NCBI GenBank assembly: GCA_910573755.1
Contig: CAJTBO010000032.1
Coordinates: 1-55,420, forward strand
DNA: 55,420 bases
Direction of reading: 5' to 3'
Source of the DNA: Lachnospiraceae bacterium
GTDB lineage: Bacteria; Bacillota; Clostridia; Lachnospirales; Lachnospiraceae
Part shown: positions 1 through 55,420 of the stretch, piece by piece
How the letters are laid out: each line of letters starts with the position of its first letter
Numbering within the stretch: the stretch's first letter is position 1
The notes under the pieces: model-generated
Told to the model about the DNA's origin: nothing
Database searches by the model: none
What the model saw: the letters and a program-made list of their open reading frames with translations, nothing else
Made by a program: the position numbers and the translations under genes

Positions 1-73
1 TAGACCCAAATCTATGATAACATGGAGGTTTTATTTTTGGTACTTTAGGGATCGCTACTGCTCACTCTATTCT

Positions 74-90
74 CCCCAGCTCTGCTGGGG
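74..90. terminator. GC-rich hairpin downstream of small membrane protein gene
   Basis: CCCCAGC and GCTGGGG are separated by three bases just past the stop of the minus-strand gene that ends at 104. There is no clear T-run in either direction, so it may be a terminator stem or only a degraded one. Confidence 0.3.
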
Positions 91-103
91 GCTTAATGGA
101 CGT

Positions 104-391
104 TCAGTTAATGAATAGAGAAAGGATAACAATACCACACATAAGCACTATCCAAAAGTTGCTGATAACAGTTGACACAATATTTATCATGCTTCGGCTA
201 TCGCGGCTTTTAACGCATATGATAGAAAGTACCAGCCCCAAAAAAGCAAAGAAGATATTTACCACCGCCCAAATGGAACGTATATTGTTAGTCGGCACCA
301 TATTAAATAATGCGGGAACAAATGTTGCCAAAGGCAAAATGCTGACAATCAATACTGCCGCACTTAATTTTTGCAATCTTTTATTTTCCAT
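104..391 (-). CDS. Small three-helix membrane protein, function unknown
   Basis: A 95-residue protein with three hydrophobic segments (about residues 10-30, 40-60 and 74-93) joined by short polar turns, so a small integral membrane protein. The start is supported by a GAGG-type ribosome binding site ending about six bases upstream. That site lies inside the tail of the preceding minus-strand reading frame (395-577), which suggests the two were once translationally coupled. I do not recognise the family. Its base composition is AT-rich like the mobile debris to its right and unlike the GC-richer housekeeping genes further along. It could be a surviving cargo gene of the conjugative element. 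Confidence 0.6.
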   Translation of the reverse strand: MENKRLQKLSAAVLIVSILPLATFVPALFNMVPTNNIRSIWAVVNIFFAFLGLVLSIICVKSRDSRSMINIVSTVISNFWIVLMCGIVILSLFIN

Positions 392-394
392 AAC

Positions 395-577
395 TTACCT
401 CATTTCTTTTTTTCCAAAATGTATTACTGCCATTATAAGTACCAATACAAAAATCAAAATTGCACATGGTAAAAACGGGAACAGGTTAAAACCAGTGCTA
501 ACGCCCTTTGTCGTGAAATCATGCAGGGAGCAGGAAAGAGCCAGTCCGGGCGGCAAAATATACCGACCACTACGCAT
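395..577 (-). pseudogene. 5'-truncated small membrane protein fragment
   Basis: Only the C-terminal part looks like protein: a strong hydrophobic stretch (about residues 33-53) followed by a basic tail, ending four bases before the next gene's start. The N-terminal 30 residues run antisense through the serine-recombinase remnant at 550-666 and have no protein-like character. I infer that the gene's 5' part was lost at the junction near 530-550. No family is recognised. Confidence 0.45.
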
Positions 578-666
578 GGTCAGCGACCACTATCGGCTAC
601 ATACTGAAACGCCCGGAATATATGGGGCGCAAAGTACTGGGGAAAACCGTATGCGAGAACTACTGA
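550..666 (+). pseudogene. Serine recombinase fragment
   Basis: An open stretch without a start codon encodes an aromatic-W-S-x-T-T-I-G-x-I-L segment, then R-P-E-Y-M-G-R and G-K-T-V, ending in a stop at 664-666. This W..TTIG.IL...EYMGR pattern is characteristic of the middle part of large serine recombinases of Clostridial conjugative and mobilisable transposons. The catalytic N-terminal domain and the zinc-ribbon/coiled-coil C-terminal part are absent. It is a dead relic, and the strongest hint to what kind of integrase the lost element used. Confidence 0.6.
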
Positions 667-851
667 ATCCAACTCATTCCTATTTTTCAAAAATACTTTC
701 TTGTAAGAGCGATAGAAAAGAGAAATCTTGAATGATATAATGTGTATGGAGCAGAGTGTCGAAATACGGCAGAAAAACCGTTATTTTGCTGAATATAACA
801 TATCCGCAACCCAACGTTGACAATGTTCCATTCAGAAAAGATAGAAAGTTA

Positions 852-872
852 CAATCTAATCCGATAAGATTG
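852..872. promoter_or_regulatory. Inverted repeat upstream of XRE regulator, possible operator
   Basis: CAATCT and AGATTG are spaced by nine bases, 30 bp before the regulator's start codon and just downstream of a TTGACA-like hexamer at 818-823. The position suits autoregulation by the adjacent Cro/CI-type protein. This is inference from dyad and position only. Confidence 0.35.
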
Positions 873-902
873 ACCTATCAAAACAAACCAAGGAGGACAC
901 AT

Positions 903-1685
903 ATGACATTCGGAGAAAAATTGTTTAAGTTAAGAAAAGAAAAAGGGCTTTCACAGGAAGCACTTGCTGAACAAATTGGAACAACCAGACAGGCGATTAG
1001 CAAGTGGGAAAATAATCAAGGATTTCCGGAAACAGAAAAGTTGTTACAATTATCCAATATTTTTGAAACATCTATAGACTTTCTGTTGAAAGACGAGAAA
1101 TCCTCTAACACTGTAAACGAGAGAGGATATTATGTAAGCAAGGAAATGGCAACAGGATTTATCGCAAACCAGAAAAAAATATGTAGATATGTTGGTATAG
1201 GATTTATGTCGTGGGCATTGGCGGGAATTCCCTATGTCATGTTTACATCTAATTTGACATGGCGTTTTTTGGGAGTGGCAATTTTTATTATCATAGGCAT
1301 TAGTTCTTTTGTTTTAGGCTCATTTTCGGAACAAGAACAATATAAAGTCTTGAGAGAAGAACCTCTGATACTTGATTATGCGTATTTGCAAGAATTATCT
1401 AATGCGTATCAAGCAAAAAAGAGAATTTATGTTGCTATGTCCATTCCGAGTATTATTTTATTTATAGTTGGTATTCTGGCAATATCTTTAACTATGAGCG
1501 GCAAGTTTGGTTGGTCAGAGTACCATTCGTTTGTGTTTTTGGGACTGGCAATAGGACTTTTTGGATTTTGCTATTTTATTGGAGTTATGGGGGCTTACGA
1601 ATTGCTGATTAAAAATGAGCAATATTCTTCTTGCTTATCGTTTAAGATAAAACGAAAAATAAAAGATAAAATCAATAATCTTTAA
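903..1685 (+). CDS. XRE-family transcriptional regulator with C-terminal membrane domain
   Basis: A 260-residue protein. Residues 1-60 form a Cro/CI-type helix-turn-helix: a TFGEKLFKLRKEKGLSQEAL start, T-T-R-Q-A-I-S-K-W-E recognition helix and E-T-E-K-L-L-Q-L-S turn. From about residue 90 the protein carries two pairs of hydrophobic helices (about 95-138 and 172-230), so it is a membrane-anchored DNA-binding protein. The ATG at 903 is chosen because AGGAGG (891-896) sits six bases before it; an in-frame ATG at 756 lacks this. Such HTH plus transmembrane regulators often sense membrane stress or antimicrobials; the ligand here is unknown. It is the only intact-looking gene within the conjugative-element remnant. 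Confidence 0.8.
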   Translation: MTFGEKLFKLRKEKGLSQEALAEQIGTTRQAISKWENNQGFPETEKLLQLSNIFETSIDFLLKDEKSSNTVNERGYYVSKEMATGFIANQKKICRYVGIGFMSWALAGIPYVMFTSNLTWRFLGVAIFIIIGISSFVLGSFSEQEQYKVLREEPLILDYAYLQELSNAYQAKKRIYVAMSIPSIILFIVGILAISLTMSGKFGWSEYHSFVFLGLAIGLFGFCYFIGVMGAYELLIKNEQYSSCLSFKIKRKIKDKINNL

Positions 1686-1824
1686 TATCGTGTTACCGTT
1701 GACGGCTTCATTCAGTTTTACTGGCGGATAATCAAGGGCAACAGCTTGCGCTGCAGCCCCTTTAGATTATAAACGCAACCGTAAACCAAGCACAGCCCCA
1801 TGTGGGAGAAAGGGGGAAATTTCT

Positions 1825-2061
1825 ATGGATTGCACAGAAGCATACAAGGAACACATCATGTATTCTTTCAACGGTTTCTGCAAAGTCGTCATACGCTATG
1901 CCGCTATCAACGCATGGTGCGACAGGAACAGGCGGCGGCAAAGAGAAATATCCTATGAATACCTCACAGAAGAAAAATTCTACCCTCTAAGCACATCAGA
2001 CGAATTTCTCAAATCACCCTACGAACAATACCCCATTACGATATGCGGTAACCGATTGATA
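1825..2061 (+). pseudogene. Truncated sigma-like regulator of a conjugative transposon
   Basis: About 79 codons resemble the N-terminal half of the short sigma-70-like proteins encoded by Clostridial conjugative elements: a FNGFCKxVIR-AAI-A segment, an R-R-R-Q-R-EIS-YEYL block and an STSDEF..PYEQYPITI block. After ITICG the conserved frame is lost. The missing half would carry the region-4 helix-turn-helix, so this cannot be a working factor. The ATG is at 1825, and a GGGGGAAAT stretch precedes it. A further short relic frame lies at 1686-1773, between the XRE gene and this fragment. Confidence 0.55.
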
Positions 2062-2089
2062 AGAAGATACACTTTTTCTTGTTCCCTAC

Positions 2090-2200
2090 TTGACATCACC
2101 AAAAGGCACAATCCTCATAGAGTGCGGGAAGCTGCTACACAAGGGCGGCTATAAGATAAAAGTGCTGAACACTATCAATTTCAAAAAGTCCATGCACTAC
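2090..2200 (+). pseudogene. VirD4/TraG coupling protein fragment
   Basis: About 37 codons reading PKGTI-IECGKLL-GGYKIKVLNTINFKKSMHY match the conserved segment after the Walker A region of TraG/VirD4-type conjugal coupling ATPases (the D/S-PKGEI...GYKI-V-N-I pattern). The Walker A and B motifs themselves are gone. The frame runs without interruption into a topoisomerase III fragment, so a deletion has fused two distant genes of the element. Confidence 0.6.
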
Positions 2201-2486
2201 AAGAACCTTGTCGCCGTCCTGCCCGACACCCTCACAAGCCCGAAGCTGACCGCTGAATGGGAAAACGCTCTGACGGAGATTGCAAAAGGAGCTGACCGCT
2301 TCCATTGCCGCCGCTTTACTTAGCAAAGGCAGGACAGCCATGAAAGGCTTGTATTCCGAGAAAACGGGCAAGACCTATGACGCTGACGTTCTGCTTGCAG
2401 ACACGGGAGAAAAGTATGTCAATTACAAAATCGAATTGAAGCAGACCAAGAAGCCAAAACCCAAAATCAAGAACCTATCTTCTGCA
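2201..2486 (+). pseudogene. DNA topoisomerase III C-terminal fragment, frameshifted
   Basis: The stretch encodes VLPDTLTSPKLTAEWENAL, a conserved run near the end of the catalytic domain of conjugative-element TopB proteins. A second deletion near 2291 shifts the frame. The continuation in the next frame, ALLSKGRT-MKGLYSEKTGKTYDA and LLADTG-KYVN, is the typical TopB tail and ends among lysines at 2486. The active-site tyrosine domain is missing, so it is a relic. Confidence 0.65.
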
Positions 2487-2491
2487 CAGTT

Positions 2492-2791
2492 TCATTTATG
2501 GTGGTGCCAAGTGTGCGGGCATGGAGGTTTAGAAAATAAGTCCCACATAAAAAATACGTTTTTGTTCTCTCTCAAAAATGCCGCGGCATCTTCCATACGA
2601 CATTCTTTTTTCCACTTTTTATTATCTTGTAAACAGTCCCATAAATACCCATCGTAATAGAAACTGTCTATATCTTGGATTAAAGTTGCAATATGCTTTT
2701 GATAATGTTCACTTGTTGTGTCAACGAATTTCCGGATAAAGGCTTTACGCAAAGCAACTGCCTGTTCAGTTGGTAATACTTCAAATTCCAT
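2492..2791 (-). CDS. Hypothetical protein, probably truncated
   Basis: A 99-residue product starting at the ATG at 2791, which a GGGAGTG-type ribosome binding site precedes by about seven bases. The first 80 residues look like a genuine soluble, charged protein rich in aromatic residues (Q-D-I-D-S-F-Y-Y-D-G-Y-L-W-D). The last 15, rich in Pro, Cys and His, run into the relic DNA at 2490-2530 and look like read-through past a deletion point. The frame is also open upstream of the ATG with no convincing start. I recognise no family. It may be a truncated cargo gene of the conjugative element. Confidence 0.4.
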   Translation of the reverse strand: MEFEVLPTEQAVALRKAFIRKFVDTTSEHYQKHIATLIQDIDSFYYDGYLWDCLQDNKKWKKECRMEDAAAFLRENKNVFFMWDLFSKPPCPHTWHHHK

Positions 2792-3013
2792 ATTATGACA
2801 CTCCCGATAATTGAAAAGTTCTGAAATCATTTTAGCAGAAAGGCCGCCGACCAACAAGGTGAAATAGTAGTTGAATAGCAGAGTGGCCATCAACACAATA
2901 TTTTGAAATACAATGCCTCTTTGGGAGAAAATGTCCCAAAGCCGGGCGGTACTTTTCACAGTGCCGCCCCCTTTTCACGCCCGGCGTCATCCTTACCGGT
3001 AAACCGGAAACTG

Positions 3014-3139
3014 TCAACCTAAAACTTCCATACCTTTTTGAACGTATGCTAAATATAAAAGACCCGGCACACTGTCAAAGTGTGAGATTGCATCGGCGTC
3101 GGCAATACATAATTCTTCAAGGCTGTTTTTTCCGAACTG
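3014..3139 (-). pseudogene. HD-domain hydrolase C-terminal fragment
   Basis: The stretch encodes SLEELCIADADAISHFDSVP followed by a hydrophobic G-L-L-Y-L-A-Y segment. The I-x-x-A-D-A-x-x-H-F-D pattern is the second metal-binding aspartate region of HD phosphohydrolases. The first H...HD motif is not found in any frame upstream, so only the tail remains. The stop is at 3014-3016. Confidence 0.5.
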
Positions 3140-3286
3140 ACACTGCCGTACTGAATGACATGGCGAAAGCAGTTTACGTCCATATGCCGAACACTTCAAA
3201 CGGACACAGGAAACAGCAGATTGACACATCCTATGACCTTGTGGGAATACTCCCTGCGTCCTGCTGAACGACTTACAAAACGGGCT

Positions 3287-4399
3287 CTATATCAGCTGCC
3301 TTCCCGCGCCCATCATCTTCCCGAGCTGCTCCACGATCCCGGCGCTGCCGTTTACGGAGATCTCGCCCACCTTTTCGCAGATCTTCTCCAGATACTCCAG
3401 TTCCTTCAATTTATAGAGGGTCGCGTTCTCCTCCATCAGCTTCGCCGTGTTGAGAAGGGATCTGGTGGACGCCACCTCCTCTCTTCTCGAGATCACATTT
3501 GCCTGTGCCGTTTTCTCCGCCACAAGGACGCAGTTCATGATCTCCCGGATCTCCCCGGGCAGAATGATATCCTTGATTCCCGCTGTCAGGAAATTGACGC
3601 AGAACATCTCCTCCCACTCCTTCAGCGCGCCGAAAATCTCCTTTGAGATCTGTTCTTTCGCCTCCAGTATCTCATCCAGTTTGTAATTTCCCACAACTTC
3701 CCGGATGGCAAGCTGTACCGCGGGATAAAGCTGCCCCTTCAGATCGGAGATCCTCGAGACAAACTCCACCGCATCCCGCACTTTATACATACACGCCACG
3801 TTCATCCGGATACCGATCTTATCCTTTGTCAGAATCTCCTGACCCACGATATCCAGTTCCTTCTGTTTCATATCGATGACCAGAGATGTCACCGCGTGGT
3901 TGTAATTCCAGAAGCGGTACACGCCTCTGTCAAGCGGTTTTTGCAGCACATTGTCATAATAGATCAGGCCCGTTTCACCCTCTCCTACCCGCACTTCCGT
4001 GTAGAACTGCTTCGGGAGTATCGCAAGCATCTGTCTTGTGATCTCCGCACCCATCACGGTCTTTTCCATCGAAAATACTTTTAATTCAAACCGGTCGAAT
4101 ACATTCCAGAAAATATATTCTTTCCGGCTTGCAAAGGAAGCCAGCTTTCCGTTTTTGTACAGAAATCCCACCGAGCCGTCCGGTATCTCCATATGTACGG
4201 AAGCCTCCAGAAACGCCGGGTCCTTTGAAAGTACCTGATAGGGAATCTCCGTATAATTCATCTCTCCCGACATCTCCTTTACTGCCACCGTATAACCTGC
4301 CATATTGGAAAAATGATAGACTCCCGATCTGATCATTTTCTGAAACACGCCGTTCTTTAATACAAATCCTGCCTGATTATCTTTGATAATATATTTCAT
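3287..4399 (-). CDS. Slipin family protein (SPFH/band-7 domain)
   Basis: A 370-residue protein with an SPFH/band-7 core: the V-I-D-M-K-Q-K-E-L-D...G-Q-E-I-L-T-K-D block, an A-V-Q-L-A-I-R-E-V-V-G block and a C-terminal A-E-K-T-A-Q-A-N-V-I-S-R-R-E-E helix predicted to oligomerise. Unlike classical slipins it lacks an obvious N-terminal membrane hairpin and instead has two repeated beta-rich segments (about 1-110 and 130-190) before the SPFH core. The start is at 4399, where AGGGAGG lies seven bases upstream; a start at 4438 has no such site. It is transcribed in the same direction as rtcB and lies downstream of the tRNA-like RNA. Slipins recur next to RtcB in bacterial RNA-repair operons, so a role in that system, perhaps as a scaffold, is likely. 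Confidence 0.8.
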   Translation of the reverse strand: MKYIIKDNQAGFVLKNGVFQKMIRSGVYHFSNMAGYTVAVKEMSGEMNYTEIPYQVLSKDPAFLEASVHMEIPDGSVGFLYKNGKLASFASRKEYIFWNVFDRFELKVFSMEKTVMGAEITRQMLAILPKQFYTEVRVGEGETGLIYYDNVLQKPLDRGVYRFWNYNHAVTSLVIDMKQKELDIVGQEILTKDKIGIRMNVACMYKVRDAVEFVSRISDLKGQLYPAVQLAIREVVGNYKLDEILEAKEQISKEIFGALKEWEEMFCVNFLTAGIKDIILPGEIREIMNCVLVAEKTAQANVISRREEVASTRSLLNTAKLMEENATLYKLKELEYLEKICEKVGEISVNGSAGIVEQLGKMMGAGRQLI

Positions 4400-4878
4400 A
4401 ACAATACCTCCCTGTATGATTTTTATCCTGTTTTCCATAAGCCGGCAAATCCTCCCTGAACCGGTGGGAAATTGTCCGTCCTGCCGCTTAAACCGTGTCC
4501 GTATGGTTCCTGCAAGATCTGAATAATATTGTATCCCTCATTCATCCGCCTGATGCGGAAGATCCGTTCAGCAGGACTTTCAGGGAAAGGACAGGCTGCC
4601 TCCGATACTTTTTCTTATCCCGCAGATCCGCGCTCTCTCAGACAGGAGCTTTGGGACAAAATGCGTCCGGCTGCACCTGTTGCCCGGCTTTACCCGATCA
4701 CCGTTACCGGTTCTGTATCACCGGATAAACGGGACCGCTCTGCCGCGCGCCTGATGCCGCGGATCTTTGTTCCTGAAAAAATATCCTCTGCAGACTGCTG
4801 TTTCGCCGTCCATCCTGCGGTATCCCGGATCTTCAGGCAAAAGACGGACCGGCACAAGCTGCGCTTACGCCTGAAATC
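4400..4878. other. Intergenic stretch between slipin gene and tRNA-like RNA
   Basis: About 480 bases without a convincing gene; open frames here show no protein-like composition or ribosome binding site. It may be transcribed as the leader linking the tRNA-like RNA to the slipin gene. A GATACAAT -10-like sequence (minus strand, about 4529-4536) could be a separate slipin promoter, but no good -35 element accompanies it. Confidence 0.4.
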
Positions 4879-5024
4879 AGGATAACAACATAGGTTTTGC
4901 GGATTCGAACCGCAGACTTGACAGGTCTTTCCATTTGTTGTGCGCTCTACCAACTGAGCTACCGTTTACACGAGGGGGATTTGAACCTCCCGACAACACA
5001 ATCCTTTCTTAACACCACGTTAAG
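4879..5024 (-). ncRNA. Y RNA-like, circularly permuted tRNA mimic
   Basis: Read on the minus strand, the order is: 5' half of a helix TTGTG (5001-4997), six bases, a T-arm with GGAGG-TTCAAAT-CCCCC (4990-4974), a 14-base acceptor-like linker able to form TCG/CGG (4973-4960, ending in the usual TA), a D-arm GCTCAGTTGGTAGAGC (4959-4944), one base, then CACAA (4942-4938), which pairs perfectly with TTGTG. This is tRNA topology opened at the anticodon stem and closed at the acceptor, as known for bacterial Y RNAs such as YrlA. A second T-arm-like hairpin TGCGG-TTCGAAT-CCGCA follows (4914-4898), and AGGA/TCCT can close the whole. A 6-bp hairpin (5024-5008) precedes it. No canonical tRNA fits, because the 5' acceptor partner is missing. 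It lies between rtcB and the slipin gene on the same strand. Confidence 0.7.
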
Positions 5025-5072
5025 CTCTATGAAATATTTATGGTATACCGGACAGTACGCTGCCGGCACCGC

Positions 5073-5099
5073 CGGGCAGGAAGTATCTTCCGATGCCCG
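5073..5099 (-). other. Strong bulged hairpin between rtcB and the tRNA-like RNA
   Basis: CGGGCA, a two-base bulge, GGAAG, a three-base loop, CTTCC and TGCCCG form an 11-bp stem. There is no T-run after it, so it is not a typical terminator. It may be a processing site that separates the rtcB message from the structured RNA, or the 5' domain of that RNA. Confidence 0.45.
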
Positions 5100-5182
5100 C
5101 GCTCTATAAATTATTTCCTCATTTAAGTTACAGTGCCTTCCAGGCTTCGCTTCACACCGCAAAGTCCCGGACAGGCTGTTTT

Positions 5183-6421
5183 TCATCCCTTCACGACGCC
5201 CACCGTCCTCAGTTTCCTTACGGGCGTGACCATATCCTGCTGCTGTGCCATGACCAGATCGATATCCTTATAGGCAAACCGGCATTCCTCCGCCACATCG
5301 TTTTTCTTCCGCTTTCCCAGCACAACATCCTGCTCCTTTAAATCCACCATGACCTGTTCCGTGCTGAACGCCTTCATGGCGCCTGATCTGGAATAACGCC
5401 TGCCTGCGCCGTGGGAAGAGGTGCAGAAGGATTCTCTATTCCCCCTGCCTTCCACCACATAGCTGTAAGATCCCATAGCGCCCGGTATCACAGCCATCTC
5501 GCCCTCTCTCACTCTGGTGGCTCCTTTTCTGTGTACCCACACATTGGCGTCATAATGGTTTTCCAGCGCCGCATAATTGTGGTGACAGTTGATCTCCGTG
5601 CCGAATTCCACACTGAGCCCCGTATGCTTCCCGATCAGCTCCTTCACCACCCCGCAGGTTTTATCCAGCATACGGGCACGATTTTCAAAAGCATAATCCA
5701 GAGCAAGGTTCATCCAGTTGATATACTGCTGCCCCTCTCTGGAAGAGACAGGCAGAAACGCCAGATGATATTCCTCTTTTACCTCGCTGTACCATCTCCT
5801 GTTCAGTTCCCTTGCTTTCTGATGGAAGTGGTCGCAGATCGCTTTCCCGAGATGACGGCTGCCGGAATGGATCATAATGCAGAGAAACCCCTGCTGATCC
5901 TCCTGCAGCTCAATAAAATGATTGCCGCCTCCCAGACTTCCCACCTGAAAATATCCGTCGTCGATCAGTTCTGTTAGTTCCGCATTCTCCGCATACTTTT
6001 CCATCTCCCTCTTTGCTAAGTCAAGCACCTTTGACTCCTGGGGAACCCTGTAGCGCTCCGTATTTAACGGGATGCCCCTCATAATGCCCCCGATCATCGC
6101 CTGCACCAGAGAACCGTTCCCGGTCTGGATTTTCCGGATGTCCTCCACCCGGATATTGGTTGAAACAAAATCCATGCCGCAGCCGATATCGACTCCTACC
6201 GCATTGGGAATGATCACGTCCTTCGCGGCGATCACCCCGCCGATGGGCATCCCCTTCCCCGTATGTGTGTCCGGCATCAGGCACACCCATTTATGTAAAA
6301 AGGGAAGCTGCGACAGATGATACGCCTGCTCCAGACAGCTTTCTTCCAGACAGCCCTCATCCTCCAGCCATATTTTGATCGGAACTTTTGTTTTTTCATT
6401 ACATATGACAAACATATTCAC
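5183..6421 (-). CDS. rtcB: RNA-splicing ligase RtcB
   Basis: A 412-residue RtcB. It joins RNA ends carrying 2',3'-cyclic phosphate or 3'-phosphate to 5'-OH ends with GTP and Mn2+. Visible motifs are DTHTGKG (51-57), the metal-binding cysteine in V-G-V-D-I-G-C-G-M (Cys81), G-G-G-N-H-F-I-E (His168), I-H-S-G-S-R-H-L-G (His185, His190), N-C-H-H-N-Y (280-281), G-A-M-G-S-Y-S-Y and the S-S-H-G-A-G-R-R block (about 335-342) where the guanylylated histidine lies. All key residues are present and the length is normal for the short bacterial form. The start is GTG at 6421 or ATG at 6415; both follow AAAGGA. No rtcA cyclase is adjacent. The neighbours are a tRNA-like RNA and a slipin downstream and two WYL regulators divergently upstream. 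Confidence 0.95.
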   Translation of the reverse strand: MNMFVICNEKTKVPIKIWLEDEGCLEESCLEQAYHLSQLPFLHKWVCLMPDTHTGKGMPIGGVIAAKDVIIPNAVGVDIGCGMDFVSTNIRVEDIRKIQTGNGSLVQAMIGGIMRGIPLNTERYRVPQESKVLDLAKREMEKYAENAELTELIDDGYFQVGSLGGGNHFIELQEDQQGFLCIMIHSGSRHLGKAICDHFHQKARELNRRWYSEVKEEYHLAFLPVSSREGQQYINWMNLALDYAFENRARMLDKTCGVVKELIGKHTGLSVEFGTEINCHHNYAALENHYDANVWVHRKGATRVREGEMAVIPGAMGSYSYVVEGRGNRESFCTSSHGAGRRYSRSGAMKAFSTEQVMVDLKEQDVVLGKRKKNDVAEECRFAYKDIDLVMAQQQDMVTPVRKLRTVGVVKG

Positions 6422-6481
6422 CCCATCCTTTCCTCTCCTGCCGTACCCGAAATCCCAAAAACATCCTTCCTGTTATCGGGC

Positions 6482-6643
6482 TTACGGTATATAACAGTTC
6501 AGCCTTCGGCTTCACTGTTACGGAATCCGCCTATTCCGGATTGCCTTCGGCGATAGGCAGTTTCCCTTCCGGCTCAATTTACTGATTACCACGGACTTTG
6601 CAGTAAATGTAAAATCGTGAACTGAACTGTTATTACGGTATAT
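6482..6643. mobile_element. Short inverted-repeat element (MITE-like) with target duplication
   Basis: TAACAGTTCAG (6492-6502) and its complement CTGAACTGTTA (6622-6632) bound about 140 bp of non-coding DNA containing internal palindromes. The 11-mer TTACGGTATAT occurs directly at 6482-6492 and again at 6633-6643, as expected for a target-site duplication. There is no coding capacity. A second sequence with the same left end is at 52139. The element lies between the divergent rtcB and WYL genes. Confidence 0.65.
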
Positions 6644-6697
6644 CCCGTACTTCTTTCTGATATATTGCATTATAAGAAATATTTTCCAGGGAATCAT

Positions 6698-6726
6698 TTC
6701 AAAAAAGTTGCGAGGTATGCTATAAT
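6698..6726 (+). promoter_or_regulatory. Promoter of the WYL regulator pair
   Basis: TTCAAA (6698-6703), a 17-base spacer and TATAAT (6721-6726) preceded by TG at the extended -10 position. It lies 60 bp before the first WYL gene. Confidence 0.6.
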
Positions 6727-6785
6727 ATTAGAAATATTATGTCGGTCATATTATATCGGCGCCGGATGCGGCATGGAGACCAGAA

Positions 6786-8054
6786 ATGTCTGACTTTCAG
6801 GAACTGATCAAAAGTTTTCCAAAAACAAGGGAATATGTGCGGGACTTTTTTGTCTATGGTTTTAAGACCAGAGAGGAATTTTCAGAGAAAAGCCCCCGGA
6901 CCTACGATAACGAGAGGCGGCGGTTAGAGAGCTGGCTGGGAGAATATGTGCGGAAGGACCATGTATCCAGAGGCGCCAATATTTCCCTCGCCATAGACAG
7001 TAATCTCCTTGACACAAACCCGCTGTTCCGGGTGTGGAAAACAAAAAGCTTTACCGACAACGATATCGTGCTGCATTTCCTGATACTGGATCTGCTCCGG
7101 GACGGCGATACGCTTACCGCCGAAGAGATCACGGAACATCTGCTCACAAAGTATGAAGCATTTTTTGATACCCAGATCGTCCGCCGGAAATGCAACGCCT
7201 ATGAAAAAGAAGGGCTGCTGCAGAAAAAGAAAGCCGGAAAAACCGTCGTCTTTTCCCTCGATAATTCCCTCGCGGACTGGATCAGGTCCAACGATAATAT
7301 GCTGGACGCACTGGCATTTTACCAGATGGCAGCCTGCTTCGGCATCGTGGGAAATCACCTGATACAGCAGTTTGACCATCAGAACCAGAGTTTTCGCGTC
7401 AAACACGGCTTTTGGGTACATACGCTTGAGGATGAGATCCTTCTGGCGCTTTTACAGGCTATGAACGAAAAATGCAATGTGCATCTGGAAATAAAAAGTT
7501 CCAAAAACGGGGTGATGAACTTCTCAGAATGTACCCCTTTGCAGATTTTCACCAGTACCAGAAGCGGCAGGCGTTTTCTGTGCGGCTATGTGATCAAAAG
7601 CAGACGTTTTACCTGTTACCGGCTGGATACCGTCAAAACCGTCAGGCCCTTACAGCCCTCGGCGGAATATGACGCCCTGTTTTCCACGCTATGCCGCAAC
7701 CAGAAATGGCTCTGGGGCGTATCCTTTCAGGGAAACGGCAGCAGGCATCCGGAAAAACTGACAATGAAAATTCAGATCCGCGAGCCCGCCGAACAATATA
7801 TCATCGACCGCCTGAAGCGGGAAGGCAGGGGCGGCACAGTCACAAAAATCGAACCGGGGATCTATCAATATGAGATCGAAGTATTCGACTGCAATGAGAT
7901 GCTGCCCTGGCTGCGCACCTTCACCGGCAGGATCTTGTCCCTGACATGCACCGATCAATTTGTGGAGCATCGTTTTTACCGGGATCTGCAGGCGATGTAC
8001 CGGATGTATCAGATCGAAAAAACGCCTGCTTCTGAGTCTATACGAACGGAGTAA
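6786..8054 (+). CDS. WYL-domain transcriptional regulator (first of two)
   Basis: A 422-residue protein. The N-terminal ~150 residues are helical and include a winged-helix-like segment (L-T-A-E-E-I-T-E-H-L-L...F-D-T-Q-I-V-R-R-K). The middle (about 215-300) fits a WYL-type Sm-like beta fold with R-R-F-L-C-G-Y-V-I-K-S-R-R-F-T-C-Y-R-L-D; the C-terminal part (about 320-410) resembles the WCX extension. WYL domains bind nucleic-acid or nucleotide-like ligands and control phage-defence and RNA-repair genes. It starts with GGAG six bases before ATG and is transcribed away from rtcB, so it is the likely regulator of rtcB, the structured RNA and slipin. The next gene begins only five bases after its stop. 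Confidence 0.75.
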   Translation: MSDFQELIKSFPKTREYVRDFFVYGFKTREEFSEKSPRTYDNERRRLESWLGEYVRKDHVSRGANISLAIDSNLLDTNPLFRVWKTKSFTDNDIVLHFLILDLLRDGDTLTAEEITEHLLTKYEAFFDTQIVRRKCNAYEKEGLLQKKKAGKTVVFSLDNSLADWIRSNDNMLDALAFYQMAACFGIVGNHLIQQFDHQNQSFRVKHGFWVHTLEDEILLALLQAMNEKCNVHLEIKSSKNGVMNFSECTPLQIFTSTRSGRRFLCGYVIKSRRFTCYRLDTVKTVRPLQPSAEYDALFSTLCRNQKWLWGVSFQGNGSRHPEKLTMKIQIREPAEQYIIDRLKREGRGGTVTKIEPGIYQYEIEVFDCNEMLPWLRTFTGRILSLTCTDQFVEHRFYRDLQAMYRMYQIEKTPASESIRTE

Positions 8055-8059
8055 AACGC

Positions 8060-9133
8060 ATGGAATTATTTTCAGAAATATACAGTTGTTACTATCAGGT
8101 ACTGCGTCATCTGCTGTGCAGCCAAAATGCCCTCACACAGCAGGATATCCGCAGCCGGATCTGCGGCGAAGGCTTTGAGGAAAGCCTGCTCTCCATCATA
8201 CCGAAGCTGGAAGACGGCACCTGGAACTTATTGGAAAAGGACGGAAACCTCTTTTGTTCTAAAATCTCGTCCTCTTTTCTCACTCCCGTTTCGGATCTCG
8301 AAAAATCTTATCTCAAAGCGCTGCTGTCCGATCCCCGTATCAACCTGTTTCTGGATCGGGAACAGACCAAAGCGCTGCAGAGCATGCTCTCTGCGGTATC
8401 CCCGCTCTGGAGCCCCGGACAGTTCCGCTATTTTGACCGGTTTCCGGACGGCGACCCCTACGAAGACGAAACGTACCGCAACCGCTTCCGCACACTGTTA
8501 AAGGCGCAGAAACAGAACCGTTATGTGGACATTGATTATACTTCCCCCGCCGGCAGGCGCCTGCACCATCATTATATCCCCGCCCGTCTGGAATACTCGA
8601 TAAAAAATGACAAATTCCGGCTTCTCGCGCTGAAGCCCGAGCATCCCTCCAAAGTCCGGCAGGCCCGTTCACACCGCCGGATACAGGCGGAAGCGGAACC
8701 GGATAGAAGAACCTGCGAAACCGTCTGCCCAAATACACGGCAACAGGAACGATATCCCGCAAAATTCAGACTGGAGATCCTCAATCTTTCCCGGATACAG
8801 AGTGTCCGTCCGCTGGAAAAAACGCTCTCTTCCCCTGTGGACCTGAACGCAATGATCCGGCATTCATACTACAGGGAACCTCTGCGGCTCCGTATCGTCA
8901 ACAAGCGCAACGCCCTCGAGCGGGCAATGCTGCACTTTGCAAACTATGAAAAAAATACAACAAAAATAGATGAGGACACCTATGAATGCCTCATCTATTA
9001 TAACAGCAATATGGAGACAGAACTCCTGATCGAAGTCATGTCCTTCGGCCCCATGCTCACCGTGACCGGAAATGACAGGTTTTTAAGCCTTCTGAAAGAC
9101 CGGCTGCAAAAACAGATCAGCCTCTCGCCCTAG
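8060..9133 (+). CDS. WYL-domain transcriptional regulator (second of two)
   Basis: A 357-residue protein with the same architecture: helical N-terminal DNA-binding part (1-110), WYL core with V-D-I-D-Y-T-S-P-A-G-R...H-Y-I-P-A-R-L-E-Y and K-F-R-L-L-A-L (about 155-195), and a C-terminal WCX-like region. Between the two core halves is an arginine-rich insert (about 198-232) with little predicted order. It follows the first WYL gene by five bases, so the two are cotranscribed and probably act together, perhaps as a heteromer. Its TAG stop overlaps the stop of the convergent transporter gene at 9130-9133, leaving no room for a terminator. Confidence 0.7.
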   Translation: MELFSEIYSCYYQVLRHLLCSQNALTQQDIRSRICGEGFEESLLSIIPKLEDGTWNLLEKDGNLFCSKISSSFLTPVSDLEKSYLKALLSDPRINLFLDREQTKALQSMLSAVSPLWSPGQFRYFDRFPDGDPYEDETYRNRFRTLLKAQKQNRYVDIDYTSPAGRRLHHHYIPARLEYSIKNDKFRLLALKPEHPSKVRQARSHRRIQAEAEPDRRTCETVCPNTRQQERYPAKFRLEILNLSRIQSVRPLEKTLSSPVDLNAMIRHSYYREPLRLRIVNKRNALERAMLHFANYEKNTTKIDEDTYECLIYYNSNMETELLIEVMSFGPMLTVTGNDRFLSLLKDRLQKQISLSP

Positions 9134-10107
9134 CTGTTCTCCACCGCCGCACGGATCTTTGTCTTCTTCTGTTCCTCATCTACTCTGCGGTTCCTGATCC
9201 CCGCATATATCGTTCCTGATATATTATGCCACACCGAGAAGATCGCCCCCGGCAGTGTGGCAAGCGGGTTTGCCGCGAAATTCGCCGTTGCAAGGGAAAT
9301 GGCAAGCCCGCTGTTCTGCATCCCCACCTCGATACCGATAGCCGTCACCTTTTTCTCTTCCAGCTTCATCAGCTTCGCCGCCACCGTCCCGAGCGCCAGT
9401 CCGATGGTATTGTGAATCGCCACCACGACCATCACCAGCAGGCCGCAGGTCATGATCTTCTCCGCATTGCTGCCGACGATGCCCGAAATGATCATCACGA
9501 TCGCGATCACAGATACAAGGGGCAGCATTTCTCTGACCGCATCCACCTGTTTCGGAAAGATCCGATAGATCAAAATGCCCGCCAGCACAGGAATCAGCAC
9601 CACCTTGACCACTGATATCATCATCGTGACTAAAGACACTTCCACCCAGGAGCCTGCCAGAAAATACACAAGAACCGGCGTGCACAGGGGCGCCAGCAGG
9701 GTAGATACGATCGTCATTCCCACCGACAGAGGCACATCCCCCTTTGCCACATAAGTGATCACATTACTTGCCGTTCCGCCCGGACAGCACCCTACCAGGA
9801 TCACACCCAGCGCCAGATCCGCCGAAAGGCCGAAAGCCTTCGCCAGCGCAAACGCCGCCAGAGGCATCACCGTATACTGCAGGATGAAGCCGATACACAG
9901 ATCCTTCGGTCTGGTAAAGACGATCCGGAAATCCTCCGCCTTGATAGTCAGCCCCATCCCGAACATGGCGGCGCCGAGAAACATGGTGGTATAGTTGGTC
10001 GCCCATGAAAATCCCTTTGGATAAAAGAAGGCGATCACAGAAAAAATAATGATCAGTATTGCAATATTGGATGATAAAAAATCACATATCTTTCTAACTC
10101 TGCTCAT
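9130..10107 (-). CDS. BASS-family transporter, candidate pantoate/ketopantoate carrier (PanS-like)
   Basis: A 325-residue membrane protein with about nine to ten hydrophobic helices. It shows the BASS signatures G-C-C-P-G-G-T-A-S-N (about 107-116) and E-V-G-M-Q-N-S-G-L-A (about 265-274), the two Na+-site loops of the fold. Family members carry bile acids, pyruvate or, for PanS of Salmonella, ketopantoate/pantoate. The gene is 12 bases downstream of coaBC in a coaBC-panD-panC series that lacks panB, so import of a pantoate precursor is the best contextual guess. Specificity is inferred, not seen. Confidence 0.75.
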   Translation of the reverse strand: MSRVRKICDFLSSNIAILIIIFSVIAFFYPKGFSWATNYTTMFLGAAMFGMGLTIKAEDFRIVFTRPKDLCIGFILQYTVMPLAAFALAKAFGLSADLALGVILVGCCPGGTASNVITYVAKGDVPLSVGMTIVSTLLAPLCTPVLVYFLAGSWVEVSLVTMMISVVKVVLIPVLAGILIYRIFPKQVDAVREMLPLVSVIAIVMIISGIVGSNAEKIMTCGLLVMVVVAIHNTIGLALGTVAAKLMKLEEKKVTAIGIEVGMQNSGLAISLATANFAANPLATLPGAIFSVWHNISGTIYAGIRNRRVDEEQKKTKIRAAVENS

Positions 10108-10119
10108 GGCTGTTCCCCC

Positions 10120-11331
10120 TTATTTTTGTTTTTTCTGCCAGAGTTCATGTAACCGGTCCAGCAGCACATCGGCACATTCCTCTTTTGTCCGCATGCCGAG
10201 ATCCTCTTTTCTGTCACGGGTAATCAGTACCAGATGGTTCGTCGCCGTGCCAAATCCTGCCCCGCTCTCCCGCAGACTGTTTGCCGCGATCATATCCGCG
10301 TTTTTCTTTTCCAGTTTCTTTTGGGAATTTTCCAGCACCTGCTCGGTTTCCATGGAAAATCCGCAGATGCACTGATCCTCCCTTTTTGCTTTTCCAAGCT
10401 CCGCCAGAATATCCCTTGTGCGCTCAAATTCGATCACAAGAGAGCCTTCCTGCTTCTTGGTCTTCTGCGCATTGACCTGCTTTGGCCGGTAATCCGCCAC
10501 TGCCGCCGCCTTGATAATCATATCCTGATCAGCCGCCCTGTCCATCACCGCCTGATACATCTCCTCCGCGGTCGTCACAGGAACGCCCTCTACTCCCGCC
10601 GGAATCTCAAGATTCACCGGTCCCGTCACAAGGATGACCTCCGCACCCCGCTTTTTCGCCTGCGCCGCGATGGCATAGCCCATCCTGCCGGTGGAATGGT
10701 TCGTAATAAAACGGACCGGGTCCATGCTCTCTCTGGTGGGGCCTGCCGTAACCAGAATCCGCCTGCCCAGAAGGTCTTTTTTCCCTTCTCCCCGCAGCAT
10801 ATTTATGATCGTTTCCACTAAAACCGCTTCACCGGGCAGTTTGCCGACGCCCTCCGCATTACATGCCAGATGGCCCGTCGCCGGTTCGATAAATGCATAG
10901 CCGAACGCCTTCAGCCGCCGGATGTTATCCTGTACGATCGGATTTAAATACATATGGGTATTCATAGCCGGCGCAAACAGGACCGGGCAGGTCGCCGCCA
11001 CAATGGCTGAGGTCAGAAGGTCATCCGCAATACCGCCGGCGGCCTTTCCCAGAATATCCGCCGAAGCCGGCGCCACCAGCATCAGATCCGCCGTCTGCCC
11101 CAATGTAAGATGATGGATCTCGGAAGGATCATGTCTGTCAAACGTATCTGTCAGACAGGGGTTTTTCGTCAGCGTCTCAAAGGTCACCGGCGTAATAAAC
11201 TCCGCCCCGTTTCTTGTCAGGACCACATGCACGTCACAATGCTGTTTTACCAGCATGCTCGCCACATTTGCCATCTTATATGCGGCAATGCTGCCGGTCA
11301 CTCCCAGCACTACTTTTTTTCCGCTCAGCAT
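10120..11331 (-). CDS. coaBC: Bifunctional phosphopantothenoylcysteine decarboxylase / synthetase CoaBC
   Basis: A 403-residue bifunctional CoA biosynthesis enzyme. CoaB couples 4'-phosphopantothenate to cysteine using CTP; CoaC, an FMN enzyme, decarboxylates the product. The CoaC half (1-180) has V-T-G-S-I-A-A-Y-K, P-A-M-N-T-H-M-Y and the active-site cysteine in G-H-L-A-C-N-A-E-G-V-G. The CoaB half begins near R-R-I-L-V-T-A-G-P-T-R-E and has N-H-S-T-G-R-M-G and A-A-A-V-A-D-Y. The second of two adjacent ATGs (11331) is preferred because GGAGG lies six bases before it; its A overlaps the panD TGA, so the genes are translationally coupled. Confidence 0.93.
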   Translation of the reverse strand: MLSGKKVVLGVTGSIAAYKMANVASMLVKQHCDVHVVLTRNGAEFITPVTFETLTKNPCLTDTFDRHDPSEIHHLTLGQTADLMLVAPASADILGKAAGGIADDLLTSAIVAATCPVLFAPAMNTHMYLNPIVQDNIRRLKAFGYAFIEPATGHLACNAEGVGKLPGEAVLVETIINMLRGEGKKDLLGRRILVTAGPTRESMDPVRFITNHSTGRMGYAIAAQAKKRGAEVILVTGPVNLEIPAGVEGVPVTTAEEMYQAVMDRAADQDMIIKAAAVADYRPKQVNAQKTKKQEGSLVIEFERTRDILAELGKAKREDQCICGFSMETEQVLENSQKKLEKKNADMIAANSLRESGAGFGTATNHLVLITRDRKEDLGMRTKEECADVLLDRLHELWQKKQK

Positions 11332-11732
11332 CATTCTCCTCCCGTGATATCAGTCAGCGCCCCGTGCTTTTCATAGCGCGAAACGGAAGTAATCCCGTTT
11401 TTCTCATCCACAAACACCACCTTCGGCGGGTTTTCCTTTGCCTCCTGCGGCGTCATCTGCGCATAACACATAATGATCACCTTATCTCCGGTGGAAACCA
11501 TTCTTGCCGCCGCGCCGTTTAAACAGATGATCCCGCTTCCCTTTTCTCCCGCGATCACATAGGTCTCAAATCTGGAGCCATTGTCCACATCCGCAATCTG
11601 CACCTTCTCATACTCAAAGATTCCTGCCGCTTCCATCAAGGTTTCATCAATAGTAATACTTCCCACATAGTTTAATTCCGCCTGTGTCACCGTTGCCCGG
11701 TGAATCTTGCTCTTTAACATTTCCAGTGTCAT
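11331..11732 (-). CDS. panD: Aspartate 1-decarboxylase PanD
   Basis: A 133-residue pyruvoyl-dependent enzyme that converts aspartate to beta-alanine. The zymogen self-cleavage site is the Gly-Ser pair in [10 protein letters not shown]. Starting at the ATG at 11732 places it at residues 24-25, the usual numbering; AAGGA lies about eight bases before that ATG, whereas the ATG nine bases upstream has no space for a site. [10 protein letters not shown] and D-K-V-I-I-M-C-Y-A, typical of the family, follow. It overlaps coaBC by one base and lies 180 bp after panC. Confidence 0.93.
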
Positions 11733-11911
11733 TTTTGTCATCCTTTTATACTTTCTGCTCTATCATATTTTCATTGTGCATCTATATCTATATATTAGAT
11801 TTATATTTTCATTTCTCCCCCGCGGCAGTGCTTTCCGGACAAATCGATCTTCTTCCCCGGAAGCAGTGTTTCTCGGACAAATTAATCCCTTTCCCCTGCC
11901 GCCGGAACATC

Positions 11912-12757
11912 TTATATTTCCATGATAAAATTATCGATCAGTCTGGTCTTTCCGATGTAGACCGCCATCGCCGTCAGCACTCTTCCCTCTGCTCTCTCTA
12001 AGGGCGCTATGCTGTCAGCATCCACCATCTCCACATAATCGATCCTTGCCAGGGGCTCCGCCTCTATAATCCCTCGCATCGCAGAGAGGATCTTCTCTGC
12101 GTCCCGCTCGCCCTCTTCCATCATCTTTTTTCCGGCAAAAACCGCTTTGGAAAGCACCAGAGCCGCTTTCCGTTCCGCTTCATTTAAATAGGTATTTCTG
12201 GAACTCTTCGCCAGCCCGTCGCTCTCCCTGACGATCGGACAGCCGACGATATCGATATCGATATTCAGATCCCGCACCATCCGGCGTATCACCGCCAGCT
12301 GCTGGGCATCCTTTTCCCCGAAATAAGCCCTGTCCGGCATAACGATATTAAATAATTTATTTACCACCGTACAGACACCCCTGAAATGTGTGGGACGGCT
12401 CTTGCCGCACAGCCCTTCGCTGACCTTCTGCATCTCCACATAAGTGGAAAAGTCCGCCGCATACATCTCTTCCGGCGTCGGATGAAAAATCAGATCCGCC
12501 CCTGCCGCTTCACAGAGTTTTTTATCCGCTTCGATATCCCTCGGATAAGTAGAGAGATCCTCATTTACCCCGAACTGGATCGGATTGACAAAGTCACTGA
12601 CCACCACCCTGTCATTTTCTTTTACCGCCCTGTCGATCAGGCTTTTATGCCCCTCATGAAGATATCCCATAGTCGGCACCAGACCCACGCTGAGCCCCTG
12701 CTTCTTCCATTCCTTCACCTGTCTTCTGACTTCCTTGATCGATCCTGTTATTTCCAT
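11912..12757 (-). CDS. panC: Pantothenate synthetase PanC
   Basis: A 281-residue enzyme that condenses pantoate with beta-alanine using ATP. The nucleotidyl-transfer HIGH-type motif is P-T-M-G-Y-L-H-E-G-H; F-V-N-P-I-Q-F-G and the KMSKS-like stretch R-E-S-D-G-L-A-K-S-S-R-N are also present. The ATG at 12757 (M-E-I-T-G-S) is chosen because GAGG lies about six bases upstream and the length then equals the family norm. The frame stays open for 48 codons upstream, but that part is Arg/Gly-rich without family similarity. No panB (ketopantoate hydroxymethyltransferase) is present in this window. Confidence 0.93.
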   Translation of the reverse strand: MEITGSIKEVRRQVKEWKKQGLSVGLVPTMGYLHEGHKSLIDRAVKENDRVVVSDFVNPIQFGVNEDLSTYPRDIEADKKLCEAAGADLIFHPTPEEMYAADFSTYVEMQKVSEGLCGKSRPTHFRGVCTVVNKLFNIVMPDRAYFGEKDAQQLAVIRRMVRDLNIDIDIVGCPIVRESDGLAKSSRNTYLNEAERKAALVLSKAVFAGKKMMEEGERDAEKILSAMRGIIEAEPLARIDYVEMVDADSIAPLERAEGRVLTAMAVYIGKTRLIDNFIMEI

Positions 12758-12977
12758 AAAACGCCTCATTTCCGCGCAGATTTTCTGCGCTGCCTTTTTC
12801 TGTTCCTCATTGCCCGGACGGCCCGTCTCCTTTTTGCCGCGGAACAAAGAATCCGGTCCACCGGACTCCCGCACCGGAGCACAGCCGCGCAGCCGCATCA
12901 AAAGCCATTTCTTTTATGCACAGGATGCGCGTTCTTGCGGAGTTTCTTCTTTCACAGAACGTAACTTCCCGTGAAAT

Positions 12978-13007
12978 AAAAAAGTCTGGACCTCCGACTG
13001 TCCAGAC
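12978..13007 (-). terminator. Rho-independent terminator of a small transcription unit
   Basis: On the minus strand GTCTGGAC, an eight-base loop and GTCCAGAC are followed by six T and TATTT. It ends the short unit beginning near 13131 and lies about 220 bases before panC. Confidence 0.8.
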
Positions 13008-13131
13008 ACACAACAAAAAAATTCTTATCTCTTATGTACCGCCCTGATAGGTGCGCTCATCCACTGTAAGAACCCTGATTTCCATATTGAAATTTTTGTA
13101 TGCTCTGGTACAGTTCCTCTGGATACCGTCC
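13008..13131 (-). ncRNA. Candidate small RNA or micro-ORF transcript
   Basis: A stand-alone unit of about 150 bases: a good promoter (13138-13166) in front and a strong terminator (12978-13007) behind, with another terminator isolating it from the upstream gene. The transcript can pair GTACC with GGTAC and GGTATCC segments internally. It also holds a 17-codon frame (M-E-I-R-V-L-T-V-D-E-R-T-Y-Q-G-G-T) and a 31-codon frame beginning upstream at 13153 (M-M-C-Y-Y-L-S-G-R-Y-P-E-E-L-Y), neither with a ribosome binding site. An independent small RNA is the simplest reading; I cannot assign a family. Confidence 0.45.
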
Positions 13132-13137
13132 GCTTAG

Positions 13138-13166
13138 ATAGTAGCACATCATGAAAAAAAAGGCAA
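13138..13166 (-). promoter_or_regulatory. Promoter of the small transcription unit
   Basis: On the minus strand TTGCCT (13166-13161), a spacer of exactly 17 bases and TACTAT (13143-13138). Each hexamer is one base off consensus. Predicted start is near 13131. Confidence 0.6.
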
Positions 13167-13216
13167 GCAGAAATTTATCCGGCAGGAAACTTGTCACATT
13201 CCGGAAATTACCGCAT

Positions 13217-13267
13217 AAAAAAATAAGCGCAGAGGAGATAAAGTATAAATCATGTACTTTATCTCCT
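13217..13267 (-). terminator. Terminator after the cytidylate-kinase-like gene
   Basis: AGGAGATAAAGTA (13233-13245) and TACTTTATCTCCT (13255-13267) form a perfect 13-bp stem. On the minus strand a seven-T run (13223-13217) follows shortly after. Confidence 0.75.
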
Positions 13268-13319
13268 GCACTTATAAACTGCTAAAAAATCATCAAAAAC
13301 AGGCAGCCTGATACACGGA

Positions 13320-13919
13320 TCAGTCTTTCACCGTCTCCGCCAGCAGTCTGATACAAAGATCCATCCCCAGTTCTCCGCTGTTCATGTACAATTCATAGTA
13401 TTTCGGATTACCCCACTCCCAGTCCGTCACGGAACGATAAAAACCGCTCCTTCTCTTATCGTTTTTCTTCAGGGCGTTTCTCGCCTCCGTCTCGTTAAAT
13501 CCTTCCTTTTCCATGGCTCTTTTCAGCCTCTTATCATCAGTGGCATGGATAAATACCCCCAGATGGTTTTTCTTTTCCCGCAGGATATAAGCCGCCGCCC
13601 GTCCGACGATAACACAGTTGCCTTCCTCCGCCGCCTCTTCTATGATCCTCTCCTCCTCCAGAAACAGTTTATCTGCCATGGAAAGATTTTTATTATCGGA
13701 GTTCCCGCCCAGAGAAGTTTTAGAGAGATTAAACAGCAGACCGCCCGGACTGCACTCATCCAGCCCCTCAATCTGATACGGCGGTATCTCAAGATTTCTG
13801 GCAGCCTGCAAAAGAATATTTCTGTCATACAGCTTATATCCCAGCGCTTCCGCCAGCCGTTTTCCGATCTCGTTTCCCCCGCTTGCATATTTTCGTTCAA
13901 TTGTTATGATATTATACAT
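13320..13919 (-). CDS. Cytidylate kinase-like family protein
   Basis: A 199-residue P-loop protein of the cytidylate-kinase-like (AAA_26) family. It starts M-Y-N-I-I-T-I-E-R-K-Y-A-S-G-G-N-E-I-G, where S-G-G-N-E-I replaces the usual GxxGxGKS loop, followed by L-Y-D-R-N-I-L and the V-I-V-G-R-A-A-A-Y-I-L strand. R-R-S-G-F-Y-R and Y-E-L-Y-M-N-S-G end the family pattern. Such proteins are common in Lachnospiraceae, and their substrate is not established; it differs from true Cmk, which has a different lid. It is monocistronic with a perfect-stem terminator behind it. A C-T-C-C-rich ribosome site lies before the ATG at 13919. Confidence 0.8.
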   Translation of the reverse strand: MYNIITIERKYASGGNEIGKRLAEALGYKLYDRNILLQAARNLEIPPYQIEGLDECSPGGLLFNLSKTSLGGNSDNKNLSMADKLFLEEERIIEEAAEEGNCVIVGRAAAYILREKKNHLGVFIHATDDKRLKRAMEKEGFNETEARNALKKNDKRRSGFYRSVTDWEWGNPKYYELYMNSGELGMDLCIRLLAETVKD

Positions 13920-14097
13920 TTTCCGTCCTCCTTTCTGACGATTCGATTTATAATACCATTATACTCTTTCTTCTTTTGTTTCTCAATCTGTTTTTTCAGG
14001 CTTTTTATCCGATCCGCTTTTATCACAATTTCCGTTTGCCGTAAATGTGAATTGTGCTATACTGAAAAAGAACACCAAACGAAAGGAACCATCTGAC

Positions 14098-14787
14098 ATG
14101 TCCCAAACAGAATCTTCTAATACACTCCGCAATAAACTGATCGATATCTTTGATGATGACTCCCTGCACAGTTTTCAGCAGTTTATGGCATCTTCCAGAG
14201 ATCTCATGTCCTGTTACCGCTGTGCCATCATGGAAATAGAAACCAAATTCCGTGTTCTGGATGAACGTTTTTCTCTCGCCCATGACCGTAATCCCATCGA
14301 CGACATTCAAAGCCGCCTGAAATCACCGGAAAGCATCCGGGACAAGCTGCTGCGCAAAAATCTGCCTTTCACCCTTGAGGCGATCGAACAAAATCTTTTT
14401 GATGTCGCCGGCGTGCGCATTGTCTGCTCTTTTATAGATGATATCTATATGCTTGCCGACTGCCTTATGCAGCAGGACGATATCACGCTGATCCAGCAAA
14501 AGGATTATATAAAACAGCCGAAAGCAAACGGCTACCGCAGCCTCCATCTGATTGTGGAAGTGCCTATTTTCCTGCAGGATCAGAAAAAACTCATGAAGGT
14601 GGAAGTCCAGTTCCGCACGATCGTCATGGAATCCTGGGCAAATCTGGAGCACCAGCTCCGCTATAAAAAAAGCCTTTCTCCCGATATCATTGAGAAAACG
14701 GAAAAAAGGCTTGGCGAATGCGCAAAACTGAGCAATCTTCTGGATACACAGATGCAGGAGATCAAAGATGTGATCGAAAATGCATAA
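14098..14787 (+). CDS. Small alarmone synthetase (RelA/SpoT-domain GTP pyrophosphokinase)
   Basis: A 229-residue single-domain synthetase that transfers pyrophosphate from ATP to GTP or GDP to make (p)ppGpp. It has no hydrolase, TGS or ACT domain. Visible are D-V-A-G-V-R-I-V-C-S-F, K-P-K/Q-A-N-G-Y-R-S-L-H (G-loop region) and V-E-V-Q-F-R-T-I-V-M-E-S-W-A-N-L-E-H, all typical of RelQ/RelP-type enzymes. The C-terminal helix (about 200-229) matches the tetramerisation helix of RelQ. The ATG at 14098 follows AAAGGA by ten bases. It is divergent from the cytidylate-kinase-like gene and convergent with the SAM hydrolase gene, so it is probably monocistronic. Confidence 0.9.
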   Translation: MSQTESSNTLRNKLIDIFDDDSLHSFQQFMASSRDLMSCYRCAIMEIETKFRVLDERFSLAHDRNPIDDIQSRLKSPESIRDKLLRKNLPFTLEAIEQNLFDVAGVRIVCSFIDDIYMLADCLMQQDDITLIQQKDYIKQPKANGYRSLHLIVEVPIFLQDQKKLMKVEVQFRTIVMESWANLEHQLRYKKSLSPDIIEKTEKRLGECAKLSNLLDTQMQEIKDVIENA

Positions 14788-14799
14788 AGCCACAAACTT

Positions 14800-15642
14800 T
14801 TAATGTCTGAACTCCACCGTCCACTCCGGCCCGTAACTCAGCCCGTACTGCTCGCAGAAACTCCCCTGACTCACCGCCAGCGCAACTTTCATCAGTTCGT
14901 TATTATAAACCATCGGCGCGCCCTTCTCGGCATAACCGAAACTCTTGTGGAACAATACCTTCTGATCGAAAACGATCTCACCGTCATGGCGGACTGTCAC
15001 CTGTACATCCTGCCCGTAGGAGAATCCTGCTTCCTCAAATGATCCGAGCGGAATATTGGTCCAGAGGTTGCCGAAATTCGGATCATTGATCTCAAAGATC
15101 CCCTGCACCTTTCCTGTCCCGATAACAGGCTCTAAGATCTCATGCTCCACGATCTCCTCCACCGGATACTCGGGTCCCACTCCCTCAAAGTCAATGATGC
15201 CGCTGGCAAGTCTTGCCGCCGTATAGCCAAACAGATCCCTTCCGTGGAAAATAGCGACGCCTTCCGTGCCTTTTCCCCTCAGACGGTTCACGCTTTCATC
15301 GATCTCCCGCACCGCTTCGATCCCGATAAAACGCTTTACATGCGTCAGGGAACCGTTATCCGGCGTCACGATATAATATCCGTCCACCGTCTTCGCCACA
15401 CAGGCGCGGCGCTTTGTGCCCACTCCCGGGTCCACCACCGAAACATAGATCGTTCCCTCCGGCCAGAACTGCAGGCTCTGGTATAACCTGTAACTTGCGC
15501 TCCATGTATCATACTGCGGAAGTTCATGGGTTCCGTCCATGATCTCCAGTTCCCTGTCCACGGTCTTCACAACCCCGTACATGGAGCTCACCGCGCCCTC
15601 CTTATAAGTAAAATCTGTCTGAAATACTAAAATAGGTTTCAT
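14800..15642 (-). CDS. S-adenosylmethionine hydrolase (DUF62 / SAM hydroxide adenosyltransferase)
   Basis: A 280-residue protein of the fluorinase-fold DUF62 family, most of which hydrolyse SAM to adenosine and methionine. Conserved points are the F-Q-T-D-F start (Asp near residue 9), V-V-D-P-G-V-G-T, V-T-P-D-N-G-S-L and F-H-G-R-D-L-F. D-P-N-F-G-N-L-W-T-N-I begins the C-terminal domain. There is no chlorinase/fluorinase insertion, so hydrolase is favoured. The ATG at 15642 follows AGGAGG by five bases. It lies 215 bp downstream of an EcfT gene on the same strand, an association seen in other Firmicutes, suggesting linkage to uptake or turnover of a methionine- or adenosine-type compound. Confidence 0.85.
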   Translation of the reverse strand: MKPILVFQTDFTYKEGAVSSMYGVVKTVDRELEIMDGTHELPQYDTWSASYRLYQSLQFWPEGTIYVSVVDPGVGTKRRACVAKTVDGYYIVTPDNGSLTHVKRFIGIEAVREIDESVNRLRGKGTEGVAIFHGRDLFGYTAARLASGIIDFEGVGPEYPVEEIVEHEILEPVIGTGKVQGIFEINDPNFGNLWTNIPLGSFEEAGFSYGQDVQVTVRHDGEIVFDQKVLFHKSFGYAEKGAPMVYNNELMKVALAVSQGSFCEQYGLSYGPEWTVEFRH

Positions 15643-15857
15643 CTTTTCCTCCTTTTTTTTATTAATACTATGCCCATCTATCATAACTCCATGCCGGCAG
15701 TGGATTTCATATTACTGCCAGCCTTCCTATAAGATGACAAGATCATACCTGCCGTAATGCATTTATGGTCAATACCCTTACAGCCGGTAAGGAATTATCT
15801 GTCCTGCTTCCATATCTTCACACCCTCCATGCGCATTTCGGGTACTGAACCGGTAAA

Positions 15858-16691
15858 TCACACAAACGGATTCCAGAACCGCGATCCATTCACAAAAAAC
15901 GATAAACAGAGCGATCCCGCCAGAATCAGCGCTCCAAAACAGAGAGCGCCCCAGTCCCCCTTCCGCAGCGGCCTTGCCACGTACCACGTCCGTTTTTTAT
16001 GCTTTCCGAATCCACGCAGATCCATTGCATTGCTGATCAGTTCGATCCGGTCCAGTGTGGAAAAAATCAGCGGAATACAGATATTCATTGTATTTTTCAC
16101 CCGGATTCCCAGTTTTTCCTTCTTGGACAGATCCAGCCCCCTGCTCTGCTGCGCCACTGCGATATCCTGATAATTACGGATCATATCCGGAAAATACCGG
16201 AGTGTCAGGGAAAGCGCGTAAGCCGCTTTGTAGCTGATCCCCACCCGGTTCAAGGAAGCCGCGAACTCGCTGGGATTGGTAGTCAGAAGGAAGATCATTC
16301 CCAGCGGCACAACCGAAGCGTATTTAATGGACTTTGTCACCTGATACAAAAGCTGTTCCTGAGTGATCACATAAAAATCCGTGAACCGGAAAATCTCATG
16401 CCTTGTCCCGTAGATTTCCGTGCCGTAAACCGGCGCAAATAAAAAGGTCAGGATAAAATTCAGCAGCAGAAAAATCACAACATAGACCGCCATGATCTTA
16501 ACCTGCTTAAATCCCAGACCGGAAGCCTTAAAGATCACCGCCGACAATGCCATCACAAAAAGTATATATCGTATATCGTAGGAGAACATCACCGCAAACG
16601 TCATGAAAATAAAACAAAGCAGTTTTGTCAGCCCTGACAGGTTAAAGATAAAATTATCCCTGTCTATATAGTCAAACAGTTTTGCCTTCAT
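15858..16691 (-). CDS. ECF transporter transmembrane component EcfT
   Basis: A 277-residue membrane protein with four to six hydrophobic helices in the N-terminal half and near the C-terminus. The two coupling-helix motifs of EcfT are seen as Q-S-R-G-L-D-L and D-L-R-G-F-G-K (A-R-G-type motifs at about 185 and 225) that press on the ATPase subunits. The start overlaps the ATPase stop by four bases, so the two are translationally coupled. It forms the membrane part of a vitamin-type ECF importer. The substrate-binding S component is not encoded in the vicinity. Confidence 0.88.
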   Translation of the reverse strand: MKAKLFDYIDRDNFIFNLSGLTKLLCFIFMTFAVMFSYDIRYILFVMALSAVIFKASGLGFKQVKIMAVYVVIFLLLNFILTFLFAPVYGTEIYGTRHEIFRFTDFYVITQEQLLYQVTKSIKYASVVPLGMIFLLTTNPSEFAASLNRVGISYKAAYALSLTLRYFPDMIRNYQDIAVAQQSRGLDLSKKEKLGIRVKNTMNICIPLIFSTLDRIELISNAMDLRGFGKHKKRTWYVARPLRKGDWGALCFGALILAGSLCLSFFVNGSRFWNPFV

Positions 16692-18409
16692 GCCCGCATA
16701 TTCCTCCTCTCGTAATCGATAAACTTCTGTACAAATCCCTGCGCATCCTCTATCCCCGTCAGCTTCGCCAGCTCATAGAGGGACGTAACTTTCAGATTCG
16801 CCTGCTCCGCAATTTCCTCGTTTGTCAGAATTTCCACCGCACTGGCATCTCCGATCTTTTTCCCGCCCGAGATAACGATCGCATGGGACGTATATTCCAG
16901 CATCAGATGCATATCATGGGTGATCATCAGGATCGTCACGCCCGCCTCGTTCAGGCTTTTCAAAAATTCCATGATCTCCGTATAATGATGATAATCCTGC
17001 CCCGCCGTGGGCTCGTCCAGAATCAATATCTTCGGATTCATAGCCAGCATGGACGCGATCGTCACCCGTTTTTTCTGCCCGTAGCTGAGAGCGGATATGG
17101 GCCACTTTTTAAAGGGCGACAGTCCGCAGATCTTCAGCGCATGTTCCACCCGCTCCGTAATCTCCTCTTCCGCCGCGCCGTTTAACCGAAGCCCCAGCGC
17201 CACCTCATCAAAGATCATCGGCTTACAGATCATCTGGTTCGGATTCTGCATCACATAACTGATCGTTTTGGAGCGCTCCTTGATGGTCCGTCCCTTCATA
17301 TCCTCCCCGCCAAGAAGAAGTTTTCCGCCATCCTCATTTACAAAGCCGCAGATCACCTTTGCCAGCGTGCTCTTACCTGCACCGTTGGTACCTACAATGC
17401 TGACCATTTCCCCTTCCCGGATCTCAAAGCTGATATCCTGCAGAATCTTCCGTTTCTTTGTATACCGGAAATTCAGATGTTCCGCCGCCAGAATGACCGG
17501 CCTCTCCTGCTGTGCTTCTTTTTCCTCTCTCTCCCTGTGCCACTTCAGCACGGCATCCTGCACCGCAGGAATATCCAGTGTGATCAGCCTTCCCGCACGA
17601 TGGGCAGCTTCCACTTTTACACCGGCATATTTCAGCGCCGTCACGTACAACGGCTCCCGGATACCGTATTTCCCCAGAATATCCGCCGCCATCATCTCAT
17701 CCGGCGTCATATCCGCCACGATACGCCCGTCATTTACAAGAATGATCCTGTCCACATCCCGATACAGCACATCCTCCAGACGATGCTCGATAATCACAAC
17801 AGTTTTATGATACTCCCGCCATACCTTATCGATCAGGTCGATGGCGGTCTTTCCGGTAGCCGGGTCCAGATTGGCAAGAGGTTCGTCAAAGAGCAGGATA
17901 TCCACATCATCCACTAAAACCCCGGCGAAAGCGACACGCTGTTTCTGTCCGCCGGAAAGCTCAAAAGGCGAAGATTTCAGCAGCTGCCCCATATCCACCA
18001 TATCCGCCACCCGTTGAACGGTCTCTTTCATCTCCTCCTGCCCGGTCCGGTCATTTTCCAGCGCAAAAGCAATATCCTCTCCCACGGTCAGCCCGATAAA
18101 CTGCCCGTCCGCATCCTGCAGCACGGTGCCTACCCGCTTGGAAAGTTCAAAGATATTCATGTCCTTTGTTTCTTTTCCGCAGATCTTTAAAGATCCCCCC
18201 GTTTTTCCATGATAAGAAAAAGGAATCAGCCCGTTTAAGCAGTGTCCGATCGTACTTTTCCCGCTGCCGCTGGGCCCCACCACCAGTACCTTTTCCCCCG
18301 CATAGATCTTCAGGTTGATGCCGTGCAGCGTGGGCTCCGCCTGACTGAAATACTGAAATGAAAAATCTTCAAACTCAATGACAGCCCCTTTTCTGTCCCC
18401 TTCCTCCAT
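16688..18409 (-). CDS. ECF transporter fused ATPase (two ABC domains)
   Basis: A 573-residue protein with two complete ABC ATPase domains in tandem, as in YkoD-type ECF A components. Domain 1 (about 10-245) has Walker A G-P-S-G-S-G-K-S-T, signature L-S-G-G-Q-K-Q-R-V and L-L-F-D-E-P. Domain 2 (about 305-540) has G-T-N-G-A-G-K-S-T, a modified signature L-S-Y-G-Q-K-K-R-V and L-I-L-D-E-P-T-A-G. Both Walker B glutamates are intact, so both sites may hydrolyse ATP. It is the first gene of the pair with EcfT and possibly of the unit ending with the SAM hydrolase. Confidence 0.9.
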   Translation of the reverse strand: MEEGDRKGAVIEFEDFSFQYFSQAEPTLHGINLKIYAGEKVLVVGPSGSGKSTIGHCLNGLIPFSYHGKTGGSLKICGKETKDMNIFELSKRVGTVLQDADGQFIGLTVGEDIAFALENDRTGQEEMKETVQRVADMVDMGQLLKSSPFELSGGQKQRVAFAGVLVDDVDILLFDEPLANLDPATGKTAIDLIDKVWREYHKTVVIIEHRLEDVLYRDVDRIILVNDGRIVADMTPDEMMAADILGKYGIREPLYVTALKYAGVKVEAAHRAGRLITLDIPAVQDAVLKWHREREEKEAQQERPVILAAEHLNFRYTKKRKILQDISFEIREGEMVSIVGTNGAGKSTLAKVICGFVNEDGGKLLLGGEDMKGRTIKERSKTISYVMQNPNQMICKPMIFDEVALGLRLNGAAEEEITERVEHALKICGLSPFKKWPISALSYGQKKRVTIASMLAMNPKILILDEPTAGQDYHHYTEIMEFLKSLNEAGVTILMITHDMHLMLEYTSHAIVISGGKKIGDASAVEILTNEEIAEQANLKVTSLYELAKLTGIEDAQGFVQKFIDYERRNMRA

Positions 18410-18736
18410 TCTCCTGCTCTCCTCTCTTTTGTTTTATCCGCAAATGATCACATACTCTGTCAGTAGTCTTATGTCAACCGAGAATCATTGCATTGCCTTG
18501 CTGTGACTTTACGTAAACCGGTCATCATATGCCGCATGGCAGTCTTATCTCAGCCTGTAAACAGATACTGCAAAGCAACCTTGTCTCTGCCTGCAAACAG
18601 ATACTGCAAAGCAACCTTGTCTCGACCTGCAAACAGATACCGCAAAGCAACCTTGTCTCTGCCTGCAGCCACAACTACACTGTGATCTTATGTCAGCTTA
18701 AAGCCGCACGCTGCATATGTATATTTATATTAACCG
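18410..18736. other. Intergenic stretch with minisatellite
   Basis: About 330 bases between the ECF ATPase start and the serA terminator. Apart from the tandem repeats listed separately, no gene, promoter of good quality or RNA is recognised. If an S component were cotranscribed with the ECF pair it would be expected here, but none is. Confidence 0.5.
18554..18668. repeat. 36-bp tandem repeat, three copies plus a partial one
   Basis: Units begin at 18554, 18590 and 18626, each with CCTG(T/C)AAACAGATAC then (T/C)GCAAAGCAACC and TTGTCTC. A partial fourth unit begins at 18662. Differences are single bases. The copies are contiguous, so this is a minisatellite and not a CRISPR array. Confidence 0.85.
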
Positions 18737-18765
18737 GAAAAAGCACCGACTGCTCTACCGGTGCT
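18737..18765 (-). terminator. Terminator downstream of serA
   Basis: On the minus strand AGCACCG (18765-18759), a ten-base loop and CGGTGCT (18748-18742) are followed by TTTTT. It ends the serC-serA unit. Confidence 0.75.
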
Positions 18766-18785
18766 TTCTCTCTTTTTATCACAAT

Positions 18786-19949
18786 TTACTTCACAACTCT
18801 CACGCGGAATACGCCCTTTACTGCGCGGAGTTTCTCCACGATATCATCATCCGGTTTCGTCTCCACATCCAGCATCGTATAAGCCACCTCGCCGCGGGAC
18901 TTATTTGTCATATCGGAGATATTGATGCCTGCATCACCCAGAATGGATGTAAACTTCGTGATCATATTGGCAATATTTTTATGGAACAGCGCAATACGTC
19001 CCTCTTTGGTGCAGATGCCCATATCGCAGTTCGGATAATTGACGGAATTGATGATATTACCGTTTTCCAGATAATTTCTCAACTGCTTTACAGCCATTTT
19101 GGCACAGTTATCCTCCGATTCCTCCGTGGAAGCCCCGAGATGCGGGATCACGATACAGCCTTCCTGTCCCGCCGTGATCGTATTCGGGAAATCCGTCACG
19201 TATTTTCTGATCCTGCCGGAACGGATACCCTGAAGCACCGCCTGCTCATCCATCAGCACATCCCGCGCAAAGTTTAAAAGGATCACGCCCCGTTTCATCT
19301 TTGCCACCGCTTCCTCATTTACCATGCCTCTTGTCGCATCCATCAGCGGTACATGGATCGTAATAATATCACAATATTCATAAATATCGTCCACATTCAG
19401 CACATGATGCACATCCCGGCTTAAATTCCACGCCGCATCCACCGAAACATAAGGATCATATCCGTAAACTTCCATGCCCATATGCTTTGCCGCGTTTGCC
19501 ACCCGCACACCGATGGCACCCAGACCGATGATCCCCAGTTTCTTTCCTTCCAGTTCGGTTCCGGCAAATTTCTTTTTCTCTTTTTCGGCGGCTTTGGCAA
19601 TATCCGCATTATCCTTCTCGGATTTTACCCATTCGATACCGCCTACCACATCGCGGGAAGCCAACAGCATTCCGGCGATCACCAGTTCCTTTACGCCGTT
19701 GGCGTTTGCACCCGGCGTATTGAACACTACGATGCCCTTTTCCGCGCATTTCTCCAGCGGGATATTATTGACACCCGCGCCTGCCCTCGCAACCGCCAGA
19801 AGATTATCCGGCAGTTCCATCTCATGCATGGAAGCGCTCCTGACTAAAATACCGTCCGCTTCTGCGACCTCGTTCGTCTTTGTATAGTCCGGCGTAAACC
19901 GGTCAAGCCCCACCCTTGCAATAGGATTTAAACAATGATATTTATACAT
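18786..19949 (-). CDS. serA: D-3-phosphoglycerate dehydrogenase SerA
   Basis: A 387-residue NAD-dependent enzyme of serine biosynthesis, oxidising 3-phosphoglycerate to 3-phosphohydroxypyruvate. It has the Rossmann loop L-G-I-I-G-L-G-A-I-G, substrate-site R-A-G-A-G-V-N-N-I, the catalytic arginine region L-N-F-A-R-D, the E-E-S-E-D-N segment with its nearby active-site histidine P-H-L-G-A-S-T-E-E, and a C-terminal ACT domain (about 320-387), a usual site of serine feedback. It has the short form without the extra ASB domain. It lies 41 bases after serC on the same strand, with a terminator after it. Confidence 0.93.
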   Translation of the reverse strand: MYKYHCLNPIARVGLDRFTPDYTKTNEVAEADGILVRSASMHEMELPDNLLAVARAGAGVNNIPLEKCAEKGIVVFNTPGANANGVKELVIAGMLLASRDVVGGIEWVKSEKDNADIAKAAEKEKKKFAGTELEGKKLGIIGLGAIGVRVANAAKHMGMEVYGYDPYVSVDAAWNLSRDVHHVLNVDDIYEYCDIITIHVPLMDATRGMVNEEAVAKMKRGVILLNFARDVLMDEQAVLQGIRSGRIRKYVTDFPNTITAGQEGCIVIPHLGASTEESEDNCAKMAVKQLRNYLENGNIINSVNYPNCDMGICTKEGRIALFHKNIANMITKFTSILGDAGINISDMTNKSRGEVAYTMLDVETKPDDDIVEKLRAVKGVFRVRVVK

Positions 19950-19990
19950 GCTTTATGCTCCTCTCTTATTCCAGTTCCGCGTCTGCTGTT

Positions 19991-21073
19991 TTATTTATGT
20001 TCTTCCTCAAACTTCCGCATAAACGCTGTCAACGCTTCCACTCCCTCTTTGGGCATCGCGTTATAGATAGAAGCACGCATACCGCCCACGGTTCTGTGTC
20101 CTTTCAGGTTTTCAAACCCTGCCTTCTTTGCTTCCGCCACAAATAACGCGTCCAGTTCCGCATCTCCTGTCACAAAAGGCACGTTCATTAAAGAACGGTC
20201 CTCCTTCCTGACGGTTCCCTTAAACAAAGCACTGCTGTCAAGGAAATCATAAAGCACCTTTGCCTTTTCCTCGTTGCGGCGTTTCATCTCAGATAAGCCG
20301 CCCATTGCCTTCAGCCATTTAAATACTTTACCGCAGATATAAATCCCGTAACAGGGAGGTGTATTGTAGAGAGAATCATTGTCCGCATGTGTCTTAAACT
20401 TCATCATAGTCGGTGTGCACGGCAGGACATCATCGGAAATCAGGTCTTCCCGGATGATCACGATCTGCACGCCCGCGGGGCCCACGTTCTTCTGTACGCC
20501 CGCGTAGATCACACCGTACTTTGTCACATCCACAGGTTCGGAAAGAAAACAGGAGGAAACGTCCGCCACAAGGATCTTTCCCTTTGTATCCGGCAGAGTA
20601 TGATACTTGGTACCGTAGATCGTATTGTTTTCACAAATATAGACATAGTCCAGATCATCGGGGATATCCAGATCGGAACAGTCCGGTATGTAGGAGAAGG
20701 TCTTATCCGCCGAGGAAGCCAGTTCTATCGCTTCGCCGTAGATCTTCGCCTCCTGATACGCCTTCTTGGCCCACTGTCCCGTGATGATATAGCCCGCCCT
20801 TTTGTTTTTCATCAGGTTCATCGGCACGGACGCAAAAATAAGGCTTGCGCCGCCCTGCAGAAACAGTACCTTATAATTGTCAGGAATACCCATCAGCTCA
20901 CGCAGATCCGCTTCCGCATCCTTTATGATCTTATCAAATACTTTGGAGCGGTGGCTCATCTCCATCACGGACATACCGCATCCTTCGTAATCCAGCATTT
21001 CAGCCGCCGCTTCTTTCAGCACTTCCTCCGGAAGCACTGCAGGACCGGCTGAAAAATTATATACTCTTGCCAT
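19991..21073 (-). CDS. serC: Phosphoserine aminotransferase SerC
   Basis: A 360-residue PLP enzyme that converts 3-phosphohydroxypyruvate and glutamate to phosphoserine. The N-terminal Y-N-F-S-A-G-P-A-V-L-P and the M-S-H-R-S-K block are diagnostic; the PLP lysine lies in Y-A-G-V-Q-K-N-V-G-P-A-G. The tail V-G-G-M-R-A-S-I-Y-N-A matches the family. The ATG at 21073 is used because AGGAGG lies eight bases before it. It is the first gene of serC-serA; no serB phosphatase is adjacent. Two dyads in the 280 bp upstream could be operators. Confidence 0.93.
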   Translation of the reverse strand: MARVYNFSAGPAVLPEEVLKEAAAEMLDYEGCGMSVMEMSHRSKVFDKIIKDAEADLRELMGIPDNYKVLFLQGGASLIFASVPMNLMKNKRAGYIITGQWAKKAYQEAKIYGEAIELASSADKTFSYIPDCSDLDIPDDLDYVYICENNTIYGTKYHTLPDTKGKILVADVSSCFLSEPVDVTKYGVIYAGVQKNVGPAGVQIVIIREDLISDDVLPCTPTMMKFKTHADNDSLYNTPPCYGIYICGKVFKWLKAMGGLSEMKRRNEEKAKVLYDFLDSSALFKGTVRKEDRSLMNVPFVTGDAELDALFVAEAKKAGFENLKGHRTVGGMRASIYNAMPKEGVEALTAFMRKFEEEHK

Positions 21074-21160
21074 AATTCTTCCTCCTTGCACCATATCTTT
21101 CCGATACTAAATAATGAACTGAAAACTCAATAATCCCTGTCCGATCAGTCCGGCAGCCTG

Positions 21161-21284
21161 TATACAAAATTCATGTTGTATATTTCCCTGCCAAGTATTT
21201 ATTCTACCGTTTCGCAACGGAGAAGTCAACTTGAATAAAATACAAAATTGTGCATAAGCATACCGTCTTTTGCATACAATTTCA
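21161..21284. promoter_or_regulatory. Dyads upstream of serC
   Basis: TATACAA (21161-21167) and TTGTATA (21176-21182) form an exact 7-bp inverted repeat with an eight-base spacer. About 65 bp further, AAATTGTGCA and TGCATACAATTT form a second, imperfect one sharing the ATACAA core. The shared core suggests sites for one regulator of the serine operon. Confidence 0.4.
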
Positions 21285-21352
21285 CCTCCGCCGGCCGGCG
21301 GAAGCAGTATAAATCCGCAAACACTGCACTTTCGTCCGGTCTGTTCATATTT

Positions 21353-22945
21353 TTATGAGTTTCCGGCCTCCTCCTCTTCCTCATAATACATCACAACCGG
21401 CACACCGATCTCAATCATATCATAAAGGCTTTCCGCCGCCTCCAGCGGCAGGTTGATGCATCCGTGGGAACCTTCCTTTTTATAGATCTCCCCGCCGAAT
21501 TCATCCCGCCAGAGCGCATCATGCATCCCCACGCCGCCCTTCACCGGCATCCAGTAGTTGACATGGGAGGCATACCCCGGCCCTCTGAGTATCCGGTTTT
21601 TCTGCTTCCCGTATACAAAATATACTCCCTCCGGCGTTGCCCTGCGGCGCATCATATTTCCGGTGACGATCGGGGTTTCTATCTCCACTTCTCCTTCCGT
21701 GTAAAACCAGAGTTTTTGCTTTGTCATGTTAATCTCCACATAGGTATCCCCTATATCATTTTCTCCTCTGGCATAGGCTTCTCTCAAATAAGACGGCGTA
21801 TGCGTTTCATTTTTCCGCTCTGCCAGCGCCTCTGTGAGCCACTTTGTTTCCGTCTTCCGATCCAGTTGTGTCCCGTAATTCCCCTTCTCCAGCGTCACCG
21901 TCCCGCCGCCGGTCATTGCAAACTCCCTGGGCTTTCCGTAAGTATCATAGGTATCCGCCAGCTTATCTATCGCCTCTTTTATCTTTTCCTGCTCCCAGCA
22001 AAACGCCCCGTCCTCATCTTTGGCAAACATAAGCTCTTCTTTTTCTCTTGTCTGAACAAGTGCAGGTTCTCCGGCTTCCTCCCTGTCAGATGCGGATTTC
22101 CGGCTTTCTTCTTCCCCGTCAGATGCGGATTTCCGGCTTTCTTCTTCCCCGTCAGCAACAGAATCCTGCCCCTCCACTGCCAACAGATCCACCAACGCTT
22201 TCCGATCAAACCTTACCTGCTCTGCTCCCATATCATAGATAATCTCAAAATCCAGAAATTCCAGCAGTTCCTGATAAAGTGCCTGTTGCTCTTTTTCTTC
22301 GGCACTGCTCTTTTCATCATAATAGCAGGCATCGGAAAGAACAATGCTCCCTTCTCCCTCTTCCACAGCCTTCAGGCATTCAGCCAGCGCCTTTTCCGCA
22401 TCCAGCCTTCTCTTTTTTCCGTCATACAGCCGGATCCCTTCCTCTTCGTCTTTCTCCAGCCGGATGCATGCCTCCCTGTCCAGTTCCGCCCGTACTGTTT
22501 CGTCTGCTAAAAACTGCTTTCCTAACTGTTCTTTTCCCTCTTCTGTCAGAACAACGGCTGGTTCCAGTTCATAGCCGCCTTTTTGCAAAAACAGATTCCG
22601 CGCCCACATAAGAGGCCTCTGCCTCTGCAAAAGCTGCCCTAAAGCCCTTGTATAATCCTGCCTCGCCATCTGCCCGTCCAGCACAAAATGACTGCTTTTC
22701 CTCTCCTGCTCCAACACCTCTTCCCCGTTACAGACCGGATACACCACTTCAAGCTCCATCTCCGGCAGCCGGGAGATAAGTTCCTCATTGACTTCCTCCA
22801 CACTCTTCCCGGTGCAGTACACACCGTTGATCCATGTGCCGAAAGAAAAACCATCCATATAATAAAAAGCGATCCCCAGATAGGCGCCCGCACACAATAA
22901 TATCAGTAAGATAACGGCACGGCGCATCTTTTTTCCTGTTTTCAT
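21353..22945 (-). CDS. L,D-transpeptidase (YkuD) with peptidoglycan-binding domain
   Basis: A 530-residue secreted cell-wall enzyme. It has one N-terminal transmembrane/signal helix (about 8-27), a long Glu/Lys-rich extracellular part with PG_binding_4-like repeats, and a C-terminal YkuD domain (about 400-520) with the catalytic signature E-G-S-H-G-C-I-N-L. It makes 3-3 cross-links in peptidoglycan. A linker near residues 265-285 contains a repeated E-E-E-S-R-K-S-A-S-D unit encoded by a 33-bp tandem duplication (about 22079-22150). The ATG at 22945 follows AGAGGA by five bases. It is monocistronic. An exact 16-bp palindrome with CCGCCGGCCGGCGG lies downstream near 21287-21302 without a T-run. 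Confidence 0.85.
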   Translation of the reverse strand: MKTGKKMRRAVILLILLCAGAYLGIAFYYMDGFSFGTWINGVYCTGKSVEEVNEELISRLPEMELEVVYPVCNGEEVLEQERKSSHFVLDGQMARQDYTRALGQLLQRQRPLMWARNLFLQKGGYELEPAVVLTEEGKEQLGKQFLADETVRAELDREACIRLEKDEEEGIRLYDGKKRRLDAEKALAECLKAVEEGEGSIVLSDACYYDEKSSAEEKEQQALYQELLEFLDFEIIYDMGAEQVRFDRKALVDLLAVEGQDSVADGEEESRKSASDGEEESRKSASDREEAGEPALVQTREKEELMFAKDEDGAFCWEQEKIKEAIDKLADTYDTYGKPREFAMTGGGTVTLEKGNYGTQLDRKTETKWLTEALAERKNETHTPSYLREAYARGENDIGDTYVEINMTKQKLWFYTEGEVEIETPIVTGNMMRRRATPEGVYFVYGKQKNRILRGPGYASHVNYWMPVKGGVGMHDALWRDEFGGEIYKKEGSHGCINLPLEAAESLYDMIEIGVPVVMYYEEEEEAGNS

Positions 22946-23496
22946 AAAATCCTCTTTTGTCTCCGTCAATATCTTTTCTATTATACAGCTTACAACATCA
23001 CTGCAAATGATCATTATTACACCTTATCATACCGGCCTCATTCACGCCGCTATAATATCTGTAAAATATTATACCAGATATTCCGGTTTTTACATTATAT
23101 TTTTTAAATATGCTTGTCTGGCAAAAAACACTCTGACGGAAAAAGATGCTGAAATCGCCGAACTACGAGAATAACTTGCCGCCCTTTATTCTTCCTGAAT
23201 ATTCCGCAATATCTCTCATATCCATCTGCACGAGTCATTCTCTAAGTTCACCGGATGTTTATTTTAAAATCTTCCGGCAATTATTTCGTATGTCTATTTT
23301 CTATCCTCTGCAGCATCTGCTGCCATACTCCCCCCAACTTAACACATCGATGGCCGGTCAGTAACAATTTTATTCTTTCTGCTGTTATTTTCCTCATATT
23401 ATAGTATACTAAATTCAGAATCCCTCAAAAGTAACATTTGTTTCTTGTACTGTAACAGCCGGAAAAATACAATGCTGTTAAAGGAGGGAACATTTA
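22946..23496. other. Intergenic stretch with a coiled-coil gene relic
   Basis: About 550 AT-rich bases. At about 23112-23190 (plus strand) an uninterrupted stretch encodes L-A-K-N-T-L-T-E-K-D-A-E-I-A-E-L-R-E, a stop, then L-A-A-L. This resembles the heptad tail of the PD-(D/E)XK-type transposase-like proteins common in Lachnospiraceae, and is probably a relic. TATTATAGTATACT near 23398-23412 may hold the -10 region for the genes starting at 23497. Nothing else is recognised. Confidence 0.4.
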
Positions 23497-24306
23497 ATGA
23501 AAATATTACACTCAGGCCTTCCCATTTTCATGCGGGATACCGATAGTACATTATCTTTTGAACAAGGACTTATCTGTGATGGTTCTTCATCCAAAACTGT
23601 CGGGCAAATGGAAGGACTCATCAGAAATCCCGAACATGTCAACATGGAGGAACGAATGTACGAAGCCTACCGCAATATTCGTTTTCCGGAACATGAAGAT
23701 CTACTGAAGCGCTATGATATCCGTTATGATATTACCGCGATTTCACCGGGCACCATAAACGGTGAATTCAAAAAAACTTCCGGACACTATCATGGCTATA
23801 TCGCAGATGGATCACATCCTTACCCGGAAGTTTATGAAGTGATCAAGGGTGAGATCATATTCATCCTGCAGAAATCACACAATTTCGACAGGGATGAAGA
23901 ACCCGTCATCGATGATTTAAAAGCGGTTCATGTGAAAGAGGGAGAAGCTGTCATCATACCGCCCTATTACGGCCACGGCTCCATCAATCCGTCCAACGGC
24001 GTTTCCATGTTCAGCAACCTTGCCGTCATTTCCTGCCCTCTGCACTATGAACCGATTCGGAAAAGGAAGGGGCTTGCCGTTTACGCATTAAAAGACAAAG
24101 ACAGCTTTCAATTAGTGCCGAATGAAAATTATAAGCATCTTCCATCGGTTAAACTATGCAGACCTGTGGAAAATCCTGCTCTCGGCATTACATTCCATTC
24201 TCCCTGTTACAATAACTTTATAACCCGTCCGGAACAATACGATTTTCTTTTGCATCCGGACTCTTATCTGGATACCATAGAACATATGACTCAGGAGGTG
24301 CACTGA
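23497..24306 (+). CDS. Cupin-type glucose-6-phosphate isomerase
   Basis: A 269-residue protein of the cupin (archaeal-type) phosphoglucose isomerase family, interconverting fructose 6-phosphate and glucose 6-phosphate with a bound metal. The metal site is seen in T-S-G-H-Y-H-G-Y...Y-P-E-V-Y-E-V and P-P-Y-Y-G-H-G-S-I-N. It is longer than archaeal homologues (about 190) because of N- and C-terminal extensions. AAAGGAGGG lies nine bases before the ATG. It leads a tight operon with the two ribulose-monophosphate genes (one-base overlap with the next), so it probably processes the fructose 6-phosphate they make. Confidence 0.85.
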   Translation: MKILHSGLPIFMRDTDSTLSFEQGLICDGSSSKTVGQMEGLIRNPEHVNMEERMYEAYRNIRFPEHEDLLKRYDIRYDITAISPGTINGEFKKTSGHYHGYIADGSHPYPEVYEVIKGEIIFILQKSHNFDRDEEPVIDDLKAVHVKEGEAVIIPPYYGHGSINPSNGVSMFSNLAVISCPLHYEPIRKRKGLAVYALKDKDSFQLVPNENYKHLPSVKLCRPVENPALGITFHSPCYNNFITRPEQYDFLLHPDSYLDTIEHMTQEVH

Positions 24307-24935
24307 TGAAATTACAGATCGCAGTCGATATCGCTGACAATAAAAAAATCATGGAAATTGCCGGACAAATATCAGATATCATCGATATTTTCGAGGTTGG
24401 GACACCCGCTATTATGAAAGAGGGTATGCTCCCGGTAAAGATGTTGAAGGAAGCCTACCCCGATATGACGGTTCTGGCGGACAGCAAGATCGTAGACGGC
24501 GGTGCCATCGAATGCAGGGATATTTGTGAATGCGGTGCCGATATCGTAACCGTCCTTGCGCTCTCGGACAACGCCACCGTAAAGGAAGTTGTAAAAACAG
24601 CACATCAGTATGGCAGGAAAGTGCTGGCCGATCTGCTGTGTGTAACAGATATACCAAAACGCTCCGTGGAACTGATCGATATGGATGTCGATTATATCGG
24701 CGTCCACACAGGTGTTGACATGCAGAAACAGGGTCACACTCCCCTTGAGGATCTGCGGGAACTGGTCAGAGCTGTGGGACCAGAGCGCGCAGCCGTAGCC
24801 GGCGGCGTTACTCTTCAGACTCTTCCTGACTATACAGCAGAAAATCCGGAAATCATCATTGCCGGCAGCGCGCTGTACAAAGCGAACGATGTAAGAGCTG
24901 CCGTACTTCAAATGAAGGAGGTATTAAACTCATGA
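24306..24935 (+). CDS. hxlA: 3-hexulose-6-phosphate synthase
   Basis: A 209-residue TIM-barrel of the orotidylate-decarboxylase superfamily. It condenses formaldehyde with ribulose 5-phosphate to D-arabino-3-hexulose 6-phosphate, or runs in reverse. The D-x-K-x-x-D motif is seen as A-D-S-K-I-V-D-G-G; H-T-G-V-D-M-Q and V-A-G-G-V match HPS more than the related keto-gulonate-phosphate decarboxylase UlaD. The ATG overlaps the preceding stop as TGATG, and the stop overlaps the next gene by four bases, so all three are translationally coupled. With the next gene it forms the classic HPS-PHI pair. Confidence 0.85.
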   Translation: MKLQIAVDIADNKKIMEIAGQISDIIDIFEVGTPAIMKEGMLPVKMLKEAYPDMTVLADSKIVDGGAIECRDICECGADIVTVLALSDNATVKEVVKTAHQYGRKVLADLLCVTDIPKRSVELIDMDVDYIGVHTGVDMQKQGHTPLEDLRELVRAVGPERAAVAGGVTLQTLPDYTAENPEIIIAGSALYKANDVRAAVLQMKEVLNS

Positions 24936-25495
24936 CCACAAAAGAAATTTTACTGACCATAACAGACGAACTGACTGACTGCTTTGCCGATTTAAAGGAA
25001 GAACAGCTGACAGAACTCGATTCCTATATCCAAAAAGCAAATAAAATCTATGTAGCCGGCGCCGGTCGCTCTCTGATGATGATCCGCGGATTTGCCATGA
25101 GGCTTATGCATATGGGTTATAAAGCTTTTGTAGTCGGAGAAACTACCACTCCTGCTTTGGAGAAAGGCGATCTGCTCATTATTGCTTCTGGAAGCGGCAA
25201 TACAGAAACCTTAACCGTGATCGCCGACAAATGCAAGCGGCTCGGCGGAAATCTTGCACTTATCACCACCATGCCGGATTCTAATATCGGCAGGAAAGCA
25301 GACTGCATTATTCATATTCCCGCAGCTACTACCAAAAATAATGCCAATACCAAACGTTCCATTCAACCCGGTGCCAACACCTTTGAACAATCCGTTCTGC
25401 TTCTGGGTGACGCCGTCATCATCAGAATGATGAGCGGAAAGACTATGGACGCAAACAACGAAAAGCTTATGAAACTGCACGCAAATCTGGAATAG
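24932..25495 (+). CDS. hxlB: 6-phospho-3-hexuloisomerase
   Basis: A 187-residue SIS-domain isomerase that converts D-arabino-3-hexulose 6-phosphate to fructose 6-phosphate. It has the PHI hallmarks A-G-A-G-R-S, F-A-M-R-L-M-H-M-G, V-V-G-E-T-T-T-P, G-S-G-N-T-E-T and the tail F-E-Q-S-V-L-L-L. Length is normal. Its start overlaps hxlA by four bases (ATGA), and the regulator gene follows after 23 bp. The pair can detoxify formaldehyde or, in reverse, make ribulose 5-phosphate from fructose 6-phosphate in organisms short of the oxidative pentose pathway. Confidence 0.9.
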   Translation: MTTKEILLTITDELTDCFADLKEEQLTELDSYIQKANKIYVAGAGRSLMMIRGFAMRLMHMGYKAFVVGETTTPALEKGDLLIIASGSGNTETLTVIADKCKRLGGNLALITTMPDSNIGRKADCIIHIPAATTKNNANTKRSIQPGANTFEQSVLLLGDAVIIRMMSGKTMDANNEKLMKLHANLE

Positions 25496-25518
25496 CCGCC
25501 CTTAATTGAGGAATACCA

Positions 25519-26244
25519 ATGATTGATTTATTTTCTTATGAACATATTCAGAGTTTCAGCGAAACAGAACTTGCCATTTACAAATATATTATTGCAAACA
25601 AAGAAAAGGCGGCTTACCTGACGATCCGGGAGCTTGCCAAAGAAAACCATGTTTCCACCGCTTCCATTCTGCGATTCTGCGAAAAAACAGGATGCAGCGG
25701 ATACTCTGAATTTAAAGAAAAGATCCGCAAAATGCTGGGGGAGAAAATATTTACTCCCCCCGGCAGTGATATCGAAGAAATTCTGCAGTACTTCAAACGG
25801 ACATGTACCGGCGCCTTTGAAGAAATGATTGAAAAAGCTGCCAACATGATCCGCGGTGCTGAAAGGGTTTATTTTGTTGGAATGGGAGCATCCGGAACAC
25901 TGGGTGCTTATGGTGCACGCTATTTTTCCAATCTCGGGAAATTCTCTTCCAGCATCGAAGATCCCTATTATCCTTTGCTTCAGGACATGCAGGGCAGCGT
26001 ACTTGTCATAGCGCTGTCTGTTTCCGGCGAATCCGCACCGGTCATTCATCTGCTGCAAAACTTTCAGAACCATAACTGCAAAATTCTCAGTATCACAAAC
26101 CACTCAGCCTCAACCATAGCCAAAATGGCAGATATGAATATCTCCTATCATCTGACAGAGAAAAAAACAGACCCCTACTGTAATCTTACTACTCAGGTGC
26201 CTGTCATCTTTCTGATAGAAATATTAGCCCGCCGGATCTCTTAA
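25519..26244 (+). CDS. MurR/RpiR-family transcriptional regulator
   Basis: A 241-residue regulator with an N-terminal RpiR helix-turn-helix (1-80: L-T-I-R-E-L-A-K-E-N-H-V-S-T-A-S-I-L-R-F) and a C-terminal SIS sugar-phosphate domain (about 105-235: V-Y-F-V-G-M-G-A-S-G and A-L-S-V-S-G-E-S). Members respond to sugar phosphates, so hexulose or hexose phosphate made by the three genes before it is a likely effector. It is the last gene of the pgi-hxlA-hxlB unit; its stop codon lies inside the loop of the terminator. Confidence 0.88.
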   Translation: MIDLFSYEHIQSFSETELAIYKYIIANKEKAAYLTIRELAKENHVSTASILRFCEKTGCSGYSEFKEKIRKMLGEKIFTPPGSDIEEILQYFKRTCTGAFEEMIEKAANMIRGAERVYFVGMGASGTLGAYGARYFSNLGKFSSSIEDPYYPLLQDMQGSVLVIALSVSGESAPVIHLLQNFQNHNCKILSITNHSASTIAKMADMNISYHLTEKKTDPYCNLTTQVPVIFLIEILARRIS

Positions 26245-26274
26245 CAGATGATCCGGCGGACTTTTTATTTTTTT
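26229..26274 (+). terminator. Terminator of the hexulose-phosphate operon
   Basis: CCGCCGGATC (26229-26238) and GATCCGGCGG (26250-26259) form a 10-bp stem followed by ACTTTTTATTTTTTTT. The 5' arm overlaps the end of the RpiR gene. Confidence 0.85.
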
Positions 26275-26285
26275 TCTGTCTTATA

Positions 26286-27272
26286 TCACTTTAAGATCTC
26301 ATCAATGCGCTCCAGTTCATCCCCGGTAAATTCCATCTTTTCGATAAAACCAATGTTCTCCTTCAACTGTTCCCAGTTTCTTGCGCCGGAGATAACGGAA
26401 ACGCTTTCATCTCTGGACAAAATCCATGCTAGCGCCATCTGTGACAGGGCCTGTCCCCTTTCTTCTGCCAATTCATTAAGCTTTTTTGCTTTCCCGATAT
26501 TTTCTTCCGTGATCAGCGTATTCTGCCGGTGGAACGTTCCTCTGGCAGCCCTGCTACCCGCTGTAATGCCATTAAAATATTTCTTTGTGAGAAGTCCCTG
26601 CGCTAACGGTGAAAAACATACTGCTCCCATTCCCTCTTCTTTCAGCACATCATATAATCCGTCCTCCACCCAGCGATCAAACATGGAATAAGACGGCTGA
26701 TGTACCAGAAGATGTATTCCCATTCCTTTTAATATGGCGCTTGCCTTTTTTGTCTCCTCCGCAGAATAGTTACTGACACCCACATACAACGCTTTCCCCT
26801 GACGAACGATCTGCGCCAGCGCATCCATCGTCTCCTCCAGGGGCGTCTCCGGATCAGGCCTGTGGTGATAAAAAATATCCACATAGTCCAATTTCATTCT
26901 TTTCAGACTCTGATCCAGACTTGCCGTAAGATATTTCTTGGAGCCCCAGTTACCGTAAGGACCAGGCCACATATCATATCCGGCTTTGGAACTGATCAGC
27001 ATTTCGTCACGATACGGACGAAGATCCTTTTCCATAATCCGGCCAAAGGTCTCCTCCCCGCTTCCATATGGAGGACCATAATTGTTTGCCAGATCAAAGT
27101 GTGTGATTCCGTTGTCAAAAGCCTTCGTCACCGTCTCCCTGCAGGTCTCAAATTCATTGATACCGCCGAAATTCTGCCAGAATCCCAGAGAGATCACCGG
27201 AAACAGCAGCCCGCTCCTGCCGCATCGTCTGTACTTCATCCTTTCATATCTCGTATTGTCTGCCTGATACAT
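26286..27272 (-). CDS. Aldo/keto reductase (YghZ-like)
   Basis: A 328-residue NADPH-dependent reductase with the AKR barrel. It shows L-G-F-W-Q-N-F-G-G, the catalytic tyrosine in L-A-N-N-Y-G-P, the lysine in S-S-K-A-G-Y-D-M-W-P-G-P-Y-G and the histidine in Y-H-H-R-P-D-P. The motif set resembles the YghZ subfamily, which reduces L-glyceraldehyde 3-phosphate and methylglyoxal. The second of two adjacent ATGs (27272) has better spacing to GGAG. It is convergent with the RpiR operon and in the direction of the two-component genes. An aldehyde from aldol cleavage in this island would be a natural substrate, but this is inference. Confidence 0.85.
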   Translation of the reverse strand: MYQADNTRYERMKYRRCGRSGLLFPVISLGFWQNFGGINEFETCRETVTKAFDNGITHFDLANNYGPPYGSGEETFGRIMEKDLRPYRDEMLISSKAGYDMWPGPYGNWGSKKYLTASLDQSLKRMKLDYVDIFYHHRPDPETPLEETMDALAQIVRQGKALYVGVSNYSAEETKKASAILKGMGIHLLVHQPSYSMFDRWVEDGLYDVLKEEGMGAVCFSPLAQGLLTKKYFNGITAGSRAARGTFHRQNTLITEENIGKAKKLNELAEERGQALSQMALAWILSRDESVSVISGARNWEQLKENIGFIEKMEFTGDELERIDEILK

Positions 27273-27294
27273 CATTTTCTCCTTTCTATAAAAA

Positions 27295-29064
27295 TCATGT
27301 AATGCCTTTTGGCACTCTGATTTTAATCACTGTTCCTCGATTTTTTTTACTGTACAGTTTTATCCTGTACTGCTCTCCAAAGTGAAGGCGCATCCTCAGG
27401 TTTGTGTTAAACAGGCCGATATGGCCTTCTCCGGTCTTCCCCTCTTCCAAAAGATTCCGCAGTTCTCTCAAACGTCTCTCGGAGATCCCCTCCCCATTAT
27501 CAATCACACTTATCACAATATCTTCATGAAGATCCCGCACTCTGATTTTTATTTTTCCTGTCTCATCTGCCTCGCATCCCGAAAGCAGTCCATGCTGAAT
27601 AGCATTTTCTATCAACGGCTGCAAAAACAGTTTCGGCACCTCCGCCTCCATGCAGTTCTCGTCTTTTTCGCATACCACTTCAAAAAAATCTCCAAACCGC
27701 ATTTTTTGGATCTGAACGTATTTTTCCGCAATCTGGAGTTCACTCTGCAGTTTCACCAGATCACCGCCCTCCGAAAGACTGTAATGCAGAATATCGCTCA
27801 GATTCTCGATCATCTGATTCGCCGGGCAGTATCCCTCCGCCGCTTCCATCACTTTCCAATAGATCGTTTCCATCGTATTATACAGAAAATGCGGATTTAT
27901 CTGCATCTGGAGCGCTCTTATTTCAGCCCGCTCCAGCTGGATCTTTCTTTCATAGCCCTGAACGATCGCCTCTCTGTGTTCCTCAAATATTTTCAGAACA
28001 CTCTGAAAAAAATAATCATATTCTTCCCCTATCGCGTGCAGCCTCTCCGGATATTCCCCGCTCTCCTCATAGTAATCTATAATGGATGCCACCTGATTCA
28101 GAAGCGTATATCTTCTCCTCGTCATGATCCAGGACAGTATAATCCCGAATACCGCCGTAAAGACCATTACACAGAAAACCATCCCCAAAAGCGGTGCCGC
28201 CACTTTCATCTCTTCGAGAAGGGGCGCCATAAACAGATAGGTAAAACCAAGATGCTCATTCTCCATTCTGTATACGATATACCAATGTTTCCCCGTCCGA
28301 ATAACTGTCTCCGATTTCCCGGAAACCAGTATCTCCTGCAGCAGGCTGTCATCTACTCCCGGAAGTTTTTGTGCCTCAAACAATATTTCTCCTGTCCTGT
28401 ATGCGACATAAATGCTTTGTTCATCTCCGTTTACAAACCGCTTTAATCTTTCATTTACCTTATCTACCAGAAAATTTAACGTAACAACACCATAATTCGC
28501 GTGTTTCTGCGAAGCATAATATTTCCTTGTTATAGATACGACTTCTGTCTCTTTTTTCTCAAAAGCGTACTGCTTCAATGAACGCCTCATTACATCCGGA
28601 ATTTCATCCTCCTCTTTGTTGATCATCTCCAGCCACTCTTTGTCAAAGAAATCAGAGACCGTAACAAGCCCCTGCTCCGACAAAATGACTTTGTCATAAT
28701 TCTTATAATAAATATACGCCGAATGCAGATAAAATTTAGTGTAAACGGGGGTGCTGACAAATGTTCTGATCAGCTCCTGATCCCTGTTTTCCGTATAGGT
28801 AAAAGTATCTGTAGATAAAAGCCTTTTTAAAGTAATCATAATCTGTGTATTGGGCCATAGAGAATACACATAATAGTCCATGTCACCGGCTATCTCACTT
28901 ATGTTATCATCCGCCAGCTGCAGCGCGTGTGTATACTCGTCTCTGCTGCTCTGACGCGCATTTCCCAGCAAAAAAACCGTCATCAAAATTCCCAGAAGTC
29001 CGGTTACAACAATAACAGGAAAAACCATATTCATATAATATCTGATCCACTCATTCTTTTTCAT
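27295..29064 (-). CDS. YesM-type sensor histidine kinase
   Basis: A 589-residue membrane kinase: one helix near 14-34, an extracellular sensor of about 245 residues, a second helix near 285-308, then a HAMP-like linker and kinase. The phosphorylated histidine lies in Q-I-N-P-H-F-L-Y-N-T (HisK_internal family), followed by the ATP-binding N-box L-I-E-N-A-I-Q-H-G and V-I-D-N-G-E-G-I. The 14-base overlap with the response regulator gene shows cotranscription. In Lachnospiraceae such pairs control the adjacent carbohydrate ABC importer, and here they lie between the reductase and the permease genes. Confidence 0.9.
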   Translation of the reverse strand: MKKNEWIRYYMNMVFPVIVVTGLLGILMTVFLLGNARQSSRDEYTHALQLADDNISEIAGDMDYYVYSLWPNTQIMITLKRLLSTDTFTYTENRDQELIRTFVSTPVYTKFYLHSAYIYYKNYDKVILSEQGLVTVSDFFDKEWLEMINKEEDEIPDVMRRSLKQYAFEKKETEVVSITRKYYASQKHANYGVVTLNFLVDKVNERLKRFVNGDEQSIYVAYRTGEILFEAQKLPGVDDSLLQEILVSGKSETVIRTGKHWYIVYRMENEHLGFTYLFMAPLLEEMKVAAPLLGMVFCVMVFTAVFGIILSWIMTRRRYTLLNQVASIIDYYEESGEYPERLHAIGEEYDYFFQSVLKIFEEHREAIVQGYERKIQLERAEIRALQMQINPHFLYNTMETIYWKVMEAAEGYCPANQMIENLSDILHYSLSEGGDLVKLQSELQIAEKYVQIQKMRFGDFFEVVCEKDENCMEAEVPKLFLQPLIENAIQHGLLSGCEADETGKIKIRVRDLHEDIVISVIDNGEGISERRLRELRNLLEEGKTGEGHIGLFNTNLRMRLHFGEQYRIKLYSKKNRGTVIKIRVPKGIT

Positions 29065-29827
29065 TCCTGTTTTGTCCCTTGTTTCTGTAATCTCTCGGAC
29101 TCATTCCGTAAAATTCACTGAAAGCCCTTGTAAAATTTTTTGAATTATTATACCCGACCCGTTCACTGATCTCATACACCTTGCTGTAAGTCTCCGCCAG
29201 CAGCCTGGCCGCTTCCTGTAATCTCACTTTCTGCACATATTTTGAAAAACTCATGCCCGCCTCAGCACTGAACAGCACGCTGAGATAGGAAGAACTTAGA
29301 TTCACATGGGCTGCCGCATCCGCAAGCTTTATTTCAGCATAGTTTTTCTCTACATACTCTTTTACTTCTTTGACGATCTTCCCCTTATAATCATAGCCGT
29401 CCTGATCGTATATTCCCCCGGTTCCGCACTGTTCGTTTTCCCCTGCCCCGTCCAGTTCTTTTTTCAATCTCTCAAACAACTCTGCAATTTTCCTGTAATC
29501 CGTTGGCTTCAAAATATAATCATAGACACCCAGCTGCAGTCCCCTTCTCGCGTACTCAAACTCGTTATACGCGCTCAGAAGGATGATCTTTCCGGAAAAA
29601 CCATATTTTTTTAACTGTTCGATCAATTTCAGTCCGTCCATGACAGGCATTTTGATGTCTGTCATCAGTACATCTACCGGTTCTTTATCCTCTCTGATCA
29701 TTTTCAGCGCCTGTTCGCCGTTTCTGGCCTGCCCGGCCACCCGAAAACCCAGTTCCGCCCACGGGAAAAAATTAGCAAGTCCGTTTCGTATACCCACTTC
29801 GTCATCTACAATCAGTAAACGATACAT
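29051..29827 (-). CDS. YesN-type response regulator with AraC DNA-binding domain
   Basis: A 258-residue regulator. It has an N-terminal receiver (1-120) with acidic pocket D-D-E, phospho-acceptor Asp57 in M-T-D-I-K-M-P and conserved lysine in I-L-K-P-T-D, followed by a C-terminal AraC double helix-turn-helix (about 150-250; V-G-Y-N-N-S-K-N-F-T-R-A-F and G-M-S-P-R-D-Y-R). It is the partner of the overlapping histidine kinase gene and likely activates the binding-protein-dependent importer 80 bp upstream. Confidence 0.92.
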   Translation of the reverse strand: MYRLLIVDDEVGIRNGLANFFPWAELGFRVAGQARNGEQALKMIREDKEPVDVLMTDIKMPVMDGLKLIEQLKKYGFSGKIILLSAYNEFEYARRGLQLGVYDYILKPTDYRKIAELFERLKKELDGAGENEQCGTGGIYDQDGYDYKGKIVKEVKEYVEKNYAEIKLADAAAHVNLSSSYLSVLFSAEAGMSFSKYVQKVRLQEAARLLAETYSKVYEISERVGYNNSKNFTRAFSEFYGMSPRDYRNKGQNRNEKE

Positions 29828-29906
29828 TTTATACCTCCCGCTCTTGAAATTTCCATTTCATTTTAGCATGGAACCGCCATTCCCACAACCAAGCATCTTT
29901 TGTCCT

Positions 29907-30731
29907 TTATCCTTTTATTCCCTGTGTCGCCATTCCGTCAATCAGATACTTTTGTCCCAGCATATAAACCAAAATACAGGGAATCATGGACACCAGCGAC
30001 ATCGCCAATACCGTACTCCAGTTAACGGCAGATGCGGAATCCAGACTCATCCTGAGCGCCAGCGATACCGGATACTTACTCACGGAACTGATATAGATCA
30101 GCACATTGAAAAAATCATTCCATGTCCAGATAAACTGAAACAGAAAAGCTGAAAACATCGCCGGTTTCAGTATCGGCAGAAGCACATATATCAATGTCTT
30201 AAAGGAATTACAGCCGTCTATCTTTGCCGCATCATCCAGATCTCTGGGAATTCCGCGGAAAAACTGTATCATCATGTAAATAAAAAAGGGCGTACAGGCA
30301 AACATTGCCGGAATAATAAAAGGATAGTAAGTGTCATTCCATCCCAGACGGTTAAACAGAATAAACCGCGGAATGACCAGTACGGTATTCGGCAACATCA
30401 GCGTAGATATCATCAATATCATAAGAAGCTTTTTCAGCGGAAATGTAAACCGTGCAAATCCATATCCTACCAAACAGCTTGATATCGTCGTAAATGCCGC
30501 TGTCGGAACTACCAGCTCCAGCGTATTTAACAAAAATCTGCCGAAACTGTTCTGTCCGGTTCCGCGCCAGCCCAGCGTATAGGAGTCCGTCTGCCATTTT
30601 TGCGGCAGCAGCCTGATCGAACCGAATATCTCACTGTTCGGCTTAAAAGATGAAAACACCAGCCAGATCAGCGGATAAATCATGATCAGCGCTACCAGAC
30701 ATAAAAAAGCATAGGATAAAAATTTTTTCAT
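29907..30731 (-). CDS. Carbohydrate ABC transporter permease (MalG-type)
   Basis: A 274-residue inner-membrane permease with six hydrophobic helices. The EAA loop that contacts the ATPase reads D-D-A-A-K-I-D-G-C-N-S-F-K-T-L, with the usual following L-P-I-L-K-P-A. It is the second permease of a CUT1-type sugar importer, starting 11 bases after the first permease gene. No ATPase is encoded in the cluster; such importers often share a common MsmK/MsiK-type ATPase encoded elsewhere. Confidence 0.92.
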   Translation of the reverse strand: MKKFLSYAFLCLVALIMIYPLIWLVFSSFKPNSEIFGSIRLLPQKWQTDSYTLGWRGTGQNSFGRFLLNTLELVVPTAAFTTISSCLVGYGFARFTFPLKKLLMILMISTLMLPNTVLVIPRFILFNRLGWNDTYYPFIIPAMFACTPFFIYMMIQFFRGIPRDLDDAAKIDGCNSFKTLIYVLLPILKPAMFSAFLFQFIWTWNDFFNVLIYISSVSKYPVSLALRMSLDSASAVNWSTVLAMSLVSMIPCILVYMLGQKYLIDGMATQGIKG

Positions 30732-30742
30732 ATGCCCCTCCT

Positions 30743-31639
30743 TTAATCTTCGTAGTGAACCAGCCCGTCCGAAAGCCTGAAGATCGCAAACGTAAACAGG
30801 ATGATAATGACAAACAATACCCAGGACTGCGCACTGGCATATCCCATTTTAAAGTACCTGAATCCGTTTTCATAAAGCATCAGGCCGTAGAGGTAGGTTT
30901 CTTTCAACGCGCCGCCGCCGGTAATGACAAAGGCCGCCGTAAAGTCCTGAAAAAGCTGAATCATCTGCATCACCAGATTAAAGAGTATGATTGGTGAAAG
31001 CATCGGCAGCGTAATACGGAAATATTTCTGTACAGCGTTTGCCCCGTCAATATCTGCCGCCTCATATAAACTATCCGGCACCTGTTTCAATCCTGCAAGG
31101 AAAAGTACCATGGACGAACCGAACTGCCATACCTGAAGCAGGCTGATAACCGGAAGGGAGGTTTTTGGACTCCCTATCCAGTCAAAGGCTTTATATCCGG
31201 AAAATAACGCTCCGATCAGTGTATTGAGCAAGCCTGTTTTCATAAATATAAAGCGCCATAAAATCGTGATCGCCACACTTCCTCCAAAAATGGAGGGAAG
31301 ATAATACACAACCTTAAATATACTGATACCTTTTAGCTTCTGGTTCAACAGTCCCGCAATAAATAGGGAAATGATCATTTTCAGCGGCAGCGCTATTGCC
31401 ACATACATAAAAGTGGCTTTCATAGATTTCAGAAACAGCCGGTCATTTGTAAATATTTTTATATAGTTCTGAAGCCCCACAAATTTATAATCATTCAACA
31501 TGGTAAAATCCGTAAAAGAATACAGGAAAGACATTACCAGCGGATAAAGCTGAAAAGCTAAAAATCCTATGATCCATGGTGTCAGATAAAACATGCCGGT
31601 ATATTTTCTTTTCCATTTTTTCCAGTTATTGTTTTGCAC
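30743..31639 (-). CDS. Sugar ABC transporter permease (MalF/UgpA-type)
   Basis: A 298-residue permease with six hydrophobic helices beginning near residue 17. The EAA motif is E-A-A-D-I-D-G-A-N-A-V-Q-K-Y-F-R-I-T-L-P. It pairs with the MalG-type gene downstream and follows the binding-protein gene by 27 bases on the same strand. Confidence 0.92.
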   Translation of the reverse strand: MQNNNWKKWKRKYTGMFYLTPWIIGFLAFQLYPLVMSFLYSFTDFTMLNDYKFVGLQNYIKIFTNDRLFLKSMKATFMYVAIALPLKMIISLFIAGLLNQKLKGISIFKVVYYLPSIFGGSVAITILWRFIFMKTGLLNTLIGALFSGYKAFDWIGSPKTSLPVISLLQVWQFGSSMVLFLAGLKQVPDSLYEAADIDGANAVQKYFRITLPMLSPIILFNLVMQMIQLFQDFTAAFVITGGGALKETYLYGLMLYENGFRYFKMGYASAQSWVLFVIIILFTFAIFRLSDGLVHYED

Positions 31640-31666
31640 TATTTTCCCTCCAAACGACTCCGCAGT

Positions 31667-33016
31667 TTAATTGCCTGCCAGTGCCGCAAGCGGTTCCTCG
31701 ATCGTATTCATAAGTTCCTGCGCGGCTTCCTCCGGTGTTAAATCCCTGTAGAGCACTCTTGATAAAATTTCCGTGCTGATAGATGTGATCTCGGAATTAT
31801 CATGGTAACCGTTCTGAGCTGTTCCCGCATTCGCAGAGGCAATCTCAATGCCGGTCTTCAAATCCGGATTCAACAGATCATTTTCTTCCAGTATTGTTCT
31901 TGCTTCAGCAGTTGCCGGCACACCACGGCAGTCGCCCAAAATCTTGATTGCTTCCTCATCGGTCATCATCCAGTTTGCAAATTTCAGACATTCTTCCACG
32001 CTCACGGAATCCTTATTGATAGCCAATACCATGGACGGCTTGCAGTTAATACCCGTATCCCCAGCGTCTTCCAGAACAGGAAGTCTGCAGCAGCCTATAT
32101 CCTGTACATTGTCATTGATCAGGGACGGATAGTCAGACGCCCACCTAATAAGAAGTGCCGCCTCACCGTTTGCCCAGACCGGATTCTGATCGATATTTCC
32201 ATTGTAAGCCATGGTTTCTTCCAAAGGCTGTATCAGCCCTTTTTCCTCCAGTTCAAGCAGATAGGAGTATGCTTTTGCCAGCTGTTCTTCCGTAAAGTTT
32301 ACAGTAAAATCATCATTAATCCACTGTCCGCCGCACTGCTGCAGAACATAGGGCTTAAACACATTTTTCTCAAGTGTATGCAGGTCACTGTGCAAAAACA
32401 CCTTATCAGGATTTGCCGCTTTGAATTTCTCGCCTTCTGCGATCATATCATCCCATGTCCACTCCGTACTCTCATCAACGGCTAATCCGGTTTCCTTTAC
32501 AACATCGCGGTTGTAGAAAAGAGTAAAGCCATTCTGTGCCATGGGCAATGCCGCCAGCTTATTCCCTTCAGAACACCAGCCTTTCGTATAATCCATATCA
32601 AATTTACTAAAATCAATAATATCGTAATCTTCCATATTTATGAAGAAATCACCCTGTGCCGCCAGTTCTGTGATCCAGGGATAGTCCAGCTGAACAATAT
32701 CCGGTGCTGTTCCCCCTGCCAGCTGTGTCACCAGTTTTTCATAATAACTGGAAATCGTAGAGTACTCCCCTTCGATATGCACACCTGTCAGTTCTTCATA
32801 TTTTGCCAACGCTTCCAGCGTTTTTTCATGACGTGTATCCGATCCCCACCAACAGAATCTCAGATTGACATTCCTCCCGCTTCCCTCTGCCGAATCCTGT
32901 TCCTGCGTCTCTCCTGCCGCTTCGGGTGTCTTTGTCTGTTGGTTCCCGCACCCTGCCAATGCACTTGCTGATACTACCCCGGCAAGCAGCAAAGCCATCC
33001 ATTTTTTCTTACTCAT
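31667..33016 (-). CDS. Extracellular sugar-binding lipoprotein
   Basis: A 449-residue CUT1-type binding protein. The signal peptide ends in a lipobox L-A-G-C (Cys23), so the mature protein is lipid-anchored on the outside of the membrane. A Gln/Glu-rich linker precedes the two-lobed binding domain (V-N-L-R-F-C-W-W-G-S-D onwards). W-W-G and the many aromatic residues fit carbohydrate binding, but the ligand cannot be read from sequence. The ATG at 33016 follows AGGAG by eight bases. It is first in the importer operon and divergent from the aldolase/isomerase pair, sharing a 250-bp control region. Confidence 0.9.
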   Translation of the reverse strand: MSKKKWMALLLAGVVSASALAGCGNQQTKTPEAAGETQEQDSAEGSGRNVNLRFCWWGSDTRHEKTLEALAKYEELTGVHIEGEYSTISSYYEKLVTQLAGGTAPDIVQLDYPWITELAAQGDFFINMEDYDIIDFSKFDMDYTKGWCSEGNKLAALPMAQNGFTLFYNRDVVKETGLAVDESTEWTWDDMIAEGEKFKAANPDKVFLHSDLHTLEKNVFKPYVLQQCGGQWINDDFTVNFTEEQLAKAYSYLLELEEKGLIQPLEETMAYNGNIDQNPVWANGEAALLIRWASDYPSLINDNVQDIGCCRLPVLEDAGDTGINCKPSMVLAINKDSVSVEECLKFANWMMTDEEAIKILGDCRGVPATAEARTILEENDLLNPDLKTGIEIASANAGTAQNGYHDNSEITSISTEILSRVLYRDLTPEEAAQELMNTIEEPLAALAGN

Positions 33017-33192
33017 ACCTTTCTCTCCTTCTTTGATCATATTGTATATTTTTCTATTGTTACAATTTTATTTTATATTAATTATCAACAACGCCGAAAG
33101 GTGCTCATATTTGTAAAAGGTATCATAACAAACCAATTTTCTTTAAAATTCCTTATTATATTTTATATGGTATCATTTTATTTTCACCCCCT

Positions 33193-33221
33193 TTGACAGA
33201 AATCATGCCTCTTTCTATAAT
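33193..33221 (+). promoter_or_regulatory. Consensus promoter of the aldolase/isomerase operon
   Basis: TTGACA (33193-33198), a spacer of exactly 17 bases and TATAAT (33216-33221), both perfect matches to the vegetative consensus. It lies 50 bp before the aldolase ATG. A promoter this strong normally needs a repressor, which would suit the RpiR protein at 25519. Confidence 0.85.
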
Positions 33222-33270
33222 AAATCCAACCTGAAAATAAAACAGTAAAAGCAAAGGAGGTTTTTCTACA

Positions 33271-34176
33271 ATGACAAATAAGGAATATTGGAAAGGTATC
33301 ATTCCCGCCCTGATCACCCCAGTAAACAAAGACGGCTCATTAGATCTGGAGAGTCTGGAAAAGATCATCGAAAACATCATCTCTTCCGGCTGCCACGGCC
33401 TTTTCGTTACCGGCTCTTCCGGTGAACCCACTAATTTAAGTTCCAAAACCAGACGCGAAGTCATCTCTCAGGCAATCCGTATTGTAAACGGCAGGCTTCC
33501 TGTCTGTGTCGGAACCATTTCCCCCGGAACTGAGCAGACAATAGAACTGGTCAAAGAAGTTCAGAATATGGGCTGCAACTTTATCTGCAGTACTCCAAAT
33601 TTCTATATGCTCAACGAAAGGCAGGAGGATATCATACATCATTTTGAAAAAGTATCAGACAGGACAGGTGTCAAGATCATGGTCTACAACAATGATGCCA
33701 CCGTCGGACAGACAATCAAAGCAGAAACATTTTACAAAATCGCAGAAATCAATAATGTGATCGCTTATAAAGATACACGTCCCGACTGGGAAAATCATTT
33801 AAAAGCGCTTGCTTTTTTAAGGGATAAAGATATCAGCCTGATTTCTGGCGGCGAATACATACTTGGTCCCAGTATTCTGATGGGCAGCCAGGGTAATATT
33901 GCCGCAGCCAGCAACGTATTTCCCAAACTTTTTGTCGCGTTGTATCATGCGGCAAAGGCACAGGATATTCCGCTTACACTGGATCTGAACTATAAAATAG
34001 CCCGTCTCAATGATGTCGCCACAAGAACAGGTAACGGCTGGTTATGGGGCATAAAATATATCGCTCACCGTTTCGGACTCTGCCAGTATACCGTTGCCGG
34101 AAACTTCACTCCTATTACCAAAGAACAGGAAAAAGCAATTGATGCCATGATAGAAGAATTGGCAGAATACCGCTAA
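33271..34176 (+). CDS. Dihydrodipicolinate synthase/N-acetylneuraminate lyase family aldolase
   Basis: A 301-residue class I aldolase of the DapA/NanA family. It begins G-I-I-P-A-L-I-T-P-V-N, has the loop V-T-G-S-S-G-E-P, the catalytic tyrosine in M-V-Y-N-N-D and the Schiff-base lysine in V-I-A-Y-K-D-T, then I-S-G-G-E. In DapA the G-x-T-T-G-E loop is used; the G-S-S-G-E here and its setting with a sugar isomerase and importer point to cleavage of a 2-keto-3-deoxy sugar acid or similar, not to lysine synthesis. AAAGGAGG precedes the ATG. Confidence 0.85.
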   Translation: MTNKEYWKGIIPALITPVNKDGSLDLESLEKIIENIISSGCHGLFVTGSSGEPTNLSSKTRREVISQAIRIVNGRLPVCVGTISPGTEQTIELVKEVQNMGCNFICSTPNFYMLNERQEDIIHHFEKVSDRTGVKIMVYNNDATVGQTIKAETFYKIAEINNVIAYKDTRPDWENHLKALAFLRDKDISLISGGEYILGPSILMGSQGNIAAASNVFPKLFVALYHAAKAQDIPLTLDLNYKIARLNDVATRTGNGWLWGIKYIAHRFGLCQYTVAGNFTPITKEQEKAIDAMIEELAEYR

Positions 34177-34205
34177 TACAGTATGAAAAAAAGAGGAAAA
34201 CGCAA

Positions 34206-34889
34206 ATGAAAAGATCCATGATCAATTCCTGTATCAGAGAATTTGAAGAGATGCTCCGGGAATACAGATTCGCCCTTCCCCCGTTTCTTTATTTTACCCC
34301 TGCGGAATGGGCCGAAAAGGGACATGAATACGATGAAATAAGAAATAACGCTTTAGGCTGGGATATTACGGATTATGGCGAAGGACATTTTGAGAAAAAA
34401 GGACTTTCCCTGATCACTTTGAGGAACGGAAATGTCCATAACGATAACTATTCAAAATGTTATGCCGAAAAGATCATTATGTTAAAGGAGGGGCAGCTCT
34501 CGCCCAACCACTTCCATCGGAACAAAATGGAAGATATTATTAACAGAGGCGGAGGAAATCTGATATTCCGGCTCTGGAACGCCACCGAAAATGGTGAACC
34601 TGCGGACACGGACGTTCTGATCAGCAAAGACGGACGTAATTATTATGTGCAGGCCGGTGAGGAAATCCTCCTTACTCCCGGCGAGTCCCTTACCCTCTAT
34701 CCTTATTATTATCATGAATTTATTGTACAGCCGGGAAGCGGAAAAACACTGATCGGCGAAGTTTCCAAATGCAATGATGATAATACCGATAATTACTTTC
34801 CGGAAGCGCAGGGACGTTTCCCTTCCATTGAGGAGGACGAGGCTCCGTACAGACTGCTCTGCACAGAGTATCCCCCTGCAAAAGACTAA
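34206..34889 (+). CDS. D-lyxose ketol-isomerase family protein
   Basis: A 227-residue cupin-fold sugar isomerase of the D-lyxose isomerase family (converts D-lyxose and D-xylulose, also D-mannose and D-fructose). It shows the metal ligands in S-P-N-H-F-H-R-N-K-M-E-D and Y-Y-H-E-F, with A-E-K-I-I-M-L and E-V-S-K-C-N-D-D typical of the family. It follows the aldolase by 29 bases and is cotranscribed; a bidirectional terminator lies about 100 bp downstream. Confidence 0.85.
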   Translation: MKRSMINSCIREFEEMLREYRFALPPFLYFTPAEWAEKGHEYDEIRNNALGWDITDYGEGHFEKKGLSLITLRNGNVHNDNYSKCYAEKIIMLKEGQLSPNHFHRNKMEDIINRGGGNLIFRLWNATENGEPADTDVLISKDGRNYYVQAGEEILLTPGESLTLYPYYYHEFIVQPGSGKTLIGEVSKCNDDNTDNYFPEAQGRFPSIEEDEAPYRLLCTEYPPAKD

Positions 34890-34990
34890 AAGATACTTCC
34901 ATCGAACAGGGAAGATCCATCTTACCCTACCCGCCGCGCCGGGTGCGGGCAGCTTATGCCGCATCCTTCCCCTCCGCATCCATGCACATA

Positions 34991-35030
34991 AAAAGGCTGC
35001 CATGCTAAGTAACACAGCAGCCTTTTTCTT
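34991..35030. terminator. Bidirectional terminator between isomerase and ilvB
   Basis: AAAAGGCTGC (34991-35000) and GCAGCCTTTT (35017-35026) form a 10-bp stem with a T-run on each strand. It serves both the plus-strand sugar operon and the minus-strand ilv operon. Confidence 0.8.
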
Positions 35031-35047
35031 ATTCTTCTCAATTCTCT

Positions 35048-36727
35048 TTATTCTTTTTTCGCCAGATCCTCCGCATCAAACGCCTCACTGATCGGACCGC
35101 CCGGCGATACCATCGGGAATACCTTATCGTCCTCATCGATGATGCAGTTCAGCACCACCGGCTTTCCGAGCGTAAGAGCCTTCTCGATCGCCGGCGCCAC
35201 TTCCTCTTTCTTTGTCACAAGGATCGCCTCGCAGCCAAGCCCTTCCGCCACCTTGCAGAAATCCACCTTATCCTGCAGAATGGTCTGGGAATAACGCTGT
35301 CCGTAGAACAGAGTCTGCCACTGCCGCACCATACCCAGCACATGGTTGTTGATCACCACCTGAATGATCGGGATATTGTACCTGCTGGCTGTCGCCAGTT
35401 CGTTCAGGTTCATGCGGAAACACCCGTCCCCTGCGATATTGATGCAGATCTTATCCGGCCTTCCCGATTTCGCACCGATGCAGGCGCCCAGACCATAGCC
35501 CATTGTACCGAGGCCGCCGGAAGAAAGAAAGGTTCTCGGCTCCGTATACTTATAATACTGCGCCGCCCACATCTGGTGCTGCCCTACATCTGTCGTGATG
35601 ATAGCTTTTCCTTCTGTCACCCGGTCGATCTCTTCAATGATATAGGGACAGGTCAGCGTGCTTTTATCATATGTAAGAGGATATTTCTCTTTCAGTTCCG
35701 CAATCCTCGCAAGCCATTCCGGGTGCTTTTTCCCGGTCAGCCTCCGGTTCAGGATCTGCAGGACTTCCTTCAGATCTCCGACCACGGACACGTCTGTTCT
35801 GATATTTTTGTTGATCTCCGCCGCATCGATATCAATATGCAGCACTTTCGCCTTTTCCGCAAACTTCTGCGGATTTCCCACCACACGGTCGGAAAATCTC
35901 GCCCCGAGCGCGATAAGCAGGTCGCACTCGCTGACGCCCAGATTGGACGCCTTCGTGCCGTGCATGCCGATCATGCCCGTATACGCCGCATCTCTTCCGT
36001 TAAAGGCGCCCTTGCCAAGCAGAGTGTCACAGACCGGCGCGTCCACCTTTTTTGCAAACGCTGCCAGTTCCTCCGAAGCCCCTGATAAGATGATGCCGCC
36101 TCCCACATAAAGGAAAGGCTTCTCGGCTTTCTCGATCAGATCGATCGCCGCCTCGATGTCCGCTTCCGAATATTTCACCTTTTTCTCAACCGGTTCCGGC
36201 GCCTTCGGCGTAAATTCACAGGTATTCGCCGTCACATCTTTGGTGATATCCACCAGCACAGGGCCCGGTCTGCCGGACTGCGCGATATGGAACGCTTTTC
36301 TGAGCGTCTCCGCCAGCTTTGTCACATCCTTTACGATATAGCTGTGCTTTGTGATCGGCATTACCACGCCGGCGATATCCACCTCCTGAAAGGAATCCTT
36401 GCCGAGGGCGGGAAGGTTCACGTTCGCCGTGATCGCCACCACCGGAATGGAATCCATATAAGCCGTGGCGATCCCCGTCACAAGATTGGTCGCGCCGGGG
36501 CCGCTGGTCGCCATGCAGACGCCCACTTTTCCGGTCGCCCTGGCATAGCCGTCCGCCGCATGTGCCGCGCCCTGCTCATGGCTTGTCAGGATATGATGGA
36601 TCTCATCGCTGTGTTTATATAACGCGTCATATACATTTAAGATCGTACCGCCCGGATAGCCGAAAACGGTATCCACGCCCTGTTCCTTTAAACATTCTAT
36701 TACAATCTCTGAACCTGTCAGCTGCAT
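35048..36727 (-). CDS. ilvB: Acetolactate synthase, large subunit
   Basis: A 559-residue ThDP enzyme of valine/isoleucine biosynthesis. It has the catalytic glutamate in L-T-S-H-E-Q-G-A-A, G-P-G-A-T-N, FAD-domain elements and the ThDP motif G-D-G-C-F-R-M-N-L-N-E-L-A-T. It lies 99 bp after ilvD on the same strand. No ilvN small (regulatory) subunit is adjacent, so it must be encoded elsewhere, or this is an unregulated form. Confidence 0.93.
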   Translation of the reverse strand: MQLTGSEIVIECLKEQGVDTVFGYPGGTILNVYDALYKHSDEIHHILTSHEQGAAHAADGYARATGKVGVCMATSGPGATNLVTGIATAYMDSIPVVAITANVNLPALGKDSFQEVDIAGVVMPITKHSYIVKDVTKLAETLRKAFHIAQSGRPGPVLVDITKDVTANTCEFTPKAPEPVEKKVKYSEADIEAAIDLIEKAEKPFLYVGGGIILSGASEELAAFAKKVDAPVCDTLLGKGAFNGRDAAYTGMIGMHGTKASNLGVSECDLLIALGARFSDRVVGNPQKFAEKAKVLHIDIDAAEINKNIRTDVSVVGDLKEVLQILNRRLTGKKHPEWLARIAELKEKYPLTYDKSTLTCPYIIEEIDRVTEGKAIITTDVGQHQMWAAQYYKYTEPRTFLSSGGLGTMGYGLGACIGAKSGRPDKICINIAGDGCFRMNLNELATASRYNIPIIQVVINNHVLGMVRQWQTLFYGQRYSQTILQDKVDFCKVAEGLGCEAILVTKKEEVAPAIEKALTLGKPVVLNCIIDEDDKVFPMVSPGGPISEAFDAEDLAKKE

Positions 36728-36826
36728 GTAAATTCCTCCTGCTATACAAAATATATTTTTTATATTTATATCCCGGCTGTTTTATACTCTTCCCTTTCGC
36801 ATGCACAACCGGAACGCCCAAACGCC

Positions 36827-38497
36827 TTACTTCTTCACCTTTTCCAGAATGGCTCCTCTGTTGCCGCTGGTCACCATCTCGCGGTATCTCGCCAGATACC
36901 CGGTATTCACCGCGGGCTCTTTCGGCTGCCATTTTGCTTTCCGCTCTGCCAGCACTTCCTCGGAAACCTTCACATTCAGGCTGTAATGCGGAATATCGAT
37001 ACTGATGATATCTCCCTCTTCCACCAGCGCTATGGGACCGCCCACTGCCGCCTCCGGGGATACATGCCCGATGGATGCGCCTCTGCTGGCACCGGAGAAA
37101 CGTCCGTCCGTGATCAGCGCCACGCTGGAGCCGAGCCCCATGCCTGCTATGGCGGAAGTCGGATTCAGCATCTCCCGCATACCGGGACCGCCTTTGGGAC
37201 CCTCGTAACGGATTACCACCACATCCCCTGCCACGATCTTACCGGATTTGATTGCTTCGATGGCATCCTCTTCGCACTCGAACACCCTCGCCGGGCCTTC
37301 ATGCACCATCATCTCCGGCACCACCGCAGAGCGCTTCACCACGGAGCCGTCCGGCGCCAGATTTCCCTTCAGCACCGCCAGGCCGCCCGTTTTACTGTAC
37401 GGATCATCAAGAGGCCTGATTACTTCCGGGTTCTTATTCACCGCACCTTTGATATTCTCACCGATGGGCTTTCCGGTGACAGTCATGCAGTCTTCATTTA
37501 AAAGCCCCAGCTCGGACAGCTCGTTCATCACTGCGTAAACACCGCCCGCCTCATTTAAATCTTCCATATAGGTAGGGCCCGCCGGCGCCAGATGGCAGAG
37601 ATTCGGCGTCTTCTCGCTGATCTCATTCGCCATGGCGATATCGAAATCAAAACCGATCTCATGGGCAATCGCCGGCAAATGCAGCATGGAATTGGTGGAA
37701 CAGCCAAGCGCCATATCCACGGTCAGCGCATTTAAAACGGCTTCCTTTGTCATGATATCTCTGGGACGGATATTCAGTCTCAGCATTTCCATTACCGCCA
37801 TACCGGCATGCTTTGCCAGTTTGATCCTGTCGGAATATACCGCCGGAATCGTACCGTTTCCTCCAAGCCCCATGCCGAGCGCCTCTGTCAGACAGTTCAT
37901 GGAGTTTGCCGTATACATACCGGAACAGGAACCGCAGGTCGGACACGCCTTTGCCTCAAACTCCCTCACATCCTCTTCACTCATATTTCCCGCCGCATGA
38001 GCCCCTACTGCTTCAAACATGGAAGAGAGACTTGTCTTCTTTCCTTTTACATGCCCCGCCAGCATGGGACCGCCGGATACAAAGACTGTCGGCACGTTGA
38101 TCCTCGCCGCCGCCATCAAAAGTCCCGGCACGTTCTTGTCACAGTTGGGCACCATCACCAGCGCGTCAAACTGATGCGCCAGCGCCATACATTCCGTGGA
38201 ATCCGCGATCAGATCCCTTGTCACAAGAGAGTATTTCATTCCCACATGTCCCATGGCGATCCCGTCGCAGACCGCGATCGCAGGAAACACCACCGGCACG
38301 CCGCCCGCTTCCGCCACGCCCAGTTTTACCGCGTTTACAATTTTATCCAGATTCATATGCCCGGGAACAATCTCATTGTAAGAGCTGACGATACCGACCA
38401 TCGGCTTTCTCATCTCCTCCTCCGTAAAACCCAGCGCGTTAAACAAACTTCTATGGGGCGCCTGCTGCATCCCGACTTTTACATTGTCACTCCTCAT
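36827..38497 (-). CDS. ilvD: Dihydroxy-acid dehydratase
   Basis: A 556-residue iron-sulfur dehydratase of branched-chain amino-acid synthesis. It shows [10 protein letters not shown] and [12 protein letters not shown] (cluster cysteines), the usual T-D-G-R-F-S-G and the S-R-G block near the C-terminus. The length and N-terminal R-S-D-N-V-K-x-G-M are normal. It begins the ilvD-ilvB unit; a promoter is seen upstream at 38572-38601. Confidence 0.93.
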
Positions 38498-38571
38498 GTC
38501 CTTATCCTTCCTTTTCTTATCTATCCATTTCTGTTCATCTCATTTTTTCCGGTCTTCTGACCTGTTTTTCT

Positions 38572-38601
38572 ATTTTAGCACACTATTTCACCTTTTTACA
38601 A
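38572..38601 (-). promoter_or_regulatory. Candidate ilvD promoter
   Basis: On the minus strand TTGTAA (38601-38596), an 18-base spacer and TAAAAT (38577-38572), about 75 bp before ilvD. There is no T-box antiterminator in this leader. Confidence 0.5.
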
Positions 38602-38798
38602 GATACACCGGCAATGTTGCATAAATTTGTATAATCATTCAGCCCGCAGCCTTTCGCCCGCCGCAAAGTCCATAGCAGGGTGCGGATTTATAACATTACC
38701 ATGAAACGCGTGACAAAAACACCTGATCTGTGGTATCATATTCGACAGATATTTTTTAGAAAATCATAGATTACTATTTTTACAGAACGGAGATTATT

Positions 38799-39674
38799 AT
38801 GAGAGATTATTGCATTACTACTGATTCTAATTCAGACCTTCCCCGGGAATATATTGACAGATTAAATACAACTATCATCCCCCAGTATTATTCCTTTGGA
38901 GATACCGTTTACGGCGACGAACTCAATATGCCGCCCGCAGAATTCTATGAGCGCATGAAAAAAGGGGAACTGCCCGGCTCCCAGGCAAACAATCCTGCCG
39001 TGATCGAAGAAAAATTCCGGGCTCTTCTGGAAAAAGGACTTGATATCATTCACATCGCCTTCTCCTCCGCCTTAAGCGGAAGCTATAACAATGTGTGTAT
39101 GGTGGCAAGGGAACTTCTCGAACAATACACCGATGCCAGAATCACCGTGATCGATTCTCTGAACGTTTCACTCGGCGAATCGATCATGGTGCTGCATGCC
39201 AATGCTCTGAAAGATAAAGGCGCTTCCTACGGGGAGACGGTTGATGCCATCGAAGCCTTTAAAGCCCACATCAACGTACAATTTACAGTAGACGATCTGT
39301 TCCACCTGCAAAGAGGCGGCAGAGTAAGCAAAACCACCGCCCTGATCGGCAGCGCCTTAAACCTGAAACCTTTTCTCTATGTCAGCGATACCGGCACTCT
39401 GGTTTCCGCAGGCACCGTGCGGGGCAGAAAGAAATCCATCCACACTCTGATCGAACGGATGAAAGCGACTTTGGAGGAACAGACCGACTATTCCCTGCCT
39501 GTCGGCATCGTACACGGAAACTGCCCCGACGATGCGCGGATGCTTGCAGAACTGGTAAAAGAGCAGACCGGATTCACCAATATCATCATCAATGATATCA
39601 GCCCCAGCATAGGCGTCCACGCCGGGCCCGGCGCACTCGCCGTCCTTTATTACGGCAAGCCGCGAAAAGCATGA
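38799..39674 (+). CDS. DegV family fatty-acid-binding protein
   Basis: A 291-residue DegV protein, a FakB-type carrier that presents a fatty acid to the kinase FakA. It has T-D-S-N-S-D-L-P, the fatty-acid-head motif H-I-A-F-S-S-A-L-S-G-S-Y, R-G-G-R-V-S-K-T-T-A and the tail G-V-H-A-G-P-G-A-L. The Ser-rich loop is intact. It is divergent from ilvD; GTGACA and TATCAT with an 18-base spacer (38710-38739) may form its promoter. Confidence 0.9.
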   Translation: MRDYCITTDSNSDLPREYIDRLNTTIIPQYYSFGDTVYGDELNMPPAEFYERMKKGELPGSQANNPAVIEEKFRALLEKGLDIIHIAFSSALSGSYNNVCMVARELLEQYTDARITVIDSLNVSLGESIMVLHANALKDKGASYGETVDAIEAFKAHINVQFTVDDLFHLQRGGRVSKTTALIGSALNLKPFLYVSDTGTLVSAGTVRGRKKSIHTLIERMKATLEEQTDYSLPVGIVHGNCPDDARMLAELVKEQTGFTNIIINDISPSIGVHAGPGALAVLYYGKPRKA

Positions 39675-39730
39675 CTTTCTTCCGGAACCGGCAGAGAAAC
39701 CGCCGTACTTTTGATTTTGGGATGCCAACC

Positions 39731-40921
39731 TTACAACAATTTCTCCATTACGGATCTGCCGATAGTTCCCTCCGGCATCTTCACGCCGAAATTATCCGCG
39801 ACCGTAGCCCCGATCACCGCAAAGGTATCTTCATTTTCCAGTGCGCCGCCATGCTCCATTTTTTTTGAGTAAGCGACAAAAGGCACATATTCCCTGGTAT
39901 GATCCGTTCCTGTATAGGTCGGATCATTGCCGTGGTCGGCTGTCAGGATCACCAGATCGTCCTCGCTTAATTTCTCTAACAGAACACCCAGATTTTTATC
40001 GAATTTTTCAATTTCCTCCGCATAGCCTCTCACATCCCTGCGGTGCCCCCACAGCGCGTCAAAATCAACCAGATTCACAAAACAAAGCCCGCGGAAATCC
40101 CGGTCCGCGATTTCTATAGTCTGCTCCATTCCATGCACGGAACTGTCGGAATGATGCGTTTCGGTGATGCCCTCCCCGCAGAAAATATCATGGATCTTTC
40201 CAACGCCGATCACATCCAGTCCGGCATCCTGCAAGGCATTTAATGCTGTCGGGCCTGAGGGTTTCAGCGCATAGTCATGACGGTTGCTGGTGCGCTTAAA
40301 CTCCCCTTTCTTCTTCCCCACATAAGGCCTTGCGATCACGCGTCCGACTCTCCACTCATCCCGCAGTGTCAACTCCCTTGCGATCTCGCAGCAGCGGTAC
40401 AGATTCTGAAGGTCAAAGGTCTCCTCGTTGCCGCAGATCTGCAGCACGGAGTCCGCCGATGTATAGACAATCATCGCTCCTGTCTCGATCTCTTCCTCTC
40501 CCAGTTCCTCAATGATCTTTGTCCCGCTGTAACTCTTATTGCCGATCACTCTCTTTCCACAGCGCTTCTCCAGTTCCGCGATCAGTTCCGGCGGGAAACC
40601 GGTCTCGGTAAAGGTCTGAAACGGCTTTTCCGTCTTAATGCCCATGATCTCCCAGTGCCCTGTCATGGTATCCTTTCCCCGGCTCATCTCACCGAGGCTC
40701 ATATACCGTCCCAGTGGCTTCTCCACCCCCTTCATCTCTCCGCCTGCATGAAGATTCAGCATCCCCAGCTTCTGAAGGTTCGGTATCTCGATACTGCCCA
40801 TCCGGTCCAGAATATGTCCGAAGGTATCTGTTCCCACGTCCCCGAAATCTCCGGCGTCCGGCAGTTCGCCGATACCGAGAGAATCCAGAACAATCACAAA
40901 GATTCTTTTATATGCATTCAT
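39731..40921 (-). CDS. deoB: Phosphopentomutase
   Basis: A 396-residue alkaline-phosphatase-fold mutase converting (deoxy)ribose 1-phosphate to the 5-phosphate. It has [13 protein letters not shown] at the start, [10 protein letters not shown] (catalytic threonine) and L-T-A-D-H-G-N-D-P with H-T-R-E-Y-V-P (metal sites). The start is ATG at 40921 or GTG at 40930; AAAGGA lies between the ideal distances for both. With the genes to its right it connects nucleoside phosphorolysis to the pentose phosphate pool. Confidence 0.93.
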
Positions 40922-41014
40922 TTTAATCACTCATTCCTTTCTTACTTATACAGACACAAACAGTAATAAAAATCTTATGTTTCTATATTGTATGCATTTC
41001 CTGTATCGTATAAA

Positions 41015-41992
41015 TCATATATTTCTTATAGTTTTCAATATTCTTTCCTTCCCGTGCTCGTCCGCAAAGGATACCTCCGCCGCATTTCTCATACACAGCA
41101 GGATCTCCTCATCCCCTATCCCATAGGTCTCTGCGATAAATTCCAGTTCTTTTGTCAGGGAAGTCCCGCTCACGGCACGATTGTCCGTATTGATCGTAAC
41201 AAACAGCCCTTTATCCAGAAATTCCCGCAAAGGATATTCCTCCGGGCAGCTTACCGCTTTTGTCTGCAGATTACTGATAGGACACATCTCAATCCCCGCG
41301 CCGGCCTTTTTCACAAGTTCCTGAATACCGCTCTTTCCGCCCATAGCGATACCATGTCCGATACGCTTTGCTCCCGCCTTTATCGCCTCTGCGATATTGT
41401 CTGCATTGCCGCATTCCCCGGCGTGTATCGTAAAGGGCATGCCGAGTTTCCGCACCTTCCGAAACAGTTCTCTGAAGGCGGACATCGGATACTGCGCTTC
41501 CGCTCCTGCCAGATCCGCAGCGCAGACTCCTGCTCCTAAAAACTGCCTTGCCGTCCTGATCATCTCAAAATTCTGCTCTTCGCTGTAATGGCGCATGGCA
41601 CAGACGATCACATGATATTCCACGCCGAAATCCTGTTTTCCCTTTTCCAGTCCTTTCAGCAGCGCTTCAATCGCCTGCTCCGTACTCATGCCTTTTGAAC
41701 CGCAGGCAACAGGGTCAAAGCGCACCTCCGCATAACAGACATTCTCACCGCCCATCGTCCTCAGCACATCATACCCTGCCCCCGTCAGTCCCGCCTGATC
41801 CTGCAGACAGGCTATAGGCAGCACAAATTTTCCGAGATATTCCTCCAGATTCCGGCAGTCCTTCGACACCCTGATTTCTGTTTCCTCCACACTTCTTCCC
41901 AGCCGCTCTTCGATAAATTCACGGCTCAGGGAACCGTCCAGATGGCAGTGCAATTCTATTTTAGGCAGTTTTTTAAATTCTTTGGTTGTCAT
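41015..41992 (-). CDS. add: Adenosine deaminase
   Basis: A 325-residue zinc enzyme that deaminates adenosine or deoxyadenosine to the inosine form. Motifs: metal site E-L-H-C-H-L-D-G-S-L, H-A-G-E-C-G with catalytic glutamate, R-I-G-H-G-I-A and N-T-D-N-R-A-V-S. It belongs to the nucleoside salvage run; the ribosome binding site is weak. Confidence 0.92.
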   Translation of the reverse strand: MTTKEFKKLPKIELHCHLDGSLSREFIEERLGRSVEETEIRVSKDCRNLEEYLGKFVLPIACLQDQAGLTGAGYDVLRTMGGENVCYAEVRFDPVACGSKGMSTEQAIEALLKGLEKGKQDFGVEYHVIVCAMRHYSEEQNFEMIRTARQFLGAGVCAADLAGAEAQYPMSAFRELFRKVRKLGMPFTIHAGECGNADNIAEAIKAGAKRIGHGIAMGGKSGIQELVKKAGAGIEMCPISNLQTKAVSCPEEYPLREFLDKGLFVTINTDNRAVSGTSLTKELEFIAETYGIGDEEILLCMRNAAEVSFADEHGKERILKTIRNI

Positions 41993-42030
41993 GATCGCCT
42001 GAATTATCCCCTTTATCCTGTGTTCTTTTT

Positions 42031-42100
42031 CCCGAAAATATTTTCTTTTCTGAAAGTGTTCTCTTTTCTGAAAATATTCTCTTTATTCGGAAAATGTTCC
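42031..42100. repeat. 18-bp imperfect tandem repeat between add and the PARG-like gene
   Basis: About three and a half units of the form TTTTCTGAAAATATTCTC (period 18, variable at a few positions). It is T-rich on the plus strand; no hairpin is evident. Confidence 0.6.
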
Positions 42101-42117
42101 CGCCTGCCTACTGAGGG

Positions 42118-42966
42118 CTATCTGAATTGCTCCTGAAACGCCTTTATACAGTATTGCTCTCTGGAACGGTCTAACACAGCATGAAACACCGAATCAAAAT
42201 ACCGCCCCATTCCTTCTTCCAGAAGTTCTCTCCACCAGCTTGCCACTTCCGCGGGATCATTCCGGAATACGCCGCATCCGTAGGCTCCAAGCACCAGATG
42301 CTTCGCTTTCTGTTCTGCAAAGATCCCAAGTGCCAGCTTCATTCTCCGGCGCATAACCCTTTTGGCTTCCTGCACATTTTCCCCCTTCAAAAGCACCTGT
42401 CCCATATTGACCGCCGGCAGGGTCAGCACGGATGCTTTTACGGGCGTATCCGTTAACCGGAATCCCTCATCACGGAAAAATACGACTTCCGGTGCATAAA
42501 TCGCATAATCCAGATACATCATCGATCTGTGCTCCCGGTTTTCTCTATAATATTCTTCATGCGCTGTCAGTGCAGGATAGAGGGTGCCGGATACCGTCAG
42601 GCTCTCCTCCTGCGCTTTGGCTCCGTTTAAAAAACCGCCTCCCGGGTTCTTTGCGCTCGCAAAGTTCAATACGCCGATATCTGTTTTTCCTCCCTCCGCC
42701 AGTTTACGGACAGCTTCTACCGTAGAAATATTTTCAACTTTTGTCTCCGGTTTCCTGCAGTTTTGGCATTCCTCATATTTTTCTAGAATTTTCTCTCCCT
42801 CTTCGGGAGAAATCAGTACACTGCGCCTGACGGACTGCTCCAGGGCATCTTTTATGACGATCTGCCGCTTCTCTGCATTTTGTCCGGCTTTATTTCGGAC
42901 ATCCGGCTCATAAAATCCCTGGTCCAAAATTTTTAGTGTTTCCTTCGCCATTGCTTTTCTATCCAT
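42118..42966 (-). CDS. PARG-like macrodomain protein (TIGR02452 family)
   Basis: A 282-residue protein of the bacterial-type poly(ADP-ribose) glycohydrolase group (TIGR02452/DUF2263). The PARG signature is present: N-P-G-G-G-F followed by A-Q-E-E, with macrodomain strands L-N-F-A-S-A-K (about 100) and V-L-G-A-Y-G-C-G-V-F. The enzymes release ADP-ribose from (poly-)ADP-ribosylated targets. The ATG at 42966 follows AGGAGG by six bases. It sits between add and cdd in the nucleoside salvage series, so it may feed ADP-ribose to salvage, or reverse toxin-mediated modification. Confidence 0.85.
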   Translation of the reverse strand: MDRKAMAKETLKILDQGFYEPDVRNKAGQNAEKRQIVIKDALEQSVRRSVLISPEEGEKILEKYEECQNCRKPETKVENISTVEAVRKLAEGGKTDIGVLNFASAKNPGGGFLNGAKAQEESLTVSGTLYPALTAHEEYYRENREHRSMMYLDYAIYAPEVVFFRDEGFRLTDTPVKASVLTLPAVNMGQVLLKGENVQEAKRVMRRRMKLALGIFAEQKAKHLVLGAYGCGVFRNDPAEVASWWRELLEEGMGRYFDSVFHAVLDRSREQYCIKAFQEQFR

Positions 42967-43028
42967 ATTTTCCTCCTGCACCCTGCAGATATGTACGGCG
43001 GTAATGTATCACATAAGCCGGCAATCGA

Positions 43029-43448
43029 TCATGCAAGATCTGCCGGCCCGAATCCCTGCGGAAGCAGTTCTCTTAACGTATAAATTTTATACTCCTGCCG
43101 GCTTTTCGCCAGAATGATCTGAAACTCATCCGGATCGCAGAATTCCATCATCACCTGCCTGCATACCCCGCAGGGGGATGCATAGTCTGTCAGAACTCCA
43201 TCCTTTCCGCCTACGACACAAATTCCGTCAAATTCCGTTACTCCTTCGCTCACGGCTTTAAAAAAAGCTGTCCGTTCCGCACAGTTTGTCGGCGTATAGG
43301 CGGCATTTTCAATATTGCAGCCCGTATAGAGCTTTCCGTTTTTCGCAAGGAGTGCCGCGCCGACCCTGAAACGGGAATATGGCACATACGAAAAGTCCAT
43401 CTGCCGGATTGCCTGATCGATCATTTCCTCTATCCTTCTTATATCCAT
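43029..43448 (-). CDS. cdd: Cytidine deaminase
   Basis: A 139-residue zinc-dependent deaminase converting (deoxy)cytidine to (deoxy)uridine. The zinc and catalytic residues are in T-N-C-A-E-R-T-A and S-P-C-G-V-C-R-Q; the substrate loop is V-P-Y-S-R-F-R-V-G-A-A. The ATG at 43448 follows GAGG by eight bases. The frame is open for 16 more codons upstream, into the first tandem-repeat unit, without protein-like sequence. It is downstream of deoC across the 101-bp repeats. Confidence 0.93.
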   Translation of the reverse strand: MDIRRIEEMIDQAIRQMDFSYVPYSRFRVGAALLAKNGKLYTGCNIENAAYTPTNCAERTAFFKAVSEGVTEFDGICVVGGKDGVLTDYASPCGVCRQVMMEFCDPDEFQIILAKSRQEYKIYTLRELLPQGFGPADLA

Positions 43449-43470
43449 CTTCTGACCTCTATTCCAGTAC

Positions 43471-43682
43471 CGCAAAGCCCCCTCCAGTACCATCAACAGC
43501 AGAGAATTTATGGCCAGTTCCTGTCCCTGAATTCTCTGGGCACTGTCTGGGGCTTTGCTGTTTTCCAGTTCCGCAAAGCCCCCTCCAGTACCATCAACAG
43601 CAGAGAATTTATGGCCAGTTCCTGTCCCTGAATTCTCTGGGCACTGTCTGGGGCTTTGCTGTTTTCCAGTTCCGCAAAGCCC
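43471..43682. repeat. 101-bp tandem duplication of a structured element in the deoC-cdd gap
   Basis: Two nearly identical 101-bp units begin at 43471 and 43572, followed by the first bases of a third at 43673. Each holds nested inverted repeats: an outer GCAAAGCCCC/GGGGCTTTGC pair (43472-43481 and 43549-43558 in copy 1) and an inner AGAGAATT/AATTCTCT pair. On the minus strand both fold into a long stem with an internal arm. No coding sense is seen. The copies lie directly in the transcribed gap before cdd. Confidence 0.8.
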
Positions 43683-43689
43683 GGCTTGT

Positions 43690-44355
43690 TTAATAGCCGG
43701 TTGCCTCTTCTTTCTTTAACAGTTTGATAATACGGCTTGTGCCGAGGCGGTCTGCTCCGAGCGCAAGGAACTTTTCCGCATCCTCCAGAGAAGAGATACC
43801 GCCTGCCGCTTTGATCTTCACATTCGGTCCCACATGCTCCGCAAAAAGTTTTACATCCTCAAAGGTTGCACCTGCCGTTGAGAAACCGGTGGAGGTTTTA
43901 ATATAATCCGCCCCTGCCTTTGTCACGATCTCGCACATCTTTATCTTTTCTTCATCCGTCAGCAGACAGGTCTCAATGATCACTTTCAGAATCTTATCGC
44001 CGCACGCCGCCTTTAACGTCCGGATCTCCTCCTTCAGCAGATCATACTTTTTATCCTTCAGCCAGCCGATATTGATCACCATGTCAATCTCCGCCGCACC
44101 GTTGGCGATCGCATCCTTTGTCTCAAATTCCTTCACGGCTGTTGTCATATAGCCGTTCGGAAATCCGATCACGGTGCAGACAGGCACCTTCCCCTGCAGG
44201 TAGTCCGCCGCCTGTTTTACATAGGAAGGCGGGATACATACGGAAGCGGTTCCATACGTCACCGCGTCATCACAGATCTGCTTCATCTCCTCCCATGTGG
44301 AAGGCTGCAGAAGCAACGTGTGGTCAACATGTTTTACCATTTCCTTAACATCCAT
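43690..44355 (-). CDS. deoC: Deoxyribose-phosphate aldolase
   Basis: A 221-residue class I aldolase splitting 2-deoxyribose 5-phosphate to glyceraldehyde 3-phosphate and acetaldehyde. The Schiff-base lysine is in [10 protein letters not shown], with the partner lysine in [16 protein letters not shown] is also typical. The ATG at 44355 is seven bases after GGAG; the ATG two codons upstream is too close to it. It supplies the end of deoxynucleoside breakdown that starts with Udp, Cdd and DeoB. Confidence 0.93.
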
Positions 44356-44494
44356 AATCATTCTCCTTTATGTTTATTCTCTGCGTCAGTCTGAACTGAT
44401 TCTTTCTATCCTGTTTCTTAAAGTATCCAGAAAACTCATTTCATAAGCATAATATTTCCATGATTTTTGATTTTCGTACTTCATCATATAAAAA

Positions 44495-44628
44495 TTAAAA
44501 ATCGATCACTTCCCATAATTCACTTCTCATGATGATCTCGATAATATCCTGATAATACGGCTTCGCCGTTCTGACACAGGCGTCATTATCAGATCGTCCA
44601 TACTCCGCTCATTCTCATATGGAAAAAA
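44495..44628 (-). pseudogene. C-terminal relic of an unknown protein, frameshifted
   Basis: Two protein-like stretches on the minus strand, P-Y-E-N-E-R-S-M-D-D-L and, one frame away, N-D-A-C-V-R-T-A-K-P-Y-Y-Q-D-I-I-E-I-I-M-R-S-E-L-W ending V-I-D-F and a stop, adjoin at about 44592. They have normal amino-acid composition, and the second reads cleanly to its stop, so a single frameshift in a once longer gene is likely. No family recognised. Confidence 0.45.
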
Positions 44629-44639
44629 TCATATTTATA

Positions 44640-45416
44640 TCAGTTTTTATCACGCTTTATCAGCTCCCGGATCGCTTCCACAGCCACCTGAATCGCCATA
44701 TCCGTATCATGCACCACAGGATTTTCAAGCCCTAATTTCTCCCGTTCCTGGTTTGCCACCACAAGGAAGCAGGAACCCGTCCTGACACGCAGATAACTTG
44801 CCACGATAAACAGCGCCGCCGATTCCATCTCAGACGCGAGACACCCAAGCCGCTTCCACGCTTCCCACTTGTTCATCAACTCATAGCTGACCGGCTTTGT
44901 CTCCGGCTCATGCTGCCCGTAGAACGCGTCCTTGCACTGTACCACCCCTGTATGGAAGGGATAGCCTTTCTGTTTCGCCGCCTCCACCAGCGCATTGGTC
45001 ACGGTGAGATCCGGCACTGCCGGGAATTCAACGGGCGCGTACTCTTTTGTGGTTCCCTCCATGCGGACAGCCCCTGTGGCAACCACCACGTCACCGCTTT
45101 TTACCTCAGTCTGCATCCCGCCGCAGGTGCCGATCCGGATAAAAGTATCCGCGCCGCAGCGATAAAGCTCCTCCATCGCAATGGAAGCAGAAGGCCCGCC
45201 GATCCCGGTGGACGTCACGCTGACCTTCACACCGTCCAGCGTCCCGGTATAGGTCACATACTCCCTGTTGTCCGCCACCAAAACCGGATCGTCAAAATAC
45301 TGCGCTATCTTCGCGCAGCGCTTCGGGTCCCCCGGCATAATGACATACCTGCCCACTTCTCCTTTTGCCACCTGAATGTGGTATTGTCTGCTTGCATCCT
45401 CTGAATAATTCTTCAT
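44640..45416 (-). CDS. udp: Uridine phosphorylase
   Basis: A 258-residue nucleoside phosphorylase of the PNP/UDP family: [10 protein letters not shown] phosphate loop, S-T-G-I-G-G-P-S, the R-I-G-T-C-G-G-M-Q strand and substrate motif E-M-E-S-A-A-L-F. The Q-C-K-D-A-F-Y-G-Q region and length fit uridine rather than purine specificity. It cleaves uridine to uracil and ribose 1-phosphate, the substrate of DeoB. It is the first gene of the salvage run on the minus strand. Confidence 0.92.
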
Positions 45417-45479
45417 ATGCCCATCCTGCCTTTCTATATGATTATATTTTAGTATTCTCCCTGTCTTTTTGCAATAAAT

Positions 45480-46208
45480 TTATGACAGGTCTATCTTTTT
45501 TTCTACAATTTTTCTAAGTTCCGAATATTGTTCTTTACTGATCAGAATTTTCTGTCCTTTTTTCGTAATCAGCCCCTCCTCATAAAACTTTTTAATGCTC
45601 CTGTTAACGCTTCTCAAACACAGCCCCGTCTCATCCGCCAGACTCTGCCTGCCTGCGGAAATTTCCAGACATCCGTCCTTATGATACTTTTTATAGTGAT
45701 CCACCAAAAATAACGCCAGTCTGTCCGCCCCCTGCATAAACAAAAACAGCCTGCTGTTCCTTCCCTCCGCCAGAAGATATTCACAGATCTGCTTCGCTTC
45801 ATACTTCATCGCATGAATATCGGTGTACATCCACTTTTTAAATACGGTTCTGGGAAGTTTTATCACCACACAATCCGTCGCTGCCCAGAGATTTGTCCTG
45901 TACACATCCTCATCCGTCATAAATTCCATCCCGCCGAATGCGTACAGTTTATCAAATTTCATATAATTAAAGGGCACCCCGTATACCCGGTAGTCCGCCG
46001 CCTCCACTACGCCCTTTATCACATAATACACCGTGTCGGCAGGCTCCCCCTCCTTTACGAGAAGCATATCTTTTTTTATCTTCTCTATCCTGAATTCCTC
46101 CAACAGCCACTGCGGCGCGTCCTTAAAATATTCCGCAAACTGTTCCCGCTTTTTCTCATCCGCTTCCTTCAGAAACGGCATCAATTCACATCTGACTTCC
46201 TGTCTCAT
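45480..46208 (-). CDS. Crp/Fnr family transcriptional regulator
   Basis: A 242-residue regulator with an N-terminal cyclic-nucleotide-binding-type beta barrel (about 40-145; V-K-E-G-E-P-A-D-T-V-Y-Y-V-I-K-G) and a C-terminal Crp helix-turn-helix (about 185-235; G-R-Q-S-L-A-D-E-T-G-L-C-L-R-S-V-N-R). There is no Fnr-type cysteine cluster. Its start overlaps the end of the YczE-type gene by four bases, so the two are coupled. The effector and targets are unknown; the udp salvage genes just downstream are candidates. Confidence 0.88.
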   Translation of the reverse strand: MRQEVRCELMPFLKEADEKKREQFAEYFKDAPQWLLEEFRIEKIKKDMLLVKEGEPADTVYYVIKGVVEAADYRVYGVPFNYMKFDKLYAFGGMEFMTDEDVYRTNLWAATDCVVIKLPRTVFKKWMYTDIHAMKYEAKQICEYLLAEGRNSRLFLFMQGADRLALFLVDHYKKYHKDGCLEISAGRQSLADETGLCLRSVNRSIKKFYEEGLITKKGQKILISKEQYSELRKIVEKKIDLS

Positions 46209-46855
46209 GCGGAAACCTCACTTTCCGTTTTATGGGCGGCGCCCCGCTCCATGCACTTTGATATCCGTTCCGAAAAGAACTGGATCACCGGTCCCGCCGC
46301 AAGCGCCGTAGCCACTGTGATAACACCGAGCCTGCCGCCTGATAAAACGCCCAGCAGGACACAGCCCGCGTCAAAGCATATCTTTACCGTCCGATATTCT
46401 TTTTTTACTTTGTCCCTGATCAGCATCACGGTTCCGGTAAAAGGGTCCAGCCCGATATCCGCCACGATAAACATCGCCACCCCGAAATACAATAAGATAC
46501 AGCCGATAAATGCCCCCAGGATCTGCACCGGCAGCGTCTGAACCGGAAACAGGACATGGTACAGCCTGCCGCCCAGATCAACGATCGTCCCATAGGGAAG
46601 GATATAGATAAACGTCCCGACATTCACATAACGCCTTCCCAGACAGAACACAAGCGCAGTCAGCGCAAAATTCACAAAATTGGATGCCATCCCAAGCTGC
46701 TGTGCCGAAAGCCCCAGCACATTTCTGAGCCCGTCATATACAATGCCGATCGGGTCATTTCCCAGAGACGCCGCCGCATTGAAGGCGATCCCTGTCCCCA
46801 CCAGCAATATTCCCACTATTGCCAACAGCAATTTTTTTACTTTTTCTTTCTTCAT
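46205..46855 (-). CDS. YczE/YyaS/YitT-family membrane protein
   Basis: A 216-residue integral membrane protein with five hydrophobic helices. Typical family features are G-I-A-F-N-A-A-A-S-L-G-N-D-P-I-G near the N-terminus and D-I-G-L-D-P-F-T-G in the middle, which look like two related half-motifs. The family's biochemical role is not established (B. subtilis YczE affects antibiotic synthase function). Overlap with the Crp-type gene suggests that the regulator and the membrane protein form one unit. Confidence 0.85.
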   Translation of the reverse strand: MKKEKVKKLLLAIVGILLVGTGIAFNAAASLGNDPIGIVYDGLRNVLGLSAQQLGMASNFVNFALTALVFCLGRRYVNVGTFIYILPYGTIVDLGGRLYHVLFPVQTLPVQILGAFIGCILLYFGVAMFIVADIGLDPFTGTVMLIRDKVKKEYRTVKICFDAGCVLLGVLSGGRLGVITVATALAAGPVIQFFSERISKCMERGAAHKTESEVSA

Positions 46856-47276
46856 CGGATCTATCCCCCATTTTCTTTTATGTTATCCTGTGTTTTCTCT
46901 ATAATGCAGACTGTGGTACCCGCCCTTTTTCCGCTACATATCATACTCATATCCGAATTATGACACATGTCCCAAATACAAAAAAGGACTGTAGTCCTTT
47001 TTTTCATGATCCGATTTTATTTTGTCGCATTTCCACTATTTTATATTATGTTTTTTGTGCATTATACACATATCTTCCGCCTCGTATATTATACCAAAAG
47101 CCAGCAATCCTATGCCGGTCAACAGCCCCGCACTTTACAGCAGCCCTATACCAACCAACAGCCGCACGCCTCAGTAATCCCCTATACCAACAAAAAGGGC
47201 TGGAAAAACGAAATGAAACCCGCTTCATTTTTCACAACCCGAAAATAACCTGATATAACATATAACGCATCCCATA
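46856..47276. other. Intergenic stretch, AT-rich, with low-complexity repeats
   Basis: Apart from a terminator-like hairpin at 46981-47004 it holds loosely repeated CCTATACCAAC-type segments at 47110-47195 and no gene. A 93-codon open frame through it (46967-47248) is Gln/Tyr/Thr-rich because of the repeats and lacks a ribosome binding site, so it is not called. Confidence 0.5.
46981..47004. terminator. Bidirectional terminator hairpin
   Basis: AAAAAGGACT, two bases and AGTCCTTTTTTT form a compact stem with a T-run on both strands. It lies between the GNAT gene and the YczE-type gene, both on the minus strand, so it likely ends a transcript arriving from the right, from the GNAT gene. Confidence 0.65.
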
Positions 47277-47876
47277 TCAATGCGCAAACCATTTTACCGC
47301 CTCCGGCTTTGCAGGATGTTCCCCCAGATGCTTCTCCATCCAGACAAGATCGTACCAGTGTCCGAACTTATAGCCGCACTGATGAAATCTCCCCGCCATC
47401 CGATAACCCATACGCTCATGAAACCGGATACTGTCATAAGTCAGATATTCATCCTCCGCCTCAGGGCAGGCGATACAGGCATTTATATTGAGAATATTCT
47501 GCCTGATCAGAGCCTTTTCCAGCGCTTCATATAATGCTCTGCCGACACCCGACCTGCGCCTGCCCCTATCCACATAGATGGCAGCCTCCGCCGCCCAGTC
47601 CGCGGCAGGCCTTTCAATAAAAACACCCGCATAGGCATAACCTGTAATTTCTCCGTCCTGCTCCGCCACCAGATAGGGATACTTTTTCAGTATAGATTCT
47701 ATTCTTTTCCGGAACTCCGCCACAGAAGGAACCTCATACTCAAAGGTCACAGCCGTCTGTTTCACATAAGGCGCATATATCTCAACAAGCCTCCCCGCAT
47801 CTTCCGGCTTTACCAATCTGATGAAATTTTGTCCTTCTTCCGTCTCTTCGATATATTCCATATCTCTATACTGCAT
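47277..47876 (-). CDS. GNAT N-acetyltransferase (phosphinothricin-acetyltransferase-like)
   Basis: A 199-residue acetyltransferase. The acetyl-CoA loop is G-R-R-R-S-G-V-G-R-A-L-Y; the N-terminal I-Y-A-P-Y-V and T-F-E-Y-E-V-P segments and F-H-E-R-M-G-Y-R-M-A-G match the PAT/Pat-like subfamily that acetylates small amines such as phosphinothricin or methionine sulfoximine. Substrate not known. It follows leuB by 45 bases on the same strand. Confidence 0.85.
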   Translation of the reverse strand: MQYRDMEYIEETEEGQNFIRLVKPEDAGRLVEIYAPYVKQTAVTFEYEVPSVAEFRKRIESILKKYPYLVAEQDGEITGYAYAGVFIERPAADWAAEAAIYVDRGRRRSGVGRALYEALEKALIRQNILNINACIACPEAEDEYLTYDSIRFHERMGYRMAGRFHQCGYKFGHWYDLVWMEKHLGEHPAKPEAVKWFAH

Positions 47877-47920
47877 TCCTTCTCACTCCGTATCTGCAAA
47901 ATACTCTGCCTCACCGGATC

Positions 47921-49006
47921 TTACCGTATCCTCTCCGCGATCTTATCTCCCATCTCCGCGCAGTTTACCAGTGTGCATCCTTCCGACATGATATCCACGG
48001 TCCTGAAACCGTCCTTCAGCACCTGCCGCACTGCCTCATCGATAGCATCCGCCTCCCTGTCCAGATCAAAACTGTACCGCAGCATCATGGACGCAGACAG
48101 GATCGTGGCGATGGGATTTGCCTTTCCTGTTCCGGCGATATCCGGCGCGGAACCGTGACTCGGCTCATACAACCCGAACTTACTGTCATTTAAGCTGGCG
48201 GAAGAGAGCATGCCGATGGAACCCGTCACCATGCTTGCCTCATCCGATAAGATATCCCCGAACATATTCTCTGTCAGGATCACATCAAACTGCGCCGGAT
48301 CTTTCACAAGCTGCATTGCACAGTTGTCCACCAGCATATGCTCCAGTTCCACATCCGGATAATCCTTCGCCACCTCGTTCACAACGGCTCTCCACAGTCT
48401 GGAAGAATCCAGCACGTTCGCCTTATCCACGGAAGTCACTTTTTTCCTTCTCTTTCTTGCAATATCAAACCCCTTTACGGCAATCCTCCTGATCTCCGTC
48501 TCATCATAGGTCAGCGTATCGATGGCTTTCCTGATCCCGTTTTCCTCCACGGTCTTTCTCTCGCCAAAATAAAGCCCGCCGGTCAGCTCCCGCATGATCA
48601 TCATATCAAAACCCGCCGCGCTGATCTCCTCTTTCAGCGGACATGCCCCCGCCAGTTCCTCATACAGATAAGCGGGACGCAGATTCGCAAATAGATTCAG
48701 AGACTTCCGCAGCTTTAAAAGCCCCGCCTCCGGCCGCTTTTCAGGCGGAAGCTGATACCAGGGGGATGTTGATGTATTGCCGCCGATAGAGCCCATCAGC
48801 ACCGCATCCGCCGCCTTACACTTCTCTATCGTCTCATCCGTCAGCGGAATCCCGTGCACATCAATGGATGCCCCGCCCATCAGTACATCCTCAAACGCCA
48901 TCGCATGTCCGTATTTTTCCGCCGTTTTCTGCAGAACTTTTTTTGCCTCCGCCACAATTTCCGGTCCGATCCCGTCGCCGGGGATACAGGTAATCTTACA
49001 GTCCAT
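47921..49006 (-). CDS. leuB: 3-isopropylmalate dehydrogenase
   Basis: A 361-residue NAD-dependent enzyme of leucine synthesis. It has [13 protein letters not shown]-x-G-L-L-x-L-R-K, the [10 protein letters not shown] loop, D-K-A-N-V-L and [14 protein letters not shown]. The ATG at 49006 follows GGAGG by eight bases. leuA, leuC and leuD are not in the window. A dyad at 49041-49075 lies just upstream. Confidence 0.93.
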
Positions 49007-49040
49007 AATTTTTTCCTCCATCTGTTTTATTTTTATAATC

Positions 49041-49075
49041 GTAACGATCAGTCCAATCTTCAACCGAACTGTTAC
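49041..49075. promoter_or_regulatory. Dyad upstream of leuB
   Basis: GTAAC(G)ATCAG and CGAACTGTTAC form an imperfect inverted repeat bounded by GTAAC/GTTAC. The right half resembles the end of the short inverted-repeat elements found elsewhere in the window, so it may be an operator or a solo element end. Confidence 0.3.
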
Positions 49076-49229
49076 TCATGCTTTCTATATTTCCACTTTA
49101 CGGTACTCTATCTTCCCCTCTCCTTCTCCCTATTTTAGCAGAAGCGGAAAATCCGTGCAACACAAACCAATGGTCGTATGCTCCATAAACGCCCTTATGC
49201 TAACCAACGGTCATATACGACCATATGCT

Positions 49230-49258
49230 AAAAAAATAAGACGCCGCAGCGCCTTATT
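49230..49258 (-). terminator. Terminator of yajC
   Basis: On the minus strand AATAAGGCGC, four bases and GCGTCTTATT (one G-T pair) are followed by a six- to seven-T run. It lies ten bases past the yajC stop. Confidence 0.8.
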
Positions 49259-49267
49259 CCCGTTTTC

Positions 49268-49576
49268 TTAACTTTCTGCTTTTTCCACGTCCGCAATCGC
49301 TTCTTTTTTCATCGGAATACGGCAGTTTTTATTGTTACCGAACTCTACGATCACCGTATCGTCCGTGATATCGATCACTACTCCGTAAAAGCCGCTTGTT
49401 GTGCATACCACATCGCCGATCTCCAGAGATGCCAGCATGCCTGCCACTCTTTTCTGCTCCTTCTTCTGAGGCCTCATCAGGAAGAAATAGAAAAAACCTA
49501 CAATGAGCACCAGATAAACAATCATGATCATACCGCCGCCCTGCGCAGCAGCATCAGCCGTCAATAAACTTAACAT
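49268..49576 (-). CDS. yajC: Preprotein translocase subunit YajC
   Basis: A 102-residue protein with one N-terminal transmembrane helix (about 14-36) followed by F-F-L-M-R-P-Q-K-K-E-Q-K-R and a soluble V-V-C-T-T-S-G-F-Y-G-V-V-I-D-I domain, the standard YajC pattern. It works with SecDF at the Sec translocon. The ATG at 49576 follows GAGG by seven bases. It lies downstream of tgt, the usual tgt-yajC order of Clostridia. Confidence 0.92.
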   Translation of the reverse strand: MLSLLTADAAAQGGGMIMIVYLVLIVGFFYFFLMRPQKKEQKRVAGMLASLEIGDVVCTTSGFYGVVIDITDDTVIVEFGNNKNCRIPMKKEAIADVEKAES

Positions 49577-49861
49577 TCTTTCATCCTCATTTCCGCGCAT
49601 ACCCCTGCGCTTATCTGTTCTTTCCACGCTGCGGCTCACCCCGCAGCCTGTTACCACAGGAACAAAGCCTGTTTAACTATCATACACAAGTTTTAACTTT
49701 AAAACAAGTCCTATTTTTACAGTCCCCGGATCTTTTTCCAAAACTTCATTGAATCATACTTTCACAGAACGCGCAGTAAATGCGCCTTCCTGCCCCATGA
49801 AAAATAACAAAATTTCACAACACTCCATCCGGTTCCACCGGCTCCCCGCTCCTGCCTTTTT
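49577..49861. other. tgt-yajC intergenic stretch
   Basis: About 285 bases. GTTTTAA-CT-TTAAAAC (about 49690-49706) is a perfect palindrome that could be an operator or a weak terminator stem. Nothing else recognised. Confidence 0.35.
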
Positions 49862-51004
49862 CTACCTGTTTTCCATCTGCCCCTGCTTCATCCTCTCCAG
49901 CTTTTCCTTCTTATAGGCAGCAAACCTCCCCTCATCCAGCGCATCCCTGATCTCAGTCATCATGGTATTGTAGAAATACAGGTTGTGCAGCACGCAAAGC
50001 CGCATGCCGAGCATTTCCTTCGCCTTCAGCAGATGCCGGATATAGGCTCTCGAATAGCGCCTGCAGGCGGGACAGCCGCAGCCTTCCTCGATAGGGCGCA
50101 TATCCTTCTCATACTTCTGGTTAAACAGGTTGATCTTCCCGAAATTCGTATACAGATGCCCGTGCCTGCCGTTCCTGGACGGATAGACACAGTCAAAAAA
50201 GTCCACGCCCCGCTCCACCGCTTCTAAAATATTGGCAGGCGTCCCCACGCCCATCAGATAAACAGGCTTGTTCTCCGGCAGATAGGGCACCGTCTCCTCC
50301 AGAATGTGATACATCTCCTCATGGGTTTCCCCCACCGCAAGGCCGCCCACCGCATAGCCGTCCAGATCAAGTTCCGCTATCCGTTTCGCATGTTCGATCC
50401 GGATATCATCGAAAATAGCGCCCTGATTGATGCCGAACAGAAGCTGGGACGGATTGATCGTCCCCTCTAACCCGTTTAACTCCCGCATCTTTTTCTGACA
50501 GCGCACAAGCCATCTTGTGGTCCGGTCCACGGAATTCTGCACATAGGGCCTGTCCGCCTTGCTGGAGGGACACTCGTCGAAAGCCATCGCTATAGTGGAA
50601 CCCAGATTGGACTGGATCTGCATGCTCTCCTCCGGCCCCATAAAGATCTTTCTGCCGTCTATATGGGAATGGAACGCCACGCCCTCCTCCGTGATCTTTC
50701 TGAGCTTTGCCAGTGAAAAGACCTGAAATCCTCCGGAATCCGTCAGAATCGGCTTCTCCCAGGACATAAACTTATGCAGGCCGCCCACCGATTTTATCAA
50801 CTCATCTCCCGGCCTCACATGCAGATGGTAAGTATTGGAAAGTTCCACCTGTGTCCCGATCTCTTCCAGATCGGATGTGGCAACAGCTCCTTTGATCGCC
50901 GCCACAGTACCTACATTCATAAAGACAGGGGTCTGCACCACGCCGTGCACCGTTGTCATTTCCGCGCGCTTTGCCCTGCCTTCTTTTTTTAAAATCCTAT
51001 ACAT
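49862..51004 (-). CDS. tgt: Queuine/preQ1 tRNA-guanine transglycosylase
   Basis: A 380-residue TIM-barrel enzyme that swaps guanine 34 for preQ1 in GUN-anticodon tRNAs. It has V-F-M-N-V-G-T, the catalytic aspartate in L-T-D-S-G-G-F-Q-V-F-S-L, the nucleophile region D-F-F-D-C-V-Y-P-S-R-N-G-R-H-G and the zinc site C-G-C-P-A-C-R...L-H-N-L-Y-F-Y. Length is normal. It is followed by yajC on the same strand and preceded by the vanY-type gene. Confidence 0.95.
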   Translation of the reverse strand: MYRILKKEGRAKRAEMTTVHGVVQTPVFMNVGTVAAIKGAVATSDLEEIGTQVELSNTYHLHVRPGDELIKSVGGLHKFMSWEKPILTDSGGFQVFSLAKLRKITEEGVAFHSHIDGRKIFMGPEESMQIQSNLGSTIAMAFDECPSSKADRPYVQNSVDRTTRWLVRCQKKMRELNGLEGTINPSQLLFGINQGAIFDDIRIEHAKRIAELDLDGYAVGGLAVGETHEEMYHILEETVPYLPENKPVYLMGVGTPANILEAVERGVDFFDCVYPSRNGRHGHLYTNFGKINLFNQKYEKDMRPIEEGCGCPACRRYSRAYIRHLLKAKEMLGMRLCVLHNLYFYNTMMTEIRDALDEGRFAAYKKEKLERMKQGQMENR

Positions 51005-51075
51005 AAATCCTCCGTCTGAAAATACTGCCTCTTTATATCACTGTACCTTTGTAATATTCCCCTGCTTCTTCCGCG

Positions 51076-52020
51076 CTACAGGTTCTCCACATACTCTTCC
51101 AGCGTCAGTCCCTGTTCCATGATCTCCTTCGCAGCGGTCCTGCCCACATACCGGAAATGCCAGGGCTCGTACTCGATACCCGTTATGTATTCCTTTCCTT
51201 TCGGATAACGCAGGATAAATCCGTATTCCGCGCAGTTATCCCGCAGCCAGATCCCTGCCGGTGTCTCCCCGAACCCTTCGTCCAGCGTCTTATAAGAATT
51301 TGTATAAATATCCAGAGCCAGTCCGATCTGGTGCTCGCTGGTCCCCGGCACATTTACCACCCGGGCGGACAGCTTGTAAGCATCCATATAGGACATCCCC
51401 TGATTCATATAACGCCTGATCTTCCTGTCAAACAGATATTCCTGCCGCTCTAAAGTCCGATAAGGGGAACATACCTCCAGGGTGATCCCGTCTTTCTTTG
51501 CCTCCTGCAGCATACTCAAAAACTCCGGTATGATCCGCTCGTCACACTGCAGGCTCCCCCGGATCGTTCCCAGCGTAAACTCATAATCTTCCGGAATCGG
51601 ATGCCTGTTATTGACAAGCAGCAGGTTCCAGTCATCCGCGGAAACCTCCACACTCGCTCCCGACGGCAGTTCCAACGATTCCGGGTCATAATCCGCCAGA
51701 ATCTCATCCGCCGAATAATTATCAATATCATCTTCCGCTTCCGGGTTGGTAATGCCTTCCCATTCCCCCTCAGCCTCCAAGGTATCCTCCGTTTCCGCTT
51801 CTTCCGGTACCGGTATATCCGTTGTTCTCTCCTCTGTTGACGCAGCCGTCTCCTCTTTTGGCGCGGCTGCCCCCTCTTTTTCGGATGCATACGCGGTGCC
51901 GATATAAAATCCGAAAAGCAAAACAGAAAAACACAATATAAGGATTTCCCTGAAACGGGGATATTTCTGCATCTCCTGTTTCGCTTTAACGTTCCTTTTT
52001 TCTTTTCTGAATCCGTTCAT
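51076..52020 (-). CDS. VanY-type D-alanyl-D-alanine carboxypeptidase (M15B)
   Basis: A 314-residue membrane-anchored, extracellular zinc peptidase: basic N-terminus, one helix at about 25-45, a Glu/Thr-rich linker to about residue 120, then the M15 domain. Zinc and catalytic residues lie in S-E-H-Q-I-G-L-A-L-D-I and E-P-W-H-F-R-Y. It trims D-Ala from peptidoglycan stems. Two adjacent ATGs at 52023 and 52020 follow a weak GGGAAG; either could be used. There is no van resistance gene set nearby, so a housekeeping cell-wall role is likely. Confidence 0.88.
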   Translation of the reverse strand: MNGFRKEKRNVKAKQEMQKYPRFREILILCFSVLLFGFYIGTAYASEKEGAAAPKEETAASTEERTTDIPVPEEAETEDTLEAEGEWEGITNPEAEDDIDNYSADEILADYDPESLELPSGASVEVSADDWNLLLVNNRHPIPEDYEFTLGTIRGSLQCDERIIPEFLSMLQEAKKDGITLEVCSPYRTLERQEYLFDRKIRRYMNQGMSYMDAYKLSARVVNVPGTSEHQIGLALDIYTNSYKTLDEGFGETPAGIWLRDNCAEYGFILRYPKGKEYITGIEYEPWHFRYVGRTAAKEIMEQGLTLEEYVENL

Positions 52021-52138
52021 CATGATCTTCCCGATATATATTCTCTCAACAGTACAAAGTCCCTGACCGGACTGTTCCAAGTATATCATATATTTTTTGA
52101 CATTGCATTGTTTTTTTTCCCATATTTTATTATACTTG

Positions 52139-52219
52139 TAACAGTTCAGTCTTTGGCTTCACTGACACTTATACTCACTATAATTGTTTATTGTAAAAAT
52201 TATTACTGTATTAACTGTT
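52139..52219. repeat. Second copy of the short inverted-repeat element (diverged)
   Basis: TAACAGTTCAG(T)CTT(T)GGCTTCACTG matches the left 26 bases of the element at 6492 with two changes; the right end TTAACTGTT (52211-52219) matches the inverse of its first nine. The interior is shorter (about 60 bp) and AT-rich. No clear flanking duplication is seen. Confidence 0.5.
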
Positions 52220-52257
52220 CATCCCCCGGATGAAAATCAGGCAAAGGAGATATCATT

Positions 52258-53358
52258 ATGGCAGGTTCAACATACGGCACCATTTTCAAAATAAGCACCT
52301 GGGGCGAATCCCACGGCAAAGCCTTAGGCGTTGTGATCGACGGCTGTCCTGCAGGGCTTCCCCTCTCGGAAGAAGACATTCAGATCTACCTTGACCGGAG
52401 AAAACCCGGACAGACCTCCATCTCCACCCCGCGGAAGGAAAGCGATCAGGTGGAGATCTTAAGCGGCGTCTTTGAAGGAAAGACCACCGGCACTCCCATT
52501 TCCTTGATGATCCGCAATACTTCCCAGAAATCTTCGGACTATTCTCAGATCGCCTCCTGTTACAGGCCAGGACATGCGGACTATCCCTTTGACGCCAAAT
52601 ACGGCTTCCGGGACTACCGGGGCGGCGGACGCTCTTCCGGCAGGGAAACCGCGGGGCGTGTGGCGGCAGGCGCCGTTGCGCTGAAACTTTTATCCCGGCT
52701 CGGCATCTCTATCTGCGCCTACACGGAAGCCATCGGCCCCGTCTCCATCGATTATGACAGATTTGATGAAGCGGCTATCCTCACCACGCCTACCTGCATG
52801 CCGGATACGGAAGCTTCCGCCCGGGCGGAAAGCTATCTGAAGGAATGCCAGATGGCAAAGGACTCCTCCGGCGGCGTGATCGCCTGCCGCATCACAGGGC
52901 TCCCCGCCGGCATCGGGGAACCTGTATTTGAAAAACTGGACGCATCCCTCGCAAAAGCCATGCTTTCCATAGGCGCCGTAAAAGCCTTTGAGATGGGGGA
53001 CGGCGTTCTTGCAGCCAAAAGCAAAGGCAGCGGGAATAACGACGCTTTCGTTATGAAAGACGGCGCTGTCCATAAAAAAACAAACCACAGCGGCGGCACC
53101 TTGGGCGGCATGTCCGATGGAAGCGATCTGTTCTTTAAAACCTATATCAAGCCCACCCCCTCCATTTTCCAGCCGCAGGAAACGGTGAACCGGGACGGGG
53201 AAAATGTGACGATCAAGATCCAGGGCAGACATGATCCGGTGATCGTGCCGAGAGCCGTTGTTGTCGTGCAGTCCATGGCTGCTCTTACCGTTCTGGATCT
53301 TATGATGCTTAATATGAACGCGAGGGTGGAATATCTGGAAAGCTTTTACAAAAAATGA
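52258..53358 (+). CDS. aroC: Chorismate synthase
   Basis: A 366-residue enzyme that makes chorismate from EPSP, using reduced FMN. It starts M-A-G-S-T-Y-G with W-G-E-S-H-G-K-A-L-G, the motif R-P-G-H-A-D-Y and F-R-D-Y-R-G-G-G-R-S-S-G-R-E-T, and G-G-x-x-G-G-M-S-D-G, with K-P-T-P-S-I near the end. AAAGGAG lies eight bases before the ATG. It is transcribed against the surrounding minus-strand genes and stands alone, just before the AT-rich right edge. Confidence 0.95.
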   Translation: MAGSTYGTIFKISTWGESHGKALGVVIDGCPAGLPLSEEDIQIYLDRRKPGQTSISTPRKESDQVEILSGVFEGKTTGTPISLMIRNTSQKSSDYSQIASCYRPGHADYPFDAKYGFRDYRGGGRSSGRETAGRVAAGAVALKLLSRLGISICAYTEAIGPVSIDYDRFDEAAILTTPTCMPDTEASARAESYLKECQMAKDSSGGVIACRITGLPAGIGEPVFEKLDASLAKAMLSIGAVKAFEMGDGVLAAKSKGSGNNDAFVMKDGAVHKKTNHSGGTLGGMSDGSDLFFKTYIKPTPSIFQPQETVNRDGENVTIKIQGRHDPVIVPRAVVVVQSMAALTVLDLMMLNMNARVEYLESFYKK

Positions 53359-53435
53359 GGAGAGATGCGGCAATGAGGGAGCCCGCATGGGAATTGGATG
53401 TTACAAGGCGCACGATAATGAATGACATTCCTGCT

Positions 53436-53795
53436 TCAGGCCATTTGCACCAGTTTTTCAACCTTCATCATGTCCTGCAGAAGACAGAAACAAAATATTT
53501 TTATATCTGAATCTCTCTGCATATTATAATATGGATTGCTGAGTATAGTCCGCCAACGCCCATTTTCAGAAAATGGATGCCCTATATGTTCAGGTGCAGA
53601 CATTCTCTCCGACCATATTATAATATCAGGATTTTCGGGTATTTGCCCGGTATAAGAAAACACTTCCGCCAAATCTGCATTTCCCACCTGTATTTCAATC
53701 AATCTTTCAAAAGCATAAATATTAGTTAAGGGAAATTTATATCTGCTATAATCAAGCGTATAATCATCATCATCGGATGGAAAAAAGCTTTTGTT
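53436..53795 (-). pseudogene. 5'-truncated hypothetical protein
   Basis: The frame stays open from 53795 to the stop at 53436 and encodes about 119 protein-like residues with R-Y-K-F-P-L-T-N-I-Y-A-F-E-R-L-I-E and V-G-N-A-D-L-A-E-V-F-S-Y-T-G-Q. There is no start codon before a stop at 53796-53798 except ATG at 53702, inside the conserved-looking part. The N-terminus is therefore missing. No family recognised. Its composition is AT-rich compared with aroC beside it. Confidence 0.45.
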
Positions 53796-53807
53796 CTATA
53801 CTTATTC

Positions 53808-53853
53808 TTGACAAAGCGACACGAATGACGCATAACAAAAAGCGACACGAGTG
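53808..53853 (+). promoter_or_regulatory. TetR-gene promoter overlapped by direct repeats
   Basis: TTGACA (53808-53813), a 17-base spacer and CATAAC (53831-53836) form the promoter. AAAGCGACACGAATG (53813-53827) and AAAGCGACACGAGTG (53839-53853) repeat directly at a 26-bp period over it. A protein bound to the repeats would block the promoter, as in TetR autoregulation. Confidence 0.55.
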
Positions 53854-53877
53854 TTGCAAACGAAAAGAGGTGAGAAT

Positions 53878-54453
53878 GTGAGCTTCAAAGGAGATAAGAC
53901 AAAACAGGACATTCGGGAAAAGGCATATCAACTGTTTGCGGAAAAGGGATTTAAAGATGTAACTATGAAAGATATTTGCGAGTTGACGGGACTTAGTCGT
54001 GGAGGACTGTACCGCCATTACGAAAGTACCGAGCAGATATTTTTGGAGATAGTTAATGCTTTTTCCAATAAACAAAAAAGTGAAGTATTTTCTAAAATTG
54101 AGCAGCATATTCCAGCTACCGCAATATTAGAGGAACTTCTTTCAAAATATGCATGTGAAATGATTAATTATCAAAATTCCATCAGCCTTGCTGTTTATGA
54201 ATTTTATAGTAATCCAGCGGTTTCCAAAGAAAATAATTCTGTAAAAAAACAGTACGAAATTTCAAAATCAACATGGATAGAGCTTATTAACTATGGAATA
54301 GGTACGAAAGAATTTAATTCCGTGAACCCGGAATCAATTTTCAATGTAATTATATTTGCATATCAAGGAGTACGAATGTACAGCAGGTTGATGAAAATGG
54401 ATAAAGATATTCCCACTCAAATAATAAATGAACACCACTTTACAACTTTTTAA
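53878..54453 (+). CDS. TetR/AcrR family transcriptional regulator
   Basis: A 191-residue regulator. The TetR helix-turn-helix is at 10-55 (K-A-Y-Q-L-F-A-E-K-G-F...V-T-M-K-D-I-C-E-L-T-G-L-S-R-G-G-L-Y-R-H-Y) with an all-helical ligand domain after it. GTG at 53878 is the chosen start, because GAGGTGAG precedes it by about four bases; earlier in-frame codons lack a site. It is AT-rich compared with the neighbourhood. No efflux or target gene is beside it; an insertion sequence follows within 100 bp and may have displaced one. Confidence 0.85.
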   Translation: MSFKGDKTKQDIREKAYQLFAEKGFKDVTMKDICELTGLSRGGLYRHYESTEQIFLEIVNAFSNKQKSEVFSKIEQHIPATAILEELLSKYACEMINYQNSISLAVYEFYSNPAVSKENNSVKKQYEISKSTWIELINYGIGTKEFNSVNPESIFNVIIFAYQGVRMYSRLMKMDKDIPTQIINEHHFTTF

Positions 54454-54466
54454 AAGAAATGCCGCA

Positions 54467-55420
54467 TGAGACACTTTAAGTGTATAATAAGTTTGCACAC
54501 CAAAATACACGAAAGAAGTGATCTCATACGACAACCTTATTATACAATGACAAACACATAATTGGCAGGCTTTTTCGATATTTTTCTGCTTATTTTGTTA
54601 CTTTTGCATTACCTACTGCTGAAAGCCTGTTTTTGCTGGTATTGGCCATACTGGCAATGGAGTCCGCAGATTCCATCCGTTCCCTGTACAGACACTTTTT
54701 GTCAGGCATAACCACAAAATCCCTGAATGCTTTTTATTATGCCTGCTCCTATGCCAAGGTGGATTACTCCGCGTTTATGAATGTGACTGCAAGGCTGTCC
54801 CTTAAACTGGCTCAGGCAGACCTGAAATCACAGCCTCTCTTCCTTTGCATTGATGACACCATGGTCTCAAAATCCGGAAAGAAATTTGAGGATGTGTCGA
54901 AGCTGTTCGACCATGCGGCGCATAATGGCTCTAATTACCTCAACGGGCACTGTTTTGTCAGCCTTATGCTTTGTGTGCCGGTGTGGAACCGAAACAGGAT
55001 CTCTTACCTTGCAGTCCCTCTTGGATACCGTATGTGGCAGAAGAAAGAATCGAAACTGGAACTTGCTTCAGCCATGGTACGCCAGGTGATGCCAGAGTTC
55101 CATGCACAGAAAAATGTCATCATTCTGTGTGACAGCTGGTATGTAAAACAGAACCTTGTGTCAATCGTGGATGAATATGAAAACCTTGACCTGATCGGCA
55201 ATGCAAGGGTGGATTCTGTCCTATATGATCTGCCGCCAGCCCCGACCGGGAAAAAAGGCAGGCCTGCAAAGCATGGCCGCCGTCTGTCGATAGACAGTGA
55301 CTTTACCCTTTCCGGCGAGAAAGCGGGTGATTACTATACAGGATGCCGCCGTGTGCTGACAAATATTTTCGGGGCACGCGAAGTCATGGCTTATGTGACC
55401 TGTACAGGAAAGGAAAACGG
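54467..55420 (+). mobile_element. Insertion sequence, left part, running off the window
   Basis: A transposase gene and its leader follow the TetR gene. The left end probably lies in 54460-54500, where ACACTTTAAGTGT forms a small dyad, but no partner end is in the window, so the exact boundary and any target duplication cannot be seen. Confidence 0.55.
54549..55420 (+). CDS. DDE transposase, partial (IS4/IS701-like)
   Basis: An uninterrupted frame of 290 codons runs to the window end. Its core contains L-F-L-C-I-D-D-T-M-V-S-K-S-G-K-K-F (first catalytic aspartate), F-D-H-A-A-H-N-G-S and V-I-I-L-C-D-S-W-Y (second), the arrangement of DDE_5/IS701-type transposases; the third acidic residue would be beyond the edge. 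The natural ATG (54547) reads M-T-N-T then a stop, one frame away from the main frame, which has no in-frame start until ATG at 54657. Either a single-base deletion has disabled the start, or translation begins downstream with a shortened N-terminus. Confidence 0.75.

Follow-up and report, generated by a model that had tools for sequence, protein, structure and literature searches.

What bacterial RtcB ligases act on, what triggers them, and what the accompanying tRNA-like RNAs and scaffold proteins do are wider questions, and the locus described here is well suited to studying how bacteria detect and repair cut tRNAs. The locus lies in a 55,420-nucleotide stretch of Lachnospiraceae DNA, referred to in full as the window, in which rtcB, a structured RNA (about 5024-4898) and a slipin/Band-7 gene follow one another on the minus strand and two WYL genes diverge from rtcB on the plus strand (Table 1). 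We favour, with a probability of about 60%, a reading in which the locus forms an operon for RNA repair controlled by two paired WYL proteins, with RNA and slipin acting in trans as a Y-RNA/Ro60-like adaptor of RtcB.

The first-pass annotation had described a catalytically intact RtcB followed on the same strand by a tRNA-like RNA and a slipin, and all three were found in place. RtcB matches its family model far above the cut-off and carries D78/C81, H168, H185, H281 and H337, which we take to be the catalytic positions; in an alignment of 12 RtcB sequences these residues are kept, the exception being H281 in the distant locus L112. No second RtcB was found in the window's own genome. Comparison of slipin with stomatin chains gave a best E-value of 2.7e-23. 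A mobile origin of slipin was considered and set aside, as no relative was confirmed in IMG/VR and a phage collection gave one weak, partial match (27% over 34%). The two divergent WYL genes had also been annotated correctly. Each window protein, taken alone, falls under the Pfam cut-off, and the WYL domain is assigned to both from PADLOC models and from family sequences: PF13280 is matched by 37/41 WYL1 sequences (best 7e-8) and 22/38 WYL2 sequences (best 1.8e-4), and WCX by 8/38 WYL2 sequences, the window's WYL2 being included in neither WYL2 count. Conservation of the gene order in relatives, chosen beforehand as the test that could refute the annotation, held, with both WYL genes upstream in 54 of the 61 loci that had more than 3.5 kb of upstream DNA. 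Searches found no TROVE/Ro60 in the window's genome, as had been claimed, or in 26 other chosen genomes, and no DUF2828 gene in the window's genome. The RtcA and RtcR that stand beside RtcB in an RtcR/sigma-54 rtc operon were absent among the nine neighbouring proteins scanned (104 to 11334).

Table 1. Features of the RNA-repair locus, in window coordinates.
Feature	Position	Strand	Evidence or remark
Slipin/Band-7 (SPFH) protein	3287..4438	-	PF01145 E=3.5e-27; partner of the RNA by co-occurrence
Second T-arm-like hairpin	4899..4913	-	Helix 8: 100% of cells paired, both-side changes in 2/4 pairs
Anticodon-arm-like hairpin AGAC-CUGUCAA-GUCU	4914..4928	-	Helix 7: 93.9% of cells paired, both-side changes in 4/4 pairs
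Permuted tRNA core	4938..5001	-	Covariation, R1 model, descriptor scan
Core: anticodon stem, 3' strand	4942-4938	-	
Core: D-arm	4959-4944	-	Followed by nt 26
Core: acceptor stub with GUAA cap	4973-4962	-	Followed by U8A9
Core: T-arm	4990-4974	-	
Core: anticodon stem, 5' strand	5001-4997	-	Followed by variable region
5' hairpin CUUAAC...GUUAAG, before core	5008..5024	-	Helix 1: 76.5% of cells paired, both-side changes in 5/6 pairs
RtcB RNA ligase	5183..6421	-	PF01139 E=2.9e-108; 363 bits against a cut-off of 27
Stretch with a dispersed repeat, between promoter and rtcB start codon	6470..6665	.	Outside the system
-10 box TATAAT	6669..6674	-	18 nt past the element
Operator-like element CTCGCAACTTTTTTGAAATGAT, reading toward rtcB	6693..6714	-	Genome-wide uniqueness, conservation in relatives
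WYL1 regulator	6786..8054	+	WYL family match; PADLOC WYL E=4.8e-10
WYL2 regulator	8060..9133	+	WYL family match; PADLOC WYL E=2e-6

The RNA mimics a tRNA in circularly permuted form. Its core runs from the T-arm through a short capped acceptor stem and U8A9 to the D-arm, and is closed by a 5-bp anticodon stem, beyond which lie a hairpin resembling an anticodon arm and then a second T-arm; the window RNA has one mismatch or bulge in its T-stem. In an alignment of 42 sequences (the window and 41 relatives) made with MAFFT without use of structure, 91.4% of 1504 cells pair and 26/36 pairs show changes on both sides; because this pairing and covariation was matched by 0 of 500 shuffles, the fold is not due to chance. 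Set A1 leaves out L008, L018, L044, L052 and L068 as well as loci with one T-arm, and set A2 leaves out L062 and L081. Folding energy alone gives the window RNA no unusual stability (z=0.18). The R1 model scores it at 109.7 bits, the window RNA being among R1's own sequences, and a descriptor scan gave 46 matches in 1.19 Mb, 45 of them at the RNA, with none in the reversed control. A family-wide R1 search "matched" 233/250 genomes; this tally was discarded because the matches examined below 50 bits mixed tandem tRNAs with real mimics, and two matches above 50 bits (G169, G042) were tandem tRNAs.

Association of RtcB with a Band-7 protein and a tRNA-like noncoding RNA is already published: Burroughs and Aravind (2016, NAR) reportedly described it as a scaffold counterpart of TROVE and Y RNA, and the window, by that definition, likewise has the three as neighbours. 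The abstract of that work is said to mention no permuted fold, anticodon arm, WYL operator or shared regulon. These features (the permuted fold, the anticodon-like arm, the element and the regulon) appear to be new; a literature search that covered mainly titles and abstract openings, and few subscription papers, returned no account of the element, of a WYL-RtcB link in Clostridia or of the slipin RNA. As far as the accessible text of PMC7790460 describes it, the Salmonella rsr-yrlBA-rtcBA locus resembles the window in its RtcB, YrlA-type tRNA mimic and divergent regulator. It differs in that the window's genome has slipin and no detected Ro60/TROVE, that a TATAAT promoter with a WYL-linked element stands where Salmonella uses RtcR, and that rtcA is missing among the nine neighbouring proteins scanned.

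YrlA (RF02553) is the nearest known fold. The RNA shares its permuted body, in which T-arm, acceptor hairpin and D-arm sit in that order on an anticodon-stem helix. No Rfam family passes threshold anywhere in the window; with the stretch 4430-5300 searched alone, YrlA reached 29.3 bits (E=4e-4), short of the family's gathering cut-off of 69, and tRNA 23.6 bits (E=0.025). The YrlA match recurred at 24.9-47 bits in 9/10 sources, the window's own stretch among them. Unlike YrlA, the RNA lacks a matching basal stem, the basal pairs mostly failing in the window alignment; it adds the anticodon-like and T-arm hairpins, and its companion gene is slipin in place of Ro60/TROVE.

Over 77 loci, RNA and slipin are both present in 47, both missing in 27 and discordant in 3 (Fisher p=2.5e-17; L010, L012 and L013 are dropped for too little downstream DNA), and on well-supported branches this comes down to only 6 independent contrasts (sign test, median p=0.125). 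It is slipin, and not RtcB in itself, that the RNA accompanies. The first-pass annotation was right to see a tRNA mimic, and its description is corrected here to a permuted, YrlA-like form tied to slipin.

Because the RNA nearly always precedes slipin, it could instead be a cis-acting leader: a tRNA-like fold in the mRNA, recognised by RtcB, by a nuclease or by an enzyme of tRNA metabolism, that adjusts the expression of slipin. This is doubtful. The RNA does lie 5' of slipin in both gene orders seen, RtcB-RNA-slipin and RNA-slipin-RtcB, and in L045 and L113 it lies 5' of genes of the DUF2828 type. However, slipin begins anywhere between 162 and 698 nt from the second T-arm (a range that excludes L044 and L052, which have no slipin, as well as L060 and L062, for which a set stretch of 1,000 nt was used), slipin in L060 starts about 3 kb past rtcB, the RNA of L112 stands between RtcB and a 692-aa gene of unassigned identity, and YrlA, the closest known fold, acts in trans. 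That the RNA is a decayed, functionless tRNA gene pair is extremely improbable. It does have tRNA-type arms (two T-arms, one D-arm), and R1 scores tandem tRNAs at up to 60 bits, yet tandem tRNAs, with their full acceptor stems and spacers, would not simply yield a T-acceptor-D order with a capped stub, ARAGORN found no tRNA in the window, and strong covariation and the strict slipin link also speak against decay.

We consider it very unlikely that the RNA works as a decoy for anticodon nucleases or as their sensor, resembling a tRNA opened in its anticodon loop, bearing a GUN anticodon arm and being cut or nicked first to report damage to RtcB or the WYL pair. An anticodon-type 7-nt hairpin loop is present in 32 of the 56 RNAs examined (L146 and L148 without U33, and their three extra hairpins omitted from the tally), and 23 of these 32 loops carry G34-U35, among them those of the distant L065, L069, L071, L075, L146, L148, L152 and L212; the remaining 24 RNAs have no such loop, and other anticodons occur in L002, L024, L026, L027, L029, L070, L080, L147 and L150. 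In the accessible text of Hughes et al. (PMC7790460), YrlA is suggested as a possible competitive inhibitor of a nuclease, yet is itself uncut. Quite unlikely in our view is an RNA-damage regulon in which the WYL pair would sense broken tRNA and bring on RtcB with an RNA imitating an anticodon-cleaved GUN tRNA that serves anticodon nucleases as bait or template, slipin assembling it into a repair particle and the tRNA fold being kept while its circular-permutation point shifts between lineages.

The favoured reading, a WYL-controlled operon with a trans-acting RNA, also draws on the rtcB promoter. A 22-nt element (TTCGCAACTTTTTTGAAATGAT) sits 18 nt ahead of the -10 box and has a single match in the 4.88-Mb genome, even allowing 3 mismatches; the spacing is exactly 18 nt in 86/98 sites. 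All 18 perfect matches in 250 family genomes precede an rtcB, slipin or DUF2828 gene, and WYL1 is encoded in every one of the 18 genomes, against 32/250 overall (p=3.9e-19), a test not wholly independent because the element was first derived from RtcB-selected loci, some from genomes among the 250 (e.g. G002). By-hand comparison placed the element, with 0-2 mismatches, within 370 nt upstream of all 17 window-type RtcBs in the 250 genomes. The co-occurrence counts use 0- and 1-mismatch sites only, with sets taken by hand; at up to 2 mismatches, the one threshold with a reversed control, 83/250 genomes have a site and the control gives matches too. For 1-mismatch sites without a nearby RtcB, the analysis of neighbouring genes covered a minority (sites outside it are, e.g., in G105, G127, G159, G162 and G033), and one 1-mismatch site (G092:C127), whose genes could not be linked to the system, is probably chance. 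Of 31 genomes whose site has no more than 1 mismatch, 4 lack WYL1, the WYL1 genomes G169 and G240 show no site even when 2 mismatches are allowed, and the element is absent at up to 4 mismatches from 7/9 more distant Clostridia loci (L146, L148-L153). WYL1 can also be unlinked from the site, lying 84 kb away in G013 and on a different contig in G047, where the site is in mid-contig.

Because the element precedes genes of the system and co-occurs with WYL1, sometimes unlinked, the WYL pair is very probably the regulator of a set of RNA-repair genes, with RNA and slipin replacing Y RNA and Ro60, in keeping with the earlier placement of the pair in the regulator's slot. The proposed regulatory region, 6422-6785, survives in part: the likely operator is confined to the element (6693-6714), and much of the spacer is a dispersed repeat, matched 18 times in full or in part across the genome, itself included. 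WYL1 matches PDB 7p5x, which we take to be the PafBC initiation complex, weakly (E=0.013), and the profile similarity of WYL1 to WYL2 is also weak (probability 13%). By the accessible text of PMC11804915, PafBC, a mycobacterial WYL heterodimer, resembles the window in its two adjacent WYL genes and in a -10 box with a specific element at fixed spacing and no normal -35, and adapts sigma once ssDNA binds its WYL domains; the window's element and targets differ, and the sequence link is weak. As to a heterodimer activated by ssDNA that adapts sigma, agreement is in promoter geometry only, and by analogy the WYL pair may be a PafBC-like duo and putative heterodimer.

In the mechanism that we propose, the WYL pair would act at the 22-nt element, which replaces a -35 box. 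On binding a damage ligand, the pair would drive transcription of rtcB, the RNA and slipin as an activator rather than a repressor. RtcB would reseal cut RNAs bearing 5'-OH and 2',3'-cyclic-phosphate ends. The RNA would be a trans-acting, Y-RNA-like adaptor whose permuted body displays a tRNA elbow and whose added arms are held by slipin, the two serving RtcB as Y RNA and Ro60 are proposed to do elsewhere, in a scaffold or in quality control of broken RNA.

The system is defined well enough for testing, with a single regulator pair, a single promoter element and interchangeable effector units (rtcB, slipin with RNA, DUF2828): a reporter built on the element allows the inducer to be assayed directly, and assays of binding and cleavage can use the RNA as their defined substrate. 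The annotation of a self-contained module does not hold in the strict sense, as slipin, DUF2828 and rtcB can occupy separate genomic places, all under the 22-nt element. Where slipin is missing, a DUF2828 gene stands under the same element, in L045 behind a tRNA-like RNA.

The operon genes and the tRNA-like RNA all lie where the first-pass annotation had placed them. RtcB was identified unambiguously by Pfam scan, is the only RtcB found in its own 4.88-Mb genome (95% complete), and retains in an RtcB alignment the Cys and His residues that we take to be catalytic. The slipin matched the Band_7 model and solved stomatins. Each WYL protein taken singly fell under the Pfam cut-off for WYL; relatives and PADLOC models support the predicted WYL domains in both. 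Searches of this genome found neither DUF2828 nor TROVE/Ro60, the latter having been reported absent by the initial reading.

Features of the operon region and of two other sites in the window
Feature	Position	Strand	Remark
slipin	3287-4438	-	
rtcB	5183-6421	-	
dispersed repeat	6470-6665		lies 3' of the rtcB promoter, ahead of the start codon; matched in full or in part at 18 places in the genome, counting itself
-10 box	6674-6669	-	downstream of element
element	6714-6693	-	one match genome-wide at up to 3 mismatches
WYL1	6786-8054	+	
WYL2	8060-9133	+	
end overlap	9130-9133		4 bases, WYL2 gene and convergent SBF-type transporter gene
Tgt	49862-51004	-	tRNA-guanine transglycosylase, by eye; far from operon

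The gene order on which the first-pass annotation had built its module is conserved. GTDB species genomes were scanned for RtcB and the best 80 of 286 loci kept. Sixty-one of these extend more than 3.5 kb upstream, and 54 of the 61 have both WYL genes there; where found, the WYL genes are on the strand opposite rtcB, locus L076 excepted. With the same upstream requirement, both WYL genes are kept in 22 of 27 loci lacking a slipin match, a group that includes two contigs ending before the slipin position (L010 and L013). Nine slipin loci were also fetched from more remote genomes of the class. Seven of these have both WYL genes; L146 has no WYL match and L151 stops at a contig end. Five have an RtcB, only 26.7-28.8% identical, whose gene follows WYL1, WYL2 and slipin, in that order, on a single strand; L146, L150, L151 and L153 gave no RtcB match. 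The specialised slipin is sparse: in the class sample (391 genomes) 10 score at least 379 bits, the other 21 with a match at E<=1e-20 all staying below 100 bits. In the phylum sample, 7 of 398 genomes had a match at E<=1e-40.

RNA and slipin are one unit. Co-occurrence was tallied in the 77 of the best 80 of 286 loci that had at least 1.5 kb downstream (three were dropped), taking as presence of the RNA a score of at least 30 bits with R1, a model built from the window RNA and its relatives. Both were present in 47 loci, neither in 27, slipin only in two (L055, L071) and RNA only in one (L079; p=2.5e-17). L055 holds a C-terminal slipin remnant alone, directly 3' of rtcB, and in L008 a shortened RNA runs into mid-slipin. 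Mapped on an RtcB tree, presence of the slipin requires 17 changes and presence of the RNA 18; only six contrasts fall on well-supported branches, where the RNA agrees with the slipin in a mean of 4.3 and disagrees in 0.2, a result not significant alone.

The RNA was aligned from the gap downstream of rtcB in the window and 41 relatives. In the hand-written structure 91.4% of 1504 cells are paired and 26 of 36 pairs show double changes, figures of which shuffled or slid controls fell far short. Read in tRNA numbering, the core fits exactly, running from one anticodon-stem strand through the variable region (usually 4-6 nt), T-arm (5-bp stem, 7-nt loop), acceptor stub (mostly 4 bp, its cap usually a 4-nt loop and often GNRA), U8-A9, D-stem (4 bp) and nucleotide 26 to the other anticodon-stem strand. 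The core equals a tRNA whose anticodon loop is open and whose acceptor end is closed. Scanning 1.19 Mb of loci with a strict descriptor of this core yielded 46 matches, against zero in the reversed control; 45 fell at the RNA, the L019 match being a spurious second placement, and 11 of 50 loci with R1 scores of at least 30 bits were missed. Because the descriptor itself demands pairing, only the variety of acceptor stubs counts, with compensated variants CCGU/ACGG, CCAU/AUGG, CUGC/GCAG, CAGA/UCUG and CGGC/GCCG and up to 7 bp in L079. In the window copy the T-stem contains a single mismatch or bulge, and energy alone revealed nothing unusual in its stability. Two more hairpins follow the core, one resembling an anticodon arm and then a second T-arm.

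Among the nine distant loci, R1 scored 50-56 bits in four (L146, L148, L150, L152) and weakly in L147 (12.3 bits). It found no RNA in L149, L151, L153 and L154; T-arm-like sequences were seen by eye in all of these except L153. In L018 (about 7470-7637; Roseburia sp. 1XD42-69) the permuted T-acceptor-D module is tandemly duplicated, giving three T-arms, and in L068 (7379-7547) a long insert swells the acceptor cap and anticodon-like region, with the core retained by eye. In L079 (7349-9650), which has no slipin match, rtcB is separated from a permuted tRNA mimic, whose acceptor stem is 7 bp long, by the gene of a 715-aa protein that matches no Pfam family clearly (best E=0.13).

The best Rfam family for the window RNA was YrlA, at 29.3 bits, under its cut-off of 69. 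The YrlA model scored 24.9-47 bits in nine of ten sources, one of the nine being the window's own; the tenth holds no such RNA. A review (PMC8394870) describes a large stem in YrlA that tethers Rsr (Ro60) and carries a tRNA-like domain. This long stem is unmatched in the window RNA, and the anticodon-arm-like hairpin and second T-arm are additional to it. A loop of anticodon type was present in 32 and absent in 24 of the 56 RNAs examined, a tally that leaves out three extra hairpins of L146 and L148; 23 of the 32 loops have GU at positions 34-35. The GUN anticodon set comprises Asp, Asn, His and Tyr, and GUN tRNAs are targets of queuosine modification and of colicin E5; Tgt modifies GUN anticodons. 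By eye, L146, L148, L150 and L152 carry a second module (T-acceptor-D-anticodon arm) downstream, L212 has a single module ending in an anticodon arm, CUCGA-CUGUUAA-UCGAG, and L213 has two T-acceptor-D modules in tandem. From these layouts, the tRNA shape seems to persist while its opening point moves between lineages.

The WYL1/rtcB spacer contains a near-invariant element, TTCGCAACTTTTTTGAAATGAT, oriented toward rtcB. Among the best 80 of 286 loci it is missing at up to 4 mismatches only from L030, L042, L044 and L061, which have short upstream DNA, and from L066, where no WYL was found. The same search of the nine distant loci recovered it in L147 and L154, as a variant ending in TTTCCGTGAT directly after WYL2, and not in the other seven. 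Across the loci scanned, 86 of 98 sites (up to 3 mismatches) have a -10 box exactly 18 nt past the element, which places the element over the usual -35 position. Genome G110 holds two RtcBs belonging to a type that scores far higher (G110:C61, 582 bits; G110:C21, 547 bits), and neither element nor WYL match was found in L200, the stretch around the former.

A family sample of 250 genomes from 249 genera yielded 18 perfect matches to the form TTCGCAMCTTTTTTNNNRTGAT, a test only partly independent because the form was derived from RtcB-selected loci, some from the same genomes (e.g. G002). By comparison with RtcB positions and fetched neighbourhoods, these were assigned upstream of a window-type rtcB (10), slipin (3; G019, G179, G068), a DUF2828 gene (4; G047, G143, G070, G112) and a distant rtcB with RNA (1; G002). 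Each of the 17 window-type RtcBs (357-380 bits) was preceded by the element, no more than 370 nt away and with 0-2 mismatches. Of the 250 genomes, 32 carry WYL1; it was present in all 18 that have a perfect site (p=3.9e-19) and in 27 of the 31 whose site has up to 1 mismatch (p=4.9e-27). The co-occurrence goes beyond mere linkage, since site and WYL1 are 84 kb apart in G013, and in G047 the site is in mid-contig with WYL1 on another contig. G092 and the slipin site of G019 likewise have WYL1 on a different contig, but there the contigs are short or the sites close to contig ends, so that the separation cannot be measured. Counting against the tie are G169 and G240, which have WYL1 but gave no site even with 2 mismatches allowed, and G026, G051 and G194, with 2-mismatch sites only.

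On the best reading, the WYL pair would act like the mycobacterial heterodimer PafBC at element-bearing promoters. As outlined in PMC11804915, PafBC with ssDNA bound to its WYL domains enables RNA polymerase to work from promoters that carry the PafBC motif. The WYL1 profile weakly matched PDB chain 7p5x. The pair would turn on RtcB, the RNA and the RNA's holder protein; we infer activation, ligand and expression here, and likewise the binding of RNA by slipin. The core RtcB/Band-7/tRNA-like association is reportedly already known, the 2016 abstract of Burroughs and Aravind (a paper cited in PMC12606134) being said to name, next to TROVE and its Y RNAs, SPFH/Band-7 modules that include a new tRNA-like molecule. 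Subject to check, the RNA topology, anticodon-like arm, element and regulon are additions of the present work.

The holder protein may be exchanged. In L045 slipin is absent, and rtcB is preceded, under the same element, by a tRNA-like RNA (R1 26.8 bits) and by a protein that matches DUF2828/DUF7788 (142.9 and 143.6 bits) and vWA models only weakly. WYL pair, element and DUF2828 occur together in L190, L195, L196 and L198, three of which also have a distant RtcB, and element and DUF2828 in L188 and L194. R1 found no RNA beside DUF2828 in these six loci (maximum in L188, 15.9 bits), so support for an RNA with DUF2828 comes from L045 and L113 only. Of 27 chosen element- or WYL-bearing genomes, DUF2828 occurs in seven (at a distance from the element in G242) and TROVE in none. 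DUF2828 may be a Ro60-like scaffold, possibly linked to TROVE. In L113 (6872-8603), a YrlA-like RNA (45.7 bits, basal stem matched) lies directly upstream of a DUF2828-like gene, called from its start, which resembles that of the L045 gene; no RtcB was found in this genome (67% complete). In L112 (5046-8652) the order is distant RtcB, permuted tRNA mimic (YrlA 47 bits) and a 692-aa gene, with the element upstream and WYL1 about 12 kb off.
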